Source of the DNA: Bacillaceae bacterium IKA-2
GTDB lineage: Bacteria > Bacillota > Bacilli > Bacillales > Anaerobacillaceae
Length of the DNA stretch: 64,000 nucleotides
NCBI GenBank assembly: GCA_031761875.1
Contig: CP134492.1
Location: 1 to 64,000 of the forward strand
Direction: 5' to 3'
Part shown: positions 1 to 64,000 of the stretch, piece by piece
Layout: the number at the start of each line of letters is the position of its first letter
Numbering within the stretch: position 1 is the stretch's first letter
Notes under the pieces: generated by a model
What the model was told of the DNA's origin: nothing
Databases searched by the model: none
What the model saw: only the letters and a program-made list of their open reading frames with translations
Translations under genes and position numbers: made by a program

Positions 1-116
<116 letters not shown>

Positions 117-214
117 CTATTTTCAGTCAAAGAAATTCATTCTTTGAAAACTAGATAACAACCGTACACACATTCAAGATTTGAGCTTCATTGAATTCAA
201 TTCGTCTTATTTTT

Positions 215-5155
<4,941 letters not shown>

Positions 5156-5331
5156 AGTGTTGTTTGATTTAGCTCTTCTTACATAAGATGTGTTTGCTTC
5201 GACGTTAGTCGGGCTCCCACTCCTATTTCTTGCATTGACGAGATATTACTATCTCTACTTCGCTTGGCTGTGTGTTCAGTTTTCAAAGAACAATTAAGTT
5301 AAACAGTTGTTGTTTTTGCAACAAGGAATTA

Positions 5332-5360
5332 ATCATATCACAATAATATGTCCGTGTCAA
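5332..5360 (-). promoter_or_regulatory. rRNA promoter P2 (sigma-A)
   Basis: On the minus strand, TTGACA is followed after exactly 17 bases by TATGAT, a near-perfect sigma-A promoter about 180 bases upstream of the 16S gene. It is the downstream member of a tandem P1-P2 pair, as is usual for Bacillus rRNA operons. It separates 16S transcription from the tRNA cluster upstream. Confidence 0.85.
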
Positions 5361-5406
5361 CAAATTCTCAAAATATTTTACATCCGCTTGAATTAGCGAC
5401 TTTATT

Positions 5407-5435
5407 AATATAACATTTCAAAAATAATAAGTCAA
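5407..5435 (-). promoter_or_regulatory. rRNA promoter P1 (sigma-A)
   Basis: On the minus strand, TTGACT, 17 bases, then TATATT. It lies between the 5' end of 16S and the last gene of the tRNA cluster (tRNA-Ile), in tandem with P2. Confidence 0.8.
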
Positions 5436-5451
5436 TACTTTTATTTTGAAA

Positions 5452-5528
<77 letters not shown>

Positions 5529-5542
5529 ATAATATAATGGGA

Positions 5543-5613
5543 AGCGGGTGATGAGAATCGAACTCACGACCAGAGCTTGGAAGGCTCTTGTTTTACCACT
5601 AAACTACACCCGC
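5543..5613 (-). tRNA. tRNA-Gly (TCC)
   Basis: Minus strand, acceptor GCGGGTG/CACCCGC, loop CTTCCAA (anticodon TCC). CCA is not encoded here (TTCC follows the acceptor stem), unlike the near-identical gene at 62093-62166, which encodes it. Confidence 0.96.
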
Positions 5614-5641
5614 GTATATATTTTTACTGTTTTAAAAACAA

Positions 5642-5718
5642 TGGTCGGGAAGACAGGATTTGAACCTGCGACCCCCTGGTCCCAAACCAGGTGCTCTACC
5701 AAGCTGAGCCACTTCCCG
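5642..5718 (-). tRNA. tRNA-Pro (TGG)
   Basis: Minus strand, acceptor CGGGAAG, anticodon loop TTTGGGA (anticodon TGG), encoded CCA, 77 nt. Confidence 0.97.
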
Positions 5719-5790
5719 ATAAAATTTCAATATTTATTCTTACTACATAACAAGCAATTTTGGTACAAATAATATATCGTGATTTGCTCC

Positions 5791-5851
5791 TGCGCCGCTT
5801 CGCTTGCTCGTCGCATGTCTGCGAGGAAGCTTATTCGACGTTGTAGACATG
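5791..5851 (-). repeat. Structured tRNA-spacer element, copy A
   Basis: This spacer starts at the CCA end of tRNA-Arg. On the minus strand the arms CATGTCT and AGACATG (5845-5851 and 5814-5820) pair perfectly around a conserved CGTCGAATAAGCTTC core, followed by a GCGACGAGCAAGCGAAGCGGC-like tail. Homologous copies lie at 62224-62281 and 62048-62095. Copy B has different but still complementary arms (covariation). The first two bases of the stem belong to the CCA of the tRNA. Confidence 0.7.
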
Positions 5852-5926
5852 GTGCGCCCTGAGAGATTCGAACTCCCGACCTTTTGATTCGTAGTCAAAT
5901 ACTCTATCCAGCTGAGCTAAGGGCGC
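5850..5926 (-). tRNA. tRNA-Arg (ACG)
   Basis: Minus strand, acceptor GCGCCCT, loop CTACGAA (anticodon ACG, read as inosine), encoded CCA, 77 nt. Its CCA end is shared with the stem of the spacer element that follows it. Confidence 0.97.
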
Positions 5927-5942
5927 TTATATAAATAAGCAA

Positions 5943-6025
5943 TGCGGCCGAGAGGACTCGAACCTCCACGGGGTTACCCCCACTAGCCCCTCAAGCTAGC
6001 GCGTCTGCCATTCCGCCACGACCGC
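5943..6025 (-). tRNA. tRNA-Leu (GAG)
   Basis: Minus strand, class II tRNA with long variable arm (GTGGGGGTAACCCC), loop TTGAGGG (anticodon GAG). The CCA is not encoded (discriminator A followed by TT). Confidence 0.96.
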
Positions 6026-6075
6026 AAAATATTAAATAGTAGACTATGAAGTTATGGTCTCTAAAAAATTTAAAA

Positions 6076-6160
6076 TGGTACGGGTGGAGGGACTTGAACC
6101 CCCACGTCCGAAAACACTAGATCCTAAGTCTAGCGCGTCTGCCAATTCCGCCACACCCGC
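6076..6160 (-). tRNA. tRNA-Leu (TAG)
   Basis: Minus strand, class II tRNA, loop CTTAGGA (anticodon TAG), encoded CCA, 85 nt. The first acceptor pair is G-U. Confidence 0.96.
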
Positions 6161-6183
6161 ATTTTTTCATTCTTTATTAAATA

Positions 6184-6259
6184 TGGCGGACCCGACCGGG
6201 ATCGAACCGGCGATCTCCTGCGTGACAGGCAGGCATGTTAACCGCTACACCACGGGTCC
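6184..6259 (-). tRNA. tRNA-Asp (GTC)
   Basis: Minus strand, acceptor GGACCCG, loop CTGTCAC (anticodon GTC), encoded CCA, 76 nt. Confidence 0.97.
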
Positions 6260-6271
6260 ACACTTTATAAA

Positions 6272-6347
6272 TGGTGGAGGATGACGGGCTCGAACCGCCG
6301 ACCCCCTGCTTGTAAGGCAGGTGCTCTCCCAGCTGAGCTAATCCTCC
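6272..6347 (-). tRNA. tRNA-Val (TAC)
   Basis: Minus strand, acceptor GGAGGAT, loop CTTACAA (anticodon TAC), encoded CCA, 76 nt. The same gene recurs at 62925-63000. Confidence 0.97.
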
Positions 6348-6421
6348 AACGCAAAGCAATAGTAATTATTATATCTAAATATTATATCTGAGTTTTATGC
6401 AAGATAGTTCCTTTATTTAAA

Positions 6422-6496
6422 TGGTGACCCGTACGGGATTCGAACCCGTGTAACCGCCGTGAAAGGGCGGTGTCTTAACCGCTTGACCAACGGGCC
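6422..6496 (-). tRNA. tRNA-Glu (TTC)
   Basis: Minus strand, acceptor GGCCCGT, loop CTTTCAC (anticodon TTC), encoded CCA, 75 nt. The same gene recurs at 63107-63181. Confidence 0.97.
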
Positions 6497-6508
6497 AACT
6501 AAATGAAA

Positions 6509-6599
6509 TGGCGGGGAAGGAGGGATTTGAACCCTCGCGCCGCTTACGCGACCTACACCCTTAGCAGGGGCGCCTCTTTAGCCACTTGAGTACTTCCCC
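6509..6599 (-). tRNA. tRNA-Ser (GCT)
   Basis: Minus strand, class II tRNA of 91 nt with long variable arm, loop CTGCTAA (anticodon GCT), encoded CCA. Confidence 0.97.
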
Positions 6600-6603
6600 A
6601 TTA

Positions 6604-6678
6604 TGGCTCCACAGGTAGGACTCGAACCTACGACCGATCGGTTAACAGCCGATAGCTCTACCACTGAGCTACTGTGGA
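6604..6678 (-). tRNA. tRNA-Asn (GTT)
   Basis: Minus strand, acceptor TCCACAG, loop CTGTTAA (anticodon GTT), encoded CCA, 75 nt. First gene of this cluster; the copy at 63275-63349 differs by one base seen in the anticodon arm. Confidence 0.97.
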
Positions 6679-6701
6679 ATATTTTATTCGCGACTTATAT
6701 T

Positions 6702-6730
6702 AATTTAACTTATTGATAGTGTTTTGTCAA
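6702..6730 (-). promoter_or_regulatory. tRNA cluster promoter (sigma-A)
   Basis: On the minus strand, TTGACA, 17 bases, TAAATT, 24 bases upstream of tRNA-Asn. The -35 is perfect and the -10 matches at 4 of 6 positions. This lets the cluster be transcribed independently of the sprT-like gene upstream. Confidence 0.7.
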
Positions 6731-6816
6731 TATTATTTTTCTTTTCTACTAGTGGACAAAAATCACTTCGCTAATTTCAGCGACCTAAATAATTTAACAT
6801 AGTTTGCTTCTCGAAG

Positions 6817-7290
6817 TCAACTTTTTTTGTAAGTTTCTAGTTTCCTTATTTTCCCTTTACATTTGCCGCAAACAAATCGCTTTGTATCAATGATCCTTTT
6901 CCTATTAAACAATGCATTGCACGATGTACAACCATACACATGATATGTTTTACTTGTTCTTCTCTGCCCTGGTATTATCTCACAATATTTCGTTCCACCT
7001 ACTTTTAGCAAGAGCTGCTGAAAGTCTTTGTCTCGATGTTGATAGCCTTTTTTCTTAATATGTAAATGATAATGACATAATTCGTGCTTAATAATCCCAA
7101 ATAATGCATCGCTTCCAAAGTGTTCTAACTGTTTAGGGTTTATTTGAATATTATGCGACCCTAACAGATACCTTCCACCAGTCGTCCTCAATCTATTATT
7201 GAATGAGGCACTATGTTTAAATGGTAAATTAAAAAAAGTTTCTGATATTTCTTCTACTAATCGTTGTAAACCATGATCATCCATTACCAA
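6817..7290 (-). CDS. SprT-like zinc metalloprotease-family protein (YdcK-like)
   Basis: A 157-residue protein of the SprT-like family. The zinc-binding HELCHYHLH motif (HExxH) is near the middle. The C-terminal part has a zinc ribbon with two CxxC pairs (CTSC and CGKC) about 25 residues apart. Its place between tex-cmpA and a tRNA cluster matches ydcK in Bacillus. The substrate is unknown in this branch; eukaryotic relatives (Spartan) degrade DNA-protein crosslinks. The start is uncertain: TTG at 7288-7290 is 5 bases after AAGGAG, while ATG at 7282-7284 is 11 bases after it. I chose TTG for its spacing. Confidence 0.88.
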   Translation of the reverse strand: MVMDDHGLQRLVEEISETFFNLPFKHSASFNNRLRTTGGRYLLGSHNIQINPKQLEHFGSDALFGIIKHELCHYHLHIKKKGYQHRDKDFQQLLLKVGGTKYCEIIPGQRRTSKTYHVYGCTSCNALFNRKRIIDTKRFVCGKCKGKIRKLETYKKS

Positions 7291-7496
7291 TCTTGCTCCT
7301 TAATTACATTACTTTTGATAATACATCTTTTAAAAATTCCCTAATCAACTAATCACAACTAGAGAGGCGAACAGCCACGCTAATGTTAGATTAAAAAAAG
7401 TCACAACAATGACAACCACTGCTTCATATACTATTCATACTAACATATTTAATTTTGCTTAAACATCCATAAGCGCATTCGAAAGGGGGACTTCCT

Positions 7497-7637
7497 ATGC
7501 CAGATTGGCTTCAAAACCAATTAAGAAATGCATTCCAGGAAAAAAACAAACAACAAATACGTTTACTGAATCAATGTTGGTATTACTATTATCGGAGGTA
7601 TGAACCAGTAGCGATCCGTAGAAGCAAGACAAAGTGA
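7497..7637 (+). CDS. cmpA: Cortex morphogenetic protein CmpA
   Basis: A short gene of 46 residues read on the plus strand, with ribosome binding site AAGGGGGA 6 bases before ATG. It begins MPDWLQNQLRNAF and contains the NQCWYYYYRRYE stretch typical of CmpA. In Bacillus subtilis CmpA is a small forespore-surface factor that works with the ClpXP adaptor pathway to remove SpoIVA from defective sporulating cells. Its position between the sprT-like gene and tex is also as in B. subtilis. It seems to have about nine extra basic residues at the C-terminus (VAIRRSKTK); this comparison is from memory. Confidence 0.85.
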   Translation: MPDWLQNQLRNAFQEKNKQQIRLLNQCWYYYYRRYEPVAIRRSKTK

Positions 7638-7718
7638 ACTACCCGCCATTTAGGAAAGAAACTACACTCTCGTTGAGTTAGGGGCTTCTTGATTGTATAA
7701 AGTATATCTCTAATGCAA

Positions 7719-7759
7719 ATTGTCTGCCACCTCAATAAATTTTTGAGGTGGCAGACAAC
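7719..7759. terminator. Perfect 15-bp hairpin between cmpA and tex
   Basis: Arms TTGTCTGCCACCTCA and TGAGGTGGCAGACAA are exactly complementary around a 9-base AT-rich loop. It sits between the 3' ends of the convergent cmpA and tex genes, so it can act on both strands, but no long T-tract follows. The arm resembles the GGTGTCWGACACC palindromes found at 38015 and 45385, so it may derive from that family. Confidence 0.6.
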
Positions 7760-7776
7760 ATCAGACAAATCACTAA

Positions 7777-9954
7777 CTATATTTGCTTTTCTGGTTTAAG
7801 TAGCGTCAGTGCTATTCGCTGTTTTTTTGCATCTACTCCTTCAACCCAAACAGTAACCACATCACCGACTGCAACAACTTCCATGGGATGTTTTACAAAA
7901 CGACTTGTTAACTTAGATATATGAACAAGCCCGTCTTGCTTTACGCCAATATCAACAAAGGCACCAAAATCAACCACATTTCGAATTGTTCCTTGTAGCT
8001 CCATCCCGGTCTGTAAATCTTCAAGCTGCAATACATCTTTCTTTAGTAATGGTGTCGCAACTTCATCACGCGGATCTCGGTTCGGGCGAATTAACGCCTC
8101 AACGATATCCTGCAACGTTGGAATACCCATATCAAGCTGTTCTGCGACATCTTTTAGATTAAGTTGCTTTAGTTGCTCGCTCAATTCCAAAGATCCAATT
8201 TGATTTTCTGTTGCTCCTAATTGTTTTAGGAGCTTTTTTGTTTCCTTATAACTTTCTGGATGAATTCCAGTTTGGTCTAAAGGCTCTTTACCATCAATAA
8301 CTCTCATAAATCCAATACATTGTTCATATGTTTTCGCACCCAAACGCGGAATTTTCTTTAGTTGAGCTCTGTTTATAAATTTCCCATCTTCGTCACGTTT
8401 TTTAACAATATTGTTAGCGACAGCTTTCGATAAGCCTGATACATACTGCAATAAAGAACTAGATGCTGTGTTTACATTTACACCCACTTGGTTAACAACC
8501 ATCTCAACAACAAATGTTAATGAGTCATTTAATTTCGATTGAGTTACATCATGTTGGTACTGTCCTACGCCAACAGATTTAGTGTCAATTTTCACTAATT
8601 CCGCTAAAGGATCTTGTAACCTTCTTGCAATAGAAATAGCACTGCGCTCTTCTACTTGTAAATCAGGAAATTCTTCTCTTCCAAGCGGAGAAGCTGAATA
8701 CACACTTGCGCCAGCCTCATTAACAATTAAGTAATAAACATCTTTAGTGACCTCTTTTATTACATCAGCGATAAACTGCTCTGTTTCTCTTGAGGCCGTT
8801 CCATTTCCAATTGCAATCACTTCAATATTATGTTTACTAATTAATTCTTTAATAATTTTTTTTCCTTTTTCAATCTCATTTCTTGGTGGAGTCGGATAAA
8901 TTACTGAAATATGCAGCACTTTTCCTGTATCATCGACAACTGCCAATTTGCAGCCTGTTCGATAAGCCGGATCAACGCCCAAAGCGACTCTACCCTTTAA
9001 AGGTGGCTGCAGCAGTAAATTTCGAAGATTTTCCGAAAAAATATGTATCGCTTGGTCTTCACCCTTTTCTGAAAGCTCTTTACGAATTTCGCGTTCAATA
9101 GAAGGTTCAATTAAGCGTTTGTAGCTGTCACCTATTGCCTCTTTTACGTATGGCGTTGTAAGTGAATGGGTGCTTTTAATAAATTTCCGCTCGATAACAG
9201 TAATTATTTTATCTAAAGGCGTAGCAAGAGAAATCCTCAAGACCCCTTCTTTCTCACCTCTATTGATGGCTAAAATACGGTGCGGAACAATTTTACTTAC
9301 TTGTTCCTCATACTCGTAGTACATTTCAAAGACACCTTTTTCATCTTTTTCCACTTTTTTAACTACGGAAATAAGCTTGCCGTCTTTATATGTCATTTGG
9401 CGGATCAATTTGCGAATTTCAGGATCGTCGGAAATCCACTCAGCAATAATGTCTTTTGCTCCTTGGATAGCATCTTCTGCTGTAACCACTTCATTTTCTT
9501 CTGAAATATACCCTTCAACAACTTGTTCCAGGTTACCTTGTGTTGGGAAAGTCAGTAACCACTCTGCTAGTGGCTCTAGGCCTCTTTCCTTAGCAACAGT
9601 CGCTTTTGTACGGCGCTTCTGTTTATATGGACGATATAAATCTTCCACTTCTTGAAGTTTCGTTGCTTTTAAGATTGTTTGATGCAGCTCTACCGTGAGT
9701 TTCTCTTGTTCTCCAATGATTCTGATTACTTCTTCTTTTCTTGTTTCGAGGTTATTTATGTATGACCATCTTTCAACAATTGTGCGGATTTGGACTTCAT
9801 CCAATGAACCAGTTAACTCTTTTCGATAACGAGCTATAAAAGGAACTGTATTTCCTTCTTCTATTAACGTCACGACGTTTTCAATCGCCTTCTTGGCGAA
9901 CGACGTTTCTTTTATAAGTAACTGAAGCATATTTTGTCTTTTCTGTTCTTCCAT
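7777..9954 (-). CDS. tex: RNA-binding transcription accessory protein Tex (YdcI)
   Basis: A 725-residue Tex protein. An N-terminal helical region is followed by a YqgF-like RNase H fold (ALGVDPAYRTGCKLAVVDD, about residue 325), tandem helix-hairpin-helix motifs (LLQYVSGLSKAVANNIV, about 490-560) and a C-terminal S1 RNA-binding domain (GTIRNVVDFGAFVDIG, about 645-715). Tex binds nucleic acid and affects transcription; its exact role in Bacillus is unclear. The ATG at 9954 is preceded at 8 bases by AAGGAAGTGA, nearly the full anti-Shine-Dalgarno complement; a longer frame upstream has no such signal. It lies downstream of sigB in the same direction. Confidence 0.93.
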   Translation of the reverse strand: MEEQKRQNMLQLLIKETSFAKKAIENVVTLIEEGNTVPFIARYRKELTGSLDEVQIRTIVERWSYINNLETRKEEVIRIIGEQEKLTVELHQTILKATKLQEVEDLYRPYKQKRRTKATVAKERGLEPLAEWLLTFPTQGNLEQVVEGYISEENEVVTAEDAIQGAKDIIAEWISDDPEIRKLIRQMTYKDGKLISVVKKVEKDEKGVFEMYYEYEEQVSKIVPHRILAINRGEKEGVLRISLATPLDKIITVIERKFIKSTHSLTTPYVKEAIGDSYKRLIEPSIEREIRKELSEKGEDQAIHIFSENLRNLLLQPPLKGRVALGVDPAYRTGCKLAVVDDTGKVLHISVIYPTPPRNEIEKGKKIIKELISKHNIEVIAIGNGTASRETEQFIADVIKEVTKDVYYLIVNEAGASVYSASPLGREEFPDLQVEERSAISIARRLQDPLAELVKIDTKSVGVGQYQHDVTQSKLNDSLTFVVEMVVNQVGVNVNTASSSLLQYVSGLSKAVANNIVKKRDEDGKFINRAQLKKIPRLGAKTYEQCIGFMRVIDGKEPLDQTGIHPESYKETKKLLKQLGATENQIGSLELSEQLKQLNLKDVAEQLDMGIPTLQDIVEALIRPNRDPRDEVATPLLKKDVLQLEDLQTGMELQGTIRNVVDFGAFVDIGVKQDGLVHISKLTSRFVKHPMEVVAVGDVVTVWVEGVDAKKQRIALTLLKPEKQI

Positions 9955-10124
9955 AACTACATTCACTTCCTTCCATCTACCTACTATTCTAAACAAACAC
10001 CGACCAAAAATAAAGTGAGGTCCTCTCATCAATTGTAGTAACGTGCATTCTGCTCACAATTCGCAAACATTTAAACGATATTCTGATAAGCCATGGGAGT
10101 TTTGGACAACGATAACCCATATAA

Positions 10125-10156
10125 AATGGACGACTCACACAACAAGTCGCCCACAT
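10125..10156 (-). terminator. Possible terminator after sigB
   Basis: On the minus strand GGGCGACT and AGTCGTCC pair (one G-U) around a TTGTTGTGTG-type loop just after the sigB stop, followed by ATTTTATA. The T-tract is weak. Confidence 0.45.
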
Positions 10157-10162
10157 TATTCT

Positions 10163-10948
10163 TTATAAACACTCTGAAGCTCTTACTGGCAATGAGCCCT
10201 TTAGCTTTTCTAGAGCCCTTCTTTGTAACCGAGAAACATGCATTTGCGAGATCTCAAGCTTTTCCCCAGTCTCTTTTTGGCTTAGTCCGTCGTAAAAAGT
10301 GCAAAATAAAATTTGTTTCTCCCTTTCGTTCAATACAGAAAAAGCCTTTTCTATTAAAAGTTGCTGATTGGTTTTTTCGAAACCAGCGTCGGTAGCACCA
10401 ACTAAATCTAGTAAAGTTACAGCGCCACCTTCTTGATCTGCATCAATAGGGCGATCAACCGAGAGCGCTTGATAGCTTCTCGACATTTCCATTGTTTCCA
10501 ATACTTCTTCTTCAGTTACTTTTAGGTAAAGGGCGATCTCTTTTACTTTCGGCGACCGCTGCAATTCGCAAGTTAAACTTTCAACTGCCATCTTTATTTT
10601 AGGACCAAGCTCTTTAATTCTTCTCGGCACATGTACGCTCCATGTTTTGTCTCTTATATATCTTTTAATCTCCCCAACAATTGTTGGCACCGCAAAGGAT
10701 TCAAAACTTCTTCCGAATTCGGAATCGAATCTTCGAAGCGCGGCTAAAAGTCCGATCATCCCAACTTGGATAAGATCGTCTTCATAATCTTTACCTCTTG
10801 AAAACTTTCTTGCTAAAGTACGGACTAACCCATCAAATCGTTTTACAAGTTCTGTTTGAACTTCTTCTGATTTAGATTCTTGAAATTCTTTAATTAGTTC
10901 CTCAAGTTCATTACTGATCTGTGGGTGTCGCTGAAATCTGTCCGTCAC
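10163..10948 (-). CDS. sigB: RNA polymerase sigma factor SigB (general stress)
   Basis: About 261 residues with the sigma-70 regions of SigB: region 2 (DDLIQVGMIGLLAALRRFD), region 3 (WSVHVPRRIKELGPKIK) and region 4 with helix-turn-helix (LSQKETGEKLEISQMHVSRL). It directs the general stress regulon and is held inactive by RsbW. The start lies inside rsbW. I prefer GTG at 10948, placed 9 bases after AGGTGAGG; the GTG at 10963 would have its Shine-Dalgarno almost touching it. It is the last gene of the rsbU-V-W-sigB operon, and no rsbX follows. Confidence 0.95.
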   Translation of the reverse strand: MTDRFQRHPQISNELEELIKEFQESKSEEVQTELVKRFDGLVRTLARKFSRGKDYEDDLIQVGMIGLLAALRRFDSEFGRSFESFAVPTIVGEIKRYIRDKTWSVHVPRRIKELGPKIKMAVESLTCELQRSPKVKEIALYLKVTEEEVLETMEMSRSYQALSVDRPIDADQEGGAVTLLDLVGATDAGFEKTNQQLLIEKAFSVLNEREKQILFCTFYDGLSQKETGEKLEISQMHVSRLQRRALEKLKGSLPVRASECL

Positions 10949-11396
10949 TCTGTTCCACCTCACCTCTTTGTAGGAACTTGGTCATGATGATAATAACCCC
11001 GGTACTATTACTAATTTCAACTTTATCCATTAAAGTATCAATAAGAAATAAGCCAAGACCACCTTCCTTTAAGTCTGAAATTGGTTTATTTATGTTAATC
11101 GGACCGAAACCTTCCTTTATGTCTTCTAAAGAAAAACTTCTACCTTGATCCGCTACCATAATTTCTAAGCGATCGTCATAAACACCGCAACCGATCGTCA
11201 TTTGACCTACATCTTCTTGGTAGGCATGATTTACGACGTTTGTACACGCTTCAGCTACAGCTATCTTTATATCTTCAATGTCATCATAAGTGTATCCAAG
11301 TCTATTAGCAATCCCTGAAATTGTCAATCTAATAACACCTACATATTCAGGTTTTGCAGGTACTTTCATCTCTAAGAAATCAGATGTGTTTATCAC
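10911..11396 (-). CDS. rsbW: Anti-sigma-B factor and serine kinase RsbW
   Basis: 161 residues with the GHKL kinase fold: N-box AVAEACTNVVNHAY, G1 box VADQG, G2 box GGLGLFLI. RsbW binds SigB and keeps it inactive, and it phosphorylates RsbV on serine. The start overlaps the rsbV stop by 4 bases, which implies translational coupling, and its 3' end overlaps sigB by about 40 bases. The partner set (RsbU, RsbV, SigB) is complete here. Confidence 0.96.
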   Translation of the reverse strand: MINTSDFLEMKVPAKPEYVGVIRLTISGIANRLGYTYDDIEDIKIAVAEACTNVVNHAYQEDVGQMTIGCGVYDDRLEIMVADQGRSFSLEDIKEGFGPININKPISDLKEGGLGLFLIDTLMDKVEISNSTGVIIIMTKFLQRGEVEQSDGQISATPTDQ

Positions 11397-11725
11397 TTTG
11401 CTTCCTCCCTCTTACTTTCTTCGATGTCAATAACCTCATCTAACCCAGTAATTCGGAACAACCGTCTCACTCTCTCTACTAAGCCAATAAGTTTTAATGA
11501 ACTATTATTCTTATGAGTAGATTTCAAAGCCCCAATGAAAATTCCCAAACCTGTGCTATCAATATAAGAAACTTGAGCAAGATCGACAATAACTTCATTT
11601 TCTGCTATATCCGTTAAAGGAATGAGTATCTCTTTTAGTTTAACCGAAGTATAAACATCAATTTCACCTTTTAGAAATATAAATTGTTTTCCTTCTTTTT
11701 TTATGTGGTTAATTTCTAAATCCAT
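11393..11725 (-). CDS. rsbV: Anti-anti-sigma factor RsbV
   Basis: 110-residue STAS-domain protein. The phosphorylation motif YIDSTGLGIF puts the target serine at residue 57. Unphosphorylated RsbV captures RsbW and frees SigB; RsbU removes the phosphate. The ATG follows GTAGGAGGCC. A SigB-type promoter lies directly upstream (11757-11782), giving positive feedback on rsbV-rsbW-sigB. Confidence 0.96.
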   Translation of the reverse strand: MDLEINHIKKEGKQFIFLKGEIDVYTSVKLKEILIPLTDIAENEVIVDLAQVSYIDSTGLGIFIGALKSTHKNNSSLKLIGLVERVRRLFRITGLDEVIDIEESKREEAK

Positions 11726-11756
11726 GTTTGGCCTCCTACATGTAGTTATTTTTTAT

Positions 11757-11782
11757 ATACCTCTTATTCGCTTCATTTAAAC
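11757..11782 (-). promoter_or_regulatory. SigB-dependent promoter of rsbV-rsbW-sigB
   Basis: On the minus strand, GTTTAA, 14 bases, AGGTAT, against the SigB consensus GTTTaa-N12-15-GGGtAt (one mismatch in the -10). The -35 overlaps the rsbU stop codon. In Bacillus subtilis the internal SigB promoter is also just upstream of rsbV. Confidence 0.8.
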
Positions 11783-12787
11783 TAGTCTTCTTAAAATCAT
11801 TAAAGTAAAGTCATCTTTTATTTGAAAACCTTGGAGCTTTTCTAACTCAAGATAAACATTTTCGACTATTTCCTGAGCCGATAAATGAAGATATTTATTA
11901 ATTAATTTAGGGATTTCAAATCGATCAAGAAATCCATTTTCTGTTCGACACTCTGTAACCCCATCAGAAAGAAGTACGATAAGATCACCTCTTTCGACTT
12001 TTATTTCATATTCTTGAAATTTTGCCGTTTGTGTTAAACCTAAGACGAGACCTTTTGTATTTAAATCAAGATACTCATTTGACTTATTACGGTAATAAAA
12101 ACCTGGTTCATGACCGGCTCCAGCATAAGAAAAGCGATGATTTATCAGGTCATACGAACCATATATCATCGTGATAAACATATCTGAACTAATATTTTTT
12201 TCGACAACACGATTTAAGTTTTCAAGTAATGTACCAGGCTGCAGCTTTTCTTCAAGCAAACTATCCATCGCATACTTAATCATTGACATACATAATGCAG
12301 CTGGTACGCCTTTCCCAATTATGTCTGCAACTGCTACACCTAGATTATTCTTGTTATCTTCTTTAAAGTGATAGTAATCACCACCTACTATATTAGCAGC
12401 AATACTTTTTATCCCAATATCAAGAGATTTTTTTTGAGGTACGCACTTCGGCAACAATTCTTGTTGCATTTTAGCAGCAATCTCAAATTCAGTATCCAAT
12501 TCCTTTTGACGATCACGTAAGCTTTGATGCTCACGATATGCTAGCCCATAGCCTACCATAACTTCCAACAGCAAATCATTAGAATCTAATATTTCTTGAG
12601 GTTGGTTAGGAATAAATTCTTGAGCAACGGTTATATGAATATTTACCATTTCCTCAGGCGACATATTTGTCTTAATTAATTGTCGTGAAAACTTCTGGGC
12701 TTCAGAAAGCGCCTGCTCGCTTTTTGTTAACAAGTAGCCCTCTAGTATTAATTTATACATTTCCTGTAAGTTGTCTGTTTTTTCCAT
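11777..12787 (-). CDS. rsbU: Serine phosphatase RsbU
   Basis: About 336 residues. The N-terminal ~100 residues are the helical RsbU_N domain, which in B. subtilis binds the activator RsbT. The C-terminal PP2C/SpoIIE phosphatase domain (about 115-336) carries the metal-binding GGDYYHF, ADIIGKGVPAAL and LLSDGVTE motifs. It dephosphorylates RsbV to activate SigB. I chose the ATG at 12787, 9 bases after GGAG; an ATG at 12793 and TTG at 12802 are too close to it. No rsbR, rsbS or rsbT lies upstream; ndoA does, separated by a terminator. The input to RsbU must therefore come from elsewhere or not need RsbT. Confidence 0.93.
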   Translation of the reverse strand: MEKTDNLQEMYKLILEGYLLTKSEQALSEAQKFSRQLIKTNMSPEEMVNIHITVAQEFIPNQPQEILDSNDLLLEVMVGYGLAYREHQSLRDRQKELDTEFEIAAKMQQELLPKCVPQKKSLDIGIKSIAANIVGGDYYHFKEDNKNNLGVAVADIIGKGVPAALCMSMIKYAMDSLLEEKLQPGTLLENLNRVVEKNISSDMFITMIYGSYDLINHRFSYAGAGHEPGFYYRNKSNEYLDLNTKGLVLGLTQTAKFQEYEIKVERGDLIVLLSDGVTECRTENGFLDRFEIPKLINKYLHLSAQEIVENVYLELEKLQGFQIKDDFTLMILRRLV

Positions 12788-12923
12788 GCTCATACGCTCC
12801 AATCTATCATCGAAGTCATTTAATTGCAGTGACAGTTTAATATAAAGGTTAATGAATCGCCTTCTAGTAGCTAAACAATTGTTTAATCTTAACTTATCTT
12901 ATCAGAAAAATCTTCATTTTGGG

Positions 12924-12956
12924 CAAATAAAAAAAGTTGCTCTTTTATGGGCAACT
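12924..12956 (-). terminator. Rho-independent terminator after ndoA
   Basis: Minus strand: AGTTGC, 10-base loop, GCAACT followed by TTTTTTATTT. It ends the ndoAI-ndoA transcript before rsbU. Confidence 0.85.
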
Positions 12957-12988
12957 TCTCCTATTATCCATATCAATTTGTAAATGAA

Positions 12989-13339
12989 TTAAAAATCAAT
13001 TAGACCAAGACTAATTTGTAATGCATCGTTTACCCGTGTCATCATATCTTCATCTAGATGAGTGATTTTATCAGTTAAACGTTGTTTATCAATCGTACGA
13101 ACTTGCTCTAAAAGAATTACAGAATCACGATCAAATCCATACCGCTTTGCATTGATTTCTACATGTGTTGGTAGTTTGGCCTTCTGAATCTGAGCTGTAA
13201 TAGCTGCTACAATGACTGTTGGGCTAAATCGATTCCCGATATCATTTTGAATGATGAGGACAGGCCTAACTCCACCTTGTTCTGAACCAACAACAGGTGA
13301 GAGGTCGGCAAAATAAACGTCGCCACGCTTTACAATCAA
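12989..13339 (-). CDS. ndoA: Endoribonuclease toxin EndoA (MazF family)
   Basis: 116 residues, very close to the B. subtilis EndoA/MazF toxin ([20 protein letters not shown] at the N-terminus; ends [11 protein letters not shown]). It cuts mRNA at UACAU-type sites and is neutralised by the antitoxin encoded just upstream. I chose the TTG at 13339, which gives the family length of 116 residues and has GGGGTG 7 bases before it. Its start is 4 bases beyond the end of the antitoxin gene, so the two are coupled. Confidence 0.95.
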
Positions 13340-13343
13340 ATGA

Positions 13344-13619
13344 CTACACCCCACTAACTAGGCGATCTAATGTGCTCTCTGCTTCCTCCTCAGCAAGAAA
13401 AGCTTCTGCAGCAATATTCAAATTAATTTTGGCCATTTCCATGTACCCTTGTTGCATTGTTTCTCGAATCTGGCGTTTCTTTTTTTCTCGCAAATACGCT
13501 TTTGTCGCTTGCGAAATGAATTCACTTCGGTTTACATTTTCACTTTTAATCAAGCCATCAACCTCATTTAATAAATGTTGTGGTAAGCTAACCGTGATTT
13601 TCTTTGTGCTATTAGACAC
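13344..13619 (-). CDS. ndoAI: Antitoxin EndoAI
   Basis: 91 residues. The N-terminal half is a ribbon-helix-helix domain ([32 protein letters not shown]) that can bind its own promoter. The conserved [17 protein letters not shown] segment is the part that wraps around EndoA. The GTG at 13619 has GGAGGTG 5 bases upstream. First gene of the ndoAI-ndoA pair and follows alr, as in Bacillus. Confidence 0.94.
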
Positions 13620-13772
13620 AAAAACACCTCCAACGTACACCTACAGCTAAATTTAATTATTCACCTTTGATAATCATAGCACTACAACTACCCTTTTGAA
13701 AAGACCTAACACAGTATTATTTTAAATAATATTCGCTAAAATCCTTTTAGATTTTTAAAAACCAATTATTAT

Positions 13773-14942
13773 TTAAAAAATTCCATTACTAATAGTAATA
13801 ATTTTCTTGTTTTTCAAGAAAACTCTTGGCACTCGCGGACTAATCATACAAGGAATTTCATAATTAATTGTCTCAAGTCGCTTAGCTACTTCATCAACAG
13901 GAATTTTTTCTCCCATTTGTTCTCCAATTAAAGTAACTTGAATCCCGACATCAACTTTTTTATTCAGTTTTACCATCATTTGGTCCATGCATACTCTTCC
14001 TACTATCGGAACTCTTTCTCCTTCAACTAGGACACAACCGCCTAAGCTATTCTTACGGGTCCAGCCATCGCCATAGCCAACAGGAATTGTCGCGATCCAT
14101 TCCTTTTGCTTTGCTTTATAGGTTACCCCATAACTAATTCCTTCATTAGGATAAATTTCTTTTACATGAATTATTTTGCTATGAAACGAAAAAGCCTCTT
14201 TAAGTTCAAAAGGAATTTCATCCGCAATTTCTTTTGATGGAATTAGTCCATACATTGAAATGCCGACTCTCGTCATCGTAAACATTTTTGTTGGAAATCT
14301 TATTGTGGCTGCACTATTACCACAGTGAATAAGCGGGACATCTACTTTTTCAGACTCCAACCATTCAAGCATTTCACTAAAACTAGCATATTGCTTATCG
14401 AAATAAGCTAGGTCTTTTTCATCTGCAGTCGCAAGATGTGTGTAGACCCCTTCCAATTCATATTGACTATTTTCTTTTATACAATCAATTACAGCTTTTC
14501 CTTCACTTTTCGTTCTTATTCCAATCCGACCCATACCTGTGTCAATTTTTAAATGAAAAAAACATTTTAGATGGGGTTGAAGATAGTCCCCGGCTTCTCG
14601 TAACCATTCAGCTTGAAATACCGTTAAGGTGATTTTGTTTTCCGCCGCTAAATTTATATCGCAAGGCCTCACCCACCCTAACACCAAAATTGGGGCTTTA
14701 ATGCCTTCCCTTCTTAAAACTAACGCTTCATCTAAAATCGCTACACCTAAATAATCGGCACCGGCTGCTAATGCCGTAAAAGCAACTTGAACTGCTCCAT
14801 GACCATAACCATCAGCTTTTACAGCTGCCATAAGCTTCACTTCTTTAGGTAAATTCCTCTTTATTGATTTAATATTATCTTCTATAGCATCAAGGTCAAT
14901 TTCAACCCACGTATCTCGGTAAAAACAGTTCGATTTTTCCAA
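13773..14942 (-). CDS. alr: Alanine racemase
   Basis: 389 residues of the fold-III PLP-dependent alanine racemase, which makes D-alanine for peptidoglycan. The PLP lysine is in the VKADGYGHG motif, near residue 40; the second catalytic tyrosine lies in the ISYGVTY stretch; RVCMDQMMV is also conserved. The chosen TTG at 14942 has GGGAGGT 6 bases upstream; an ATG seven codons earlier overlaps this site. It sits between the LolA-like lipoprotein gene and ndoAI, the standard Bacillus order. Confidence 0.96.
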   Translation of the reverse strand: MEKSNCFYRDTWVEIDLDAIEDNIKSIKRNLPKEVKLMAAVKADGYGHGAVQVAFTALAAGADYLGVAILDEALVLRREGIKAPILVLGWVRPCDINLAAENKITLTVFQAEWLREAGDYLQPHLKCFFHLKIDTGMGRIGIRTKSEGKAVIDCIKENSQYELEGVYTHLATADEKDLAYFDKQYASFSEMLEWLESEKVDVPLIHCGNSAATIRFPTKMFTMTRVGISMYGLIPSKEIADEIPFELKEAFSFHSKIIHVKEIYPNEGISYGVTYKAKQKEWIATIPVGYGDGWTRKNSLGGCVLVEGERVPIVGRVCMDQMMVKLNKKVDVGIQVTLIGEQMGEKIPVDEVAKRLETINYEIPCMISPRVPRVFLKNKKIITISNGIF

Positions 14943-15096
14943 GTTGGTACCTCCCTTAAACACTCACAACTTCAAGGTTCTATTATATATGATAATACCT
15001 GACTCGTCGTTGTCAATGATGAAAAAAGTTGGAAAGGGGAAAGTTGGAAGGAAAGGTCAAAGGATTTTAAGGGCAGTTGGATAATTACTTCACACT

Positions 15097-15138
15097 ATAA
15101 AAGCAGACTCAACAACTATCATTGAAGTCTGCTTTTAC
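15097..15138 (-). terminator. Terminator after the LolA-like lipoprotein gene
   Basis: AAAAGCAGACT and AGTCTGCTTTT pair around a 17-base loop, just after the 15158 gene end on the minus strand. Both arms end in A/T tracts. Confidence 0.8.
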
Positions 15139-15157
15139 TGAACCATTTTAAATTTTA

Positions 15158-16183
15158 TTATTTCACTTGTGTACCATAGACCGACCTAGCAATTGAAATC
15201 ATTTCCTCTTCACTTAAATCTTTCGATGCTAAGAAGAAATCGGCTCCATCATAGGACCAATTAATCGATTTAGTTTGTGTTTCGCTTGACAAAGCACCAA
15301 TTGTAAATCCTAAATCAACAGGGTCACCATCAGCGACGTGCATTGGAATACTCGCTTGTTGAACTCTACTCTTTTGTTGGATCAGTGTGAAGTTTTTATC
15401 TCCTGTATACGATAAAATAATTCGCTTTCCTTCATCAATGTTTACTTCGTTTGAATCGCTTAACATAGTTCCATCAGGGACATACATTGGGAACGAGACA
15501 ACAAGTGGCTCATCACTTTCTTGGGCCATGGCAGGTAGACTTTCTAGTTGGGCTCCCGTCATATTGCGGTCCATATCGAAGTCGCCATCATTAAAACTAG
15601 CATTAAGCTCGAAGTCATTAAACTGCACAGTTACTAAGACATTTAATTCAACATCCTTGATTTTAATCATTACAGGCGTTAAATCCTTTTTATTTAGCGT
15701 AATTTCTTGTTGGTGTAAATTTTTATTTGCATAGTTTGTTTTCGTTTGGAACACATAGTGATCGTCAGTAGCTGTAAATGTTCTTTCTGGGTCCATTAAA
15801 ATATCATTTACAAGTGACTCATATAAATATACTTGGCTGTTATTATCTGGCCAATCACTTTGAAACCGAAAACTTTTATTTAACGCCGGTGTAAGTACGA
15901 AAACTCCTTCATCATTTCGGAGGATTATTTGGCTTTGATCTTTTTGTGCGTTATTTAAAGCGACACGATAATAATTAGCCTGCTTATGCCAAATTTCCAC
16001 ATCATATTGTTGTGGCTCTTTTCCTGTTTCTAAAGTCATAAGAGCTTCAGCTTTGTAACCAGTCATATTTTTAATTTTTTCACCTAGATCTTCGATGATG
16101 TCTTCTTGCGATTTTTCGCCACAAGCAGTTAGTAGACCTAATAGTATTATAGACGTGAAAATTATTGAAATGATTTTTTTCAT
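15158..16183 (-). CDS. ydcC: LolA-like sporulation lipoprotein (YdcC family)
   Basis: 341 residues with a lipoprotein signal peptide (MKKIISII..LLGLLTAC, lipobox cysteine at 21). The mature part has the beta-rich LolA/LolB-like fold seen in YdcC of Bacillus and GerS of Clostridioides (residues about 25-205), then a second domain beginning FPMYVPDGTML (about 235-338). YdcC is made in sporulating mother cells in B. subtilis; its molecular role is not settled. Its position directly upstream of alr matches B. subtilis. Terminator at 15097-15138. Confidence 0.85.
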   Translation of the reverse strand: MKKIISIIFTSIILLGLLTACGEKSQEDIIEDLGEKIKNMTGYKAEALMTLETGKEPQQYDVEIWHKQANYYRVALNNAQKDQSQIILRNDEGVFVLTPALNKSFRFQSDWPDNNSQVYLYESLVNDILMDPERTFTATDDHYVFQTKTNYANKNLHQQEITLNKKDLTPVMIKIKDVELNVLVTVQFNDFELNASFNDGDFDMDRNMTGAQLESLPAMAQESDEPLVVSFPMYVPDGTMLSDSNEVNIDEGKRIILSYTGDKNFTLIQQKSRVQQASIPMHVADGDPVDLGFTIGALSSETQTKSINWSYDGADFFLASKDLSEEEMISIARSVYGTQVK

Positions 16184-16235
16184 TCATTCTCAACCCCTTT
16201 GTCTCATTTAGACGACAAGGGAGGGAATTCTATTA

Positions 16236-17786
16236 TTATTTGTGATAATGATTTTCGAATTGCTTCAAAACTTGCGGCATAGCCTCAACTAGGTCAGAAG
16301 CGATAATGCTTAATGGGCTATTTCCAATACTAGTTAAGTGATCCGCAGCTTTACCATGAAGAAAGACCGCATTACTAATAGCCGATTGTACATCTTTCTG
16401 TTGCATCACTAAAGCTAGCACCATACCTGTAAGTACGTCACCTGTCCCACCCTTCGCCAACGCCGAATTCCCACTAGTATTAATAAACTGTTGTCCACTC
16501 GGTGTGGTGATAATTGTGTACGGTCCTTTTAAAATAAGGTAAACTCCGTAATGGGTAGCAAATTGTTTTGAAAGCTGAAACCGATGTTTTTCTATCTTGC
16601 CAATAGATTGCCCAGTCAGATAGGCGAACTCTCCTAAATGAGGGGTTAGGATTGTTACCCCTTTACGTTTGGGTAACATCATTAAGTAGTTTTTCAAGTA
16701 ATAAAGTCCATCCGCATCAATGACTAGCGGTTTCTCGTAACTTTTAAGCAACGATTCTAAAAATAAACCTTTATTACTTCTACCAATCCCTGGGCCTATA
16801 GCAATAGCGTCAAAGCTATTGTCCAGAAACTCATCGGTAAGATTCAAATGATCAATTTCGCCATTTTTTGATGGGCATAGATGAAAGATCGCTTCAATGA
16901 TTTGACTTGCAATCGTTTCATGCGCGATGTCAGGCGTCGCTAGCGTAACTAGTCCAGCGCCTAACCGAAAACATGCTTTTGTTGTCAGTATCGGTGCTCC
17001 CGTCATAGTTGTCGAGCCTGCAATAATTAAAGCTTTTCCATGACTTCCTTTGTGTGATGATGGCTTTCTTACCGGCAACGTCTGCTTAACATCCCGTTCT
17101 GTCCATAGAAAGCGGTTAGTAGAAACTTGGTCAATAGCCAGCCTTGGTATCCCAATATCAACAGTATAGAGTTCTCCATAATGCTCTCTAGAAGGATAAG
17201 TAAAGGCGCCGAGTTTCGGACACTGAAGAGTAACTGTATGGTCAGCTTTAATCGCACAAGAAATTTCAGTATCTCCTTCAGCAGTTAAACCACTAGGTAG
17301 ATCAACGGAAATAATCGTACAGTCGAGCTGATTGACATTTTCAATGATTTCTTTATACGGCGAGCGTAATGACCCCTCTAATCCAGTGCCAAGGAGCGCG
17401 TCAATAACATGTGTATTTCGCATTAAATGATCCGAAAAATCACCACATGTTGTTGCCCCATAGTCCATAAATCGATACCCACATTTCAAGAACACTTCCA
17501 GATGATAGCGTGCCGCACCTTTCAGTTTATTTGATGGAGGAACAATCCATACATCAACTTGATAGCCTTTTTCTAACAAACACCTAGAAATAACAAAACC
17601 ATCACCACCGTTATTGCCAACACCGATTAGTACAGCAATTCTAGCTGTCTTTTTTTCTAACAACGGTAAAATACAATTAACAAAAGCTTGCCCGGCATTT
17701 TCCATTAGTAATTCTTCTTTTAAGCCAATTTCCTCAATGGTATAGCGATCGATTTGGCGCATTTCTTCACCAGTTACCACATTCAA
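16236..17786 (-). CDS. nnrD: Bifunctional NAD(P)H-hydrate epimerase / dehydratase
   Basis: 516 residues joining two repair enzymes. The N-terminal YjeF_N domain (about 1-215; GVGNNGGDGFV motif) epimerises damaged NAD(P)H hydrate. The C-terminal ribokinase-like domain (about 235-510; IAIGPGIGRS and GGTGDVLTGM motifs) dehydrates the S form using ADP or ATP. The fused form is common in bacteria. The start is TTG at 17786 with GGAGGG 7 bases upstream. It lies between acpS and the YdcC-like gene and is probably cotranscribed with acpS. Confidence 0.93.
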   Translation of the reverse strand: MNVVTGEEMRQIDRYTIEEIGLKEELLMENAGQAFVNCILPLLEKKTARIAVLIGVGNNGGDGFVISRCLLEKGYQVDVWIVPPSNKLKGAARYHLEVFLKCGYRFMDYGATTCGDFSDHLMRNTHVIDALLGTGLEGSLRSPYKEIIENVNQLDCTIISVDLPSGLTAEGDTEISCAIKADHTVTLQCPKLGAFTYPSREHYGELYTVDIGIPRLAIDQVSTNRFLWTERDVKQTLPVRKPSSHKGSHGKALIIAGSTTMTGAPILTTKACFRLGAGLVTLATPDIAHETIASQIIEAIFHLCPSKNGEIDHLNLTDEFLDNSFDAIAIGPGIGRSNKGLFLESLLKSYEKPLVIDADGLYYLKNYLMMLPKRKGVTILTPHLGEFAYLTGQSIGKIEKHRFQLSKQFATHYGVYLILKGPYTIITTPSGQQFINTSGNSALAKGGTGDVLTGMVLALVMQQKDVQSAISNAVFLHGKAADHLTSIGNSPLSIIASDLVEAMPQVLKQFENHYHK

Positions 17787-17950
17787 TATAGTTCCCTCCT
17801 ATCCGCACTATCACTATATGAGACTGTCCAAGACAATATGCAGACTAGCATGACAAGCAATCAAAAAAATATTAAAGTCCGTATCTTATATAGAAAATCA
17901 AAGTCAAAGGATGTTCAAAAAAATCATCGCAGTCAAATCTCTTTGTTCGC

Positions 17951-18310
17951 CTAATCGGAATTCTCAATGATTACATTGGCAACAGCATACTCTCTTGAGT
18001 GAGAGATCGACAGCTGAATTCGTCCTAACTCCCTTTTCGTTTGCAGCAGCGGTTTGCCATTTTCATCAGGAATAATTTCTATATCCTGCCAAGAATAGTT
18101 TCTACCAATCCCTGTTCCCGCCGCTTTCACAAAAGCTTCTTTCGCCGCAAAGCGCCCTGCTAAAAACTCAACTTTTCTCCGCTTTGTAAGCTTATCAAAA
18201 TAGGATCGCTCTGTTTCTGTTAAGATTCTTTTCACAAAGTTGCTATTTCTATTAATAGCCTCCGAAATCCTTTGCAATTCTACAATATCAATCCCCAAGC
18301 CAGTTATCAT
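17951..18310 (-). CDS. acpS: Holo-[acyl-carrier-protein] synthase AcpS
   Basis: 119 residues of the trimeric phosphopantetheinyl transferase that activates acyl carrier protein for fatty acid synthesis. The conserved GIGIDIVEL-like start ([14 protein letters not shown]), the metal-binding region [15 protein letters not shown] and the substrate motif ISHSREYA are all present. Normal length. First gene of the acpS-nnrD-ydcC group on the minus strand. Confidence 0.96.
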
Positions 18311-18696
18311 TTTATCCTCACCCGCTCTATTCGTTTATGTATGTGAATGAATTTCATAATGAAGTATAGTTTCCTAACATTTTACCATAAGAATTAACAT
18401 ATATTGTAGATAGCAAGAAAATGCAAGCGCCTTGTTAGCGGCGAGTATGTTGAAGCTAGACAGACACGAAAATTTTATGCTTCCTTACTTTATTAAAATA
18501 TAAAATTTTCATCTTTTCAAATTCACCACTTTGTTGCAATTATTTCTGTCAGAAGCATGTTTTATGCTACAATAATTAAAAGTGCAAGGAGCAAATTTCG
18601 CTTAACTACCTCATACATTTTGTCTGCGACAGCGTAATATTGCCTTCCTGGCTAACTTTTATGTTTTTAATTCTAACTGAAAAATAGGTGATACTT
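18311..18696. other. Intergenic region between acpS and the rhomboid gene
   Basis: Divergent promoter region of 386 bases. It holds a short copy of the GAAAAGC..AGCTAGAC repeat (18417-18461) and is otherwise AT-rich, with no open frame or RNA gene recognised. Confidence 0.6.
18417..18461 (+). repeat. Short form of the GAAAAGC...AGCTAGAC repeat
   Basis: 45 bases beginning GAAAATGCAAGCGCCTTG and ending TTGAAGCTAGAC. Both ends match the long copies at 56579-56700 and 63642-63759, but the internal hairpin region is missing. Confidence 0.65.
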
Positions 18697-19446
18697 ATGT
18701 TTGTAAGAAATGAGAGTTTTCGTTCGTTCCTTCGATCTTATCCTGTCATATCCGGGATTGTTATCGTCCATCTCGTTCTTTTTTTATGGATGTTTCTGTT
18801 CCGTCCTTTAGGTGGGGAAATTATTTATTTGCTAGGGGTCGGGCATAATTTGTCCGTTACTAACGGGGACTGGTGGCGTTTGATTACACCAATTTTTATG
18901 CATGTTTCACCAGGGCATTTTTTATTTAACTCTTTTGCATTAGTGCTCTTTGGACCGGCACTTGAAAGACAACTTGGCAAAGGCCGTTTTATCGCCATTT
19001 ATCTGTTAACTGGGGTACTAGCCAATATCGCTACTTATTATATAGGCGGTCCAGGATATCCACCTCACTTAGGAGCTTCTGGTGCAATTTTTGGTCTTTT
19101 TGGCCTTTACGCTTATATGGCTTTTTATCGTAAAGATTTAATTGATCAAGACAATTCTCAAGTCGTCATGACGATCCTTGTTATTGGCTTAATTATGACA
19201 TTTGTAAACCCGCGTATTAATATTTATGCCCATATCTTTGGAGTAATTGCTGGCGCGGCCCTTGCACCTGTGTTCTTGTATAAACTAAAAAAGTATGTAC
19301 CACAATACCGCCATGTATTTGATAGAGACGAAGTTACCTTTAATCCAAACCGTTGGAAAAAACGCCGCTTAAACGCCAGCACTAAGCAAAAGATTTTATG
19401 GATCATTTTTGCAATCTTTGTGATCATCGGCGTTATGTTTAGATGA
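18697..19446 (+). CDS. Rhomboid family intramembrane serine protease (YdcA-like)
   Basis: 249 residues, six or seven membrane helices. The catalytic serine is S128 in HLGASGAIFG and the catalytic histidine is H179 in NIYAHIFGVIAG. The HFLFNSF stretch (about 74-80) supplies the usual oxyanion residues. The C-terminus is a basic cytoplasmic tail followed by a last helix. ATG at 18697 has AGGTGA about 5 bases upstream; a GTG three codons earlier overlaps that site. Substrates are unknown. The neighbour acpS on the other strand fits ydcA of B. subtilis. Confidence 0.92.
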   Translation: MFVRNESFRSFLRSYPVISGIVIVHLVLFLWMFLFRPLGGEIIYLLGVGHNLSVTNGDWWRLITPIFMHVSPGHFLFNSFALVLFGPALERQLGKGRFIAIYLLTGVLANIATYYIGGPGYPPHLGASGAIFGLFGLYAYMAFYRKDLIDQDNSQVVMTILVIGLIMTFVNPRINIYAHIFGVIAGAALAPVFLYKLKKYVPQYRHVFDRDEVTFNPNRWKKRRLNASTKQKILWIIFAIFVIIGVMFR

Positions 19447-19540
19447 AAATTTAAGCAATGTTAGATCTAAACATGAGAAAATCTCTTTGATGTTTACCAC
19501 GCCAATTTCCAAAAAAAATCGAAAGCGATAAATAAAGATC

Positions 19541-19579
19541 ATAAAAGCCATGTCCTACTTACCTGGACATGGCTTTTAA
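19541..19579. terminator. Bidirectional terminator
   Basis: Perfect arms AAAAGCCATGTCC and GGACATGGCTTTT with a 9-base loop between the convergent rhomboid and iron permease genes. T-tracts occur on both strands. Confidence 0.9.
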
Positions 19580-19597
19580 TATTAATCAAACGATTAG

Positions 19598-21283
19598 TTA
19601 ATATTTTTTCAACATATAACGTAACGGAATTATTGAGACTAAAACAATTAGCAAAGCTGCGGGTGCTGCTAAATGATAGATTGCTTCTGAGGCTTCAAAA
19701 TATACTCTGACGGCTAACGTATCAAATCCGGGCGGTCTTAACATTAATGTAGCCGGGAGCTCTTTAATTGAACTAACAAAAACTAGCGCTCCACCCGCTA
19801 AAATCCCTGGTAAAATCGTTGGCAGAATAACTTTATACATAACCTTCCAAGGGGGATATCCCAAACTCCTGGCAGCTTCATCAATTCTTGGTGATACAAG
19901 GCTTAACGAAGCCTCACCTGCCTGCATAGCTTGCGGCAAGAAACGGACAACAAAAGCTAGCGCAACCATAATGAACGTATTATAAAGGATCGGAATATGA
20001 TTATTAAAAATGAACACAAAACCTAAAGCAACAATAACCCCTGGTAATGCATACCCTGCATAACATAATTTATCGATAACAGTTGTTATAACTGAAGGGT
20101 AACGTGTTTTTAAATAAATAATCGGTAGTGCAAGGAGCATACATAATACTGCTGCAAAGAGAGAAACTTTTAAACTATTCCAAGCAAAGCCGAAGAAACG
20201 GTTATCCAATGCACCCATACGAATCCCAATATTAGACCAATAAACAAGTACACTTATCGGTAACAGCACAGATACAAAGAATACAAGAATCGCATATAGT
20301 AAGGCAAAGGGCTTCCATTTACCTAACTTTAAAATTTCTGGTTCGCGGTACGTGTTCGAAGTTTGATAATACTTATTTTTCTTACGTGTACGTGACTCAA
20401 TCCAAAGAATCATTACGGTTAGTAAGATTAGTACTAAACTCAATACCGAAGCAGAAGCAGTATCAAAGCCTGCTCTTTGAAAATAAATTGCAGCTGTGAA
20501 CGTTACATAACGTAACATCGCAATTGCGCCAAAATCAGATAGTACATAAAGAGAAATAAGAATTGCTCCTGCACCAATTGCCGGTCGTAAAAATGGTAAA
20601 TTTACTTTCCAAAATATTTGTGCTGTACTCATCCCTTGCGAACGAGCTACTTCTTCAAAGTTACGGTTCATTTTACGAAGCGCTGCACTTGAAATTAAGT
20701 ATACATACGGATACGTAAACATTGTCAGTACAAAAAACACTCCCCAAAACGAATAAATATTTAAAGAATAATCACCAAAAGTTTCAACAAGCCAGGATGT
20801 ATCTCGCCAAAAATCGCGCATCCAACCACTTGGACCAAACACTATAATATATGTAACCGCCCCAACATACGGCGGAATAACAAGTGGCAATGCTAATAAC
20901 CATTGCCATAATTTTCGTCCTGGAAGATCAGTGCGGATAACGATCCACGCAAGCGAAACTCCAATGATAATTGCAAATAGCGTAACGGCAAAAGTCAGCG
21001 AAAACGTGTCCCATAGTAATTGTGGAATTCTACCATCTAAAAGACGTACCCAACTGTCGACTCCAGCAAAAAGCGAGCGCCACATTACATAAATAATTGG
21101 AATCGACATAATAAGCCCTACTACAACCCCGAACAGAAGTAACACTGACCCTGGAGGGTTACCACGCCAAATGCTTAGCCATTTCCTTCTAAAGAAATGG
21201 AGAAGGGTTGGGGAAATATTTTCCCCAACCTTGGCATTTTGACTACTATTTAATTGTGACTTTTTTTTGCTGTCATTGTTCAT
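19598..21283 (-). CDS. Ferric iron ABC transporter permease (FbpB/CysW-type, two-domain)
   Basis: 561 residues with about 12 membrane helices forming two fused BPD_transp_1 domains. Each half has an EAA loop: EVARSQGMSTAQIFWKV (about 210) and EAARSLGYPPWKVMYKV (about 480). Fused permeases of this type serve FbpA-like Fe(III) binding proteins. It lies 34 bases downstream of the binding-protein gene on the minus strand and belongs to the Fur-controlled iron locus. It ends at a strong terminator (19541-19579). Confidence 0.9.
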   Translation of the reverse strand: MNNDSKKKSQLNSSQNAKVGENISPTLLHFFRRKWLSIWRGNPPGSVLLLFGVVVGLIMSIPIIYVMWRSLFAGVDSWVRLLDGRIPQLLWDTFSLTFAVTLFAIIIGVSLAWIVIRTDLPGRKLWQWLLALPLVIPPYVGAVTYIIVFGPSGWMRDFWRDTSWLVETFGDYSLNIYSFWGVFFVLTMFTYPYVYLISSAALRKMNRNFEEVARSQGMSTAQIFWKVNLPFLRPAIGAGAILISLYVLSDFGAIAMLRYVTFTAAIYFQRAGFDTASASVLSLVLILLTVMILWIESRTRKKNKYYQTSNTYREPEILKLGKWKPFALLYAILVFFVSVLLPISVLVYWSNIGIRMGALDNRFFGFAWNSLKVSLFAAVLCMLLALPIIYLKTRYPSVITTVIDKLCYAGYALPGVIVALGFVFIFNNHIPILYNTFIMVALAFVVRFLPQAMQAGEASLSLVSPRIDEAARSLGYPPWKVMYKVILPTILPGILAGGALVFVSSIKELPATLMLRPPGFDTLAVRVYFEASEAIYHLAAPAALLIVLVSIIPLRYMLKKY

Positions 21284-21317
21284 TATGCCGTCTCCTAAAA
21301 TTACGTATCAACTAAAA

Positions 21318-22445
21318 TTATCTTAATTCAAGGTCTAATCCTGATTGTTCTATTAAAGCTTTTGTATCTTCAAAATAATTTCCTAATTCTTTAATAGCCA
21401 TATCTTGAACTTTTAAGTCAGTAAATTCAATAATATGAGGTTGTACCTCTGCTGGGTAAACTGCACCATATTCTGAATTAATAAGTAGTTCTAAAGATTC
21501 TCCAACAAATGCAACTTGATTTTCAGGTAATAATAACCACTCGATAAATGCTTTTGCGTTTACTTCGTTTGGTCCACCTTTAACTAAACCTGCTCCTGCT
21601 GCGTTAGCAACAACACCCATTTGACCTTCTTCTTGGTCAAGATAAATGAAACCGACGTTGTTGTTGTCAGGCTCTAATAATTGTTGGTGGAAGTAATAGT
21701 TATTCACTAGACCGAATGCATGCTCACCAGCACCTACAGCTTTACGAATATCACCATGACCTTCCATAACTCCAGCAGCATTGTCTTTAACTGACTTGAT
21801 CCAATCAGCAGTTTTCTCATCGTCCCACTCGTAACGAAGCGCCGAAATGTGACCGATCATACCACCGTTACCACCACGAGTAATTGCATAGCCATTTTCT
21901 ACTTCTGCCCATTTAGCATCAAATAAATCTTCATTACTCTTAGGCATATCTTCTTCAGTAATCATATCTTTATTGTAAATAAACCCACGTGCACGAGCTG
22001 AGATTGCAAAGTATGCATTGTCGTCTGCACGGAATTCTGCAGGAATTGACTCAATACCTTCAAAGTCATGCCCTTCTAGTAAGCCTTGCATGTCTAAATA
22101 CCCTAAAGCTCCAAGGTCGTTTGAAATGAAAACATCAGCTTGAACATTTCCAGCTTCTTCTTGAATTTGAAGAGCATCCGCTCCATGTAACGCTACAACT
22201 TCTACTCCAGTTTCTGCTTCAAACTTCTCAAGTAATGGTAGTGTGAAATTTTCATTGCGGTTTGAGTATACCACAATTTCACCGTCTAATTCTACTACTT
22301 CTTCTTCAGGTTGTTCGTCTTGCTCGTTTTCTACTTTTTCATTTTCTGGTTCATTTGCTGGCTCATTATTTCCGCCGCAAGCTGCTGCTAGTACTAGTCC
22401 TAGTGCTAGGATTGTGAATAAGAATAACTTAAGCATTTTGTTCAT
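21318..22445 (-). CDS. Ferric iron ABC transporter substrate-binding lipoprotein
   Basis: 375 residues. Lipoprotein signal peptide (MNKMLKLFLFTILALG..LAAAC) followed by an acidic linker rich in E, N and P and an extracellular-binding fold like FbpA/AfuA (EIVVYSNRNENFTLPLLEKF; QADVFISNDLGALGYL). It captures iron, free or chelated, outside the membrane. The ATG at 22445 is about 9 bases after AGGGGGA; an upstream ATG in frame would lie over the Fur box. Two Fur boxes lie upstream (22484-22544). Confidence 0.9.
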   Translation of the reverse strand: MNKMLKLFLFTILALGLVLAAACGGNNEPANEPENEKVENEQDEQPEEEVVELDGEIVVYSNRNENFTLPLLEKFEAETGVEVVALHGADALQIQEEAGNVQADVFISNDLGALGYLDMQGLLEGHDFEGIESIPAEFRADDNAYFAISARARGFIYNKDMITEEDMPKSNEDLFDAKWAEVENGYAITRGGNGGMIGHISALRYEWDDEKTADWIKSVKDNAAGVMEGHGDIRKAVGAGEHAFGLVNNYYFHQQLLEPDNNNVGFIYLDQEEGQMGVVANAAGAGLVKGGPNEVNAKAFIEWLLLPENQVAFVGESLELLINSEYGAVYPAEVQPHIIEFTDLKVQDMAIKELGNYFEDTKALIEQSGLDLELR

Positions 22446-22483
22446 GTTTGTATTTCCCCCTGTGTGTTTTATTATTAGTCGAA

Positions 22484-22498
22484 TGAAAATCATTCTCA
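22484..22498. promoter_or_regulatory. Fur box 1 (iron binding-protein gene)
   Basis: TGAAAATCATTCTCA, a 7-1-7 palindrome with two differences from TGATAATNATTATCA, 38 bases before the binding-protein start. Confidence 0.8.
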
Positions 22499-22529
22499 TT
22501 CGCCTCTACATTTCGAATTATATTGCAAT

Positions 22530-22544
22530 TGATAATCATTGTCA
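22530..22544. promoter_or_regulatory. Fur box 2 (iron binding-protein gene)
   Basis: TGATAATCATTGTCA, one difference from the 7-1-7 Fur consensus, 31 bases upstream of box 1. Confidence 0.85.
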
Positions 22545-22614
22545 ACTGTTTTTTTTAGATTAAAATATTATATTTTTATTGTTCACAAAAATGTCAAATA
22601 ATCTGCTCAAAAAA

Positions 22615-22655
22615 TATAAAAAGCTCTCTCGAGTGAACAGAGAGAGCGCTTTAAA
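22615..22655 (-). terminator. Terminator after the iron transporter ATPase gene
   Basis: Minus strand: GCTCTCTC and GAGAGAGC pair and are followed by TTTTTA. It separates the ATPase gene from the binding-protein and permease genes, so these form two transcription units, each with Fur boxes. Confidence 0.85.
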
Positions 22656-22665
22656 CTAACATAAA

Positions 22666-23724
22666 TCATTCAACTACACATACTAAATCAGTTTTTATGT
22701 TAAACGATACAACTGAACCTTCTTCAATATCTTGCTCCATAGGAGCATAAATGATCATTGGTTCTGAAGCTGGATCAGTCTGAAGCTTCACATACAGCTC
22801 TTGGTACTCACCGCTATATGTAACTCTCTCAACGTGGCCCCAATAATTGCCTTGTCCCTCGCTGACAATTTGACAGCCTTCTGGACGAATAGAAAGCTTT
22901 ACTGTTTCACAAATTCCGTCTGTTTGATTTGCTAAGCAGACTGTTCCAATGGTTGTTGTCACATGCTTAAAGTCTTTTTCTAATTTACCTGTAAGTAAAT
23001 TTGTTTTTCCAACAAATTGAGCGACAAAAGAATTTTTCGGACAACGATACATATCTCTTGGTGCTGCCACTTGCTGAATAATTCCATCCTTCATTACTAC
23101 GACACGATCAGATACAGCAAAAGCATCTTTTTGATCATGTGTAACGATGATTGCAGTTGTGTTTGCTTTTCTTAAAATATTCGTTACGTCATAACGCATC
23201 TTTTCTCTTAAACCGGCATCTAGATTACTGAACGGCTCATCCATTAGAACAACATGAGGTCCTGGCGCTAGTGCTCTTGCTAACGCAACACGTTGTTGCT
23301 GGCCACCTGAAAGTTGACTTGGAGAGCGATCGCCATAATCCGCTAACCCGACAAGCTCTAAAACTTCTTGAGCCCTCGCTTTACGCTCTTTCGGTTTCCA
23401 TTTATTTAAACCAAACATGACATTTTTCTCAATAGTTAAATGCGGAAATAAAGCATAATCTTGAAATACCATCCCAATCCCTCGCTTCTCAGGTGGTATT
23501 GATCGATTATTATCATAGACAACTTGATCTCCAATCATAATCGTCCCCGTACTCGGCTGCTCAAATCCTGCTAACATTCTTAACGTCGTTGTTTTTCCAC
23601 AACCACTAGGTCCTAACAGTGTAATAATTTCCCCGCGTTCAATAGTTAGATTTAACGAATCTACCGCCGGCCTTAATGAGTCATGAAAGAATTTTGTAAC
23701 TTGCTTTAATTGAATAAAACTCAT
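22666..23724 (-). CDS. Ferric iron ABC transporter ATP-binding protein (FbpC-like)
   Basis: 352 residues. Walker A GPSGCGKTT (about 37), Q-loop FQDYALFPHL, signature LSGGQQQRVALARAL, Walker B VVLMDEPFSNLD, switch histidine VTHDQKDA. After residue 240 a TOBE-type domain follows. It energises the permease at 19598. Starts with ATG behind a G-rich Shine-Dalgarno (GAGGGGGGAG). It is upstream of the other two genes and has its own Fur box and terminator. Confidence 0.92.
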   Translation of the reverse strand: MSFIQLKQVTKFFHDSLRPAVDSLNLTIERGEIITLLGPSGCGKTTTLRMLAGFEQPSTGTIMIGDQVVYDNNRSIPPEKRGIGMVFQDYALFPHLTIEKNVMFGLNKWKPKERKARAQEVLELVGLADYGDRSPSQLSGGQQQRVALARALAPGPHVVLMDEPFSNLDAGLREKMRYDVTNILRKANTTAIIVTHDQKDAFAVSDRVVVMKDGIIQQVAAPRDMYRCPKNSFVAQFVGKTNLLTGKLEKDFKHVTTTIGTVCLANQTDGICETVKLSIRPEGCQIVSEGQGNYWGHVERVTYSGEYQELYVKLQTDPASEPMIIYAPMEQDIEEGSVVSFNIKTDLVCVVE

Positions 23725-23777
23725 GAAACTCCCCCCTCAAAAAAACGAATCTATATAAAAGAAACCTTAAATGTAAA

Positions 23778-23792
23778 TGATAATGATTTTCA
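23778..23792. promoter_or_regulatory. Fur box 3 (iron ATPase gene)
   Basis: TGATAATGATTTTCA, one difference from TGATAATNATTATCA, 54 bases before the ATPase start codon. Confidence 0.85.
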
Positions 23793-23886
23793 TTACAGGT
23801 CAATTATAACACAGAATTTTTTTTCTCGTCAACATCGTTTTAAAGGTCGTGACAACTTTTGGAACAATTCTCATTTTTTCTGCAGC

Positions 23887-25035
23887 TTATCTACCTATCT
23901 TCTTTTTCTCTAGATAGCCTTTTTGACCAGCGCTCGTAACTTCAAAGCTTACATTTACATTTAGTTTACTTTCTTGCCAGCCGGTCTTTTCCCAAGCTAA
24001 TTTTTCGAAAAACGGATAATCTTTAAGCCAAATTCGGTGCCCTAGGAGCCATGGCTCGACATTTTTTTTCTTCAATTTTCCAACAGTTTCACGAATAATT
24101 TCTTCAAAATCATTTTCGACCTGCTCTGTAACTTTATCGATTATGCTTTGCGTTATCCGTACTTCAATGTCATTTGTTTCAACTATTTTTCCTTTTCCTT
24201 TGACGTCTATTGTAAATGTTACTGGTAGTTCTCGATTAAAAGAAATATTTGCAGTCAATTTAACTCTTGAGAGCGCAACATTTAATTGTTGTCCATTATA
24301 GTCAAGCTTGACCGTATGATTTAGCGAACCGACTTCCTCATCCTTTAATAATACACTTACCCCGACATTACCGGTTCTTAACTTTGCTACTAACTTATAG
24401 TCCTTAAAAACTGCTAGGTCCTCAATGTTAATAATTTCCCCTATAAGACGAGCTATTGGAATAACAGCAGCACTTGAGATCATATTTGACTCGCGCCGAA
24501 ATTCAAACAGCTTGATATCCACCGTTCGAGCAATTTTTTGATCCGCTTGAAAAAAACTGCTTAAATAAAGTGATGGTAGGCTTACAAGTTGTGATTCCTG
24601 ACTTAGAAAATCTCCAGCTTTTTGCCCTTCGATAATTATTAAAAAAACTTGGTTCGCGACAGCAGGTAATCGTTCTAACAGATCAATGACTTCCTTCAGC
24701 CCTAACTCTTTTGCTAACACTTCACTTATTGCAATTACCTTCGTATGACCAAAAAAAAGAACAGTTGGTGTATACGCCTCTATTTGCGCAACCGCATCCC
24801 AAAGCGTTTCACCTTCTGCTTGAAACGTTTCAAACTCAGTGCCTTGTGAATTACCCTGCTCGTCCCCTCCTTCAAGAATCGGAACCTGAATCGTTACTAA
24901 AAACTTATCTTCTTTGATATCCACCGCCATTCCCGTTATTAATGTCCGGTGATCAATTTCCCGTGAATCTTCGAAACAACCTGTAGTAGCCATAATAAAA
25001 ATGAGCGCAATTAAAATGAATTTAAGCCGATTCAC
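23887..25035 (-). CDS. Spore germination lipoprotein GerC type
   Basis: 382 residues. Signal peptide with lipobox (FIMATTGC, cysteine 20), then the Ger(x)C fold (SREIDHRTLITGMAVDI at the N-terminus; WLLGHRIWLKDYPFFEKL near the C-terminus). C subunits are anchored on the outer face of the spore inner membrane and complete the germinant receptor. Overlaps the upstream permease gene by 14 bases and is the last gene of the operon. Which germinant is sensed cannot be told from sequence. Confidence 0.92.
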   Translation of the reverse strand: MNRLKFILIALIFIMATTGCFEDSREIDHRTLITGMAVDIKEDKFLVTIQVPILEGGDEQGNSQGTEFETFQAEGETLWDAVAQIEAYTPTVLFFGHTKVIAISEVLAKELGLKEVIDLLERLPAVANQVFLIIIEGQKAGDFLSQESQLVSLPSLYLSSFFQADQKIARTVDIKLFEFRRESNMISSAAVIPIARLIGEIINIEDLAVFKDYKLVAKLRTGNVGVSVLLKDEEVGSLNHTVKLDYNGQQLNVALSRVKLTANISFNRELPVTFTIDVKGKGKIVETNDIEVRITQSIIDKVTEQVENDFEEIIRETVGKLKKKNVEPWLLGHRIWLKDYPFFEKLAWEKTGWQESKLNVNVSFEVTSAGQKGYLEKKKIGR

Positions 25036-26122
25036 TTTGATCAGCTCCCTTACTTTTCTTGAAAATTAATAATAGTAATAATGCTACTGGTAATAAGTTT
25101 GTATACACTACCTGGTTATAGATTAAGGGTAGCCACTGCTGTTCGATAAAGCTAGGCGTGATCGTCGTCACCAAAAAAAGTAACCCAACAATAGTAATGA
25201 TGTACAAGCCTTGTTTTTTCTCTGGATACACTTTATTCATCAGAAACTGTAAAAACCATAATTGAATAACAACTAACTTGTAGTAAGCAATAATCCAAAA
25301 TCCTAAAAAAAACAAATCGAGACGCTCAATCACCCCTGTCCGAGTTGGTATTGATTGAATCACAGCAGTAATCGGTGAAAACAACGTCAGCGCTTGGTCG
25401 AATCCGAACGTCCCAAGAACAACAAGAGATATGGAGATAAACGTTACTGCAATTAAAAACAAGGCAATTGCCATTGGTTTTAAAATGGAAGTCCCCTTTT
25501 TTATAAAAGGCAGAAACCCAAGTAAAGCGACAATACCACCGTAGCGGATCATATCTGTGATTGAGCTTTTTAGAAATGTGATTGTATCCGTTGTCCAAAC
25601 CGGCGGAATATTAATCCACTTAAAATAATCAGTAAACATAAGCGCTACTACAGCTATAATTAGCAGAAACTCAAAAAATACGAGAGCCACAAGAAAGCGA
25701 GAAATAGCTGCAATGCCATATAGTAAACCGACTATGACAACTAGTAAAAACAACAATGTAATTAGCCAGAGATCAGAATTTGGCAGTAAATAGGTATTTG
25801 ATAACAAAGCCAATGCTTCTAAATTATAGTGGGTCACTAGAAAAGCACTTACTATAAAGTAGCTAATGATAACGTAGAAAATCGGTTTCCAAATCAAATT
25901 CTTTAACTCTGCAAAGAAATCATAACTTTCATATTTCTGTGTAAACTGCTTTATTAATAGAAGCAGAATAAAATACGGCACTACACCTACAAATAGCTTT
26001 AACCAGGCACTCCTTACTTCTAGATGGTTCATGTAAGGTAAAAAAGTAACCCCTATCGTTATCGTTGAGCAATACGTAAAAGCAAATAACTCTATACTTT
26101 TGAACTTTCTTACTATTTCCAA
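25022..26122 (-). CDS. Spore germination permease GerB type
   Basis: 366 residues with about ten membrane helices, an APC-superfamily spore permease (Pfam Spore_permease). The B subunit is thought to bind the germinant. It lies 24 bases after the gerA-type gene and overlaps the gerC-type gene. Confidence 0.92.
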   Translation of the reverse strand: MEIVRKFKSIELFAFTYCSTITIGVTFLPYMNHLEVRSAWLKLFVGVVPYFILLLLIKQFTQKYESYDFFAELKNLIWKPIFYVIISYFIVSAFLVTHYNLEALALLSNTYLLPNSDLWLITLLFLLVVIVGLLYGIAAISRFLVALVFFEFLLIIAVVALMFTDYFKWINIPPVWTTDTITFLKSSITDMIRYGGIVALLGFLPFIKKGTSILKPMAIALFLIAVTFISISLVVLGTFGFDQALTLFSPITAVIQSIPTRTGVIERLDLFFLGFWIIAYYKLVVIQLWFLQFLMNKVYPEKKQGLYIITIVGLLFLVTTITPSFIEQQWLPLIYNQVVYTNLLPVALLLLLIFKKSKGADQSESA

Positions 26123-26146
26123 CTTCCCAGCCCCTTTGAACTAGCA

Positions 26147-27601
26147 CTAAAAGTTAAGTTTCTTTCGAAGCGATTTCTTTAACTGCTCCTTTTTCGCTTT
26201 TGAAAATGGCTCAATATAAACTCTAGGAATGGTTTCAATATTACAAATGTGAATAAAAATCAGGCAAAACCCTAACACGAATCCATACAATCCATACATC
26301 GCTGAGATCACCAGTAGTCCGTAGCGAATTACCCTAAGTGCTGAAACGAGCTCCCACGCTGGGGCTGTAAAAGACGCAATCGCCGTAAAAGCAATAATAA
26401 TAACCATTAAACTGCTTATTACTCCAGCTTCTACTGCAGCGGTGCCAATTACTAGACCGCCAACAATCCCAATCGTTTGACCAACAAAACTCGGAAGCCT
26501 AATACTAGCCTCGACTAATACATCGAGAGCAAACATCATAATTAACGCCTCAGCAACTGCAGGAAACGGAATGTTCATCCTCGATTCAATAATCGTCAAA
26601 ATTAGTGTTGTCGGAATCAATTCTGGATGAAAAGCTATTAACGCAACATATAACGCTGGTAATGCAGTAGAAAGAATCATACTTGCATAACGAATTAGCC
26701 GGATAAAAGATAAGTTCCAAAACGAACTAAAACTGTAATCACCACTAGTTATATAAAAATCCAATAAACCAACTGGTAAGATTGAACAGAAAGTTGATCC
26801 TTCCATTAAAATAAGTATTTTTCCTTCAGTCATCGCATAGGCTGCTTTATCTGGTCTTTCAGTTAATAAAACTTGTGGAAAAACAGAAAAGGGTGCATCA
26901 ATGATATTTTTATTTAGCTCACCAATATTTAACAAATACTCTAAATCAATGTCATTTATTTTCTGTTCTAAATATTGTAAGTACTCGTGATCAACAAGGT
27001 CGTCGAGATACATAAGACTTGTTTTCGTATGAGTAACCGTTCCCACCTCAAAGCTTTTTGCTTTCAAGCGGGGATCCTTAATAAGTTTTCTCATTATTCC
27101 GATATTGGTTGTAATATCCTCAATAAAACCGACTTTGGGACCGAACACTTGATACTCAGTTGTTGGATCAGAAATTGCTCGTTTATCTTGTCCAGTTAAA
27201 CTAACATCAATCGGGTACTCTCCGCCGTTATGACAAATCACACCTCCACTAAAGAGTGAGTAAATAATTTCCGGCCATTTTGTAAGCTCTTCGTTTTGAA
27301 TACTATAGATATGTTGTTGAAATTCCTTTATTTGAGCTTCATCGTGAAGCTTGATCAACGGTTTAACTACCCCCTCTTGAAGTAGTTCCTCATTAATCAG
27401 CGCTTGGAGATAATAAAGGTAAATTATTTTTCCATTAAATAACACTACTTTCCGATAGGTGAAATCAATGCAATCATTAAAGATTTTATGTATTTGTTGA
27501 TAAAATTCCTCAACACTTAATAGAGGCTCTTTAGAAATGTTAAGCTCTGCTAATGTCTTTTGGTACTCATCATTTTTTTGACTTACATTAAATACTCTCA
27601 T
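26147..27601 (-). CDS. Spore germination protein GerA type
   Basis: 484 residues. A large N-terminal cytoplasmic domain (about 1-270) with the typical SGGVICHNGGEYPIDVSL-like stretch, then about five membrane helices (SSFWNLSFIRLIRYASMIL; FPAVAEALIMMFALDVLVEA). A subunits form the ion-conducting oligomer of germinant receptors. The frame extends 51 codons further upstream, but the ATG at 27601 has AAGAGGG 6-7 bases before it and gives the family length. A SigG-like sequence lies upstream (27633-27663). Confidence 0.92.
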   Translation of the reverse strand: MRVFNVSQKNDEYQKTLAELNISKEPLLSVEEFYQQIHKIFNDCIDFTYRKVVLFNGKIIYLYYLQALINEELLQEGVVKPLIKLHDEAQIKEFQQHIYSIQNEELTKWPEIIYSLFSGGVICHNGGEYPIDVSLTGQDKRAISDPTTEYQVFGPKVGFIEDITTNIGIMRKLIKDPRLKAKSFEVGTVTHTKTSLMYLDDLVDHEYLQYLEQKINDIDLEYLLNIGELNKNIIDAPFSVFPQVLLTERPDKAAYAMTEGKILILMEGSTFCSILPVGLLDFYITSGDYSFSSFWNLSFIRLIRYASMILSTALPALYVALIAFHPELIPTTLILTIIESRMNIPFPAVAEALIMMFALDVLVEASIRLPSFVGQTIGIVGGLVIGTAAVEAGVISSLMVIIIAFTAIASFTAPAWELVSALRVIRYGLLVISAMYGLYGFVLGFCLIFIHICNIETIPRVYIEPFSKAKKEQLKKSLRKKLNF

Positions 27602-27632
27602 AACATCCCTCTTAGCTCTGTTATTTTGAGTA

Positions 27633-27663
27633 TAGTTTGTTACCAATACTATGTATTTATTCC
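27633..27663 (-). promoter_or_regulatory. Possible SigG promoter of the germinant receptor operon
   Basis: Minus strand: GGAATA, 18 bases, CAAACTA, compared with the forespore SigG pattern TGnATA-N17/18-CATnnTA. It is 32 bases before the start codon. Germinant receptor operons are SigG-controlled in Bacillus, which supports this weak match. Confidence 0.45.
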
Positions 27664-27682
27664 CAACGTTATCTGATAGTTG

Positions 27683-27720
27683 GTAAAATAAAAAGACTAA
27701 ATCAAATGATTTAGTCTGGA
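27683..27720 (-). terminator. Terminator after cstR-like gene
   Basis: Minus strand: AGACTAAATC, 4-base loop, GATTTAGTCT, then TTTTATTTTA. It lies about 95 bases after the end of the repressor gene. Confidence 0.85.
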
Positions 27721-27814
27721 ATAGATGTTGATTTTTTAAGTGCATTAATTTCATAAAGCAGATTCTGCACCACTTGGATACTACATCGAGTTGATAACAA
27801 TTTTCAAATTGTTT

Positions 27815-28078
27815 CTATCTACTTTTTACTAATAGATTAACCGCTTCTTTAATTGTTTCTTCTGTACCTTCACCATTTTCAATTTGTTTGCGGATACAAT
27901 CTTCAAGGTTGCTACTAACAACTACACCAATTGCTCGATCTAATGCATTTCGAACTGCAGCTAATTGGGTGACAACATCCTGACACTGCTTTTCTTCTTC
28001 CATCATCTTAATAATGCCTCTAACTTGACCTTCAATCCTTTTTAATCTATTTTTTGCTTTGTCATCATATTTTTCCAC
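27815..28078 (-). CDS. cstR: CsoR/FrmR-family persulfide-sensing repressor, CstR-like
   Basis: 87 residues, all-helical DUF156 repressor. Two cysteines, C32 and C61, lie at the positions of the reactive pair in Staphylococcus CstR. The copper-binding histidine of CsoR, four residues before the second cysteine, is replaced by N57 (SSNLEDC), and the C-terminus EAVNLLVKSR is also CstR-like. This favours sensing of sulfane sulfur over copper. It faces the ba3 oxidase operon across a 343-base divergent region, and a rhodanese lies at the far end of that operon. The target operator has not been identified. Confidence 0.8.
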   Translation of the reverse strand: MEKYDDKAKNRLKRIEGQVRGIIKMMEEEKQCQDVVTQLAAVRNALDRAIGVVVSSNLEDCIRKQIENGEGTEETIKEAVNLLVKSR

Positions 28079-28421
28079 GATAAATTCCCCCTTTTAAACT
28101 AAATTAGATTGACTTAGCTATTATTTGAACCTATTAACTCTTGCTAATACTACCTTTAGTTTATGTTATAATCATAGTGAAATGCAATCTAATCATTCCA
28201 TCATTTTTTTGGTGTGATTTTTTTCACAGATTTTATTTTGAATTAATTTATACTATATTTATAGTATTTAGTTATTAACATACACACTACTTTTATGTTT
28301 AATAACTATTTTATGTTAATAACCGTCACTAAGTCTTCACATTTCAAAAAAAATATGCTTCTTTTATCTTATATTATGTAAGTATGGAGTCTTTATAATA
28401 CTAACTGAGGAGGGTTATTAA
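28079..28421. other. Divergent region between cstR-like gene and ba3 oxidase operon
   Basis: 343 AT-rich bases. AACTAAAGGTAGTATT (28145-28160 on the minus strand) contains an ACTACCTTTAGT near-palindrome next to a TATAAT-like box, which could be a repressor site. No open frame or RNA gene is recognised. Confidence 0.4.
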
Positions 28422-28583
28422 ATGCCGGAAAACAACACAAACCTTAGAACACAAAAAAGCCATGTCCAAACCGAAACTGAGTCATCATCATTAAAAGGGA
28501 CGTTACTATTTACGATGTCTGTTGGTTTGTTTATCGTTGTATCTTGGTTTGCAATATTCTTACTATTTATTAATAGAGTTTAA
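28422..28583 (+). CDS. ba3-type cytochrome oxidase subunit IIa
   Basis: A 53-residue gene with GAGGAGGG 7 bases before ATG. An N-terminal polar segment is followed by one membrane helix (SVGLFIVVSWFAIFLLFI), as in the small subunit IIa of ba3 heme-copper oxidases. It lies 23 bases before subunit II. The assignment rests on position, size and topology more than on a motif. Confidence 0.75.
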   Translation: MPENNTNLRTQKSHVQTETESSSLKGTLLFTMSVGLFIVVSWFAIFLLFINRV

Positions 28584-28606
28584 TTGGCGAAAGGGGGACT
28601 TATTTT

Positions 28607-29077
28607 ATGCATTTACATCGTTATGAGAAAATTTGGTTAACATTTGGCATTGGCTCTTTAGTTGTATTCTTAGCTGTAATAGGTGTTACTGCATTTGCTT
28701 TTGGACACCAACCACCAAGCCATATGGCTTCAGTAGACTCACAGAACTTGAGTAATGAGGCGCCTTTTAACGAACCAGGTTTGCGACAAATTGATGATAC
28801 AACTTATCAAGCTACTATTATTGCAATGGCTTTTACTTACTTGCCTAACAAAATAGAGGTACCTGTCGGTTCAACCGTCCGCTTTCAAGTAACTAGTTCT
28901 GATGTAGTTCATTCATTTACTATTCCGAATACAAACGTAAATATGATGGTTACGCCAGGCCATATAAATATGGCCGAGCATACATTTACTAAACCTGGTA
29001 GTTATCTCGTTTTGTGTAACGAGTACTGTGGAACTGGGCACCACTATATGCAAATGACAATTGAGGTGATCGAATGA
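28607..29077 (+). CDS. cbaB: ba3-type cytochrome c oxidase subunit II (CuA)
   Basis: 156 residues. One N-terminal membrane helix (about 9-32), then a cupredoxin domain with the CuA ligands H102, C137, E139, C141, H145 and M148 (CNEYCGTGHHYM). It receives electrons from cytochrome c and passes them to subunit I. The length fits the short family-B oxidases. GGAGG-like site AAAGGGGGA before ATG; overlaps subunit I by 4 bases. Confidence 0.92.
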   Translation: MHLHRYEKIWLTFGIGSLVVFLAVIGVTAFAFGHQPPSHMASVDSQNLSNEAPFNEPGLRQIDDTTYQATIIAMAFTYLPNKIEVPVGSTVRFQVTSSDVVHSFTIPNTNVNMMVTPGHINMAEHTFTKPGSYLVLCNEYCGTGHHYMQMTIEVIE

Positions 29078-30780
29078 GAAATTCAGCTTTGAAAGTAGAC
29101 GAAATTAATTCTGATCTAACAACAAAAGTTGCGCCTAAAGACGCAACATTAAGTATGGCACATATTCATATCGCTTACTTTTCTTTCATAATAGGAGCTC
29201 TTGCTGGACTTCTTCAAGGTTTGGTTAGGGGTGGCATAATTGAACTTCCTAGCTGGCTTGGTTATTATCAAATATTGACAGTTCACGGGATTTTACTTGC
29301 ACTTGTATTTACAACCTATTTTATCTATGGATTTTTCTTCGCTGGTCTTAGCCGCACAATGGGTGCACTGAAAGATGGTACAAGAAAGACCGGTTGGATC
29401 GGGTTTTGGGTAATGACGATCGGAACGCTGCTAACAGCGGCAATGGTTTTGCTTGGTCAAGCGTCAGTTCTTTATACATTCTATGTTCCACTACAAGCAC
29501 ATCCGTTGTTTTATGTTGGGTTAACATTGTTTGTGATCGGTAATTGGATTGGTGGCGCGGCAATGCTAGCTCACTACTTCGGTGTGAGAAAAGAGAACAA
29601 AGGCAAAGGCAAGCAAACAGCTTTATTTGGATATATGGTTACTGCAACAATGCTTATGTGGATCGTTGCAACTATAGGTGTTGCTACAACTGTACTTCTA
29701 CAAATGCTCCCGTGGTCACTAGGAATTACTGATGGAATTAATGTTCTACTGAGCCGTACTTTATTCTGGTATTTTGGCCACCCACTTGTTTATTTCTGGA
29801 TAATGCCTGCTTATGTAGCTTGGTATGTTAGTATTCCGAAAATTATTGGTGGTAAATTATTTAGTGATTCACTCGCTCGTTTAGCTTTCATTTTATTCCT
29901 ATTATTCTCGATTCCAGTTGGTTTCCACCATCAGTTAATGGAATCAGGGATTTCTGAGATGTGGAAGTTTATTCAAACAGTATTAACATATATCGTTGTT
30001 ATTCCTTCATTAATGACTGCTTTCTCAATTTTTGGTACGTTTGAGCAAACTGGACGTGCGAAAGGTGGCCGCGGTGTTCTTGGTTGGCTGCGGGTACTGC
30101 CATGGAATGATGTTCGTTTCTTTGCACCATTTATGGCTATGCTGGTCTTCATTCCAGCTGGAGCTGGAGGAATTATTAACGCAAGTTATCAACTAAACGC
30201 TGTCGTTCACAATACGCTATGGATTGTTGGTCACTTCCATTTAACAGTTGGTACGACCGTTGTACTTACGTTCTTCGGTATTTCTTACTGGTTAATTCCG
30301 CATTTAACTGGACGTAAATTTACACCATTCCTCAACCGTTTAGGTATGGTCCAAACATGGTTATGGTTAATCGGGATGTTCTTTATGTCAGGCGCGATGC
30401 ACTTAATGGGGCTTTTAGGGGCTCCTCGTCGTACTGCTTATACAACATACCAAGACCATCCTGATGCATTAGTGTGGTTTGAAGGCATCTTTACGAATTA
30501 CATTACCGTTGCTATTGGCGCTGTGATTTTAACAGCTGCTGCTTTATTAATGTTCTATAACTTTGTTTATATGACATGGTTAGCTCCGCGTGGTGAAACA
30601 GAATTTCCGGTTAGTGAACCAGCTGAAGATGCTTCTACTACACCAAAATTTTTCGAAAACTGGAAACTTTGGATCGGGCTTGTCATACTATTAATTATTT
30701 TCGCTTACTCAATTCCTGTCTACGATATGATAGTCAATGCACCACCTGGATCGCCAACGTTTAATCATCTAATTAAGTAA
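29074..30780 (+). CDS. cbaA: ba3-type cytochrome c oxidase subunit I
   Basis: 568 residues with 13-14 membrane helices. Conserved heme and CuB histidines occur in ILTVHGILLAL, FGHPLVYFWIMPAY, VGFHHQLMESG and VGHFHLTVGT. The sequence type is family B (ba3) of heme-copper oxidases: high oxygen affinity, reduced proton pumping. It terminates respiration by reducing oxygen to water. Starts in the ATGA overlap with subunit II. Ends before a bidirectional terminator. Confidence 0.93.
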   Translation: MRNSALKVDEINSDLTTKVAPKDATLSMAHIHIAYFSFIIGALAGLLQGLVRGGIIELPSWLGYYQILTVHGILLALVFTTYFIYGFFFAGLSRTMGALKDGTRKTGWIGFWVMTIGTLLTAAMVLLGQASVLYTFYVPLQAHPLFYVGLTLFVIGNWIGGAAMLAHYFGVRKENKGKGKQTALFGYMVTATMLMWIVATIGVATTVLLQMLPWSLGITDGINVLLSRTLFWYFGHPLVYFWIMPAYVAWYVSIPKIIGGKLFSDSLARLAFILFLLFSIPVGFHHQLMESGISEMWKFIQTVLTYIVVIPSLMTAFSIFGTFEQTGRAKGGRGVLGWLRVLPWNDVRFFAPFMAMLVFIPAGAGGIINASYQLNAVVHNTLWIVGHFHLTVGTTVVLTFFGISYWLIPHLTGRKFTPFLNRLGMVQTWLWLIGMFFMSGAMHLMGLLGAPRRTAYTTYQDHPDALVWFEGIFTNYITVAIGAVILTAAALLMFYNFVYMTWLAPRGETEFPVSEPAEDASTTPKFFENWKLWIGLVILLIIFAYSIPVYDMIVNAPPGSPTFNHLIK

Positions 30781-30825
30781 TTGTTAGTAAAACGGAGTTA
30801 CTTTGGTCATTGACGTAAAGAAAAA

Positions 30826-30874
30826 GATAAAAAGGATGACTGCCAATGTAATGCGGCGGTCATCCTTTTTCTAC
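30826..30874. terminator. Bidirectional terminator
   Basis: AAAAAGGATGACTGCC and GGCGGTCATCCTTTTT pair (one mismatch or G-U) between the convergent subunit I and rhodanese genes, with T-tracts on both strands. Confidence 0.88.
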
Positions 30875-30883
30875 ATTAATAAA

Positions 30884-31288
30884 TTAATTATTTGACTTCG
30901 TTTCTCCATTCCAATCTAGCATTGCACCCTGGACATTTGTTACATTTTCAAAACCATTTTCTTGGAGAATTATTCCAGCCTGCATACTGCGATTACCACT
31001 GCGGCAAATAATAATTATCTCTTTTTCTTTTGGCAATTCATTGTACGTTTCTTCTAACGTACTCAGTGGAAAGTTTGTAAATCCTTCAATATACGCATCA
31101 TCGAACTCATATTGCTCTCTTACATCAATATAAACAGCTCCATCTTGATCCGCTGCTGACAACGCCATTCTTTCTTGAATATCACCCACATTGATTTGTT
31201 TTATACCTGTTAGAGATTCCTCATTACAACCGGTTACAAAAATAAGGAAAAGCAGTCCAATAATAGAAAAACTCACTACTCGTTTCAT
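30884..31288 (-). CDS. Rhodanese-domain lipoprotein
   Basis: About 134 residues. Lipoprotein signal peptide (lipobox FVTGC) and a single rhodanese domain with the active-site loop CRSGNRS, its cysteine near residue 95. Rhodaneses move sulfane sulfur between thiols; this one would act outside the membrane. I chose the ATG at 31288, 7 bases after AGAGGTG. The CstR-like repressor on the other side of the oxidase operon makes a link to sulfide or persulfide handling plausible, but this is inference. Confidence 0.88.
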   Translation of the reverse strand: MKRVVSFSIIGLLFLIFVTGCNEESLTGIKQINVGDIQERMALSAADQDGAVYIDVREQYEFDDAYIEGFTNFPLSTLEETYNELPKEKEIIIICRSGNRSMQAGIILQENGFENVTNVQGAMLDWNGETKSNN

Positions 31289-31501
31289 CAATTTACACCT
31301 CTATTTCTCTAAAATATTAATCCCAATGAGTATTTAAACTCTATTAACTATTATAATATAAGTAAGTTTTTTCTTCACTATGTTTGGCTTATTTTAAAAA
31401 TATAACATTTACCCCATTTACTAAATCCATTTTATTTTATAGTGTAGTACTTAGCAGCATTATTTCAAAAATTCTATTCAAAGCCTAAGGGAAGTGTCTC
31501 T

Positions 31502-32842
31502 ATGACTGAAAACCAATTAACCGTTCTTATTATAAAATATTTAAAAGAAACAAAAAAGGAATCTTTTCAATTACTTGTTGAAGAATTGCAACCATATGAT
31601 ATTGCTCAATTGTATCGTAACCTACCTCAAAAACACCATTTCAAATTCCTTTTATATTTAGACCCAAAACAAATTGCAGACCTTATTCAAGAACTAGATA
31701 GTGACTTACAAATTGAAATTCTTCATAGACTTGGAATTGAAAAGTCATCAAAGGTCATGGATCTAATGGAAAACGATGACCTTGCTGATTTATTGAGTGA
31801 ACTTTCGGTGGAGAAAATTGAAGAATATTTATCTTCAATGAAGGCTGAAGACTCTACTTATCTTCAAAGTTTAATGAGTTATCCTCCAGAAACTGCTGGT
31901 GGACTGATGACCAACCAGTTTGTATGGATAAAAGATGATTATACCGTTCGGGATGCTGTTGACAAACTAAAATCATTCGCTGAAATGAATCACTCAATCA
32001 ACTATTTATACGTAATAAATGATCTTCAAGAGCTTGTTGGGGTTGTCTCATATAGAGACTTACTTTTAGGAGATATACACGATAAAATAAGCGAAATTAT
32101 GTTTAATCGCGTTATTTCTGTTCCTTTAGAAATGGACCAAGAAGAAGTTGCCCAACTCATCCAGCGATACGACTTTGTTGCTGTTCCTGTTGTAGATAAA
32201 GATGATAAACTTTTGGGAATCGTTACTGTTGACGACGTCATTGATGTTGTTATTCAAGAAGCGAACGAAGATATTGAGAAATTATCAGCTTCTGGTAAAG
32301 ACATTGATTTTCATACAAAAGCTGTTACTGCTTCGGCTCGTCGTTTACCATGGCTTATTTTACTTTTGTTTATTGGATTGCTCTCAGGAAGCATCATTAG
32401 TGGCTTTGAAGATACACTAGGAGAAGTCATCGCTCTTGTATTCTTTATGCCGATGATTGCTGGAATGACAGGAAATACCGGAACACAATCACTAGCGGTA
32501 GTTGTTCGTGGACTTATTGCTCATGATTTAGATAAGAAAACTGTTGTGAAACTTATTTTCCGTGAGTTTGGTGTTGGAATTATTATTGGAATTACATGTG
32601 GTCTGTTAATTGCAATTATTGCTTACGTATGGTTAGGTCCCATCTATTCGTTAATAGTTGGTGGCTCTTTAGTGATTACTTTGATAATCGGAACACTAGC
32701 AGGTACGATTATCCCGCTTGTGTTATATCACTTTGGGATTGACCCTGCAGTTGCATCCGGCCCTTTAATTACGACATTAAATGATATATTTTCATTGTTT
32801 GTTTATTTGGGGTTAGCTACATTATTTTTAGCTTATTTATAA
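31502..32842 (+). CDS. mgtE: Magnesium transporter MgtE
   Basis: 446 residues in the MgtE order: N-terminal superhelical domain (about 1-130), two CBS domains (about 135-255), plug helix, then five membrane helices (about 285-446) with the pore motifs PMIAGMTGNTGTQ and ASGPLITTLNDI. It is a homodimeric Mg2+ channel gated by Mg2+ binding to the cytoplasmic domains. I saw no M-box or other magnesium riboswitch in the 200 bases upstream. Confidence 0.95.
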   Translation: MTENQLTVLIIKYLKETKKESFQLLVEELQPYDIAQLYRNLPQKHHFKFLLYLDPKQIADLIQELDSDLQIEILHRLGIEKSSKVMDLMENDDLADLLSELSVEKIEEYLSSMKAEDSTYLQSLMSYPPETAGGLMTNQFVWIKDDYTVRDAVDKLKSFAEMNHSINYLYVINDLQELVGVVSYRDLLLGDIHDKISEIMFNRVISVPLEMDQEEVAQLIQRYDFVAVPVVDKDDKLLGIVTVDDVIDVVIQEANEDIEKLSASGKDIDFHTKAVTASARRLPWLILLLFIGLLSGSIISGFEDTLGEVIALVFFMPMIAGMTGNTGTQSLAVVVRGLIAHDLDKKTVVKLIFREFGVGIIIGITCGLLIAIIAYVWLGPIYSLIVGGSLVITLIIGTLAGTIIPLVLYHFGIDPAVASGPLITTLNDIFSLFVYLGLATLFLAYL

Positions 32843-32990
32843 CTTTTTGCTTAGCAGTAACTAATAGTGAAAATACTTCGCTTATATTGCTGTTGCTGCT
32901 GCTACTGCTGCTGTAACGACAATAATCGTCATTCGGAAAGAACATTTCAATAATAATATGACAAAATATTTCCCAGGAAAACTAAATTTA

Positions 32991-33042
32991 TGAAAAAAAG
33001 ACAAAAGTCGAGCTTTTTTCACTCGACTTTTGTCTTTTTTGT
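32991..33042. terminator. Bidirectional terminator between mgtE and rsiX
   Basis: A 19-bp inverted repeat (AAAAAAGACAAAAGTCGAG with its complement) around a 9-base loop, with A/T tracts on both sides. It serves the rsiX transcript on the minus strand and probably mgtE. Confidence 0.9.
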
Positions 33043-33060
33043 TTTCGTTTTCCTATTAAT

Positions 33061-34272
33061 TTATCTGATAAAGTTAATGAATTCAGGGATTCTAATTACA
33101 TCATCGCTTATATATGGACCAATTTGTTCAATTTCGACTCCCTCAAATTGGATAAACTGCATACCAAAATCCTTTGCCGTAAACATGATTGCTTCTAACA
33201 TAATTAGATATTCAAGTTTATTTTCAACGATAACTCCTTCTGCAAACGTAATCGTCGCTGTATCTTCAGTTTGGTCAATATTTGTAATAACGACTTCCTC
33301 TGGAATAGAAGCTTGATAGCCTTTTTCGATATTCCCGCTTTTCATTAATTCTAATGTTTCTGGAAAGCTTGTTTCACCTTCTGTGCTACGAGGCGCTTCA
33401 ACGGTTCTACCTCTTACTAAAAACTGATGCTTAGTATTACTTTCAAATAAATAGTAGCCACGATTAATGTCAAGAATATCTAACTGATAGAACAGACCTG
33501 TCTGCCCCCAGTTAACACCTGGCTCTCCATCAGAAGTAAACCGAATTGCATTATAACCTAAAGACGCAAACGTTTCTTTTAAAGCAAGTTTATAGAGACT
33601 GTCTTCTGATGAAGATAACCTTTCCAAACTTCGAGCTGGAACATCAATTACTACAGTACTTCCCTCTTCCGTAATTGAATTTATTTGAATAGCTGGGAAA
33701 ACCCCGATACCCCAATGCTCTCCATTAAAATTATTTTTTACTTCGATAAAATTATCTAGCTTAGATGTTCCTTGTCCTTGAAAGCTAACCGGAACGACAA
33801 TTTCCCCTGTCGCGTAAGAAGCCGGAACAGAGATTGTTAGCAAATTTTCACCTAATTGACCTTCCTCGAATGGTTGCGTAGCACTTAGGTAATTATTATC
33901 AATACTATTATCGGTACCCCATTGGTCTGCAACCGATTCAGTTCGTGCTGTATCTGCTTTCTCATCACTTGGATATTCGCTAACTTCCATCATAATGCCC
34001 GCTTCTCCGTCCGAATCTTCTAATGTAAAGTTTTCTTCATTATTTAAGAAAGGTGGGACTATAAGCATTAATAAAAAGAACACAGCTGCAATGGCAACAG
34101 ATGGCAAAAACCAATTTTTCCTTTTTTGAAGTTTCGATTTCATCTGATCTTCTTGTAGTTTTTCCTGAATACGTGCATAAAGAACATCTTTATCTTGTTT
34201 ATCTTCCACTTTAGGCATTTTTTTCAGTTGGTCTTCAATTATTTTTTGATTCCATTTAGATGGCTGCTTCAT
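33061..34272 (-). CDS. rsiX: Anti-sigma factor RsiX-like
   Basis: 403 residues. A cytoplasmic N-terminal part (about 1-60; KWNQKIIEDQLKKMPKVEDKQ) is followed by one membrane helix (FLPSVAIAAVFFLLMLIVPP, about 65-85) and a large extracytoplasmic domain. The N-terminus, overall architecture and late segment IMLEAIMFTAKDFGMQFIQF resemble B. subtilis RsiX. It should bind SigX and release it under envelope stress. The ATG at 34272 has AAGGAGGTG 6 bases upstream and overlaps the sigX stop (ATGA). Ends at the terminator 32991-33042. Confidence 0.88.
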   Translation of the reverse strand: MKQPSKWNQKIIEDQLKKMPKVEDKQDKDVLYARIQEKLQEDQMKSKLQKRKNWFLPSVAIAAVFFLLMLIVPPFLNNEENFTLEDSDGEAGIMMEVSEYPSDEKADTARTESVADQWGTDNSIDNNYLSATQPFEEGQLGENLLTISVPASYATGEIVVPVSFQGQGTSKLDNFIEVKNNFNGEHWGIGVFPAIQINSITEEGSTVVIDVPARSLERLSSSEDSLYKLALKETFASLGYNAIRFTSDGEPGVNWGQTGLFYQLDILDINRGYYLFESNTKHQFLVRGRTVEAPRSTEGETSFPETLELMKSGNIEKGYQASIPEEVVITNIDQTEDTATITFAEGVIVENKLEYLIMLEAIMFTAKDFGMQFIQFEGVEIEQIGPYISDDVIRIPEFINFIR

Positions 34273-34811
34273 CTTCCCACCTCCTTCAAATCTGATTGGT
34301 CTTCTGTGCTGAGAAGTTCTTTTAAGGCTTTTATTGCTCGATGCTGCGTCGTTTTTACTTTGCTTTCTGTCCACCCTAAAACAGTTGCCGTCTCGCTAAT
34401 AGAGAGGGATTCAATATATCTTAAAATAATTACTTGTTGTTGGTCTAGAGAACATTTTCCAAGCATTTGGTAGACTTCTTTCATTTCTTCTTTTTCGACA
34501 ATGATCTCATCAGGCAGCGGGTTCTCATCACGGATTTGATGTTCTTTCTCTGAGAGGTCAAATAACCCTAAAAATTTACGCTTTTTCCGATTCTGACTGC
34601 GAATCCAATCAACACCTACATGTCTCGCTATCGAATACAACCATGTTTTTTCACTACTATCTCCTTTAAAGGATGAGTAGGAATTCAGCACTTTTATATA
34701 TACTTCTTGCACAAGTTCCTCAGCTATTTGTCTATTGCGAACCATATAAAACAAAAACTGAAATAATGAATGGTGGTAAGTTTCATACAAGCGTTCAAAT
34801 TCATCATTCAC
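34269..34811 (-). CDS. sigX: ECF sigma factor SigX-like
   Basis: 180 residues. Region 2 (FLFYMVRNRQIAEELVQEVYIKVLNSY..KTWLYSIARHVGVDWIRSQNRKK) and region 4 (DQQQVIILRYIESLSISETATVLGWTESKVKTTQHRAIKAL) of an extracytoplasmic-function sigma factor, with a longer basic linker typical of SigX. It controls cell-surface genes in Bacillus. It is coupled to rsiX by a 4-base overlap, and an autoregulatory-type promoter lies upstream. Confidence 0.9.
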   Translation of the reverse strand: MNDEFERLYETYHHSLFQFLFYMVRNRQIAEELVQEVYIKVLNSYSSFKGDSSEKTWLYSIARHVGVDWIRSQNRKKRKFLGLFDLSEKEHQIRDENPLPDEIIVEKEEMKEVYQMLGKCSLDQQQVIILRYIESLSISETATVLGWTESKVKTTQHRAIKALKELLSTEDQSDLKEVGR

Positions 34812-34834
34812 CTCTTGCTTCCCCCTTATTAAAA

Positions 34835-34862
34835 TAGTCGTTTTTTAAAAAGAATAGTTACA
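34835..34862 (-). promoter_or_regulatory. ECF-type autoregulatory promoter of sigX
   Basis: Minus strand: TGTAAC, 16 bases, CGACTA. This matches the SigX/SigW type (TGtAAC-N16-17-CGaC), 24 bases before the sigX start codon. Confidence 0.8.
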
Positions 34863-34969
34863 GAACAATCGTCAAAAAGGTTGAAATTTATCTCTTTAAA
34901 CATTCTTCGGGCAATTAAATTATTTCAAACTTGATCATACTACTACCTTACTTTTTATTATACCTTTTA

Positions 34970-35010
34970 CAACAGAAAAAGACTGTCAAGAAAATATCAA
35001 CAGTCTGTGA
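34970..35010 (-). terminator. Terminator after gbsR
   Basis: Minus strand: AGACTGT, 13-base loop, ACAGTCT followed by TTTTCTGTTG, 60 bases after the gbsR stop. Confidence 0.75.
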
Positions 35011-35064
35011 CAAAATTAAAATTTTTGCAATGAGAATTTTTCGGTCAGCTTTTAAGCTGGAAAC

Positions 35065-35622
35065 TTATTTTGGTTCATGCTTTGGAACGATATTAAATAT
35101 TTCTCCTGTTTCGAATAATGATATAACACCATCTAACCACTTATAATATCCTTCTGCATGAACTAGTTTATTTAAATCACATTCAATCAGTTTTTTTATT
35201 TCTTCATTAGTTGTTTTTTCAGCTAGCGTTTTTAACATTTGTTTTGTTTCTTGGACGGCAATTGTATTTTTCTCTGTTGCATTTCTCCAACGGTTAATAA
35301 ATATATCGGAAAATGATTTATACCAATCCTCTTCAGTTTTATATAAATCCTTTCTAACTCCTTTTTCCCAAACTCTCTCAACCATATTAGCCTCTAACAA
35401 AAGCCTGATTCCTGTACTCATGCTCGTCTTACTCATCCCGAGCGCTTCACCCATATCATCTAAGGTCATTGCGTCTTTCGCAAAATATACTGTCCCGTAT
35501 AATCGTCCAACAGAATGGGGAATATCATATAAATAGATGTTTTTTGCGACTTGATTAATAAAACGATCTCTCGCTATTTTTAATTCTTTAAAATCAGTGT
35601 GTTCGTTTTTTTCATTTTCCAT
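35065..35622 (-). CDS. gbsR: GbsR/OpcR-type transcriptional repressor
   Basis: 185 residues. A MarR-like winged helix (TLDDMGEALGMSKTSMSTGIRLLLEANMV) with a C-terminal helical region (RWRNATEKNTIAVQETKQMLKTL) as in GbsR, the choline-sensing repressor, and OpcR. It is divergent from the opuA operon across 335 bases, so control of compatible-solute import is likely. GbsR and OpcR cannot be told apart without a tree. Confidence 0.85.
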   Translation of the reverse strand: MENEKNEHTDFKELKIARDRFINQVAKNIYLYDIPHSVGRLYGTVYFAKDAMTLDDMGEALGMSKTSMSTGIRLLLEANMVERVWEKGVRKDLYKTEEDWYKSFSDIFINRWRNATEKNTIAVQETKQMLKTLAEKTTNEEIKKLIECDLNKLVHAEGYYKWLDGVISLFETGEIFNIVPKHEPK

Positions 35623-35957
35623 AATACTTCTCCTACCTCTAAATAGTTCTATATGTTAGTTTATCAAACAGATTCAAAAGTGGAAAGTTGCTGCCTCCAC
35701 CGATATATAGAGAATGTCTTAGTATTTATAAGTATACACTATATTTCATTCGTACAGTTTTTTCTGTACGTGCCATACGTTCGTTTTTAAAAGAATATAC
35801 AGTTTGTATAAAATATAAATAAAGTCTAAAGTATAACAAGCGATACTACGTACGGATTACCGAATAAGTAAATAGGTACTTTAATCGTTTGTTAAATATG
35901 TAAAAAAAGTTGTTTTTCCGTAACAACGACATTCTTATCAGAATTGAGGTGTAATCA
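35623..35957. other. Divergent control region gbsR / opuA
   Basis: 335 AT-rich bases. It contains the perfect dyad CGTACAG-TTTTTT-CTGTACG (35751-35770), a good candidate operator, and a second TACGTACGG stretch near 35850. Long leaders are usual for osmoregulated transport operons. No gene is seen. Confidence 0.55.
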
Positions 35958-37178
35958 GTGTCAAAAATCAAAGTTGAAGGCTTGACAAAAGTTTTTGGTA
36001 AAAAGCCAAAAAAAGCATTAGAGCTTTTAAAGAAAAACGTATCAAAAGATGAAATTTTAAAACAAACTGGAATGACTGTTGGTGTTAATCAAGCTGACTT
36101 TGAAGTTCAAGATGGAGAAACATTCGTGATTATGGGGTTATCAGGAAGTGGAAAATCTACATTAGTCCGACTCCTTAACCGTTTAATTGAACCAACAACC
36201 GGCAGTGTTTGGATAGATGGTGTTGATTTAGCCGTCATGGGTGAAAAAGAACTTCGAGACGTTCGCCGTAAAAAGTTAAGTATGGTATTTCAAAACTTCG
36301 GTTTATTCCCATTTCGGACTGTACTTGAAAATGTTGAATACGGGCTTGAAGTACAAGGTGTTGATAAACAGAAAAGAGGAGAAAAAGCTCAAACGTCACT
36401 TGAACTTGTAGGCCTTAAAGGGTATGAGGATAAATATCCTAGCGAGCTTTCAGGTGGAATGCAGCAACGTGTTGGTTTAGCAAGAGCCTTAGCAAATGAC
36501 CCAGATGTTCTCCTTATGGATGAAGCATTTTCCGCTTTAGATCCGTTAATTCGCAAGGACATGCAAGATGAGCTCCTAGATTTACAGCAAAAAATGAAAA
36601 AAACTATTATTTTTATTACTCACGATTTAGACGAAGCTCTTCGAATCGGTGACAGAATTACGATTATGAAAGGTGGTTCAATTGTTCAAATTGGAACACC
36701 TGAAGATATTTTAACAAATCCTGAAAATGACTATGTAGAAAGATTTGTTGAGGATGTCGATCGCTCGAAAGTTTTTACAGCACGACACGTCATGAAACGA
36801 CCAGAAACTGTCAATGCTGAAAAAGATGGTCCTCGTGTAGCATTGCAACGCATGAAAGATACAGGAATCTCTACCCTATTTGTAACAAATCGTAAAAAAG
36901 AGCTCCTAGGAGTAGTTAATGCCGAGGACGTAGCTAAAGCTATTAAAGAAAATAGCAGTTTATTAGCCATTTTAGAAGAGAATGTTCCAACGGTACAATC
37001 TGATACACCATTACATGATTTATTTGATCTTGTTTCAACAACCCAAATTCCTGTTGCTGTTGTTGATGACAAAATTTTAAAAGGAATTATTATTCGCGGC
37101 GCAGTTCTAGCAGCCTTGTCGACATCAAGTCAGGAGGGTAACAGTAATGAATCTAATACCACGCCTTCCACTAGCTGA
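35958..37178 (+). CDS. opuAA: Glycine betaine ABC transporter ATP-binding protein OpuAA
   Basis: 406 residues. Walker A GLSGSGKST, signature LSGGMQQRVGLARAL, Walker B VLLMDEAFSALD and H-switch ITHDLDEAL, preceded by the QAT-family N-terminal extension (KKPKKALELLKKNVSKDEIL). The C-terminal third holds two CBS domains (about 275-390), which sense ionic strength in OpuA. Starts with GTG at 35958 after GAGGTG. Overlaps opuAB by 32 bases. Confidence 0.94.
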   Translation: MSKIKVEGLTKVFGKKPKKALELLKKNVSKDEILKQTGMTVGVNQADFEVQDGETFVIMGLSGSGKSTLVRLLNRLIEPTTGSVWIDGVDLAVMGEKELRDVRRKKLSMVFQNFGLFPFRTVLENVEYGLEVQGVDKQKRGEKAQTSLELVGLKGYEDKYPSELSGGMQQRVGLARALANDPDVLLMDEAFSALDPLIRKDMQDELLDLQQKMKKTIIFITHDLDEALRIGDRITIMKGGSIVQIGTPEDILTNPENDYVERFVEDVDRSKVFTARHVMKRPETVNAEKDGPRVALQRMKDTGISTLFVTNRKKELLGVVNAEDVAKAIKENSSLLAILEENVPTVQSDTPLHDLFDLVSTTQIPVAVVDDKILKGIIIRGAVLAALSTSSQEGNSNESNTTPSTS

Positions 37179-37989
37179 AGGAATTGATTTATTCGTTGAT
37201 TGGTTAAAAAGTATTGATGGTTTATTTGATGTACCAAAAGATACGATTGCATTTATGGTTTCGAATTTAAGTGACGGATTAGCCCTAATCCCTGAATTTA
37301 TCTTTATTATATTAATTACTGCTTTAGCGTTTTTTGCAACTAAGAAGAAAATTGGTTTGCCAGTCTTTGTTTTCTTCGGGCTATTTCTGATTCAAAACTT
37401 AGGGTATTGGGGCGATATGCTGTTGACACTATCACTCGTCTTAACATCTGCATTTATTTCTATTGTAGTAGGAATTCCAATTGGAATTTTGATGGCTAGA
37501 AATAAAACAACAGAAAATATTGTTATTCCGATATTAGATTTCATGCAGACAATGCCAGCCTTTGTTTACCTAATACCAGCTGTTGTTTTCTTCGGTATTG
37601 GTATGGTCCCCGGTGTTATCGCCTCTGTTATTTTTGCGATGCCACCAACAGTTAGACTAACAAACTTAGGAATACGCCAAGTGTCAACTGAGCTAATTGA
37701 AGCGGCTGATGCCTTTGGTTCTACTCCAATGCAAAAATTATTAAAGGTACAACTACCAATGGCAAAGAAAACTATCATGGCTGGTGTAAACCAAAGTATT
37801 ATGTTAGCATTGTCGATGGTTGTTATTGCTTCGATGATTGGTGCATCTGGTCTTGGAACTAAAGTCTATTATGCTGTTGGGCGTAATGACGCTGGTGGTG
37901 GTTTCGAAGCTGGGATTGCCCTAGTAATTGTAGCGATTATTCTTGATCGTTTAACACAAAGCTTTAATCGCCAAAAAGGCGAAGCATAA
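37147..37989 (+). CDS. opuAB: Glycine betaine ABC transporter permease OpuAB
   Basis: 280 residues with about 7-8 membrane helices and the EAA loop ELIEAADAFGSTPMQKLLKV. It forms the channel of the importer. ATG at 37147 has AGGAGGG 8 bases upstream, inside the end of opuAA. A repeat-bearing gap of 187 bases separates it from the binding protein gene. Confidence 0.94.
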   Translation: MNLIPRLPLAEGIDLFVDWLKSIDGLFDVPKDTIAFMVSNLSDGLALIPEFIFIILITALAFFATKKKIGLPVFVFFGLFLIQNLGYWGDMLLTLSLVLTSAFISIVVGIPIGILMARNKTTENIVIPILDFMQTMPAFVYLIPAVVFFGIGMVPGVIASVIFAMPPTVRLTNLGIRQVSTELIEAADAFGSTPMQKLLKVQLPMAKKTIMAGVNQSIMLALSMVVIASMIGASGLGTKVYYAVGRNDAGGGFEAGIALVIVAIILDRLTQSFNRQKGEA

Positions 37990-38014
37990 TCCGAGGAGCT
38001 AGACAATCCTTTGA

Positions 38015-38090
38015 GGTGTCAGACACCATTAATTGGTGCCCATCCCTAAAGGATAAATTCACGAATTGTCTTGTTTTGGTGTCAGACACC
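38015..38090. repeat. Pair of GGTGTCAGACACC palindromes between opuAB and opuAC
   Basis: The 13-base odd palindrome GGTGTCAGACACC occurs at 38015-38027 and 38078-38090, 63 bases apart. The same palindrome with a central T occurs twice at 45385-45500. The flanks differ. Confidence 0.75.
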
Positions 38091-38176
38091 AAAACCCAAG
38101 ACAAGCATTCAATATTATTTTTCACTCTTTTTTAAAAAAAGGGATAATATAAATAGATAGAAGGAGCGGGTCAAGA

Positions 38177-39109
38177 ATGAAGAAATATTTCAAAAGATTT
38201 AGTGTAGTAGCAGGTTTATCATTAGCACTACTTGCTGCAGGTTGTGGAACAAATGAGGAAAATACATCAGAAACACCAACTGATGAAGAAAATGGAGCTT
38301 CTGAGGAAGTAGTTGGCTCTGTTGGCGAACAGTTAGATTATACAATTACTGGTATTGATGCAGGTGCTGGACTTATGGCTGCGACTGAAAGTGTGCTTGA
38401 AGAGTATGCCTTAGAAGGCTATACACTGCTAGCTAGTTCTGATGCTGCAATGACAGCTGCATTAGCAGCTGCTTATGAAAATGAAGAGCCAATCGTCGTG
38501 ACTGGTTGGACACCTCATTGGAAGTTTGCTAAGTACGACCTTAAATATTTAGAAGATCCTAAAGGCATTTTTGGAGCTTCTGAAACGATTAACACAATTG
38601 CTCGCCTTGGACTTGACGAGGATCACCCTTCCGCTTACGAAGTGTTAGACAACTTCTTCTGGGAGCAAGATGATATGGGCGAAATTATGATTGCTGTAAA
38701 CGAGGGCGCTGACCCTGTTGATGCTGCTGCTGATTGGGTTGCTAATAACCAAGATACGGTTTCTACTTGGACTGACGGTGTTGCTGAAGTAGATGGCGAC
38801 GAGTTTACATTAGCTTTTGTTGCTTGGGATTCTGAAATTGCTTCAACTCACATGATTGCTAAAGTTCTTGAAGATATCGGTTATAACGTTAATTTAGTCT
38901 CACTTAATGGAGCACATATGTGGACTGCTGTCTCAACTGGAGATGCTGATGCAATTGTAGCTGCTTGGTTACCACTTACACATGCGACATATTATGAAGA
39001 TTATGAAGGCGAATTTGTTGACTTAGGTCCAAACTTAGAAGGTGCTGGAATTGGTTTAGTCGTTCCTGCATACATGGATATTGACTCAATTGAAGACTTA
39101 AATAATTAA
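38177..39109 (+). CDS. opuAC: Glycine betaine-binding lipoprotein OpuAC
   Basis: 310 residues. Lipobox LLAAGC (cysteine 23) after a short signal peptide, then a very acidic linker and the OpuAC fold. The tryptophans that form the betaine-binding cage are visible in VVTGWTPHWKFAKYDLKYL, AFVAWDSEIAS and IVAAWLPLTH. Captures betaine or proline betaine and hands it to OpuAB. The strongly acidic mature protein suits a saline or alkaline setting. Strong terminator follows. Confidence 0.93.
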   Translation: MKKYFKRFSVVAGLSLALLAAGCGTNEENTSETPTDEENGASEEVVGSVGEQLDYTITGIDAGAGLMAATESVLEEYALEGYTLLASSDAAMTAALAAAYENEEPIVVTGWTPHWKFAKYDLKYLEDPKGIFGASETINTIARLGLDEDHPSAYEVLDNFFWEQDDMGEIMIAVNEGADPVDAAADWVANNQDTVSTWTDGVAEVDGDEFTLAFVAWDSEIASTHMIAKVLEDIGYNVNLVSLNGAHMWTAVSTGDADAIVAAWLPLTHATYYEDYEGEFVDLGPNLEGAGIGLVVPAYMDIDSIEDLNN

Positions 39110-39120
39110 ATAATAAAATA

Positions 39121-39152
39121 ATAAAAGGGCTGCTCCGGCAGCCCTTTTTTAT
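39121..39152 (+). terminator. Terminator after opuAC
   Basis: AAAAGGGCTGC, tetraloop TCCG, GCAGCCCTTTT then TTATTTT. Ends the opuA operon. Confidence 0.93.
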
Positions 39153-39192
39153 TTTGAATTAAGAAAATATAACTATTATAAATTGAAATGAT

Positions 39193-39247
39193 GGCTAGCT
39201 TCAGGTACCTAACGTCTCGATCACTTCAGACAGCGCTTCTGCTTTTC
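39193..39247 (-). repeat. Short form of the GAAAAGC...AGCTAGAC repeat, degenerate
   Basis: On the minus strand 55 bases begin GAAAAGCAGAAGCGC and end CTGAAGCTAGCC, matching both ends of the family at 56579 and 63642 with differences. The gap 39110-39327 holds only this and the opuA terminator. Confidence 0.5.
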
Positions 39248-39327
39248 GGTTCTCTAGTTCCAAGACACATCAATGAGTTACTTCTTAGCAGGTATTGGGA
39301 CGAGTAACCGCAGGAGCACCGCCTAGA

Positions 39328-39972
39328 TCATCCCGCTTTTTTCCTAGCAAGCTTTTGCTTTACCTTTTTTGATAATTGCGAGTCCAAGATAGTTGTTAAG
39401 AGAAAGCTTATTAAAATACCATGCAAGATTACACCGAAAATCGTCAGCAAAATGATAATCCCTTTTCCTATTAAAGTGGTGGGCATTACTGATGTATAAC
39501 CAAAAAAAACTAACGAAGCCACACCACCTATAAATGCATCCCAATAAGATGTAATGCCAGGCTCAAAAACATATAACGGGATAATAGCTAAAAATATAAA
39601 TAACATGCTCAATGGAATAAAATAACTAAAACGAAGCTTCTTTAACTTATTTATTAGCGGCTTTGTATAATATTTTGTAATTACTTTTAAGCGCATCAAA
39701 TGAAGAATTCGCGCTGTTCTGGCGAGTTGAAATACTGCATCGAGAGGGATAAGTGCGATAATGATAAACGGATTGTGTTTTATGAATTGAATTTTGTTAG
39801 TAGAAACCGTTAATCTATAAACAAAATCAATAAAAAAGACGAGCCAAGTCCCCCAGATGACATAATCATTATAACCACTTTTATACCATATAGTTGCAAC
39901 TGAGCACACTGCAAGTAAAACCATTACACCTTCATATGCGAATACAGTATTTTCCTTAATCTGTTTTATCAT
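39328..39972 (-). CDS. Voltage-gated channel-like membrane protein with degenerate filter
   Basis: 214 residues with about six membrane helices in the layout of a small potassium channel. The fourth helix region carries regularly spaced arginines (LARTARILHLMRLKVI, about residues 85-100). Where the selectivity filter TxGYGD is expected, before the last helix, the sequence is LVFFGYTSVMPTT: the GY and the following P-T-T are kept but the filter glycine-aspartate is lost. Ion selectivity is therefore uncertain. ATG at 39972 has GGAGGG 7 bases upstream. No operon partner. Confidence 0.65.
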   Translation of the reverse strand: MIKQIKENTVFAYEGVMVLLAVCSVATIWYKSGYNDYVIWGTWLVFFIDFVYRLTVSTNKIQFIKHNPFIIIALIPLDAVFQLARTARILHLMRLKVITKYYTKPLINKLKKLRFSYFIPLSMLFIFLAIIPLYVFEPGITSYWDAFIGGVASLVFFGYTSVMPTTLIGKGIIILLTIFGVILHGILISFLLTTILDSQLSKKVKQKLARKKAG

Positions 39973-40079
39973 CGGTAACCCTCCTCTCTCAAATTCTAAC
40001 TTTAGTAATGGTAACATAATTTTAGAGAGTTTTTACTTTAGATGTAGAATTTTTGACTTTAAGCTATCTCAATACATTA

Positions 40080-40106
40080 AAAAAGACTCACCCGAGGGCA
40101 AGCCGT
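40080..40106 (-). terminator. Possible terminator after the ice-binding-domain gene
   Basis: Minus strand: GGCTTGCCC and GGGTGAGTC pair with several G-U pairs, followed by TTTTTT. Confidence 0.5.
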
Positions 40107-40122
40107 ATTCATTAATCTAAAT

Positions 40123-41208
40123 TTATTCTAAGCTTTTGATTTGGATTGTCTTTTCTACCGTAATACTCGGATCAGCTGTCAAAGTGGCAGATAAAACGAT
40201 GTATTTATCCAAATTATTGGTTCCACTGTCAATGTTTACAGTTGCACTATTTTCTGTACTGTCAGTAATACTAGCCATATTGTCTTGACTTCTCAAACTC
40301 CATTCGACCGATTGGTCAAACACTTCTACGCCATCATTATCAAATATTTGAGTGACATAAGATCCACTTTGCCCCGGTTCTATAGTTGGGTCTCCAATAA
40401 TAGAAACAGAATAATTGTCTGTTACAGCATCAACCGCAGGAGCTACAACTGTACTTTTAATCAAAGTGACTGCAGTCTGTGCCAACAGTCGCCCATTTAT
40501 CGAAGCCTTAGTACCCATAGTGATATTTGTCTTTCCCAAGACGATTCCTTCAAAATGTGCACCCGTTCCAATCGCAACAGTTTCTGACGACTGCCAGAAG
40601 ATGTTCTTAGCTTGTGCTCCACCCGTTAAAATAATCTTAGTGTTAGCAGCTTGGGTAATTCCTTTATCTATTTGGAAAATAAAAATATCATCTGGTCCAC
40701 CATGGAGAGTGACATCTTTATTTATCATAACGCCTGTCCCCCACTTGTAAACACCAGCTGTAAGTATTTGACCACTAATGTCTCCAGTATACAGTTCGGT
40801 AAAATCGACAGCTCTTCCAGCAGCATCAGTGTACGCTGTTTCCATGTCGCTTATCGCTGTAGTAAGATTACTGGGAGTTGGAGAAGTATAGTTTGCAGCA
40901 TATACCTTTCCTGTAACTTGATCTGAAACTGAAAATTGATTAGTAGAATCCATTGTCAGCGAAAATCCAGTAATGGCCGTCGCAGTAATTGGGCTAACTG
41001 CTATATTTCCAGTAATAACAGAATTTGGTACAGTAGAGATTCCTGTTTTTGCTAAGATTGCAAAATCGCCAGCTGTACCTAGGTTTACTGGGTCGACTAA
41101 CGGTTCTGGTTCTGGTGTTCCTTCAGCAAATGCCAAACTAAAAGAAAGTAATACCATGCTTACAATTACAAAAAATGATAGGATCTTTTTGAATGATTCG
41201 TTCTTCAT
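40123..41208 (-). CDS. Secreted ice-binding-like (DUF3494) protein
   Basis: 361 residues. Sec signal peptide (about 1-28, cleavage near AFA-EG). Residues about 40-250 are a DUF3494 ice-binding-like beta-solenoid: VNLGTAGDFAILAKTGI at the start, ITGNIAVSP, then FIFQIDKGITQAANTKIIL, NIFWQSSETVAIGTGAHFEG and TKASINGRLLAQTAVTL. Residues about 270-361 form an immunoglobulin-like domain. Proteins with DUF3494 bind ice or help adhesion in cold-adapted microbes, but many homologs are untested. ATG at 41208 has AGGAGGAG 4 bases upstream. No anchor or LPxTG, so it is probably released. Confidence 0.88.
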   Translation of the reverse strand: MKNESFKKILSFFVIVSMVLLSFSLAFAEGTPEPEPLVDPVNLGTAGDFAILAKTGISTVPNSVITGNIAVSPITATAITGFSLTMDSTNQFSVSDQVTGKVYAANYTSPTPSNLTTAISDMETAYTDAAGRAVDFTELYTGDISGQILTAGVYKWGTGVMINKDVTLHGGPDDIFIFQIDKGITQAANTKIILTGGAQAKNIFWQSSETVAIGTGAHFEGIVLGKTNITMGTKASINGRLLAQTAVTLIKSTVVAPAVDAVTDNYSVSIIGDPTIEPGQSGSYVTQIFDNDGVEVFDQSVEWSLRSQDNMASITDSTENSATVNIDSGTNNLDKYIVLSATLTADPSITVEKTIQIKSLE

Positions 41209-41707
41209 AATTCTCCTCCTAATTGTATTTCGGTATTTTAAAAAAATATTATTTTCTAACACTACTATATTTTATCACAGTTTACCATATTTTTTTGCTA
41301 TCTTTATATAATTTATCATAATCCCTACTATCTACCCGTATGATTCTACCCGCATAATTAATTTTTCAATGGACAATTTTAAAATAAGTAAAAGACCCTG
41401 TCTGAATAACGACAGGGTCTTTTACTTATTTTAGGGGTGGGAGTAGGCTTTTCATACAATGTTCAGAAAAACTCGACTAATATAAAGCCTAAGTTTCCCT
41501 CATTAGTACAATACTTGATTTCTTATTTGTATTATATAACAGAGTTTTCTTGTCGTCAACAAAGATTTATAATTTTACAATTTTTTTCTGACATTGACGA
41601 AACTTAATGAATTTATGGTATCCTTGTACTAAATATATTATTAAAACGACTGGAATGAAATTCATTCTAACTTGATAAATATATTTATTAAAGGAAGGTG
41701 CTAACTA
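41209..41707. other. Non-coding region with orphan promoter-terminator module
   Basis: 499 bases. It holds a 22-bp hairpin (41381-41432), a minus-strand sigma-A promoter (41531-41559), and the 15-bp palindrome GAATGAAATTCATTC (41653-41667) before the next gene. Much of 41381-41580 is homologous to the two flanks of the 47-residue gene at 42589, without that gene. Confidence 0.7.
41381..41559 (-). ncRNA. Candidate small RNA or decayed small-gene cistron
   Basis: On the minus strand TTGACG-N17-TATAAT (41531-41559) is followed about 100 bases later by a perfect 22-bp hairpin with 8-base loop (41381-41432). No open frame of useful size lies between. It would yield an RNA of roughly 140 bases. 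The arrangement copies that around the 47-residue gene at 42589. Confidence 0.45.
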
Positions 41708-42370
41708 ATGAAAAACTTAAAATACTTAGTATTAACGCTAGTACTGAGCCTTGTTTTGGCTGGGTGTGGTCAAGGGACTACCGATTCTCCCAAAGATGAA
41801 GATGCTAATTTGGGCGCTGAAAACGGAAACGAACAACTAGACTCCGCAACTGAACCTGCGAATGAAGAAGTGAATGAAGAAGTAAACGAAGAAGTAAACG
41901 AAGAAACCAAGGAAAAAGCTGTTGATGTAGAGGTACTAGAAACAATCAACCTTTACTTTGCTGACGAACAATTAATGAAGATGTATCGAGTTGAAACGGC
42001 AGTAAATTTTCCGAAAAATGAAGAAGGCATTAAAGGTGCTTTAGAACTTTGGGCTGCTGGACCTGTTGAAGCAGGATTATATGGACTTGTACCTGAAGAA
42101 CTCGTAACTGTTCAATCAGTTGAAGATGTAAATGGTGTTGCTCACATCTCTTTCTCAAGTGACCTATTAGAAGCTAATTTAGGTTCATCAGGAGAAGGCT
42201 TTCTAATTCAGCAAATCGTTATGGTTGTCGAACAATTTGGCTATGATAAATTTTTTATTTTAATTAATGGTGAAATAGATGAAAATTTCTTAGGCCATGT
42301 TGGTTTAAGCGATAGCGAACCTCTAATTTTAAAAAACTCACCTGAAGATTACGAGCTGTATCAACAATAA
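41708..42370 (+). CDS. GerMN-domain lipoprotein
   Basis: 220 residues. Signal peptide with lipobox LVLAGC (cysteine 20), an acidic linker with tandem NEEV repeats (about residues 54-66, DNA repeats of 12 bases), then a GerMN domain (about 78-200; INLYFADEQLMKMYRVETAV and GVAHISFSSDLLEA). GerMN domains occur in GerM and in other envelope proteins with unproven roles. AAGGAAGGTG before ATG. A perfect 7-1-7 palindrome lies 41 bases upstream (41653-41667). Confidence 0.82.
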   Translation: MKNLKYLVLTLVLSLVLAGCGQGTTDSPKDEDANLGAENGNEQLDSATEPANEEVNEEVNEEVNEETKEKAVDVEVLETINLYFADEQLMKMYRVETAVNFPKNEEGIKGALELWAAGPVEAGLYGLVPEELVTVQSVEDVNGVAHISFSSDLLEANLGSSGEGFLIQQIVMVVEQFGYDKFFILINGEIDENFLGHVGLSDSEPLILKNSPEDYELYQQ

Positions 42371-42431
42371 TCGTTTTTTTGAGGGCGACATTAGTAAAGT
42401 TCCCCTTTACTAATGTTCTAAAGTCTCCTAA

Positions 42432-42482
42432 AAAAAAGTAAAAGATCATGTCTGCTATTTAGACATGATCTTTTACTTTTTT
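42432..42482 (-). terminator. Terminator of the 47-residue small gene
   Basis: Perfect 22-bp stem (GTAAAAGATCATGTCT and complement) around a 7-base loop, followed on the minus strand by a T-tract. Homologous to the hairpin at 41381-41432, with compensatory changes in the stem. Confidence 0.85.
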
Positions 42483-42588
42483 GGTGAGAGTATTTTAGAA
42501 AAACTAGACTTATATAAATAAGAACCTTAGTTTTTATGATACTAATCCGTATTACAAGCAAAGAAGAAACGAATCTGTATTTTCTGTA

Positions 42589-42732
42589 CTACTCTTGCTG
42601 TTCGAGCTTTAAGTAAACCGAGTTATAGATGTGCTCAACTTCTTGGTCTGTCATGTGCATTAGTTGACTTGATTCTAAACCCTTCATTCTTTCAATAAAA
42701 TTAACCATATTTTTGCGCTCTTGTCGACTCAT
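42589..42732 (-). CDS. Small acidic-basic protein of unknown function (47 aa, possibly BH0509 family)
   Basis: A 47-residue gene with AAAAGGGGAG 6 bases before ATG, a perfect sigma-A promoter 50 bases upstream (42783-42811) and a strong terminator downstream, so it is a complete cistron. It begins MSRQERKNMVNFIERMKG and contains MTDQEVEHIYNSVYLKLE. It looks helical, with no membrane segment. This pattern recalls small proteins named BH0509 family in alkaliphilic Bacillus, but I am not certain. No function can be given. Confidence 0.7.
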   Translation of the reverse strand: MSRQERKNMVNFIERMKGLESSQLMHMTDQEVEHIYNSVYLKLEQQE

Positions 42733-42782
42733 TTCAATCTCCCCTTTTATTGTATTAGTACAATTAACTATATCTTATTTGT

Positions 42783-42811
42783 ATTATATAACAGTTGTTT
42801 TTAATCGTCAA
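42783..42811 (-). promoter_or_regulatory. Sigma-A promoter of the 47-residue gene
   Basis: Minus strand TTGACG, 17 bases, TATAAT, followed by a conserved TTGTACTAAT about 22 bases after the -10. The same promoter and TTGTACTAAT are at 41500-41559. Confidence 0.85.
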
Positions 42812-42936
42812 GAAAGATTTATTTTTTTATTAAATAATTTTTTGACTGCAGCTTATGTACTAATGTCTACTGCAAAAAAAGTGAAAATCATCTATAATAT
42901 GAGAGGACAAAGATTATTTATTGGAGGGTATACACA

Positions 42937-43494
42937 ATGCTTAAAAGTACAAATAAAACAGTTCTTCATTCTTATCCAGGATTAATTGCTCTCGTTACTG
43001 CAGAGTGGAATGGCACAAAAAATATTATGTCTGCTGGTTGGCATTCATACATATCTTACGCTCCACCTATTTACGGTGTGGCCATTGCCGAGGAGCGCTT
43101 TACTCATCACTTAGTAAAAAATTCAGGGGAGTTTGCAATACAGTTTGTTCCAGCCGAATTTGCTCAATATATTGAAGGATCTGGGAAATTAACTGGGGGC
43201 GACGGGGACAAGTTCGAAGCTTTAAAAATACCATATAAAAAAGGTGAGACTATTAATTCTCCAATTCTTACTGATGCTTATGTTGTATACGAATGTAAAG
43301 TTAAAGATATTCAAAAGTATGGTGATCACGATTGGATTGTCGCAGACATTACGAAATTCCACAAAGATGAAACACGATTTAAAGACGGACTTCCTAATTG
43401 GGACAACCTTGAACTCCCGCTCTTTATCGGTAAATCACAGTATTTAGTTGCAAATAAAGACACGAAGATAGTAACAGTTGAATTGAAAAAATAA
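42937..43494 (+). CDS. Flavin reductase-like (FMN-binding split barrel) protein
   Basis: 185 residues of the flavin reductase-like domain family (YHSYISYAPPIYGVAIAEERFTHHLV near residues 35-60; NSGEFAIQFVP). Such proteins bind FMN and reduce flavin or serve as oxidoreductase partners; the substrate is unknown. ATG follows TTGGAGGG. Its upstream region is shared with the divergent 47-residue gene. Confidence 0.85.
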   Translation: MLKSTNKTVLHSYPGLIALVTAEWNGTKNIMSAGWHSYISYAPPIYGVAIAEERFTHHLVKNSGEFAIQFVPAEFAQYIEGSGKLTGGDGDKFEALKIPYKKGETINSPILTDAYVVYECKVKDIQKYGDHDWIVADITKFHKDETRFKDGLPNWDNLELPLFIGKSQYLVANKDTKIVTVELKK

Positions 43495-43544
43495 TAGTTA
43501 AGAATATAGAATGGAATTTGAGATAGAGTTGTATTGAAAGTGAT

Positions 43545-43624
43545 CATGCCGATAGTCCTCTAGAGCTAGACCAAAAATCGTAAGCGCCTTCGTCATAAAA
43601 GTACTGGGGAACTATCGGCATCAA
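43545..43624 (+). repeat. Long inverted-repeat element upstream of modB
   Basis: ATGCCGATAGT and ACTATCGGCAT (43545-43556 and 43612-43622) enclose about 55 bases that contain GAGCTAGACC and GTAAGCGCCTT, fragments like those of the GAAAAGC..AGCTAGAC family. It could act as a terminator-like hairpin after the flavin reductase gene or in the modB leader. Confidence 0.55.
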
Positions 43625-43644
43625 TCCCTTAAGGAGTTATTATT

Positions 43645-44325
43645 ATGGAACAAATTAATTTATTTCCATTATTTTTATCTTTTAGAGTTGCTTTAACAGC
43701 AACTTTTTTGACGATTATGATTGGCTTGCCGATTGCCTACTATTTAAGTCGGGCAAAAGGTCGGTTTGCAGATTTTCTAGATACAGTAATTACTTTACCG
43801 ATTGTCCTTCCTCCTACTGTTTTAGGCTATTATTTACTTGTCTTATTAGGAAGACAAAGCACCATCGGTCATTTTCTAGAAGAGCGCTTTAATATTATGA
43901 TTGTTTTTACCCCTACTGGTGCTGTCATTGCTGCAATGATTGTCTCAATCCCATTTTTAATTAAGTCAGCAAAAGCTGCTTTTTTAAACATCGATTCAAA
44001 TGTTGTCAATGCTGCTAGAGTTCTTGGGAGAGGCGAATTAAATATTTTCATAACAATTATTATTCCTCTTGCTTGGCGAGGGGTTGTAGCTGGGATATCG
44101 CTAGGGTTTGCCCGTGCTTTAGGTGACTTTGGAACAACATTAATGGTGGCAGGAAGTATTCCTAATAAAACAATGACAATGCCAATCGCTATTTATGATG
44201 CACTTCTCGCTGGTAATCGGGAATTAGCCAATATCCTTGTCCTAATCATGACAGTTGTTTCCCTTATTGTTCTATACACCATTAACCGTCTTGAAAAACA
44301 TGTTTCCAAGGGGGGAAGTAACTAA
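43645..44325 (+). CDS. modB: Molybdate ABC transporter permease ModB
   Basis: 226 residues, five or six membrane helices. ModB features include TVITLPIVLPPTVLGYYLLVLLG and the EAA-like loop NAARVLGRGELNIFITIIIPLAWRG, plus GFARALGDFGTTLMVAGS. AAGGAG before ATG. The stop and the start of modC share one base. No modA is in the neighbourhood. Confidence 0.92.
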   Translation: MEQINLFPLFLSFRVALTATFLTIMIGLPIAYYLSRAKGRFADFLDTVITLPIVLPPTVLGYYLLVLLGRQSTIGHFLEERFNIMIVFTPTGAVIAAMIVSIPFLIKSAKAAFLNIDSNVVNAARVLGRGELNIFITIIIPLAWRGVVAGISLGFARALGDFGTTLMVAGSIPNKTMTMPIAIYDALLAGNRELANILVLIMTVVSLIVLYTINRLEKHVSKGGSN

Positions 44326-45341
44326 TGTTAGCTATTACGATAAAAAAACAGTTAGGGAGCTTTAACTTAGATGTAGATTTTCAAGCAAAAAAAGGAATTG
44401 TTGGTATTTTGGGGCCATCAGGGTGTGGAAAAAGCATTACCCTACAAGCCATTGCTGGGCTTCTAAAGCCAGATTCGGGTAAAGTCTCAATTGGTGAGCG
44501 CGTTCTTTTTGACAGTGAGCAAAAAATTAATATTCCTGCCCGTGACCGTAAAATAGGCTATGTTTTTCAAAATTATGCCCTTTTTCCCCATCTTTCTGTT
44601 GCTGAGAATATCGGCTATGGTTTGAAGAAACTATCTAAACAGGATAAGGAAAAAAAAGTAAATAATATGATTGAAACAGTTCAGCTTACAGGGTTAGAGG
44701 GCCGTTATCCAAATGAATTATCAGGAGGTCAGCAGCAACGGGTCGCATTGGCTAGAACGCTTGTAACAGAACCTGACATTCTGCTATTAGATGAACCATT
44801 TTCAGCTCTCGATCAGCACGTCAAACAGCTACTTGAACTAGAACTACTTGAAATTATTAAACGGAATTTCTCTGGTGTCGTCCTTTTCGTCACCCATAAT
44901 ATCGAAGAAGCATACCGTCTGTGTGATCATTTATGTCTATACAATGATGGTAAAAACATTCAATTCGATGAAAAAGATCGAGTATTACAAACACCAATTA
45001 ATAAAGAAGCAGCCAAAATTGTTGGCTGCAAAAATATTTTTCCGATTGAACAATTTAAACAACATTGTCGCGAGATACAAATTAATTCTTCTCTTTCAGG
45101 AAACAAGAAATATATCGGCATTCATAGTTATCACGCAACATTTGTTAAAAATGAAAACTCCGAGAACACCTATCCTTATGAAGTTGTGAGCATTATTGAG
45201 AGCATTGACCATTCAACAGTTACCGTGTCAGTCGCAGGATTACATATTAAAGTAGACGTTCCGAAGTTGATGGTCAAGGGGATTTCAAGCGGAGATGTAA
45301 GACTCTACTTGCCAGCCGAGAAATTTTTCTTGATGGAATAA
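44325..45341 (+). CDS. modC: Molybdate ABC transporter ATP-binding protein ModC
   Basis: 338 residues. Walker A GPSGCGKS (about 31), FQNYALFPHLS, signature LSGGQQQRVALARTL, Walker B ILLLDEPFSALD, H-switch VTHNIEEA. Residues about 265-338 form a TOBE-like oxyanion-binding region. It is coupled to modB. The Walker A is followed by SIT where KTT is usual (GKSIT), still compatible with nucleotide binding. Confidence 0.92.
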   Translation: MLAITIKKQLGSFNLDVDFQAKKGIVGILGPSGCGKSITLQAIAGLLKPDSGKVSIGERVLFDSEQKINIPARDRKIGYVFQNYALFPHLSVAENIGYGLKKLSKQDKEKKVNNMIETVQLTGLEGRYPNELSGGQQQRVALARTLVTEPDILLLDEPFSALDQHVKQLLELELLEIIKRNFSGVVLFVTHNIEEAYRLCDHLCLYNDGKNIQFDEKDRVLQTPINKEAAKIVGCKNIFPIEQFKQHCREIQINSSLSGNKKYIGIHSYHATFVKNENSENTYPYEVVSIIESIDHSTVTVSVAGLHIKVDVPKLMVKGISSGDVRLYLPAEKFFLME

Positions 45342-45377
45342 CTAAAAAGCATCGGTGTTAAATCGATGCTTTTTAAC
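45342..45377 (+). terminator. Terminator after modC
   Basis: AAAAAGCATCG, 9-base loop, CGATGCTTTTT immediately after the modC stop. Confidence 0.92.
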
Positions 45378-45384
45378 TCAATTC

Positions 45385-45500
45385 GGTGTCTGACACCAGT
45401 GTGTGAAGTTTGTGAATACTCGGTCACGTCGCAAGAGCATTGTTGCACAAAATTCACATGGTGTAAGATAAAACAGCTCTTACACTCGGTGTCTGACACC
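45385..45500. repeat. Pair of GGTGTCTGACACC palindromes between modC and tadC
   Basis: GGTGTCTGACACC at 45385-45397 and 45488-45500 bound a 90-base segment. It is the same palindrome as at 38015-38090 but with the central base changed. Confidence 0.75.
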
Positions 45501-45535
45501 AACAATGAGGAAGGTCCAACTTTTTCCCCTTTCCC

Positions 45536-46462
45536 CTACTGACTAAAAGTTTCGATTATCTGAATCACTGCTGGACCTAAAAGAACAATAAATAGACTAG
45601 GGAAGATGAAAAGAACGAGGGGAAAGAGCATTTTAATTGGTGCCTTCATAGCTTGTTCTTCAGCCCGTTGCTTTCTACGATCACGAACATCCTCCGATTG
45701 AACACGCAGTACTTGAACCATACCGATGCCAAGTTTTTCAGCTTGGAGAATATTATTAATTAATCCACTAACCTCCGGTACGACAAGCCGCTCTTTTACC
45801 CCAGTTAAGGCCTCTCGTCTCGTTTTGCCAAGGCGTATTTCCTCTAGGCAACGAGTAAATTCATCATTTAGAACTCCTGATTTTTTTGAGACAATTTTAT
45901 TTAAGGCTGCGTCAAAGCCTAGTCCAGCTTCTAAGCTAACTGTCAGCAGGTCAAGTGTATCAGGCAGCGCTTTAAGGGCTAGTTTACCTCTTTGTTTTGT
46001 CTTTTGTTTCAAATAAAAGTTAGGAACAATAAAACTTACAACTAATCCTACTAGTCCAAATATAATCGCACTCCGCAACTCCCCATATACTAACATCCCA
46101 TATAGTCCAAACAAGATTGGTACTATGATGAAAAGTAAAAGTTGAAATAAGCGAAATTCGACAGGTGTCATATTAAAGGGACTACCTGCCTGTAAAAGCT
46201 GCTTTTCTAGTCTTGCTGTTTTCTCGCCAGGCAACCGCTGTTTGAAGCTTCGCTTATAATCCTTCATTAGCGGAAAAATAATCCTTCTATAAAAAGAGTC
46301 TTTTTCTTTTGCTATTTCTTTTGATTCTGCTTCAGCAGTTGGCATCGTAGTTAACAGCAAATCAATTCTACGTTTCTTTTTTGGCTGAGGCTTTTTCTGC
46401 TTAGCTTTAAAAATTGCAAGTACAGCAAATGTGATTGTAAGAAAAAAGCTCAGATAGATCAT
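45536..46462 (-). CDS. tadC: Tad pilus inner-membrane protein TadC
   Basis: 308 residues with a T2SSF domain (about 165-290; ALKALPDTLDLLTVSLEAGLGFDAAL, LLINNILQAEKLGIGMVQVLRVQS) and about four membrane helices. Together with TadB it forms the platform on which the Flp pilus is built. It is the last gene of the Tad operon, 3 bases after tadB. Confidence 0.92.
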   Translation of the reverse strand: MIYLSFFLTITFAVLAIFKAKQKKPQPKKKRRIDLLLTTMPTAEAESKEIAKEKDSFYRRIIFPLMKDYKRSFKQRLPGEKTARLEKQLLQAGSPFNMTPVEFRLFQLLLFIIVPILFGLYGMLVYGELRSAIIFGLVGLVVSFIVPNFYLKQKTKQRGKLALKALPDTLDLLTVSLEAGLGFDAALNKIVSKKSGVLNDEFTRCLEEIRLGKTRREALTGVKERLVVPEVSGLINNILQAEKLGIGMVQVLRVQSEDVRDRRKQRAEEQAMKAPIKMLFPLVLFIFPSLFIVLLGPAVIQIIETFSQ

Positions 46463-46465
46463 TAC

Positions 46466-47437
46466 TTACACCTCAATTGTTGTTATTTTTCTAATAAAAA
46501 TAATCCCTAACACTCCCATAAATAATCCTATTCCAACTAAAACTAATCCAATTGGATTTGTAAAAAGTACACTAATATACTCTCGGTTGATAAGATAGAG
46601 AATTCCCGCTAAAATAAATGGCATTAGCCCGATAACCATTCCCGAAAGTCTTCCTTGAGCCGTTAAAGTGACGATTTGTTGTTGAATTTTTGTCCGATCT
46701 CTAATTGTTTCGACAATTTTAGCTAATATCGTTGCTAAATTCCCGCCAACTTGCCTTTGAATTAAAATCGCCTGGATCATTAAATCTAAATCATCACTTG
46801 GCATTCTTTGCTTTAATTCATATAGTGCTTCTTCGATATTCTTACCATACTGCATTTCTTTCATGACAATATCCATTTCATCTTTTATTGGCGATTCGGC
46901 TTCATCGATAACGGATTTAAGGGCTTGTTGAAAACTAAATCCAGCTCTTAGTGAACCAATAATCGTCGTAATCATATCTGATAACCCTTCATTAAACTGC
47001 TGTATACGTTTAGCTTGTTGCCTTTTTAGCCACCACATTGGCAGTAAATAGCCACCAAAAAGACCAATAACTAAAAATAAAAGGTTTCCTAATATTAAAT
47101 TTAAAAAGAGTCCAGCTAGTAAAGCAGCAATGATTCTAAAAGCGACAAACTCTTCGGGCTTCATAGATAAACCTGAACTTTTCAATAATAGTTCTAAATT
47201 TTTGTTTTTATTTTTTTTCAGAAACTTTTTTTTAATCAATTGATTTGCCAACCGCAACTGTAAAGCAAAACTAAATTCCTTTTTGTTAAAGGATTCTTCG
47301 TTTATTTCTAAGTTGAGATAATGAATCATCCGCTGATTTTGCTTTTCTTTAGATAAAAAGAGCATTTGAAATAAAGCAACAAACAATAAACTAGAAGAAA
47401 TAAGGATAAAAAATAATAAAATTGGTTCCATTACCAA
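46466..47437 (-). CDS. tadB: Tad pilus inner-membrane protein TadB
   Basis: 323 residues with a T2SSF domain (about 150-280; LSDMITTIIGSLRAGFSFQQALK, RQVGGNLATILAKIVETIRDR) between membrane helices. Partner of TadC. Overlaps tadA by 7 bases. Confidence 0.92.
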   Translation of the reverse strand: MVMEPILLFFILISSSLLFVALFQMLFLSKEKQNQRMIHYLNLEINEESFNKKEFSFALQLRLANQLIKKKFLKKNKNKNLELLLKSSGLSMKPEEFVAFRIIAALLAGLFLNLILGNLLFLVIGLFGGYLLPMWWLKRQQAKRIQQFNEGLSDMITTIIGSLRAGFSFQQALKSVIDEAESPIKDEMDIVMKEMQYGKNIEEALYELKQRMPSDDLDLMIQAILIQRQVGGNLATILAKIVETIRDRTKIQQQIVTLTAQGRLSGMVIGLMPFILAGILYLINREYISVLFTNPIGLVLVGIGLFMGVLGIIFIRKITTIEV

Positions 47438-49071
47438 TCATCCTCCACTTCGATAAATACATTTGCGGGAATATTAAGACCAGAGTTTTCTAAGCGACTA
47501 TAAAATTTTGGTCTTACGCCAGTAGGAACTAGTTTACCAATAATTTTCCCTTGACTGTCGACTCCTTTTTGCTTGAAGGCAAAAATATCTTGTAAAACGA
47601 TGACATCTCCTTCTAACCCTTGAACTTCGGTAATGTTTGTTATTTTTCTCGAGCCATCTTTTAATCTTGATTGTTGGATGATGACATCAATCGCCCCGGC
47701 AATCTGTTCACGAATTGCTTTTACAGGAAGATCAACTCCTCCGAGTAGAACCATTGTCTCGATTCGCGATATCATGTCTCTCGGGCTGTTTGAGTGACCT
47801 GTTGCTAGTGAGCCGTCATGACCAGTATTCATTGCTTGGAGCATGTCTAATGCTTCCGCACCACGAACCTCTCCAATTACAATCCTGTCAGGTCTCATCC
47901 GTAAAGAATTTTTAACAAGGTCGCGAATAGAAATTTCGCCAGTACCTTCTATATTCGGTGGTCTTGTTTCTAATGAAATGACATGCTCTTGGCCAAGCTG
48001 TAATTCCGCAGCATCCTCGATCGTAATAATCCGTTCGTCGTTAGGAATAAATGCGGATAAGACATTTAAAGTAGTCGTTTTCCCTGAACCAGTTCCACCA
48101 CTAACAAAAATATTCAAACTTGATTTTACACAAGCATCTAAGAAAACAGCCATTTCTTCAGTTAGTGTTCCGAAGCCAACTAAGTCCTCAATTTTGAAGG
48201 GGTCTTCGGCAAACTTACGAATCGTTATTGTTGGTCCATTTAAAGCTAAAGGTGGAATAATTGCATTGACACGTGAACCATCCGGTAGTCTTGCATCAAC
48301 CATTGGACTACTTTCATCGATTCGCCGACCGATCGGCGCGACAATTTTTTCGATAATTTGCAAGACGTGCTCATTATTACGAAAAGTTACATCTGTCAGA
48401 ATAATTTTTCCTTTTCTCTCAACAAAAACTTTGTTTGGACCATTCACCATTACTTCTGAAATATCTGGGTCATTTAAGAGTGGATTAATTGGACCAAAGC
48501 CTGTTAAATCATTGAACATTTCAGTAACAACTTTTTTGTGATCAATATTTCCTTGCAGTGATTTTTCTTCTAGGACAATTTCATCTACCAGTTCATCTAA
48601 CTTTGAAACAATCTCATCGAGATTAGCATTTTTATAATCAGTAATAATTTTTTTATGAAGGAGATTTTTTAATTGCACATCCATATTTTCAGGTTTACTT
48701 TTTTCAGTAGCATCAGTTTTAGCTTGTTTTTGAGTTTGATCTGCTAACTTTCGAAAACTTTTAATATGCTCTTGTTTTTCTGAGTCTTTTTCAGATGGGG
48801 TCCCTTTGATATGACTGTCCATGTGGATATCGTTGTTTTCATTTTGTTCTATCGGTGGTTCATCTACTCTATTTTCTCTTTCTGCTGCTGCACTACTTTC
48901 TCGCTCTGCTGATTTCGCTTCAAAGAAAATTTTATTTTTTTCGTTTTCTGTTACAACTTCTAGCTTATCTCGTTGAACGTCAACTGCTTCTATTAGATGA
49001 TTTTTCTTAGTGTCAGGTTTTCCTTGTGCTTGAGTTTGTTGTTTTGCTTGAATTCTATTTAATAAATTCAT
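47431..49071 (-). CDS. tadA: Tad pilus secretion ATPase TadA (CpaF)
   Basis: 546 residues. The first ~145 are charged and probably disordered (rich in K, E, Q), longer than usual. The ATPase core has GFGPINPLLNDPDISEVMVN, Walker A GGTGSGKTT, Asp box with TIEDAAEL, Walker B RMRPDRIVIGEVRG and the His box TGHDGSLATGHSN. It powers pilus assembly. The start overlaps the tadZ stop by 4 bases. Confidence 0.95.
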   Translation of the reverse strand: MNLLNRIQAKQQTQAQGKPDTKKNHLIEAVDVQRDKLEVVTENEKNKIFFEAKSAERESSAAAERENRVDEPPIEQNENNDIHMDSHIKGTPSEKDSEKQEHIKSFRKLADQTQKQAKTDATEKSKPENMDVQLKNLLHKKIITDYKNANLDEIVSKLDELVDEIVLEEKSLQGNIDHKKVVTEMFNDLTGFGPINPLLNDPDISEVMVNGPNKVFVERKGKIILTDVTFRNNEHVLQIIEKIVAPIGRRIDESSPMVDARLPDGSRVNAIIPPLALNGPTITIRKFAEDPFKIEDLVGFGTLTEEMAVFLDACVKSSLNIFVSGGTGSGKTTTLNVLSAFIPNDERIITIEDAAELQLGQEHVISLETRPPNIEGTGEISIRDLVKNSLRMRPDRIVIGEVRGAEALDMLQAMNTGHDGSLATGHSNSPRDMISRIETMVLLGGVDLPVKAIREQIAGAIDVIIQQSRLKDGSRKITNITEVQGLEGDVIVLQDIFAFKQKGVDSQGKIIGKLVPTGVRPKFYSRLENSGLNIPANVFIEVEDDW

Positions 49072-49904
49072 TTTCTCTCAATCCTTTTGACCTGTTTCTG
49101 TTTACTGAATACTCCTGACAAAAGTGAAGGCCGTTTTTCGATAGTTCCGGTAGTTTCCTTTTTATCAATTAATTGTTCAGCGAGTTTATAGTAAGCTTTT
49201 GCCAAATCTGATGTCCCTCTACTTGTAACGATAGGAATTCCTTGATTGAGTGATTTAGTAGCAACATTAACATTACTCGGTATACAATAAAGAGCCTCTT
49301 TTCCTAAAATTGCTGGTAGATCTGCTAATTTTATAATCCCTTTTGTTGTTGATTGATTAACAATAATTTTAACTTTATCACGTAACCCCAGAGTCACAAA
49401 CGTTTCTAACATCAATTTTGTATTTTTTAACGTTGCTATTTCTAAATTTGTGATAAGTAGTATTTGGTCTGCCTTTTCAATAATTGTCAGACTTTTTTCC
49501 TGCAAACCGACCTCAGTATCGACAACAACAAAATCATTTTCTTTTACTAATAAGTCAACAGCTTTTTCAATGACTTCAGTTGTAATCAAGTTTGCATATT
49601 CTGGTCGAGCAGGAGCTGAAAGAACGGTAACACCGCTACCGTGGGTAACTAAAAAGTCCTTTATCCCAGTTTCATCCAGATTATTTATTTCATTAACGAG
49701 ATCAAGTATAGTCAAACTGGATTGGAGATCTAGTGCCATATTGATATCTCCGAATTGGAAGTCCGCATCTAATATACTAACCTGAAGGTTTTTCTTCTTA
49801 AGTGCAATTGCAAGGTTAACAGCTAACAAAGTCCGTCCAATTCCACCATTACCGCTACAGACGGCGATTAATTCTCCACACTGCTGTATTTCTCGATTAG
49901 ACAT
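49068..49904 (-). CDS. tadZ: Tad pilus localisation protein TadZ/CpaE-like (MinD family)
   Basis: 278 residues of the ParA/MinD fold. The deviant Walker A is GNGGIGRT: both the signature lysine and the P-loop lysine (normally KGGxGKT) are replaced by N and R, so ATP hydrolysis is doubtful. VSILDADFQFGDINMALDL and FVVVDTEVGLQEKSL are conserved. TadZ places the pilus machine, often at a pole. No response-receiver domain is present at the N-terminus, unlike many CpaE proteins. Confidence 0.88.
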   Translation of the reverse strand: MSNREIQQCGELIAVCSGNGGIGRTLLAVNLAIALKKKNLQVSILDADFQFGDINMALDLQSSLTILDLVNEINNLDETGIKDFLVTHGSGVTVLSAPARPEYANLITTEVIEKAVDLLVKENDFVVVDTEVGLQEKSLTIIEKADQILLITNLEIATLKNTKLMLETFVTLGLRDKVKIIVNQSTTKGIIKLADLPAILGKEALYCIPSNVNVATKSLNQGIPIVTSRGTSDLAKAYYKLAEQLIDKKETTGTIEKRPSLLSGVFSKQKQVKRIERK

Positions 49905-50061
49905 ATTTCGTCACCCCCATGATGATAAGAAAATTAAAACCTGTAGCTAGTATAAATGAAGAAGAACCTCTTATTCAATCAAAGTTGCTAATAAATAGAG
50001 AATTCGCTTCCAAACTTTTTTTATAAACAGTTACTGCTTTTCTAAGCTACATCAGTAGCAA

Positions 50062-50742
50062 TTATTTTAGCTCATCATCCACTTCATCTATGCGGCTATT
50101 TAACATTAGATGAATAGTCCCTCGTTCTGCTGCATTTGCCAATTTGATCGCATCCGCAGGTGTTAATTCAAAAGTAACCGTGCTATATTCAAGATAATTT
50201 TCAGCAGAAGTTGGTTCTTCCATCTTTCTACCAACGGCTAATACACGAACTTCTTCTAAAATGATCTTAGTGACAATTTCTTCTTTTTCTTCTTTTAACA
50301 CCATTTCAGTAAAAATAACATCCACTAAATCTTCTGGTTCAGTTAATGTCGAAACTGACTGAACATAATTAATGGCCAAGGAAATTGCCCGAAATCCGTC
50401 TGTGACTTTTCTCGAAATCAATAACTTTTCGTCTTCTTCCCCTTGCACTCGATGACTTAAAAAAGCTTCACCTGTTTCGATGTCTGCATTGACAAATAAA
50501 CCTTCCAATTCTTCTTTTGATGTAATCGTTTGTGGATGAAAAGATTTTTCAGGAATTACTTTCACTGCTAATTTTTCTGCGGATATTCGTTCATTTTTTT
50601 TCAAAGCCTCTGCTGCTACGATAATTTCTACTGTCGGCTCCGTACTTACTGTTGTCGTCGTATTTTTTAGATAATTACTAAATAAAAGTGTTGTAATTCC
50701 GCCCATAATAATTGCTAAAAGTAAAATAGACTTTGCACTCAC
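50062..50742 (-). CDS. cpaB: Flp pilus assembly protein CpaB/RcpC-like
   Basis: 226 residues. One N-terminal membrane helix (about 4-24), then a SAF domain (EIIVAAEALKKNERISAEKLAVKVIPE, about 36-100) and a conserved tail with LTEPEDLVDVIFTE. Gram-positive Tad systems keep this protein though they have no outer-membrane secretin. Starts with GTG at 50742, preceded by AGGTAGGTG. Confidence 0.85.
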   Translation of the reverse strand: MSAKSILLLAIIMGGITTLLFSNYLKNTTTTVSTEPTVEIIVAAEALKKNERISAEKLAVKVIPEKSFHPQTITSKEELEGLFVNADIETGEAFLSHRVQGEEDEKLLISRKVTDGFRAISLAINYVQSVSTLTEPEDLVDVIFTEMVLKEEKEEIVTKIILEEVRVLAVGRKMEEPTSAENYLEYSTVTFELTPADAIKLANAAERGTIHLMLNSRIDEVDDELK

Positions 50743-50807
50743 TGCTTACACCTACCTTGTTATTCTATCCAATTTTGCTTACGATCATCTTTCGAAAAAC
50801 TAGTCGA

Positions 50808-51725
50808 CTAATTCACTAATTTTAGTGTACTTAATCCAAAATCTACTGTTGGTGTACCGATAGTTCCCGGGAAAACTGAATCCATAAAATAACCTTTAAT
50901 ACCAGCGTTATTACCAGTTCCAACCGGAGAATCATTTAATAAAAAAGCAGCAAAACCTACAATTGTTATTTGCTGAGAAGAACCCTGAACTGCCATCGTA
51001 TCAACCATTGGGATATAAATCAGTCTGCTACAGGTTTTATCAGCGGTTAGATAACTATCACAATATAATTTACCAATATCAGCATTTATTCGAGCGTTTA
51101 TAGCATTTCGGACATGACTAGAAGACGTGTTATTACCTGGTTCAGTATCCAATTTCATGCCTATCGACAAATACCCTTTATATCCATTTGTAATATTTTC
51201 AGCTAACGTAGTATTAGGAAATCTAACATATTGAAAATTACCTTTTGAGGCGTCATTTGTTGTTAAAGCTAACGAAACTAGATCTCCTTTTTTGAACGCA
51301 CTTTCAACAACAGTTAATGGTAAAAATCCAGTTCCACCAACAGTACCTCCCTTTCCGGCTTTAGCTCTAGCTGCGACGTTTGCAGTAAAAAACCCCATAA
51401 TACGAGCAAAGGTAAGTTCTTTTTCGGTTTCAGTTATCACCTCTATAGAACTAGGGGTCACGCTAATATCATTAGCATCAATCACAACTCCATTTTTATT
51501 TGCAACATCGATTGCGATTTGTTGCGCACTCGATGTCGAAGGTAGTTCTTGCGCTCCTGCTAAAACTGCAGCATCAACTGCTTTTTGGACTCGACTTTTT
51601 TCGAGATATAATCCTCCGGCGTCAACAACAAGCGCGCTTATACTAAGTAATACAACCATCATAAGCGCCACAAGAACTATGATCGCTCCGTCTTCTTCAT
51701 TTGCATGTAACCATTTCTTTTTCAT
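50808..51725 (-). CDS. TadG-like pilus-associated protein
   Basis: 305 residues. Type IV pilin-like N-terminus of TadG (EEDGAIIVLVALMMVVLLSISALVVDAGGLYLEKSRVQKAVDAAVLAGA), then an extracytoplasmic domain about 270 residues long, without a von Willebrand A domain that I can see. Two cysteines (CDSYLTADKTC) might form a disulfide. Likely a minor pilus subunit or surface protein. Cotranscribed between tadE and cpaB. Confidence 0.82.
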   Translation of the reverse strand: MKKKWLHANEEDGAIIVLVALMMVVLLSISALVVDAGGLYLEKSRVQKAVDAAVLAGAQELPSTSSAQQIAIDVANKNGVVIDANDISVTPSSIEVITETEKELTFARIMGFFTANVAARAKAGKGGTVGGTGFLPLTVVESAFKKGDLVSLALTTNDASKGNFQYVRFPNTTLAENITNGYKGYLSIGMKLDTEPGNNTSSSHVRNAINARINADIGKLYCDSYLTADKTCSRLIYIPMVDTMAVQGSSQQITIVGFAAFLLNDSPVGTGNNAGIKGYFMDSVFPGTIGTPTVDFGLSTLKLVN

Positions 51726-51729
51726 GTTC

Positions 51730-52134
51730 TCACTCCACTCTCATGACAGTTTTTGATTCGAGCGTAAGCTGGTTATCATCGAATAATTTACCTATTAGCG
51801 GTGTAATGAATGTAATATTATAGGTCAACGTCACAGTTGCATAGACACCACTCGTACGATTAGCTTTAATCGGAATAATAGTAATATCTGTATCTTTTAT
51901 GGTGAGCTGCCGAGCTGCATTTTTAGCTACTTCCTTAATATTCAGATCAGTGCTACCTAGACTCGCAACCCTTGCCGATTCTCTCCCTGCATGATCAAGG
52001 GCTAGGTAAGCGTGAAAAGTACGACCAAAATCAACAATCCCAGAGAAAATCAAAGCCAATAACATAAAAACGAGTGCAAATTCAACTACCGCTTGCCCTT
52101 TTTCAGATTTCACTCTTACCCCTCCTTGAGTCAC
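51730..52134 (-). CDS. tadE: TadE-like pseudopilin
   Basis: 134 residues with the TadE N-terminus: KSEKGQAVVEFALVFMLLALIFSGIVDFGRTFHAYLALDHAGREAARV-like, where the G before QAVVEF is the prepilin cleavage site and E the +5 residue. Processed by the prepilin peptidase encoded upstream. Four bases before tadG-like gene. Confidence 0.88.
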   Translation of the reverse strand: MTQGGVRVKSEKGQAVVEFALVFMLLALIFSGIVDFGRTFHAYLALDHAGRESARVASLGSTDLNIKEVAKNAARQLTIKDTDITIIPIKANRTSGVYATVTLTYNITFITPLIGKLFDDNQLTLESKTVMRVE

Positions 52135-52260
52135 ACTAGATATATAAGCTCTAAAAACGAAAAATCCCCACTACTAAACAGTACATAGTACTGGTAATAG
52201 TAAGGCAGGTCTTATTGATTAGTTATCGGCACTTAATATTTACCATACTATAAGTGAATC

Positions 52261-52749
52261 CTAACTATATAATGCTAGTAAAGCTCCCGCGACAATCGCC
52301 ACACCATAAGGAAATGTAGCAGAGAGTGCACTTTTTTCATACAGGAGATCAATTCCATGTTTTTTCGCCCAAAAGTGATAGAAAAGTCCTTTTGCTCTGC
52401 CTTTTTTACTTAAAATAATCACTAAAGCGATAATCCCGCCTACTAAAGCCATGTAAATTGCCGTAGTCAGTACAAAAGCAGAACCTTTTAAAGCACCAAT
52501 CACTGCTAATAACTTGACATCTCCTGCACCCATGCCGCCTAATAAAAAAGGAATTAATAATATCGCTAAGCCGAGCAGAAATCCTAAAGAGGCCGAACCA
52601 ACACCCGCCCAACCACTAATCATAAAGTGACCGACAAAAGCAATTACAAGAGTCGGGAAGAGAACTTTGTTATAAATCTTTCTACTTTTTAAGTCAGTTA
52701 TTAAACAAATCACAAGTACTATTAGTAATAATATATTGATCCAAAACAT
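52261..52749 (-). CDS. tadV: A24 prepilin peptidase (TadV/CpaA)
   Basis: 162 residues, about five membrane helices. The two catalytic aspartates are in LITDLKSRKIYN (about residue 19) and GAGDVKLLAVIG (about 77). It lacks the N-methylase domain of PilD, as usual for TadV/CpaA. It cuts Flp and TadE leaders. Confidence 0.9.
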   Translation of the reverse strand: MFWINILLLIVLVICLITDLKSRKIYNKVLFPTLVIAFVGHFMISGWAGVGSASLGFLLGLAILLIPFLLGGMGAGDVKLLAVIGALKGSAFVLTTAIYMALVGGIIALVIILSKKGRAKGLFYHFWAKKHGIDLLYEKSALSATFPYGVAIVAGALLALYS

Positions 52750-52876
52750 TTCTATCCCTCATTTAAAAATTAACCTATTTATTAACAACCTAATAATTGT
52801 AATTTTAATATAATTTTCTTTAAAAAAGCTTTACGCTCTAAACGTAAAGCCCATTCTTATATACTTATGTTTACTC

Positions 52877-53053
52877 TCAAGAAGTAGCATCTGTTAATTG
52901 ATCTATAATATTTCCGAACATTACTTTTATTCCATCTCCAAATATTAATAGTACTGCAACCACCAAAACTGCAATTGTTCCTAATACTAACCCATACTCC
53001 GTCATACCTTGTCCTTCTTCTTGAACCACTAATTGCTTTAATTTGTTTACCAT
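52877..53053 (-). CDS. flp: Flp type IVb prepilin
   Basis: 58 residues, with AGGAGAG 7 bases before ATG. The leader ends EEGQG and is followed by MTEYGLVLGTIAVLVVAVLLIFG: glycine at -1, the EY pair at +3/+4 and the hydrophobic helix mark an Flp-type pilin. It is the major pilus subunit and lies right after the DUF192 gene and upstream of the peptidase gene. Confidence 0.92.
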   Translation of the reverse strand: MVNKLKQLVVQEEGQGMTEYGLVLGTIAVLVVAVLLIFGDGIKVMFGNIIDQLTDATS

Positions 53054-53054
53054 T

Positions 53055-53411
53055 TTACATCTCTCCTCTTTCGGTTTTTTTAAAATAATGCCCTACTTTT
53101 GTCTTTGTGTCTGCAACTTTTCCAGCAGGCAGCTCTACAACTGATACAGTGTTTTTGTATATCTTGCCAAACTTCCTTGGTGCGACCATTTCGTCGATGG
53201 CTACAATTTGAAAATTAGCGTCAAGATAAACTACATCAATTGCATAGTTCATAAAAAAAGTATGGATGGACCGGCAGGGTATAATGTGCATAGCACTATT
53301 TGACGGAAATACACGTGTAAACATTAATCCACGAAGTCTTGTCGAAAACGTACTGGCAACTAAAATATTATCTGCTAATATTTTTCCGTTGCTTTGATTG
53401 AAAAGATTCAT
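53055..53411 (-). CDS. DUF192 protein of the Tad operon
   Basis: 118 residues of DUF192 (ADNILVASTFSTRLRGLMFTR; MHIIPCRSIHTFFMNYAIDVVYLD; VVELPAGKV). Function unknown; the family is often found beside Tad and other pilus genes. I chose ATG at 53411, about 10 bases after GGGAGC; a GTG three codons upstream is possible. First gene after the riboswitch terminator; ends 1 base before the flp start. Confidence 0.85.
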   Translation of the reverse strand: MNLFNQSNGKILADNILVASTFSTRLRGLMFTRVFPSNSAMHIIPCRSIHTFFMNYAIDVVYLDANFQIVAIDEMVAPRKFGKIYKNTVSVVELPAGKVADTKTKVGHYFKKTERGEM

Positions 53412-53433
53412 AGTATTCACAGCTCCCGATCAA

Positions 53434-53475
53434 ATAAAAATAACCCCACCATACCGAAAGGGGGGTTGTACACTA
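53434..53475 (-). terminator. Riboswitch-linked terminator ahead of the Tad operon
   Basis: Minus strand: AACCCC(CC) pairs with (GG)TGGGGTT around a TTTCGGTA loop, followed by ATTTTTATTT. It stands between the c-di-GMP aptamer and the first gene, 24 bases before it, so read-through is the probable control step. Confidence 0.88.
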
Positions 53476-53527
53476 AAAAAAGTGCGTTGTATATATCCTA
53501 CTGTAAAAGTCAGTAGCACAAAACAAA

Positions 53528-53640
53528 CTCCCTATTTCCTTCGGTAACTGGCTAGCTTAGTGCACGTTGTACACTTTAGCTCCTGTAGTTTTGCGTCACT
53601 AACTTTCGTTAGCTTTGCCTTTATCGAGATCCAGTAGTTT
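53528..53640 (-). ncRNA. Cyclic di-GMP-I (GEMM) riboswitch
   Basis: On the minus strand the GEMM core is plain: GGCAAAGCTAACGAAAGTTAG (53599-53619) with the GAAA tetraloop-type hairpin, then GTGACGCAAAACTACAGG (G-A-CGCAAA) and the second hairpin arm ending CTAGCCAGTTACCGAAGG. These match the conserved GGCAAA, CGAAAG, GACGCAAAG and CTA features of the c-di-GMP-I aptamer. It precedes a terminator and the Tad pilus operon. Confidence 0.9.
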
Positions 53641-54144
53641 GCTTAAGGATCATCGTATATTTATAACTTAAGAATAATCTATATCTTATCAATCGCATAT
53701 CCATCATATATACCATTTTTTCATTACAAAAACAGACATTTTTACCTATAAAAAATTAACAAATTAGTTTAAAAAAATAGGCTAACACCTCATTTTGATG
53801 CATTTCGAGATTAAATCCTTGTGATTTTTATACTAAAATTAATTTTACCCTTCTTAATACCTAGTAAATGTTTAAAAAATCAGGAATTTACCGTCTTTTA
53901 TAATGGGTATAAAGATCTGTTTTTGATAATGTATTTTAGCGAAAGTAAATACCCCCACCTTTAAACAAAGTAAAAGCTGTTATATTGAGTTAAGGATCAA
54001 GGAGGCCATGATCCTGTTGAAATTCGATTGATTTTGTTTGATACATTATATGGATATCTTCCTCTAATCACCCGTGCCATAACCTTTATTCAATATGCTA
54101 ATTAACTCTTTCTTTTCGTCTAGGTTAATATCTTTATATAAACA
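53641..54144. other. Long AT-rich region upstream of the c-di-GMP riboswitch
   Basis: About 500 bases without a gene. It should contain the Tad operon promoter, but I cannot assign a clear one. An inverted repeat AGGATCA..TGATCCT around AGGAGGCCA is at 53993-54017. No open frame with a ribosome binding site is seen. Confidence 0.5.
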
Positions 54145-54183
54145 AAAAACACCTCATAAAGCGATCCCATGAGGTGTTTTTAC
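54144..54183 (-). terminator. Terminator after glmS
   Basis: Minus strand: AAAAACACCTCAT pairs with ATGAGGTGTTTTT around GGGATCGCTTT, followed by TTGTTT. Confidence 0.92.
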
Positions 54184-54240
54184 AAACTTTTTTATAAATT
54201 ATCAATTTTTATTTCATTTCATAATAACTTTACTACTCTT

Positions 54241-56043
54241 CTATTCTACTGTAACACTTTTTGCTAAATTCCTTGGTTTATCAACGTCACAACCGCGATG
54301 AAGAGCAGCGTAATAGGCAATTAACTGAAAGACAATTACAGAGACGATTGGTGTAAGGTATTCATGAACGGCAGGAATAACAAATGCATCATTTTTATGA
54401 TTTAATCCTTCCATACTGATAATGCACGGATTTGCTCCCCTAGCTGCTACTTCTTTTACATTACCGCGAATGCTTAAATTAACATGTTTATGAGTGGCAA
54501 GCGCGATAACTGGTGTGCCATCTTCAATTAAAGCGATTGTACCGTGCTTTAATTCTCCTCCAGCAAAACCTTCCGCTTGAATATATGAAATCTCTTTAAG
54601 CTTCAGCGCTCCTTCTAAGCAAACAAAATAGTCTGCTGAACGACCGATGAAGAAGCAGTTTCTAGATACTGCTAAATAGTCACGAGCAATTATTTCTAGA
54701 CTTTCTTTTTGATCGCATATAGCCTCAATAGCACTAGCGGCGATACTTAATTCTTTAATTGGTTGAAAGGTAATTGGAAATCCTTGCGCCTTGGCTGTAT
54801 CTACTGCAAGAACAGAAAGTACGGCCATTTGAGCTGTGTATGCTTTTGTTGAAGCAACAGCAATTTCTGGTCCTCCATGCGTGTGTAATGTGAAGTCTGA
54901 CTCCCGTGAAAGTGTAGAACCCGGAACGTTTGTAATCGTTAACGCTTGGTAACCGATCTCTTTGATGTTGACCAATACGCCTCGACAATCTGCCGTTTCT
55001 CCGCTTTGTGAAATAAAAATAAAAAACGGTTTTTCTGATAACAGTGGCATATTATATAAAAATTCACTGGCAATATGCACTTCTACTGGTTTTTTTGCAA
55101 TTTTTTCAAGTAACTGTTTTCCGACGAGACCTGCATGATAACTTGTGCCCGCTGCAATCACATAGAGACGATCCGCCGCCAACACCGCCGCGCGGATATC
55201 TTGATCAACCTTCAATTCATCATTTTCATCTTGATACTTCGAGATAATATTACGAATTACTGATGGTTGCTCATCAATTTCCTTCAGCATAAAGTGAGGA
55301 TACGTTCCTTTTTCAAAATCACTTGCATCTAATTCAGCGATGAAAGGCTCTCTTGAAATAGTCACATCTGCTAGGTTTTTAATAATAACAGAGTCACGAC
55401 TTACAATAACCATTTCCTTATCCATTAGTTCAAGAAACTTATTCGTAATATTCAGCATTGCCATCGCGTCACTTGCGATAACATTAACACCTTCACCAAG
55501 GCCAACAAGTAACGGGCTTTTATTTTTTCCTACATAAATTTTATCTGAGTCTGTTTCATCGATTAAAGCGATCGCATACGAACCTTTCAAAACTGATAAT
55601 GTTTGCCTAAAGGCCTTTTCAACCGTATGTCCCTCATTCATAGAAAGCTCTAAAAGTTGAACGATTACTTCTGTGTCTGTTTCACTAACTAGTGTAACTT
55701 CTTGTAAATACTGTTCTTGTAATTCTTCATAGTTTTCAATGACACCGTTATGAACAATTGTAAAACGATGAGACGTACTTTGATGTGGATGAGCGTTAAC
55801 GCGATTTGGCGGTCCGTGTGTAGCCCAACGTGTATGACCGATTCCAGCAGTACCTTTTACATTACTATCGATAATACCTCGTAATGCTGCAATTCGACCT
55901 TTTTCTTTAAAAAGGTGAACACCCTTGCCGTTAACAATTGCAATTCCAGCTGAATCATAGCCTCTATATTCTAACTTTTCTAATCCATTTAACAAAATTT
56001 CTTTTGCATCTACATTTCCGATATATCCAACTATTCCGCACAT
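54241..56043 (-). CDS. glmS: Glutamine-fructose-6-phosphate aminotransferase GlmS
   Basis: 600 residues. The N-terminal glutaminase begins MCGIVGYIG with catalytic Cys2 (domain about 1-215). Two SIS sugar-isomerase domains follow (about 285-420 and 455-590; [16 protein letters not shown]-terminal NLAKSVTVE). It makes glucosamine-6-phosphate for cell-wall precursors. The leader carries the glmS ribozyme, so the mRNA is cut when the product accumulates. Good Shine-Dalgarno AGGGAGGAAAC before ATG. Confidence 0.98.
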
Positions 56044-56062
56044 TTTTAAGTTTCCTCCCTAT

Positions 56063-56146
56063 GTGGGGCAAGAAAAGCATACTCTACTGTCTATTCTATA
56101 TACAGACAAAGTTCAAGTTTTACAACTTGGGGCTTTCTTGCCCCAC
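56063..56146 (-). ncRNA. Structured leader segment between ribozyme and glmS
   Basis: Minus strand. GTGGGGCAAGAAAGC (56132-56146) pairs with GCTTTTCTTGCCCCAC (56063-56078), one bulge. Inside are two smaller hairpins, CAAGTT-GTAA-AACTTG and TGTCT..AGACA. The long stem ends 7 bases before the Shine-Dalgarno. It is not part of the known ribozyme core. Confidence 0.7.
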
Positions 56147-56189
56147 TCTTTACATTCATATTTTTGCAATCACCATTACTTTGCCTTTG

Positions 56190-56330
56190 TTCTAGAAGTC
56201 ACCTTCTAGCTTTTAGCTAAAGTTAGCGGTTGTGGTGTGCAACCGAGAGGTATCCGCCGATAATTCGATAAACCTCTTCCTCGTCAACTACCCTTTCTTT
56301 ACCGTTCATAAGAATAGTTCAGGCGCTTTC
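56190..56330 (-). ncRNA. glmS: glmS ribozyme riboswitch
   Basis: On the minus strand the conserved blocks occur in order: the cleavage site A-GCGCC (cut between 56327 and 56326), GAACT, GTTGACGAGGAAGAGGTTTA with TCGA, GGCGGATACCTC, and the P4-like AGCTAGAAGGTGACTTCTAG. Glucosamine-6-phosphate acts as cofactor for self-cleavage, which destabilises the mRNA. The 3' limit is approximate. Confidence 0.93.
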
Positions 56331-56375
56331 CAATTTAAGTTGTCCGTACCTCCTCTCTTTCTTAAAATCAAACCA

Positions 56376-56405
56376 ATCATACTACAATAAGGCAAAAAAC
56401 GTCAA
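56376..56405 (-). promoter_or_regulatory. glmS promoter (sigma-A)
   Basis: Minus strand TTGACG, 18 bases, TATGAT, about 45 bases before the ribozyme cleavage site. The short 5' piece ahead of the cut site is as usual. Confidence 0.8.
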
Positions 56406-56760
56406 TTAGTCTTTGTTACTAAAATTTTCCTAGATGCCGTTACAAATAGGATTTGAATAGTAGGATACTCAATGCCCATAAAGAAATTTACAAGCTTGTA
56501 TTACGGACTTCTCTAATATTCTCTACACACTAAAATATGCATGGTACACTTGTTTCGTGATAACCATGCATATTATTAGAAAAGCACAAGCGACTTGGTA
56601 GCTGCGAGTATATTGGAGACTCATCATAAAGAGGCGCTCTTGCCTCTGCATGGTGAGTTGAAATATTCGAGAAGCTAAAAGCTAAGTGCTGCAGCTAGAC
56701 AATTAGAAAAGCACAAGTACCTTGGGCACTTACTACTAAATTATATTCTAACTTGTATTT
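56406..56760. other. Intergenic region between glmS promoter and glmM
   Basis: 355 bases. About a third is a complete copy of the structured repeat (56579-56700), followed by the beginning of another. The rest is AT-rich without recognised features; ATGCATGG / CCATGCAT (56537-56572) forms a weak inverted repeat. Confidence 0.6.
56579..56700 (+). mobile_element. Structured intergenic repeat, long form (122 bp)
   Basis: Begins GAAAAGCACAAGCGACTTGG and ends GCTGCAGCTAGAC. Inside, ACTCATC and GGTGAGT enclose GAGGC-GCTCTT-GCCTC. It aligns end to end, with covarying inner stem, with the insertion at 63642-63763. Directly after it GAAAAGCACAAGTACCTTGG (56705-56724) starts a truncated second copy. 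It has no coding capacity. Confidence 0.75.
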
Positions 56761-58110
56761 TTACAGTGAGCCAAGTTCTCTTTTAACTACATTAACAATT
56801 TCTTCTACATACTGGTCACAAAGCTCTTGAGTAAGAGCTTCTGCCATGACACGAACTAGTGGTTCCGTTCCAGAAGGTCGGACAAGAATTCTGCCATTAC
56901 CAGCCATCTCTAATTCTACTCGAATGATTTCATCACTAATAACCTGATTCGTTAATAGCGCTTGTTTGTTTGCCACTTTTATGTTGACTAGCTTCTGCGG
57001 AAATATTTCCATTTTAGCAGCAAGTTCAGAAAGAGGTTTTTTCGTTAATTTCATGATATTTACTAGTTGTAACGCTGAAAGCATGCCATCTCCTGTCGTA
57101 TTGTAGTCAAGAAAAATAATATGACCGGATTGTTCTCCGCCTAAATTGTAGCCACCTTTTCTCATTTCTTCGACGACATAACGGTCACCAACAGCGGTTT
57201 GCTTCGCTTCGATACCAGCTTTTTCAATAGCTTTATAAAAACCTAAATTACTCATAACCGTTGAAACTATCGTCTCGTGTTTTAATCTTCCTTGTTCTTT
57301 TAAATAGTTAGCACAAATATACATTATTTGATCACCATCAACGATATTCCCTTTTTCATCTATGGCAATTAAGCGATCTGCATCGCCATCAAATGCTAGA
57401 CCAATGTCAGCTTTTTTATCCAAAACAAGCTGAGCTAATGCTTCGGGATGAGTTGAACCAACACCGTCATTAATATTTAGACCATTGGGATTCGTGCCAA
57501 TTGTTGAAATATCTGCTTCTAAATCCGCAAATAAATGTGGTGCTAATGCCGAAGCTGCACCGTGAGCACAATCAAGAGCAATATGCAGACCTGAAAAGTC
57601 TTCTTCAACAGTTTGCTTTAAAAACTGTAAATATTTTTGTCCACCCTCGAAATAAACATTTAACTGACCAACATTTGCACCGACTGGCCGAGGTAGTTGA
57701 TCTTCTGTCTCACCATCTAACAACTTCTCTATTTCTTCCTCTTGATCGTCCAATAATTTAAAACCATCTGGACCAAAAAATTTTATCCCATTATCTTCAA
57801 CCGGATTATGCGATGCTGAGATCATTACACCTGCATGGGCACTAAGGGCCTTCGTCAAATACGACACGCCTGGAGTTGAAATGACACCTAAACGCATGAC
57901 TTCGGCGCCTATCGAAAGCAACCCTGCAATTAAGGCGTTTTCTAGCATATGCCCAGAAATCCGTGTGTCTCTTCCAATTAATACTTTTGGTTTTTCAGTA
58001 CTTTTTGTTAAGACATAACCACCAAATCTTCCAAGTTTAAATGCTAGCTCTGGGGTCAATTCTGTATTAGCAATTCCCCTGACACCATCTGTTCCAAAAT
58101 ATTTTCCCAT
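56761..58110 (-). CDS. glmM: Phosphoglucosamine mutase GlmM
   Basis: 449 residues. Phosphoserine loop VMISASHNP (Ser100), metal loop AFDGDADR, sugar loop GGEQSGH and phosphate loop [11 protein letters not shown]. It turns glucosamine-6-phosphate into glucosamine-1-phosphate for UDP-GlcNAc. Last gene of the cdaA-cdaR-glmM operon, 89 bases after cdaR. CdaA, CdaR and GlmM interact in Bacillus, linking c-di-AMP to wall synthesis. Confidence 0.97.
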
Positions 58111-58199
58111 TTTTCATTCTCTCCTTAGCTTCAACATACACTTACTAATTTAATTTACGTAGTTTCTTTAATCGGTTCATTATTTTCTTCCTCGGTACT

Positions 58200-59435
58200 T
58201 TATAATTCTGAAATTAGCACTACTACTTCCTCAAAATCTAATTTGAACGTAATATTTTGAGGACCGTTAATTTGAACAGGCACGGTATGTTCTCCAATTG
58301 ACAACTGATTTACATCAATATACATTTTTATGTCATCTTTTTTTAACCGCTCCATTGCGCTAGGTGAACCTTTAGCAGTTAGATTCATTATCTTCTCTTC
58401 TGGTTCTACAAAGCTTACATCCATCCGATCAGATAAACCAATAATTTCAACAGTTATTTCCTCAAATTCTACCGTTTCCACGATATCCAATTCAATAACT
58501 ATTTTAACAATAGCTGGTGATACCTCTTCTACACCTTCTGGTATTGGAACTTCCACTTCCAATATTGTATTTTCGGTTATTTCCGTTAAATCTATTTCAA
58601 CGCCTTCTATAAATGCAATATCATCTATGATTTCTCTCGGTCCATAAATCGTAACATCCTTAGGCTCTGTATATATTGTCCGAATACTTAACCCTTCAGG
58701 CAACTCCCCAACACGTTCGAGCTTAAGAGGAATATCTTTATTTGGACCCGTAACAGGGATTTTTACATCAACAACAGTCGGGTTTACATCGATATCAAAT
58801 TCATTTCCTTGCTGGTCGTAGACCTTAATCGCAACACTTTTCTCAATTGTTTCTGTCACATCCTTAAGATCAACGAAACCTTTTGCAAATGCCACTTGTT
58901 CAATGACACTTTTTGCAGCAGTAATCTCGACGTTTACTGGGTTTACAATAGGAGTCCCAATTATATAATCCCCGCTTACATCTGGTTTATTAATAAAATC
59001 AATTTCAATTGGAAAAGATACTGTTTGCTTTTCTTCAATGGTTACTCTAACTGTCTGCGGGACAATATTCACTACTGTTAATTCAGTTGGAAACCCCTCA
59101 TGTTGAACATTTACATTATGAGTGCCTGCTTCTAAATTACGTAAATCTATAAAAACTTCATACGTTGCTGGGGCTATTTTCATGTAAGTAATAACATTTT
59201 GCGGACCTCGTAAATTAACCTGAACAAAGTCAGTTATTTCTGTAATTGCATATTCATCTTCGCTATAATAAACATTTACAGGAACTTCTTCTAATGTGTA
59301 AGACCCAGTTGTAACCATCGGTAAGCCACCAGGTTGATTATTACCTTGCTCGTTATTAACCATAGCAAACAGCATGACTGCAACGAAGAAAGCAATAGCT
59401 TTTAGAAACCAGGGGTTATTGTATAATCTATCCAT
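58200..59435 (-). CDS. cdaR: CdaA regulator CdaR (YbbR-domain protein)
   Basis: 411 residues. One N-terminal membrane helix (FLKAIAFFVAVMLFAMV, about 10-26), then four YbbR repeats on the outside (about 55-405), each about 80 residues and beta-rich. It modulates the diadenylate cyclase CdaA. Overlaps cdaA by 8 bases. Confidence 0.95.
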   Translation of the reverse strand: MDRLYNNPWFLKAIAFFVAVMLFAMVNNEQGNNQPGGLPMVTTGSYTLEEVPVNVYYSEDEYAITEITDFVQVNLRGPQNVITYMKIAPATYEVFIDLRNLEAGTHNVNVQHEGFPTELTVVNIVPQTVRVTIEEKQTVSFPIEIDFINKPDVSGDYIIGTPIVNPVNVEITAAKSVIEQVAFAKGFVDLKDVTETIEKSVAIKVYDQQGNEFDIDVNPTVVDVKIPVTGPNKDIPLKLERVGELPEGLSIRTIYTEPKDVTIYGPREIIDDIAFIEGVEIDLTEITENTILEVEVPIPEGVEEVSPAIVKIVIELDIVETVEFEEITVEIIGLSDRMDVSFVEPEEKIMNLTAKGSPSAMERLKKDDIKMYIDVNQLSIGEHTVPVQINGPQNITFKLDFEEVVVLISEL

Positions 59436-60249
59436 TCTTCTTACCTCCCCACTGCCAAAGCGAAGTAGAGTTGGTTTTCATATCTGTTACAAGTTCTTGT
59501 ACTAAAAGTTCTTTTAACGCTTCTTCATCTAAATCTCGGCGCAGTTCACCGTTTTTTGTCACAGAAATATTTCCCGTTTCCTCTGAAACAGCTAAAGTTA
59601 TACAATCTGATACCTCACTAATACCTAATGCTGCTCTGTGTCTCGTACCTAACTCCTTTGATATAAACGGATCTTCTGAAAGTGGTAAGTAACAACCAGC
59701 TGCCATGATTTGACTGTTCCTTAAAATAACAGCACCATCATGGAGAGGTGTATTAGGAATAAAAATATTTATTAGTAACTCAGATGTTAATTTTCCCTTA
59801 ACTACAATCCCCGTTTCAATATAATCATTCATTCCTGTTTCGCGTTCAATAGATATTAACGCTCCGATACGGCGTTTCCCCATATAAATCGATGCTTTAA
59901 CGATTTCTTCGATACTTTTTTCCACTTCTTGATCATCGATCGAACTTGTTCTAGATAAAAACTTCCCTCGACCAAGCTGTTCTAATGCCCGACGTAATTC
60001 AGGTTGGAAAATAATGATAATTGCTAATAACCCGTAAATTACCGCTTGAGACATAATCCACCTTAGTGTATGTAATCCTGCATACCCGCTCACAAACCAT
60101 ACTAAGAGAATTACCGTTATCCCCTTAAGTAACTGTACTGCTCTTGTACCACGAATAATGATGATTAATTTATAGATAACGAACGTAACTAGTAATATAT
60201 CTATGGCTTTTATTAAAAGATTAAAAAATTGAATGTCCTCAGGTAACAT
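59428..60249 (-). CDS. cdaA: Diadenylate cyclase CdaA
   Basis: 273 residues. Three N-terminal membrane helices (about 10-85) and a DAC domain with the catalytic motifs DGA (171-173) and RHR (203-205). It makes c-di-AMP from two ATP. I chose ATG at 60249, 7 bases after GGAGG, which gives the usual 273 residues; an in-frame TTG five codons earlier overlaps the binding site. First gene of cdaA-cdaR-glmM. Confidence 0.96.
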   Translation of the reverse strand: MLPEDIQFFNLLIKAIDILLVTFVIYKLIIIIRGTRAVQLLKGITVILLVWFVSGYAGLHTLRWIMSQAVIYGLLAIIIIFQPELRRALEQLGRGKFLSRTSSIDDQEVEKSIEEIVKASIYMGKRRIGALISIERETGMNDYIETGIVVKGKLTSELLINIFIPNTPLHDGAVILRNSQIMAAGCYLPLSEDPFISKELGTRHRAALGISEVSDCITLAVSEETGNISVTKNGELRRDLDEEALKELLVQELVTDMKTNSTSLWQWGGKKNG

Positions 60250-60416
60250 CGGTTTTTCCTCCAACTAAAAAATTCTCTAATACGTTAAACAACTTTTTTA
60301 TTATACCATATCACTAGTAGCATAACAGTAACTCATACTCCGAAATAAATTTCTAATTTATATTACTAATGACTTTGATTATACGAAAATAAGAAAATAC
60401 ATATCAATGTATCCAT

Positions 60417-61052
60417 TTATTCAATCTTCTTTTCATCAATAACATTTACTACTTCAGAAAAAAAAGTTTTTATATTATACCAAACCCATTCTAATCCTTT
60501 ATCGATGACTTCAATATTGCCCGCAACTTTACCTGCCGAAGCCATATAATTTTGACCGTTTATTATAGTCACATTGCCATTTACTTGACCATTTACTTGG
60601 AGACTCCCGTTTCTTATCATAAGATTGCCTTCCACAATTTCTCCTTCGGGGACAACAATAATATTTCTTTCTTTATCAATAATTAAATTTGCTTGACCAG
60701 AAACAGACAATTCATTGCTACTATCCATCCATACTGAAAACATACTAGTCGCCATCAGTACAATAAAAACCGAGGCTGCAACAAAGAACGGATGATTTTT
60801 CATCCATCGTTTTGTGTTTACTGAACGTTTTTGTTTCGGTAAGCGTTTCATCACTACTTCAGTAAAATTTATTGGCGCATCTATATGAGAAGTACTTTGA
60901 ACAAACGCTATTGATTTTTTTAATTCATTCATATGAGTACGACATTTATCACACTCACTTAGGTGTTCCTTTAACTGCTTCCGTTCAATTACGGTAATTT
61001 CTTCATCTAAATATCTATGAATTAAGGAGACTATTTCTTTATTACACGTCAT
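60417..61052 (-). CDS. rsiW: Anti-sigma factor RsiW
   Basis: 211 residues. The N-terminal ZAS zinc domain has the HxxxCxxC motif in EHLSECDKCRTHM (about 29-40). A membrane helix follows at about 90-110 (FFVAASVFIVLMATSMFSVW), then an extracytoplasmic part with a short polymer-forming-like beta segment (EGNLMIRNGSLQVNGQVNGN). It holds SigW until cut by PrsW and RasP. ATG at 61052 has AAAGGAGAG 6 bases upstream. Follows sigW by 16 bases. Confidence 0.93.
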   Translation of the reverse strand: MTCNKEIVSLIHRYLDEEITVIERKQLKEHLSECDKCRTHMNELKKSIAFVQSTSHIDAPINFTEVVMKRLPKQKRSVNTKRWMKNHPFFVAASVFIVLMATSMFSVWMDSSNELSVSGQANLIIDKERNIIVVPEGEIVEGNLMIRNGSLQVNGQVNGNVTIINGQNYMASAGKVAGNIEVIDKGLEWVWYNIKTFFSEVVNVIDEKKIE

Positions 61053-61068
61053 CTGAATCTCTCCTTTT

Positions 61069-61632
61069 CTATACATTACTTAACCGTTTTCTCAACGCTT
61101 CCCTACCTCTGTGAATTCTTGTTTTCACTGTAGCTATCGGGAGATCTAATACATCACTTATTTCCTTCAAAGATAAGTCTTCTATATATTTTAAAATAAT
61201 TGCAGAACGATATTTTGAAGGTAAGTTTAAAATCTCCCCTTGAATCCAGTCTTGTAATTCATAGGTAATTACTTGATCCTCTGGGAGTTCATCTGTTGCT
61301 GCAATTTGCGACGACAATGTTAAGCCAATTGTCCCATCAACTTCTTGATCCAAGTAATAATCGGGCTTTTTCTTTCTTAAACGGTCAATCGAAAGGTTCG
61401 TAACAATACGAAACAACCATGTTGAGAATTTTCGATCTACATCATAAGTTTCGATATTCATATAAGCACGTAAAAAGGCTTCTTGGGCAATATCTTGGGC
61501 TTCGTGAACGTTCCCTACCATACGGTAGGAAATTTGATAAACTTTATCTTTATAAAGTTCAACTAATTCCGCAAAAGCTTGCTGATCGCCTTTTTTTACG
61601 TCTTGAATGATTCTCCTTATAATTGTATCCAT
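61069..61632 (-). CDS. sigW: ECF sigma factor SigW
   Basis: 187 residues, the same length as B. subtilis SigW and very similar throughout (EAQDIAQEAFLRAYMNIETYD; FSTWLFRIVTNLSIDRLRKKKPDYYLDQEV; IATVKTRIHRGREALRKRL). It directs defence against envelope-active compounds. ATG at 61632 has GGAGGTATTAGGAG upstream. The autoregulatory promoter is at 61669-61694. Confidence 0.96.
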   Translation of the reverse strand: MDTIIRRIIQDVKKGDQQAFAELVELYKDKVYQISYRMVGNVHEAQDIAQEAFLRAYMNIETYDVDRKFSTWLFRIVTNLSIDRLRKKKPDYYLDQEVDGTIGLTLSSQIAATDELPEDQVITYELQDWIQGEILNLPSKYRSAIILKYIEDLSLKEISDVLDLPIATVKTRIHRGREALRKRLSNV

Positions 61633-61668
61633 ACTCCTAATACCTCCGCTCTCTGCGGTTACTTTATT

Positions 61669-61694
61669 TACGTAAAACACACATGAAAGTTTCA
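61669..61694 (-). promoter_or_regulatory. SigW autoregulatory promoter
   Basis: Minus strand TGAAAC, exactly 16 bases, CGTA, the SigW consensus, 37 bases before the sigW start codon. Confidence 0.93.
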
Positions 61695-61885
61695 AATGAT
61701 TTTATTCTACCACGTTCATTTCCTGATTTCACACATTTTAAAAAATGATTGGATTTTTTTGGGTATTGTCTTATTAAAAAAAAGAGAAGGGGTTCGCACG
61801 ACGTAAAACTTAAACACGATTGTTATCTTTGGAAAAATCGTAGTTACTTTTATATAGATTGTCTAAGCTTGCGTATATAATTAAT

Positions 61886-61910
61886 AAAACCCTAGATAAT
61901 CTAGGGTTTT
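61886..61910 (-). terminator. Terminator of the second rRNA-tRNA operon
   Basis: Minus strand AAAACCCTAGAT pairs with ATCTAGGGTTTT and runs into TATTAATTAT. It lies 22 bases after tRNA-Ala. Confidence 0.9.
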
Positions 61911-61932
61911 CATATAGCATATATAGTATGTT

Positions 61933-62008
61933 TGGTGGAGCCTAGCGGGATCGAACCGCTGACCTCCTGCGTGCAAGGCAGGCGCTCTCCCAGCTGAGCT
62001 AAGGCCCC
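61933..62008 (-). tRNA. tRNA-Ala (TGC)
   Basis: Minus strand, acceptor GGGGCCT, loop CTTGCAC (anticodon TGC), encoded CCA, 76 nt. Last gene of the second cluster. Confidence 0.97.
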
Positions 62009-62047
62009 AAATAAAAGGAGTATTATTTATTTTGTGAATTAATGTTT

Positions 62048-62095
62048 GCTCGTCGCAAATCTTGCAAAGGCGTTTGTTCGGCGTAGTAGAATTGG
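62048..62095 (-). repeat. Structured tRNA-spacer element, copy C
   Basis: Starts at the CCA of tRNA-Gly(TCC). Shares CTACTACG, GCAAGATTTGCGACGAGCAA with copies A and B, but its arms (CAATTCT and AGATTTG) pair at only 5 of 7 positions, so it looks decayed. Confidence 0.55.
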
Positions 62096-62166
62096 AGCGG
62101 GTGATGAGAATCGAACTCACGACCAGAGCTTGGAAGGCTCTTGTTTTACCACTAAACTACACCCGC
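62093..62166 (-). tRNA. tRNA-Gly (TCC)
   Basis: Minus strand, acceptor GCGGGTG, loop CTTCCAA (anticodon TCC), encoded CCA, 74 nt. Confidence 0.97.
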
Positions 62167-62223
62167 ATGTATAAAATACTTGAATTAAGTTTGACTAATA
62201 GATTTATTAATTTGCAAAATGTG

Positions 62224-62281
62224 CCGCTTCGCTTGCTCGTCGCAAATCTGCAAAGAAGCTTATTCGACGAAGTAGATTTGG
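62224..62281 (-). repeat. Structured tRNA-spacer element, copy B
   Basis: Starts at the CCA of tRNA-Gly(GCC). Arms CAAATCT and AGATTTG (62274-62280 and 62243-62249) pair perfectly around CGTCGAATAAGCTTC, tail GCGACGAGCAAGCGAAGCGG. Compared with copy A the arms changed on both sides (CATGTCT/AGACATG). Confidence 0.7.
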
Positions 62282-62353
62282 AGCGGAAGACGAGATTCGA
62301 ACTCGCGACCCCCACCTTGGCAAGGTGGTGTTCTACCACTGAACTACTCCCGC
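62279..62353 (-). tRNA. tRNA-Gly (GCC)
   Basis: Minus strand, acceptor GCGGGAG, loop TTGCCAA (anticodon GCC), encoded CCA, 75 nt. The first three acceptor pairs are standard; G-U pairs occur in the arm. Confidence 0.97.
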
Positions 62354-62357
62354 ATGT

Positions 62358-62440
62358 GGAAAGTTATTTTGCTTCGCAAAAAACTCAGGAAGGTTATTTT
62401 GCTTTGCAACATTAAGGAAGGTTATTTTGCTTTGCAAAAA
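62358..62440. repeat. Three degenerate GGAARGTTATTTTGCTT repeats
   Basis: GGAAAGTTATTTTGCTTCGC (62358), GGAAGGTTATTTTGCTTTGC (62388) and GGAAGGTTATTTTGCTTTGC (62416) follow one another at about 28-30 base spacing between tRNA-Gly and tRNA-Lys. Related units occur at 62798-63090. Confidence 0.75.
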
Positions 62441-62447
62441 ACCTATA

Positions 62448-62520
62448 TGAGCCATGAAGGATTCGAACCTTCGACCCTCTGATTAAAAGTCAGATGCTCT
62501 ACCAACTGAGCTAATGGCTC
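62448..62520 (-). tRNA. tRNA-Lys (TTT)
   Basis: Minus strand, acceptor GAGCCAT, loop CTTTTAA (anticodon TTT). CCA not encoded (discriminator A then TATA). Confidence 0.96.
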
Positions 62521-62526
62521 GAAAAA

Positions 62527-62601
62527 TGGCTGGGCTAGAAGGATTCGAACCTTCGCATGACGGAGTCAAAGTCCGATGCCTTACCGCTTGGCTATAGCCC
62601 A
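62527..62601 (-). tRNA. tRNA-Gln (TTG)
   Basis: Minus strand, acceptor TGGGCTA, loop CTTTGAC (anticodon TTG), encoded CCA, 75 nt. Confidence 0.97.
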
Positions 62602-62609
62602 ATATGAAA

Positions 62610-62694
62610 TGGTGGAGGGGGACGGTTTCGAACCGCCGAACCCGAAAGGAGCGGATTTACAGTCCGCCGCGTTTAGCCACTTCGCTACCCCTCC
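62610..62694 (-). tRNA. tRNA-Tyr (GTA)
   Basis: Minus strand, class II-type long variable arm, acceptor GGAGGGG, loop CTGTAAA (anticodon GTA), encoded CCA, 85 nt. Confidence 0.97.
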
Positions 62695-62714
62695 AAAAAT
62701 CTCTAAAGTAAGAG

Positions 62715-62787
<73 letters not shown>

Positions 62788-62797
62788 ATATTTATTT

Positions 62798-62918
62798 GGA
62801 AAGTTATTTTTGCTTCACTTCGTTACGCAGCTAAAGTAAAGGAAAGTTATTTTTGCTTCACTTCGTTACGCAGCTAAAGTAAAGGAAAGTTATTTTTGCT
62901 TCACTTCGTTACGCAAAA
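62798..62918. repeat. Three tandem copies of a 43-bp unit
   Basis: Two identical 43-base units (62798-62840, 62841-62883) and a third partial unit (62884-about 62915). Each starts GGAAAGTTATTTTTGCTTC, followed by ACTTCGTTACGCAGC. They lie between tRNA-Thr and tRNA-Val with no unique sequence between units. Confidence 0.93.
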
Positions 62919-62924
62919 AAAATT

Positions 62925-63000
62925 TGGTGGAGGATGACGGGCTCGAACCGCCGACCCCCTGCTTGTAAGGCAGGTGCTCTCCCAGCTGAGCTAATCCTCC
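62925..63000 (-). tRNA. tRNA-Val (TAC)
   Basis: Minus strand, same as 6272-6347; anticodon TAC, encoded CCA, 76 nt. Confidence 0.97.
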
Positions 63001-63106
63001 AGTATAATGAAAGTTATTTTCACTAGCTCTAATTATTGATAGTTATTTTTTCTAGCGTGAATTAAGGATAGTTATTTTTTCTCCACTTCGTTAAGCAAAA
63101 AAACTT

Positions 63107-63181
63107 TGGTGACCCGTACGGGATTCGAACCCGTGTAACCGCCGTGAAAGGGCGGTGTCTTAACCGCTTGACCAACGGGCC
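63107..63181 (-). tRNA. tRNA-Glu (TTC)
   Basis: Minus strand, same as 6422-6496; anticodon TTC, encoded CCA, 75 nt. The spacer to tRNA-Val (63001-63106) holds three more GRWAGTTATTTT units (63009, 63037, 63067). Confidence 0.97.
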
Positions 63182-63197
63182 ATATAACATTATGAAA

Positions 63198-63273
<76 letters not shown>

Positions 63274-63274
63274 A

Positions 63275-63349
63275 TGGCTCCACAGGTAGGACTCGAACCT
63301 ACGACCGATCGGTTAACAGCCGATTGCTCTACCACTGAGCTACTGTGGA
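63275..63349 (-). tRNA. tRNA-Asn (GTT)
   Basis: Minus strand, acceptor TCCACAG, loop CTGTTAA (anticodon GTT), encoded CCA, 75 nt. First tRNA after the 5S gene of the second rRNA operon. Confidence 0.97.
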
Positions 63350-63504
63350 ATGTTAACAACTGATATATTAAAACAATTTTCTGTCCCTGTCAATACTTTA
63401 AATTTGCTTCATGCAGCTTTGCGACGAGGATACGACGCTAGGAGTACCGCAGGAGCACAATACCAAATACTATTCAGTCAATTTACTTATTTAGAAAAAA
63501 TTTT

Positions 63505-63620
<116 letters not shown>

Positions 63621-63641
63621 CTATTTTCAGTCAAAGAAATT

Positions 63642-63763
63642 GTCCAGCTCCAACACCTAACTCCTTGTGACGCTTCAACTCACATTCAGAAGTTAAAAAA
63701 CAACTTCTTCGGTAAGTCTCCATCGCACTGCGAAGTTGACCAAGGTGTTTCCGCTTTTCGTTT
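63642..63763 (-). mobile_element. Structured repeat inserted in the 5S-23S spacer (122 bp)
   Basis: The spacers of the two rRNA operons are identical up to GTCAAAGAAATT (131-137 equals 63635-63641) and again from CATTCTTTGAAAAC (138 equals 63764). Operon 2 has 122 extra bases. On the minus strand the insert has GAAAAGCGGAAACACCTTGG near one end and TGTTGGAGCTGGAC at the other, like the element at 56579-56700, with an inner AGAAGTT/AACTTCT hairpin. A TT at both borders might be a 2-base target duplication. Confidence 0.85.
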
Positions 63764-63840
63764 CATTCTTTGAAAACTAGATAACAACCGTACACACATT
63801 CAAGATTTGAGCTTCATTGAATTCAATTCGTCTTATTTTT

Positions 63841-64000
63841 AGGATAAGTCCTCGACCGATTAGTATCTCTCAGCTCCACGTGTCACCACGCGTCCACCCG
63901 AGACCTATCAACCTCATAATCTTTAAGGGGTCTTACTGGATTAACTCCAAGGGAAATCTCATCTCGAGGGGGGCTTCATGCTTAGATGCTTTCAGCACTT
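63841..64000 (-). rRNA. rrl: 23S ribosomal RNA (operon 2), 3' part
   Basis: Minus strand; 160 bases identical to 215-374, the 3' end of the first 23S gene. It runs off the window edge, so only the 3' end is seen. Confidence 0.97.

Follow-up and report, generated by a model that had tools for sequence, protein, structure and literature searches.

An apparently mobile palindromic repeat in an rRNA spacer of Bacillaceae bacterium IKA-2 shares its hairpin feet with the left end of some IS200-type elements

Our results show that one 5S-23S rRNA spacer of Bacillaceae bacterium IKA-2 has gained a 122-base insert, and that this insert belongs to a large family of non-coding, structured repeats that are, or were, mobile, as the original prediction had held. 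The repeat has about 100 matches in the IKA-2 genome and occurs in roughly seven out of ten sampled genomes of the order. The size and spread of the family, its tail, the YAA motif at its flank, its bias towards one replication strand and its resemblance to an IS200-type left end go beyond that prediction. We propose that the element is non-autonomous, that it functions in the manner of an IS200/IS605-type insertion sequence, from which it may be derived, and that it moved as single-stranded DNA. Our confidence in this reading is evenly balanced.

The stretch of DNA that we analysed (the window) comprises 64,000 nucleotides, positions 1 to 64,000 of contig CP134492.1. Scores in bits refer to the covariance model R1 unless another source is given; R1 was built from alignment A1, which holds 21 full copies, including 56579-56700 and the identical twin of the window insert. 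The window contains the following features.

63642..63763, minus strand: sequence inserted between the 5S and 23S rRNA genes (122 bases; exact splice test; 92.7 bits)
63642-63759, minus strand: element core within the insert, sense with the rRNA transcript
117..214, no strand assigned: empty site, spacer of operon 1; the insertion point is junction 137/138
63505..63620, minus strand: 5S rRNA adjoining the filled spacer (Rfam RF00001, 94.7 bits)
56579..56700, plus strand: second full-length copy (90.1 bits; RNA fold of -47.4 kcal/mol, z -4.71)
56706..56725, plus strand: left end of another copy, truncated, which follows 56579-56700 immediately in tandem (left-end pattern match; sequence)
39193..39247, minus strand: internally deleted short copy with both ends kept (16.2 bits, E 0.023; sequence)
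18417..18461, plus strand: internally deleted short copy, read directly in the sequence and absent from the R1 matches
18462..18489, plus strand: 3' tail of the 18417 copy (tail pattern with 3 mismatches at 18467-18489)

If the 122 bases at 63642-63763 are taken out of the spacer 63621-63840, exactly the 98 bases of the operon 1 spacer remain, so the two spacers are identical apart from the insert, as had been claimed. The edge of the insert is ambiguous by 2 bases, with three of six tested placements working (starts 63640, 63641 and 63642), and any flanking repeat at this site is at most 2 bases long (0-2; possibly AA). Read by eye, the insertion point in operon 1 is the loop of a short hairpin, TCAAAGAA-ATTCA-TTCTTTGA.

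Nine 5S-23S spacers occur in the genome, a single contig of 4.42 Mb, and of these seven are empty and two filled; one further match of the spacer search is a 5S gene without a spacer. The filled spacers, at 63642 and 3761650, carry identical inserts (the twin is G000:C1:3761650-3761771). Hence a single insertion copied between operons explains both, and this may be how the filled pair arose. Among the empty spacers, that of operon 1 and one other are identical, three show 1, 1 and 5 substitutions, and another two are longer by 9 bases. These additional bases lie at the insertion point (L046 and L047, operons at 1112466 and 138266 of the same genome) and include a GTC like the element end; either excision or chance could have left them there. 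No insert is found at the corresponding place in 4 of the 14 distinct spacers extracted from congeners (L397, L398, L410 and L412, from genomes G001 and G002). The remaining ten have other content there, and in genome G004 the matches of one operon abut at the insertion site. The seven empty spacers of IKA-2 and the insert-free spacers of its congeners thus indicate insertion rather than deletion in operon 1. That operon 1 lost 122 bases from an ancestral filled state has nothing that we found in its favour and, in the face of both observations, next to no chance of being right. The gain by operon 2 that had been predicted is hence upheld. The prediction had also spoken of a dated empty site; the empty site is there, but no date was established.

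A second insertion can be read from a T-box leader at G000:C1:231097, which holds a copy of the element. With the insert, the leader scores 97.3 bits in Rfam across 451 nt, compared to 145.2 bits across 244 nt without it in the congener G006, and the element is absent from the leader in six of six congeners. The congeners are 64-82% identical over long matches, which is too distant at most intergenic sites, and the T-box site alone was aligned base by base. By eye, the place of insertion in congeners is a simple hairpin. Since the rRNA place is a hairpin loop as well, both insertions seem to have gone into hairpin loops. The left flank of the T-box copy, together with the element start (TACCGAAAAGCGTAA), occurs again behind the copy, with a possible repeat of TACC, perhaps of 4 or more bases. 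This repeat may reflect duplication of the target, or the native hairpin may happen to produce it.

The family to which these copies belong is large. When R1, a model made from the long copies as had been suggested, was searched against the genome, scoring 150 of 1526 first-look candidates, it gave 102 matches at E up to 0.01 and 99 at 0.001. The insert and the copy at 56579-56700 are indeed both full-length members. The resemblance goes beyond chance: a left-end pattern matches 37 times in the genome and its reverse not once. The weakest R1 matches are truncated copies. The two short forms noted earlier turn out to be deleted copies, the one at 18417 being followed by the family tail. The core mostly runs over 116-122 nt from GAAAAGC to AGCTRGAC, and tandem copies separated by 2-5 nt are common (91 of the 102 copies were read). 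By eye, many copies also share a tail, about 40 nt long and with TTTATRCTTTCTTACC at its end; as a pattern with up to 3 mismatches it has 30 matches in the genome, and the reversed control has 0. Some copies in other genera carry a similar tail. Likewise by eye, an additional hairpin (GGTTACTCGTCGCAAAACC..GAAGTAACTC), some 57 nt long, lies close to the 3' end of many copies (e.g., L124, L111 and L118), which looks as if one repeat had been inserted into another. In the congener G001, three dispersed copies are identical over 120 nt and have different flanks, which speaks for recent movement there.

The core is one long hairpin of seven helices. Standard pairs make up 95.2% of the cells of A1, and in 25 of the 34 pairs both partners have changed; neither value was attained in any of 500 shuffles, and when partners are slid by one to three columns pairing falls to 28-43%. 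It had been stated that the element has no obvious terminal inverted repeats. This has to be corrected, because the whole element is a long imperfect palindrome with imperfect inverted ends: the first and last 20 bases match as inverted repeats at 9-14 positions over the 21 rows of A1 (mean 12.0; 11 in the window copy). The unpaired feet of the hairpin are conserved and read GAAA and RGAC on one strand, which is GTCY and TTTC on the other.

Imperfect inverted ends, small size and high copy number are what one would see in a classical MITE (a derivative of a DDE transposon that moves by cut and paste, has inverted ends and duplicates a short target), and the possible AA at the rRNA site and TACC at the T-box would then be target repeats. 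We consider this quite unlikely, however, because the mismatches between the ends are themselves conserved and asymmetric, and because of two observations on flanks and orientation given below.

The hairpin also allows us to ask which strand folds, because a G-U pair on one strand is an A-C mismatch on the other (one to three pairs with more than 20% G-U were left out). On the GAAAAGC strand, G-U exceeds A-C by 41 to 10 in 62 cross-genus representatives (p 1.5e-5), compared to 40 to 29 in 34 representatives from the own genome (p 0.23, not significant) and 13 to 7 in 11 rows of A1 (p 0.26, not significant), where it should be kept in mind that alignments A2 and A3 were made to the model and may lean towards G-U. 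The cross-genus excess favours folding of the GAAAAGC strand, which is off the lagging-strand template.

YAA precedes the core directly in 34 of 66 non-tandem copies of IKA-2 (background 5.3%, p 7e-26). In G001 it does so in 17 of 19 copies (background 4.9%, p 9e-21), a sample chosen from the best model matches and required to start with a GAAAAGC-like match. CAA (14 copies) exceeds TAA (3 copies) in G001, hence the YAA flanks are not just stop codons. The other 32 of the 66 copies have no YAA, among them the window insert (AAC) and the T-box copy (ACC). On tailed G001 copies the Y of YAA often differs, by eye, between the two sides, which counts against a MITE with a duplicated target.

Behind the tail, the element tends to meet runs of A. 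Of the 30 tail loci in the genome, 19 were readable by regular expression, and 18 of these have a run of four or more A within 20 nt. A hairpin of -10 kcal/mol or better stands behind the run in 9 of 18 tails as opposed to 79 of 1205 other A-runs (p 5e-7). About half of the tails thus adjoin a terminator-like hairpin, a location that may merely reflect gene ends. Alternatively, one could argue that an RNA copy of the GAAAAGC strand, with its A-rich 3' end, was reverse transcribed from a T-rich primer next to terminators. The A-runs, the hairpins behind them, the G-U excess in one of three sets and the strand bias would all fit. This reading is nevertheless highly improbable to us, for it leaves the preference for YAA at the 5' edge unexplained, and the rRNA insert, a copy without a tail, moved too.

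The copies are also strongly polarised with respect to replication. We set the replichores from rRNA gene direction and GC skew, with the right replichore spanning about 0.3 to 2.1 Mb and the terminus assumed, and found that 91 of 102 copies oppose the replication fork (p 8e-17). The same holds for 70 of 81 clusters (p 1e-11) and for 80 of 89 copies away from origin and terminus. Of copies between convergent or divergent ORFs, 27 of 29 oppose the fork (rough ORF finder; 90 copies placed; tandem copies counted singly), hence gene direction alone does not explain the bias. Three of five other single-contig genomes with listed matches were examined as well, their replichores being placed from skew samples; in these, 28 of 34 clusters oppose the fork (G285 10/12, G242 12/15, G273 6/7; p 2e-4). 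Such a bias is not expected of a MITE. For the IS200/IS605 family, PMC5371812 describes an orientation that follows replication and movement that prefers the lagging-strand template.

The genome has seven matches to the Y1 transposase family PF01797, most of them RAYT-like and one (L004) IS200-type, and with its filters off R1 finds a weak match of 15.5 bits at the hairpin in front of L004. We then compared the left ends of 20 IS200-type loci from 19 genomes, a comparison made post hoc, after the weak match had been seen. Of the 11 matches that R1 has at E up to 1 in these loci, the best eight, at 15.5-17.6 bits (E 0.004-0.017), all fall on the IS200-type left-end hairpin. In six alignments both feet match up, and 2 nt take the place of the 85 inner positions of the model. 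A matching left end is present in nine of the 20 loci, one of them in the own genome, and the other 11 lack it; the nine are homologous to each other and hence count as one observation. Every one of the 21 rows of A1 has 9 or 10 of the 11 bases of the left-end GTCTAACTCCA, and 14 of the 21 contain the left-end CGCTTTT. Under the rule that both feet be present, 353,680 shuffled bases gave 0 chance pairs. The shared GTCTA foot is on the transposase-sense strand of the IS, and on the element it is on the strand that lies on the lagging-strand template.

The anatomy of the element makes a Y1 enzyme plausible, and no resident enzyme is its constant companion. Our counts cover 299 genomes of the order and ignore kinship between them. 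For an IS200-type transposase (best PF01797 match at E up to 1e-30), 55 genomes have both, 159 the element only, 25 the IS only and 60 neither. This corresponds to 55 of 214 carriers and 25 of 85 non-carriers, an odds ratio of 0.83 (p 0.56), i.e., there is no co-occurrence. We therefore reject the IS200-type transposase as a constant companion and do not file the family as a member of IS200/IS605. Such a transposase may have been active in carriers in the past. For any Y1 enzyme (PF01797), the numbers are 176 with both, 38 with the element only, 45 with Y1 only and 40 with neither (odds ratio 4.1); some of the 38 carriers without a PF01797 match are incomplete genomes. For RAYTs (REP-associated Y1 transposases) of the R8 type, at E up to 1e-30, they are 134, 80, 23 and 62 in the same order (odds ratio 4.5).

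The last two ratios, together with the mostly RAYT-like Y1 genes of the genome, could be taken to mean that the element is a true REP-type palindrome, mobilised by a RAYT of the same genome. Against this, R1 has no match at E up to 1 within 1.5 kb of any of 30 RAYT loci (30 genomes, 25 of them carriers, one of them the own), and near the own RAYTs, with filters off, no match exceeds 12.1 bits (all at E 0.14 or more). The element also lacks the GTAG or GTGG tag, and the own RAYT-like genes L005 and L008 have other short palindromes in their flanks (the GGTGCCTGTCCC.. and GGTGTCAGACACC types). We regard this explanation as unlikely. As a resident partner, a RAYT thus shows no linkage and a co-occurrence that is positive but incomplete. 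The palindromes at L005 and L008 are perhaps a separate REP-like system. In a tblastn search of five own RAYT proteins against 333 loci, many of which are foreign element loci, only the own L005-L010 matched.

How could an IS200/IS605-like element without a transposase gene move? The mobile unit would be the hairpin of 116-122 nt with its conserved unpaired feet, followed in many copies by the tail. A Y1-type transposase supplied in trans would recognise the feet in single-stranded DNA on the lagging-strand template and would cut next to TTR (YAA on the other strand). The strand would then be pasted without a regular target duplication, and tandem arrays would form through insertion of new copies at the end of existing ones. 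IS608 reportedly has the target TTAC and ISDra2 the target TTGAT. A start with TTR would thus be common to both and to the target of the element on its GTCY strand, an analogy that can serve as a lead only. In IS200/IS605 elements, according to PMC6006769, a tetranucleotide at the foot of the hairpin reads both the target next to the left end and the final bases of the right end.

Several observations count against our proposal: the lack of co-occurrence with IS200-type transposases, the excess of G-U that one of three sets shows on the strand off the lagging-strand template, the copies without YAA, the repeat at the T-box and the 38 of 214 carriers without PF01797. Compared with IS200/IS605, the element is alike in that both its feet match the left-end hairpin of the resident IS200-type element, and perhaps also in its target motif at the flank, its replication-tied orientation and the absence of a regular target duplication (features described in PMC6006769 and PMC5371812). 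It differs in being one hairpin throughout, with the 2-nt loop enlarged to about 85 nt inside the matched feet, and in carrying no transposase gene. It is conceivable, if rather doubtful, that the hairpin of an IS200-type left end was freed from its transposase gene, became enlarged and gave rise to an order-wide family of self-spreading palindromes, which would persist without such a transposase and be served by a passing Y1 or other enzyme. If this were true, REP-like repeats could arise without a RAYT as their source, namely from the end of an IS200-type element.

The family is spread widely. R1 finds it in all seven genomes of the genus, with at least 10 to at least 99 matches per genome, and, with a cut-off of E 1e-5, in 214 of 299 genomes and 82 of 116 genera of the order; the order-wide survey scored 12 candidates per genome, so its copy numbers are lower bounds. 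Among the matches listed, the exact 21-base left end is present in Anaerobacillus, Evansella, Litchfieldia, Metabacillus, Mesobacillus, Lederbergia, Cytobacillus, Neobacillus, Sutcliffiella, Aquibacillus, Sporosarcina and Bacillus, and in one record each labelled Paenibacillus and Chryseobacterium, labels that may be wrong. Two element queries found no match in 72,556 plasmid records and none in 50,697 phage records.

Strong covariation, conserved loops, presence in so many genomes and a polarised orientation could also be expected of a functional RNA or DNA element under selection (a cis-regulator, a small RNA or a replication-linked site) rather than a selfish one. We think this very unlikely, because both sites that we compared are empty in congeners and because the copies are dispersed, tandem and numerous throughout the genus.

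Rfam has nothing over the two full window copies at E up to 5, and no family at gathering score over the element in nine loci (E up to 1); the T-box copy is overlapped by an anti-hemB match at 16.8 bits (gathering score 49.5, E 0.33). The literature that we searched contains no description of the family, and neither the 16-base left end nor its 14-base reverse was found there. Hence the repeat is probably unannotated where it lies in rRNA spacers, T-box leaders and gene ends.

Among described repeats, REPs and REPINs are similar in being intergenic, high-copy, palindromic and clustered and in being thought to be moved by Y1 enzymes (PMC6006769, PMC3733652). REPs are 20-65 nt long, with a GTAG/GTGG or CGTC tag and, for GTAG, RAYT neighbours, whereas our element has 116-122 nt plus a tail and no linked RAYT. 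The bcr1-bcr18 repeats of the Bacillus cereus group are likewise repeated, mobile-like sequences of 100-400 bp in Bacillaceae, but by the descriptions in PMC6542083 and PMC3446304 they are specific to that group and have TTTAT motifs, while our element occurs in many other genera; we set the two apart by description. Bhal-1 of Bacillus halodurans is a stem-loop repeat in a related species, with 74 nt and 36 copies. It is shorter than our element and, compared by its description in PMC2267715, may equal part of the element family. Bhal-2 is said in the same paper to contain CRISPR repeats. PMC3733652 leaves open how CGTC-tagged REPs arise and spread without a partner. With its covariation, its filled and empty sites, its strand bias and its IS200-like feet, the family described here is a tractable case for the origin and spread of palindromic repeats without partners.

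Two further observations concern the surroundings of the family. Three Y1 transposase genes (L007, L009 and L010) lie within 5 kb at G000:C1 503278-507696, and the L009 and L010 proteins are about 97% identical over 280 aa, likely a tandem duplication. A second type of palindromic repeat (GCGACGAGGATACGACGC..AGGAGTACCGCAGGAGCAC or similar) stands beside the 5S gene at 63400-63466 of the window, and the same type is found inside the congener 5S-23S spacers L395, L402, L409, L416, L417, L422 and L404. Hence repeats of more than one family accumulate in the rRNA spacers of the genus.
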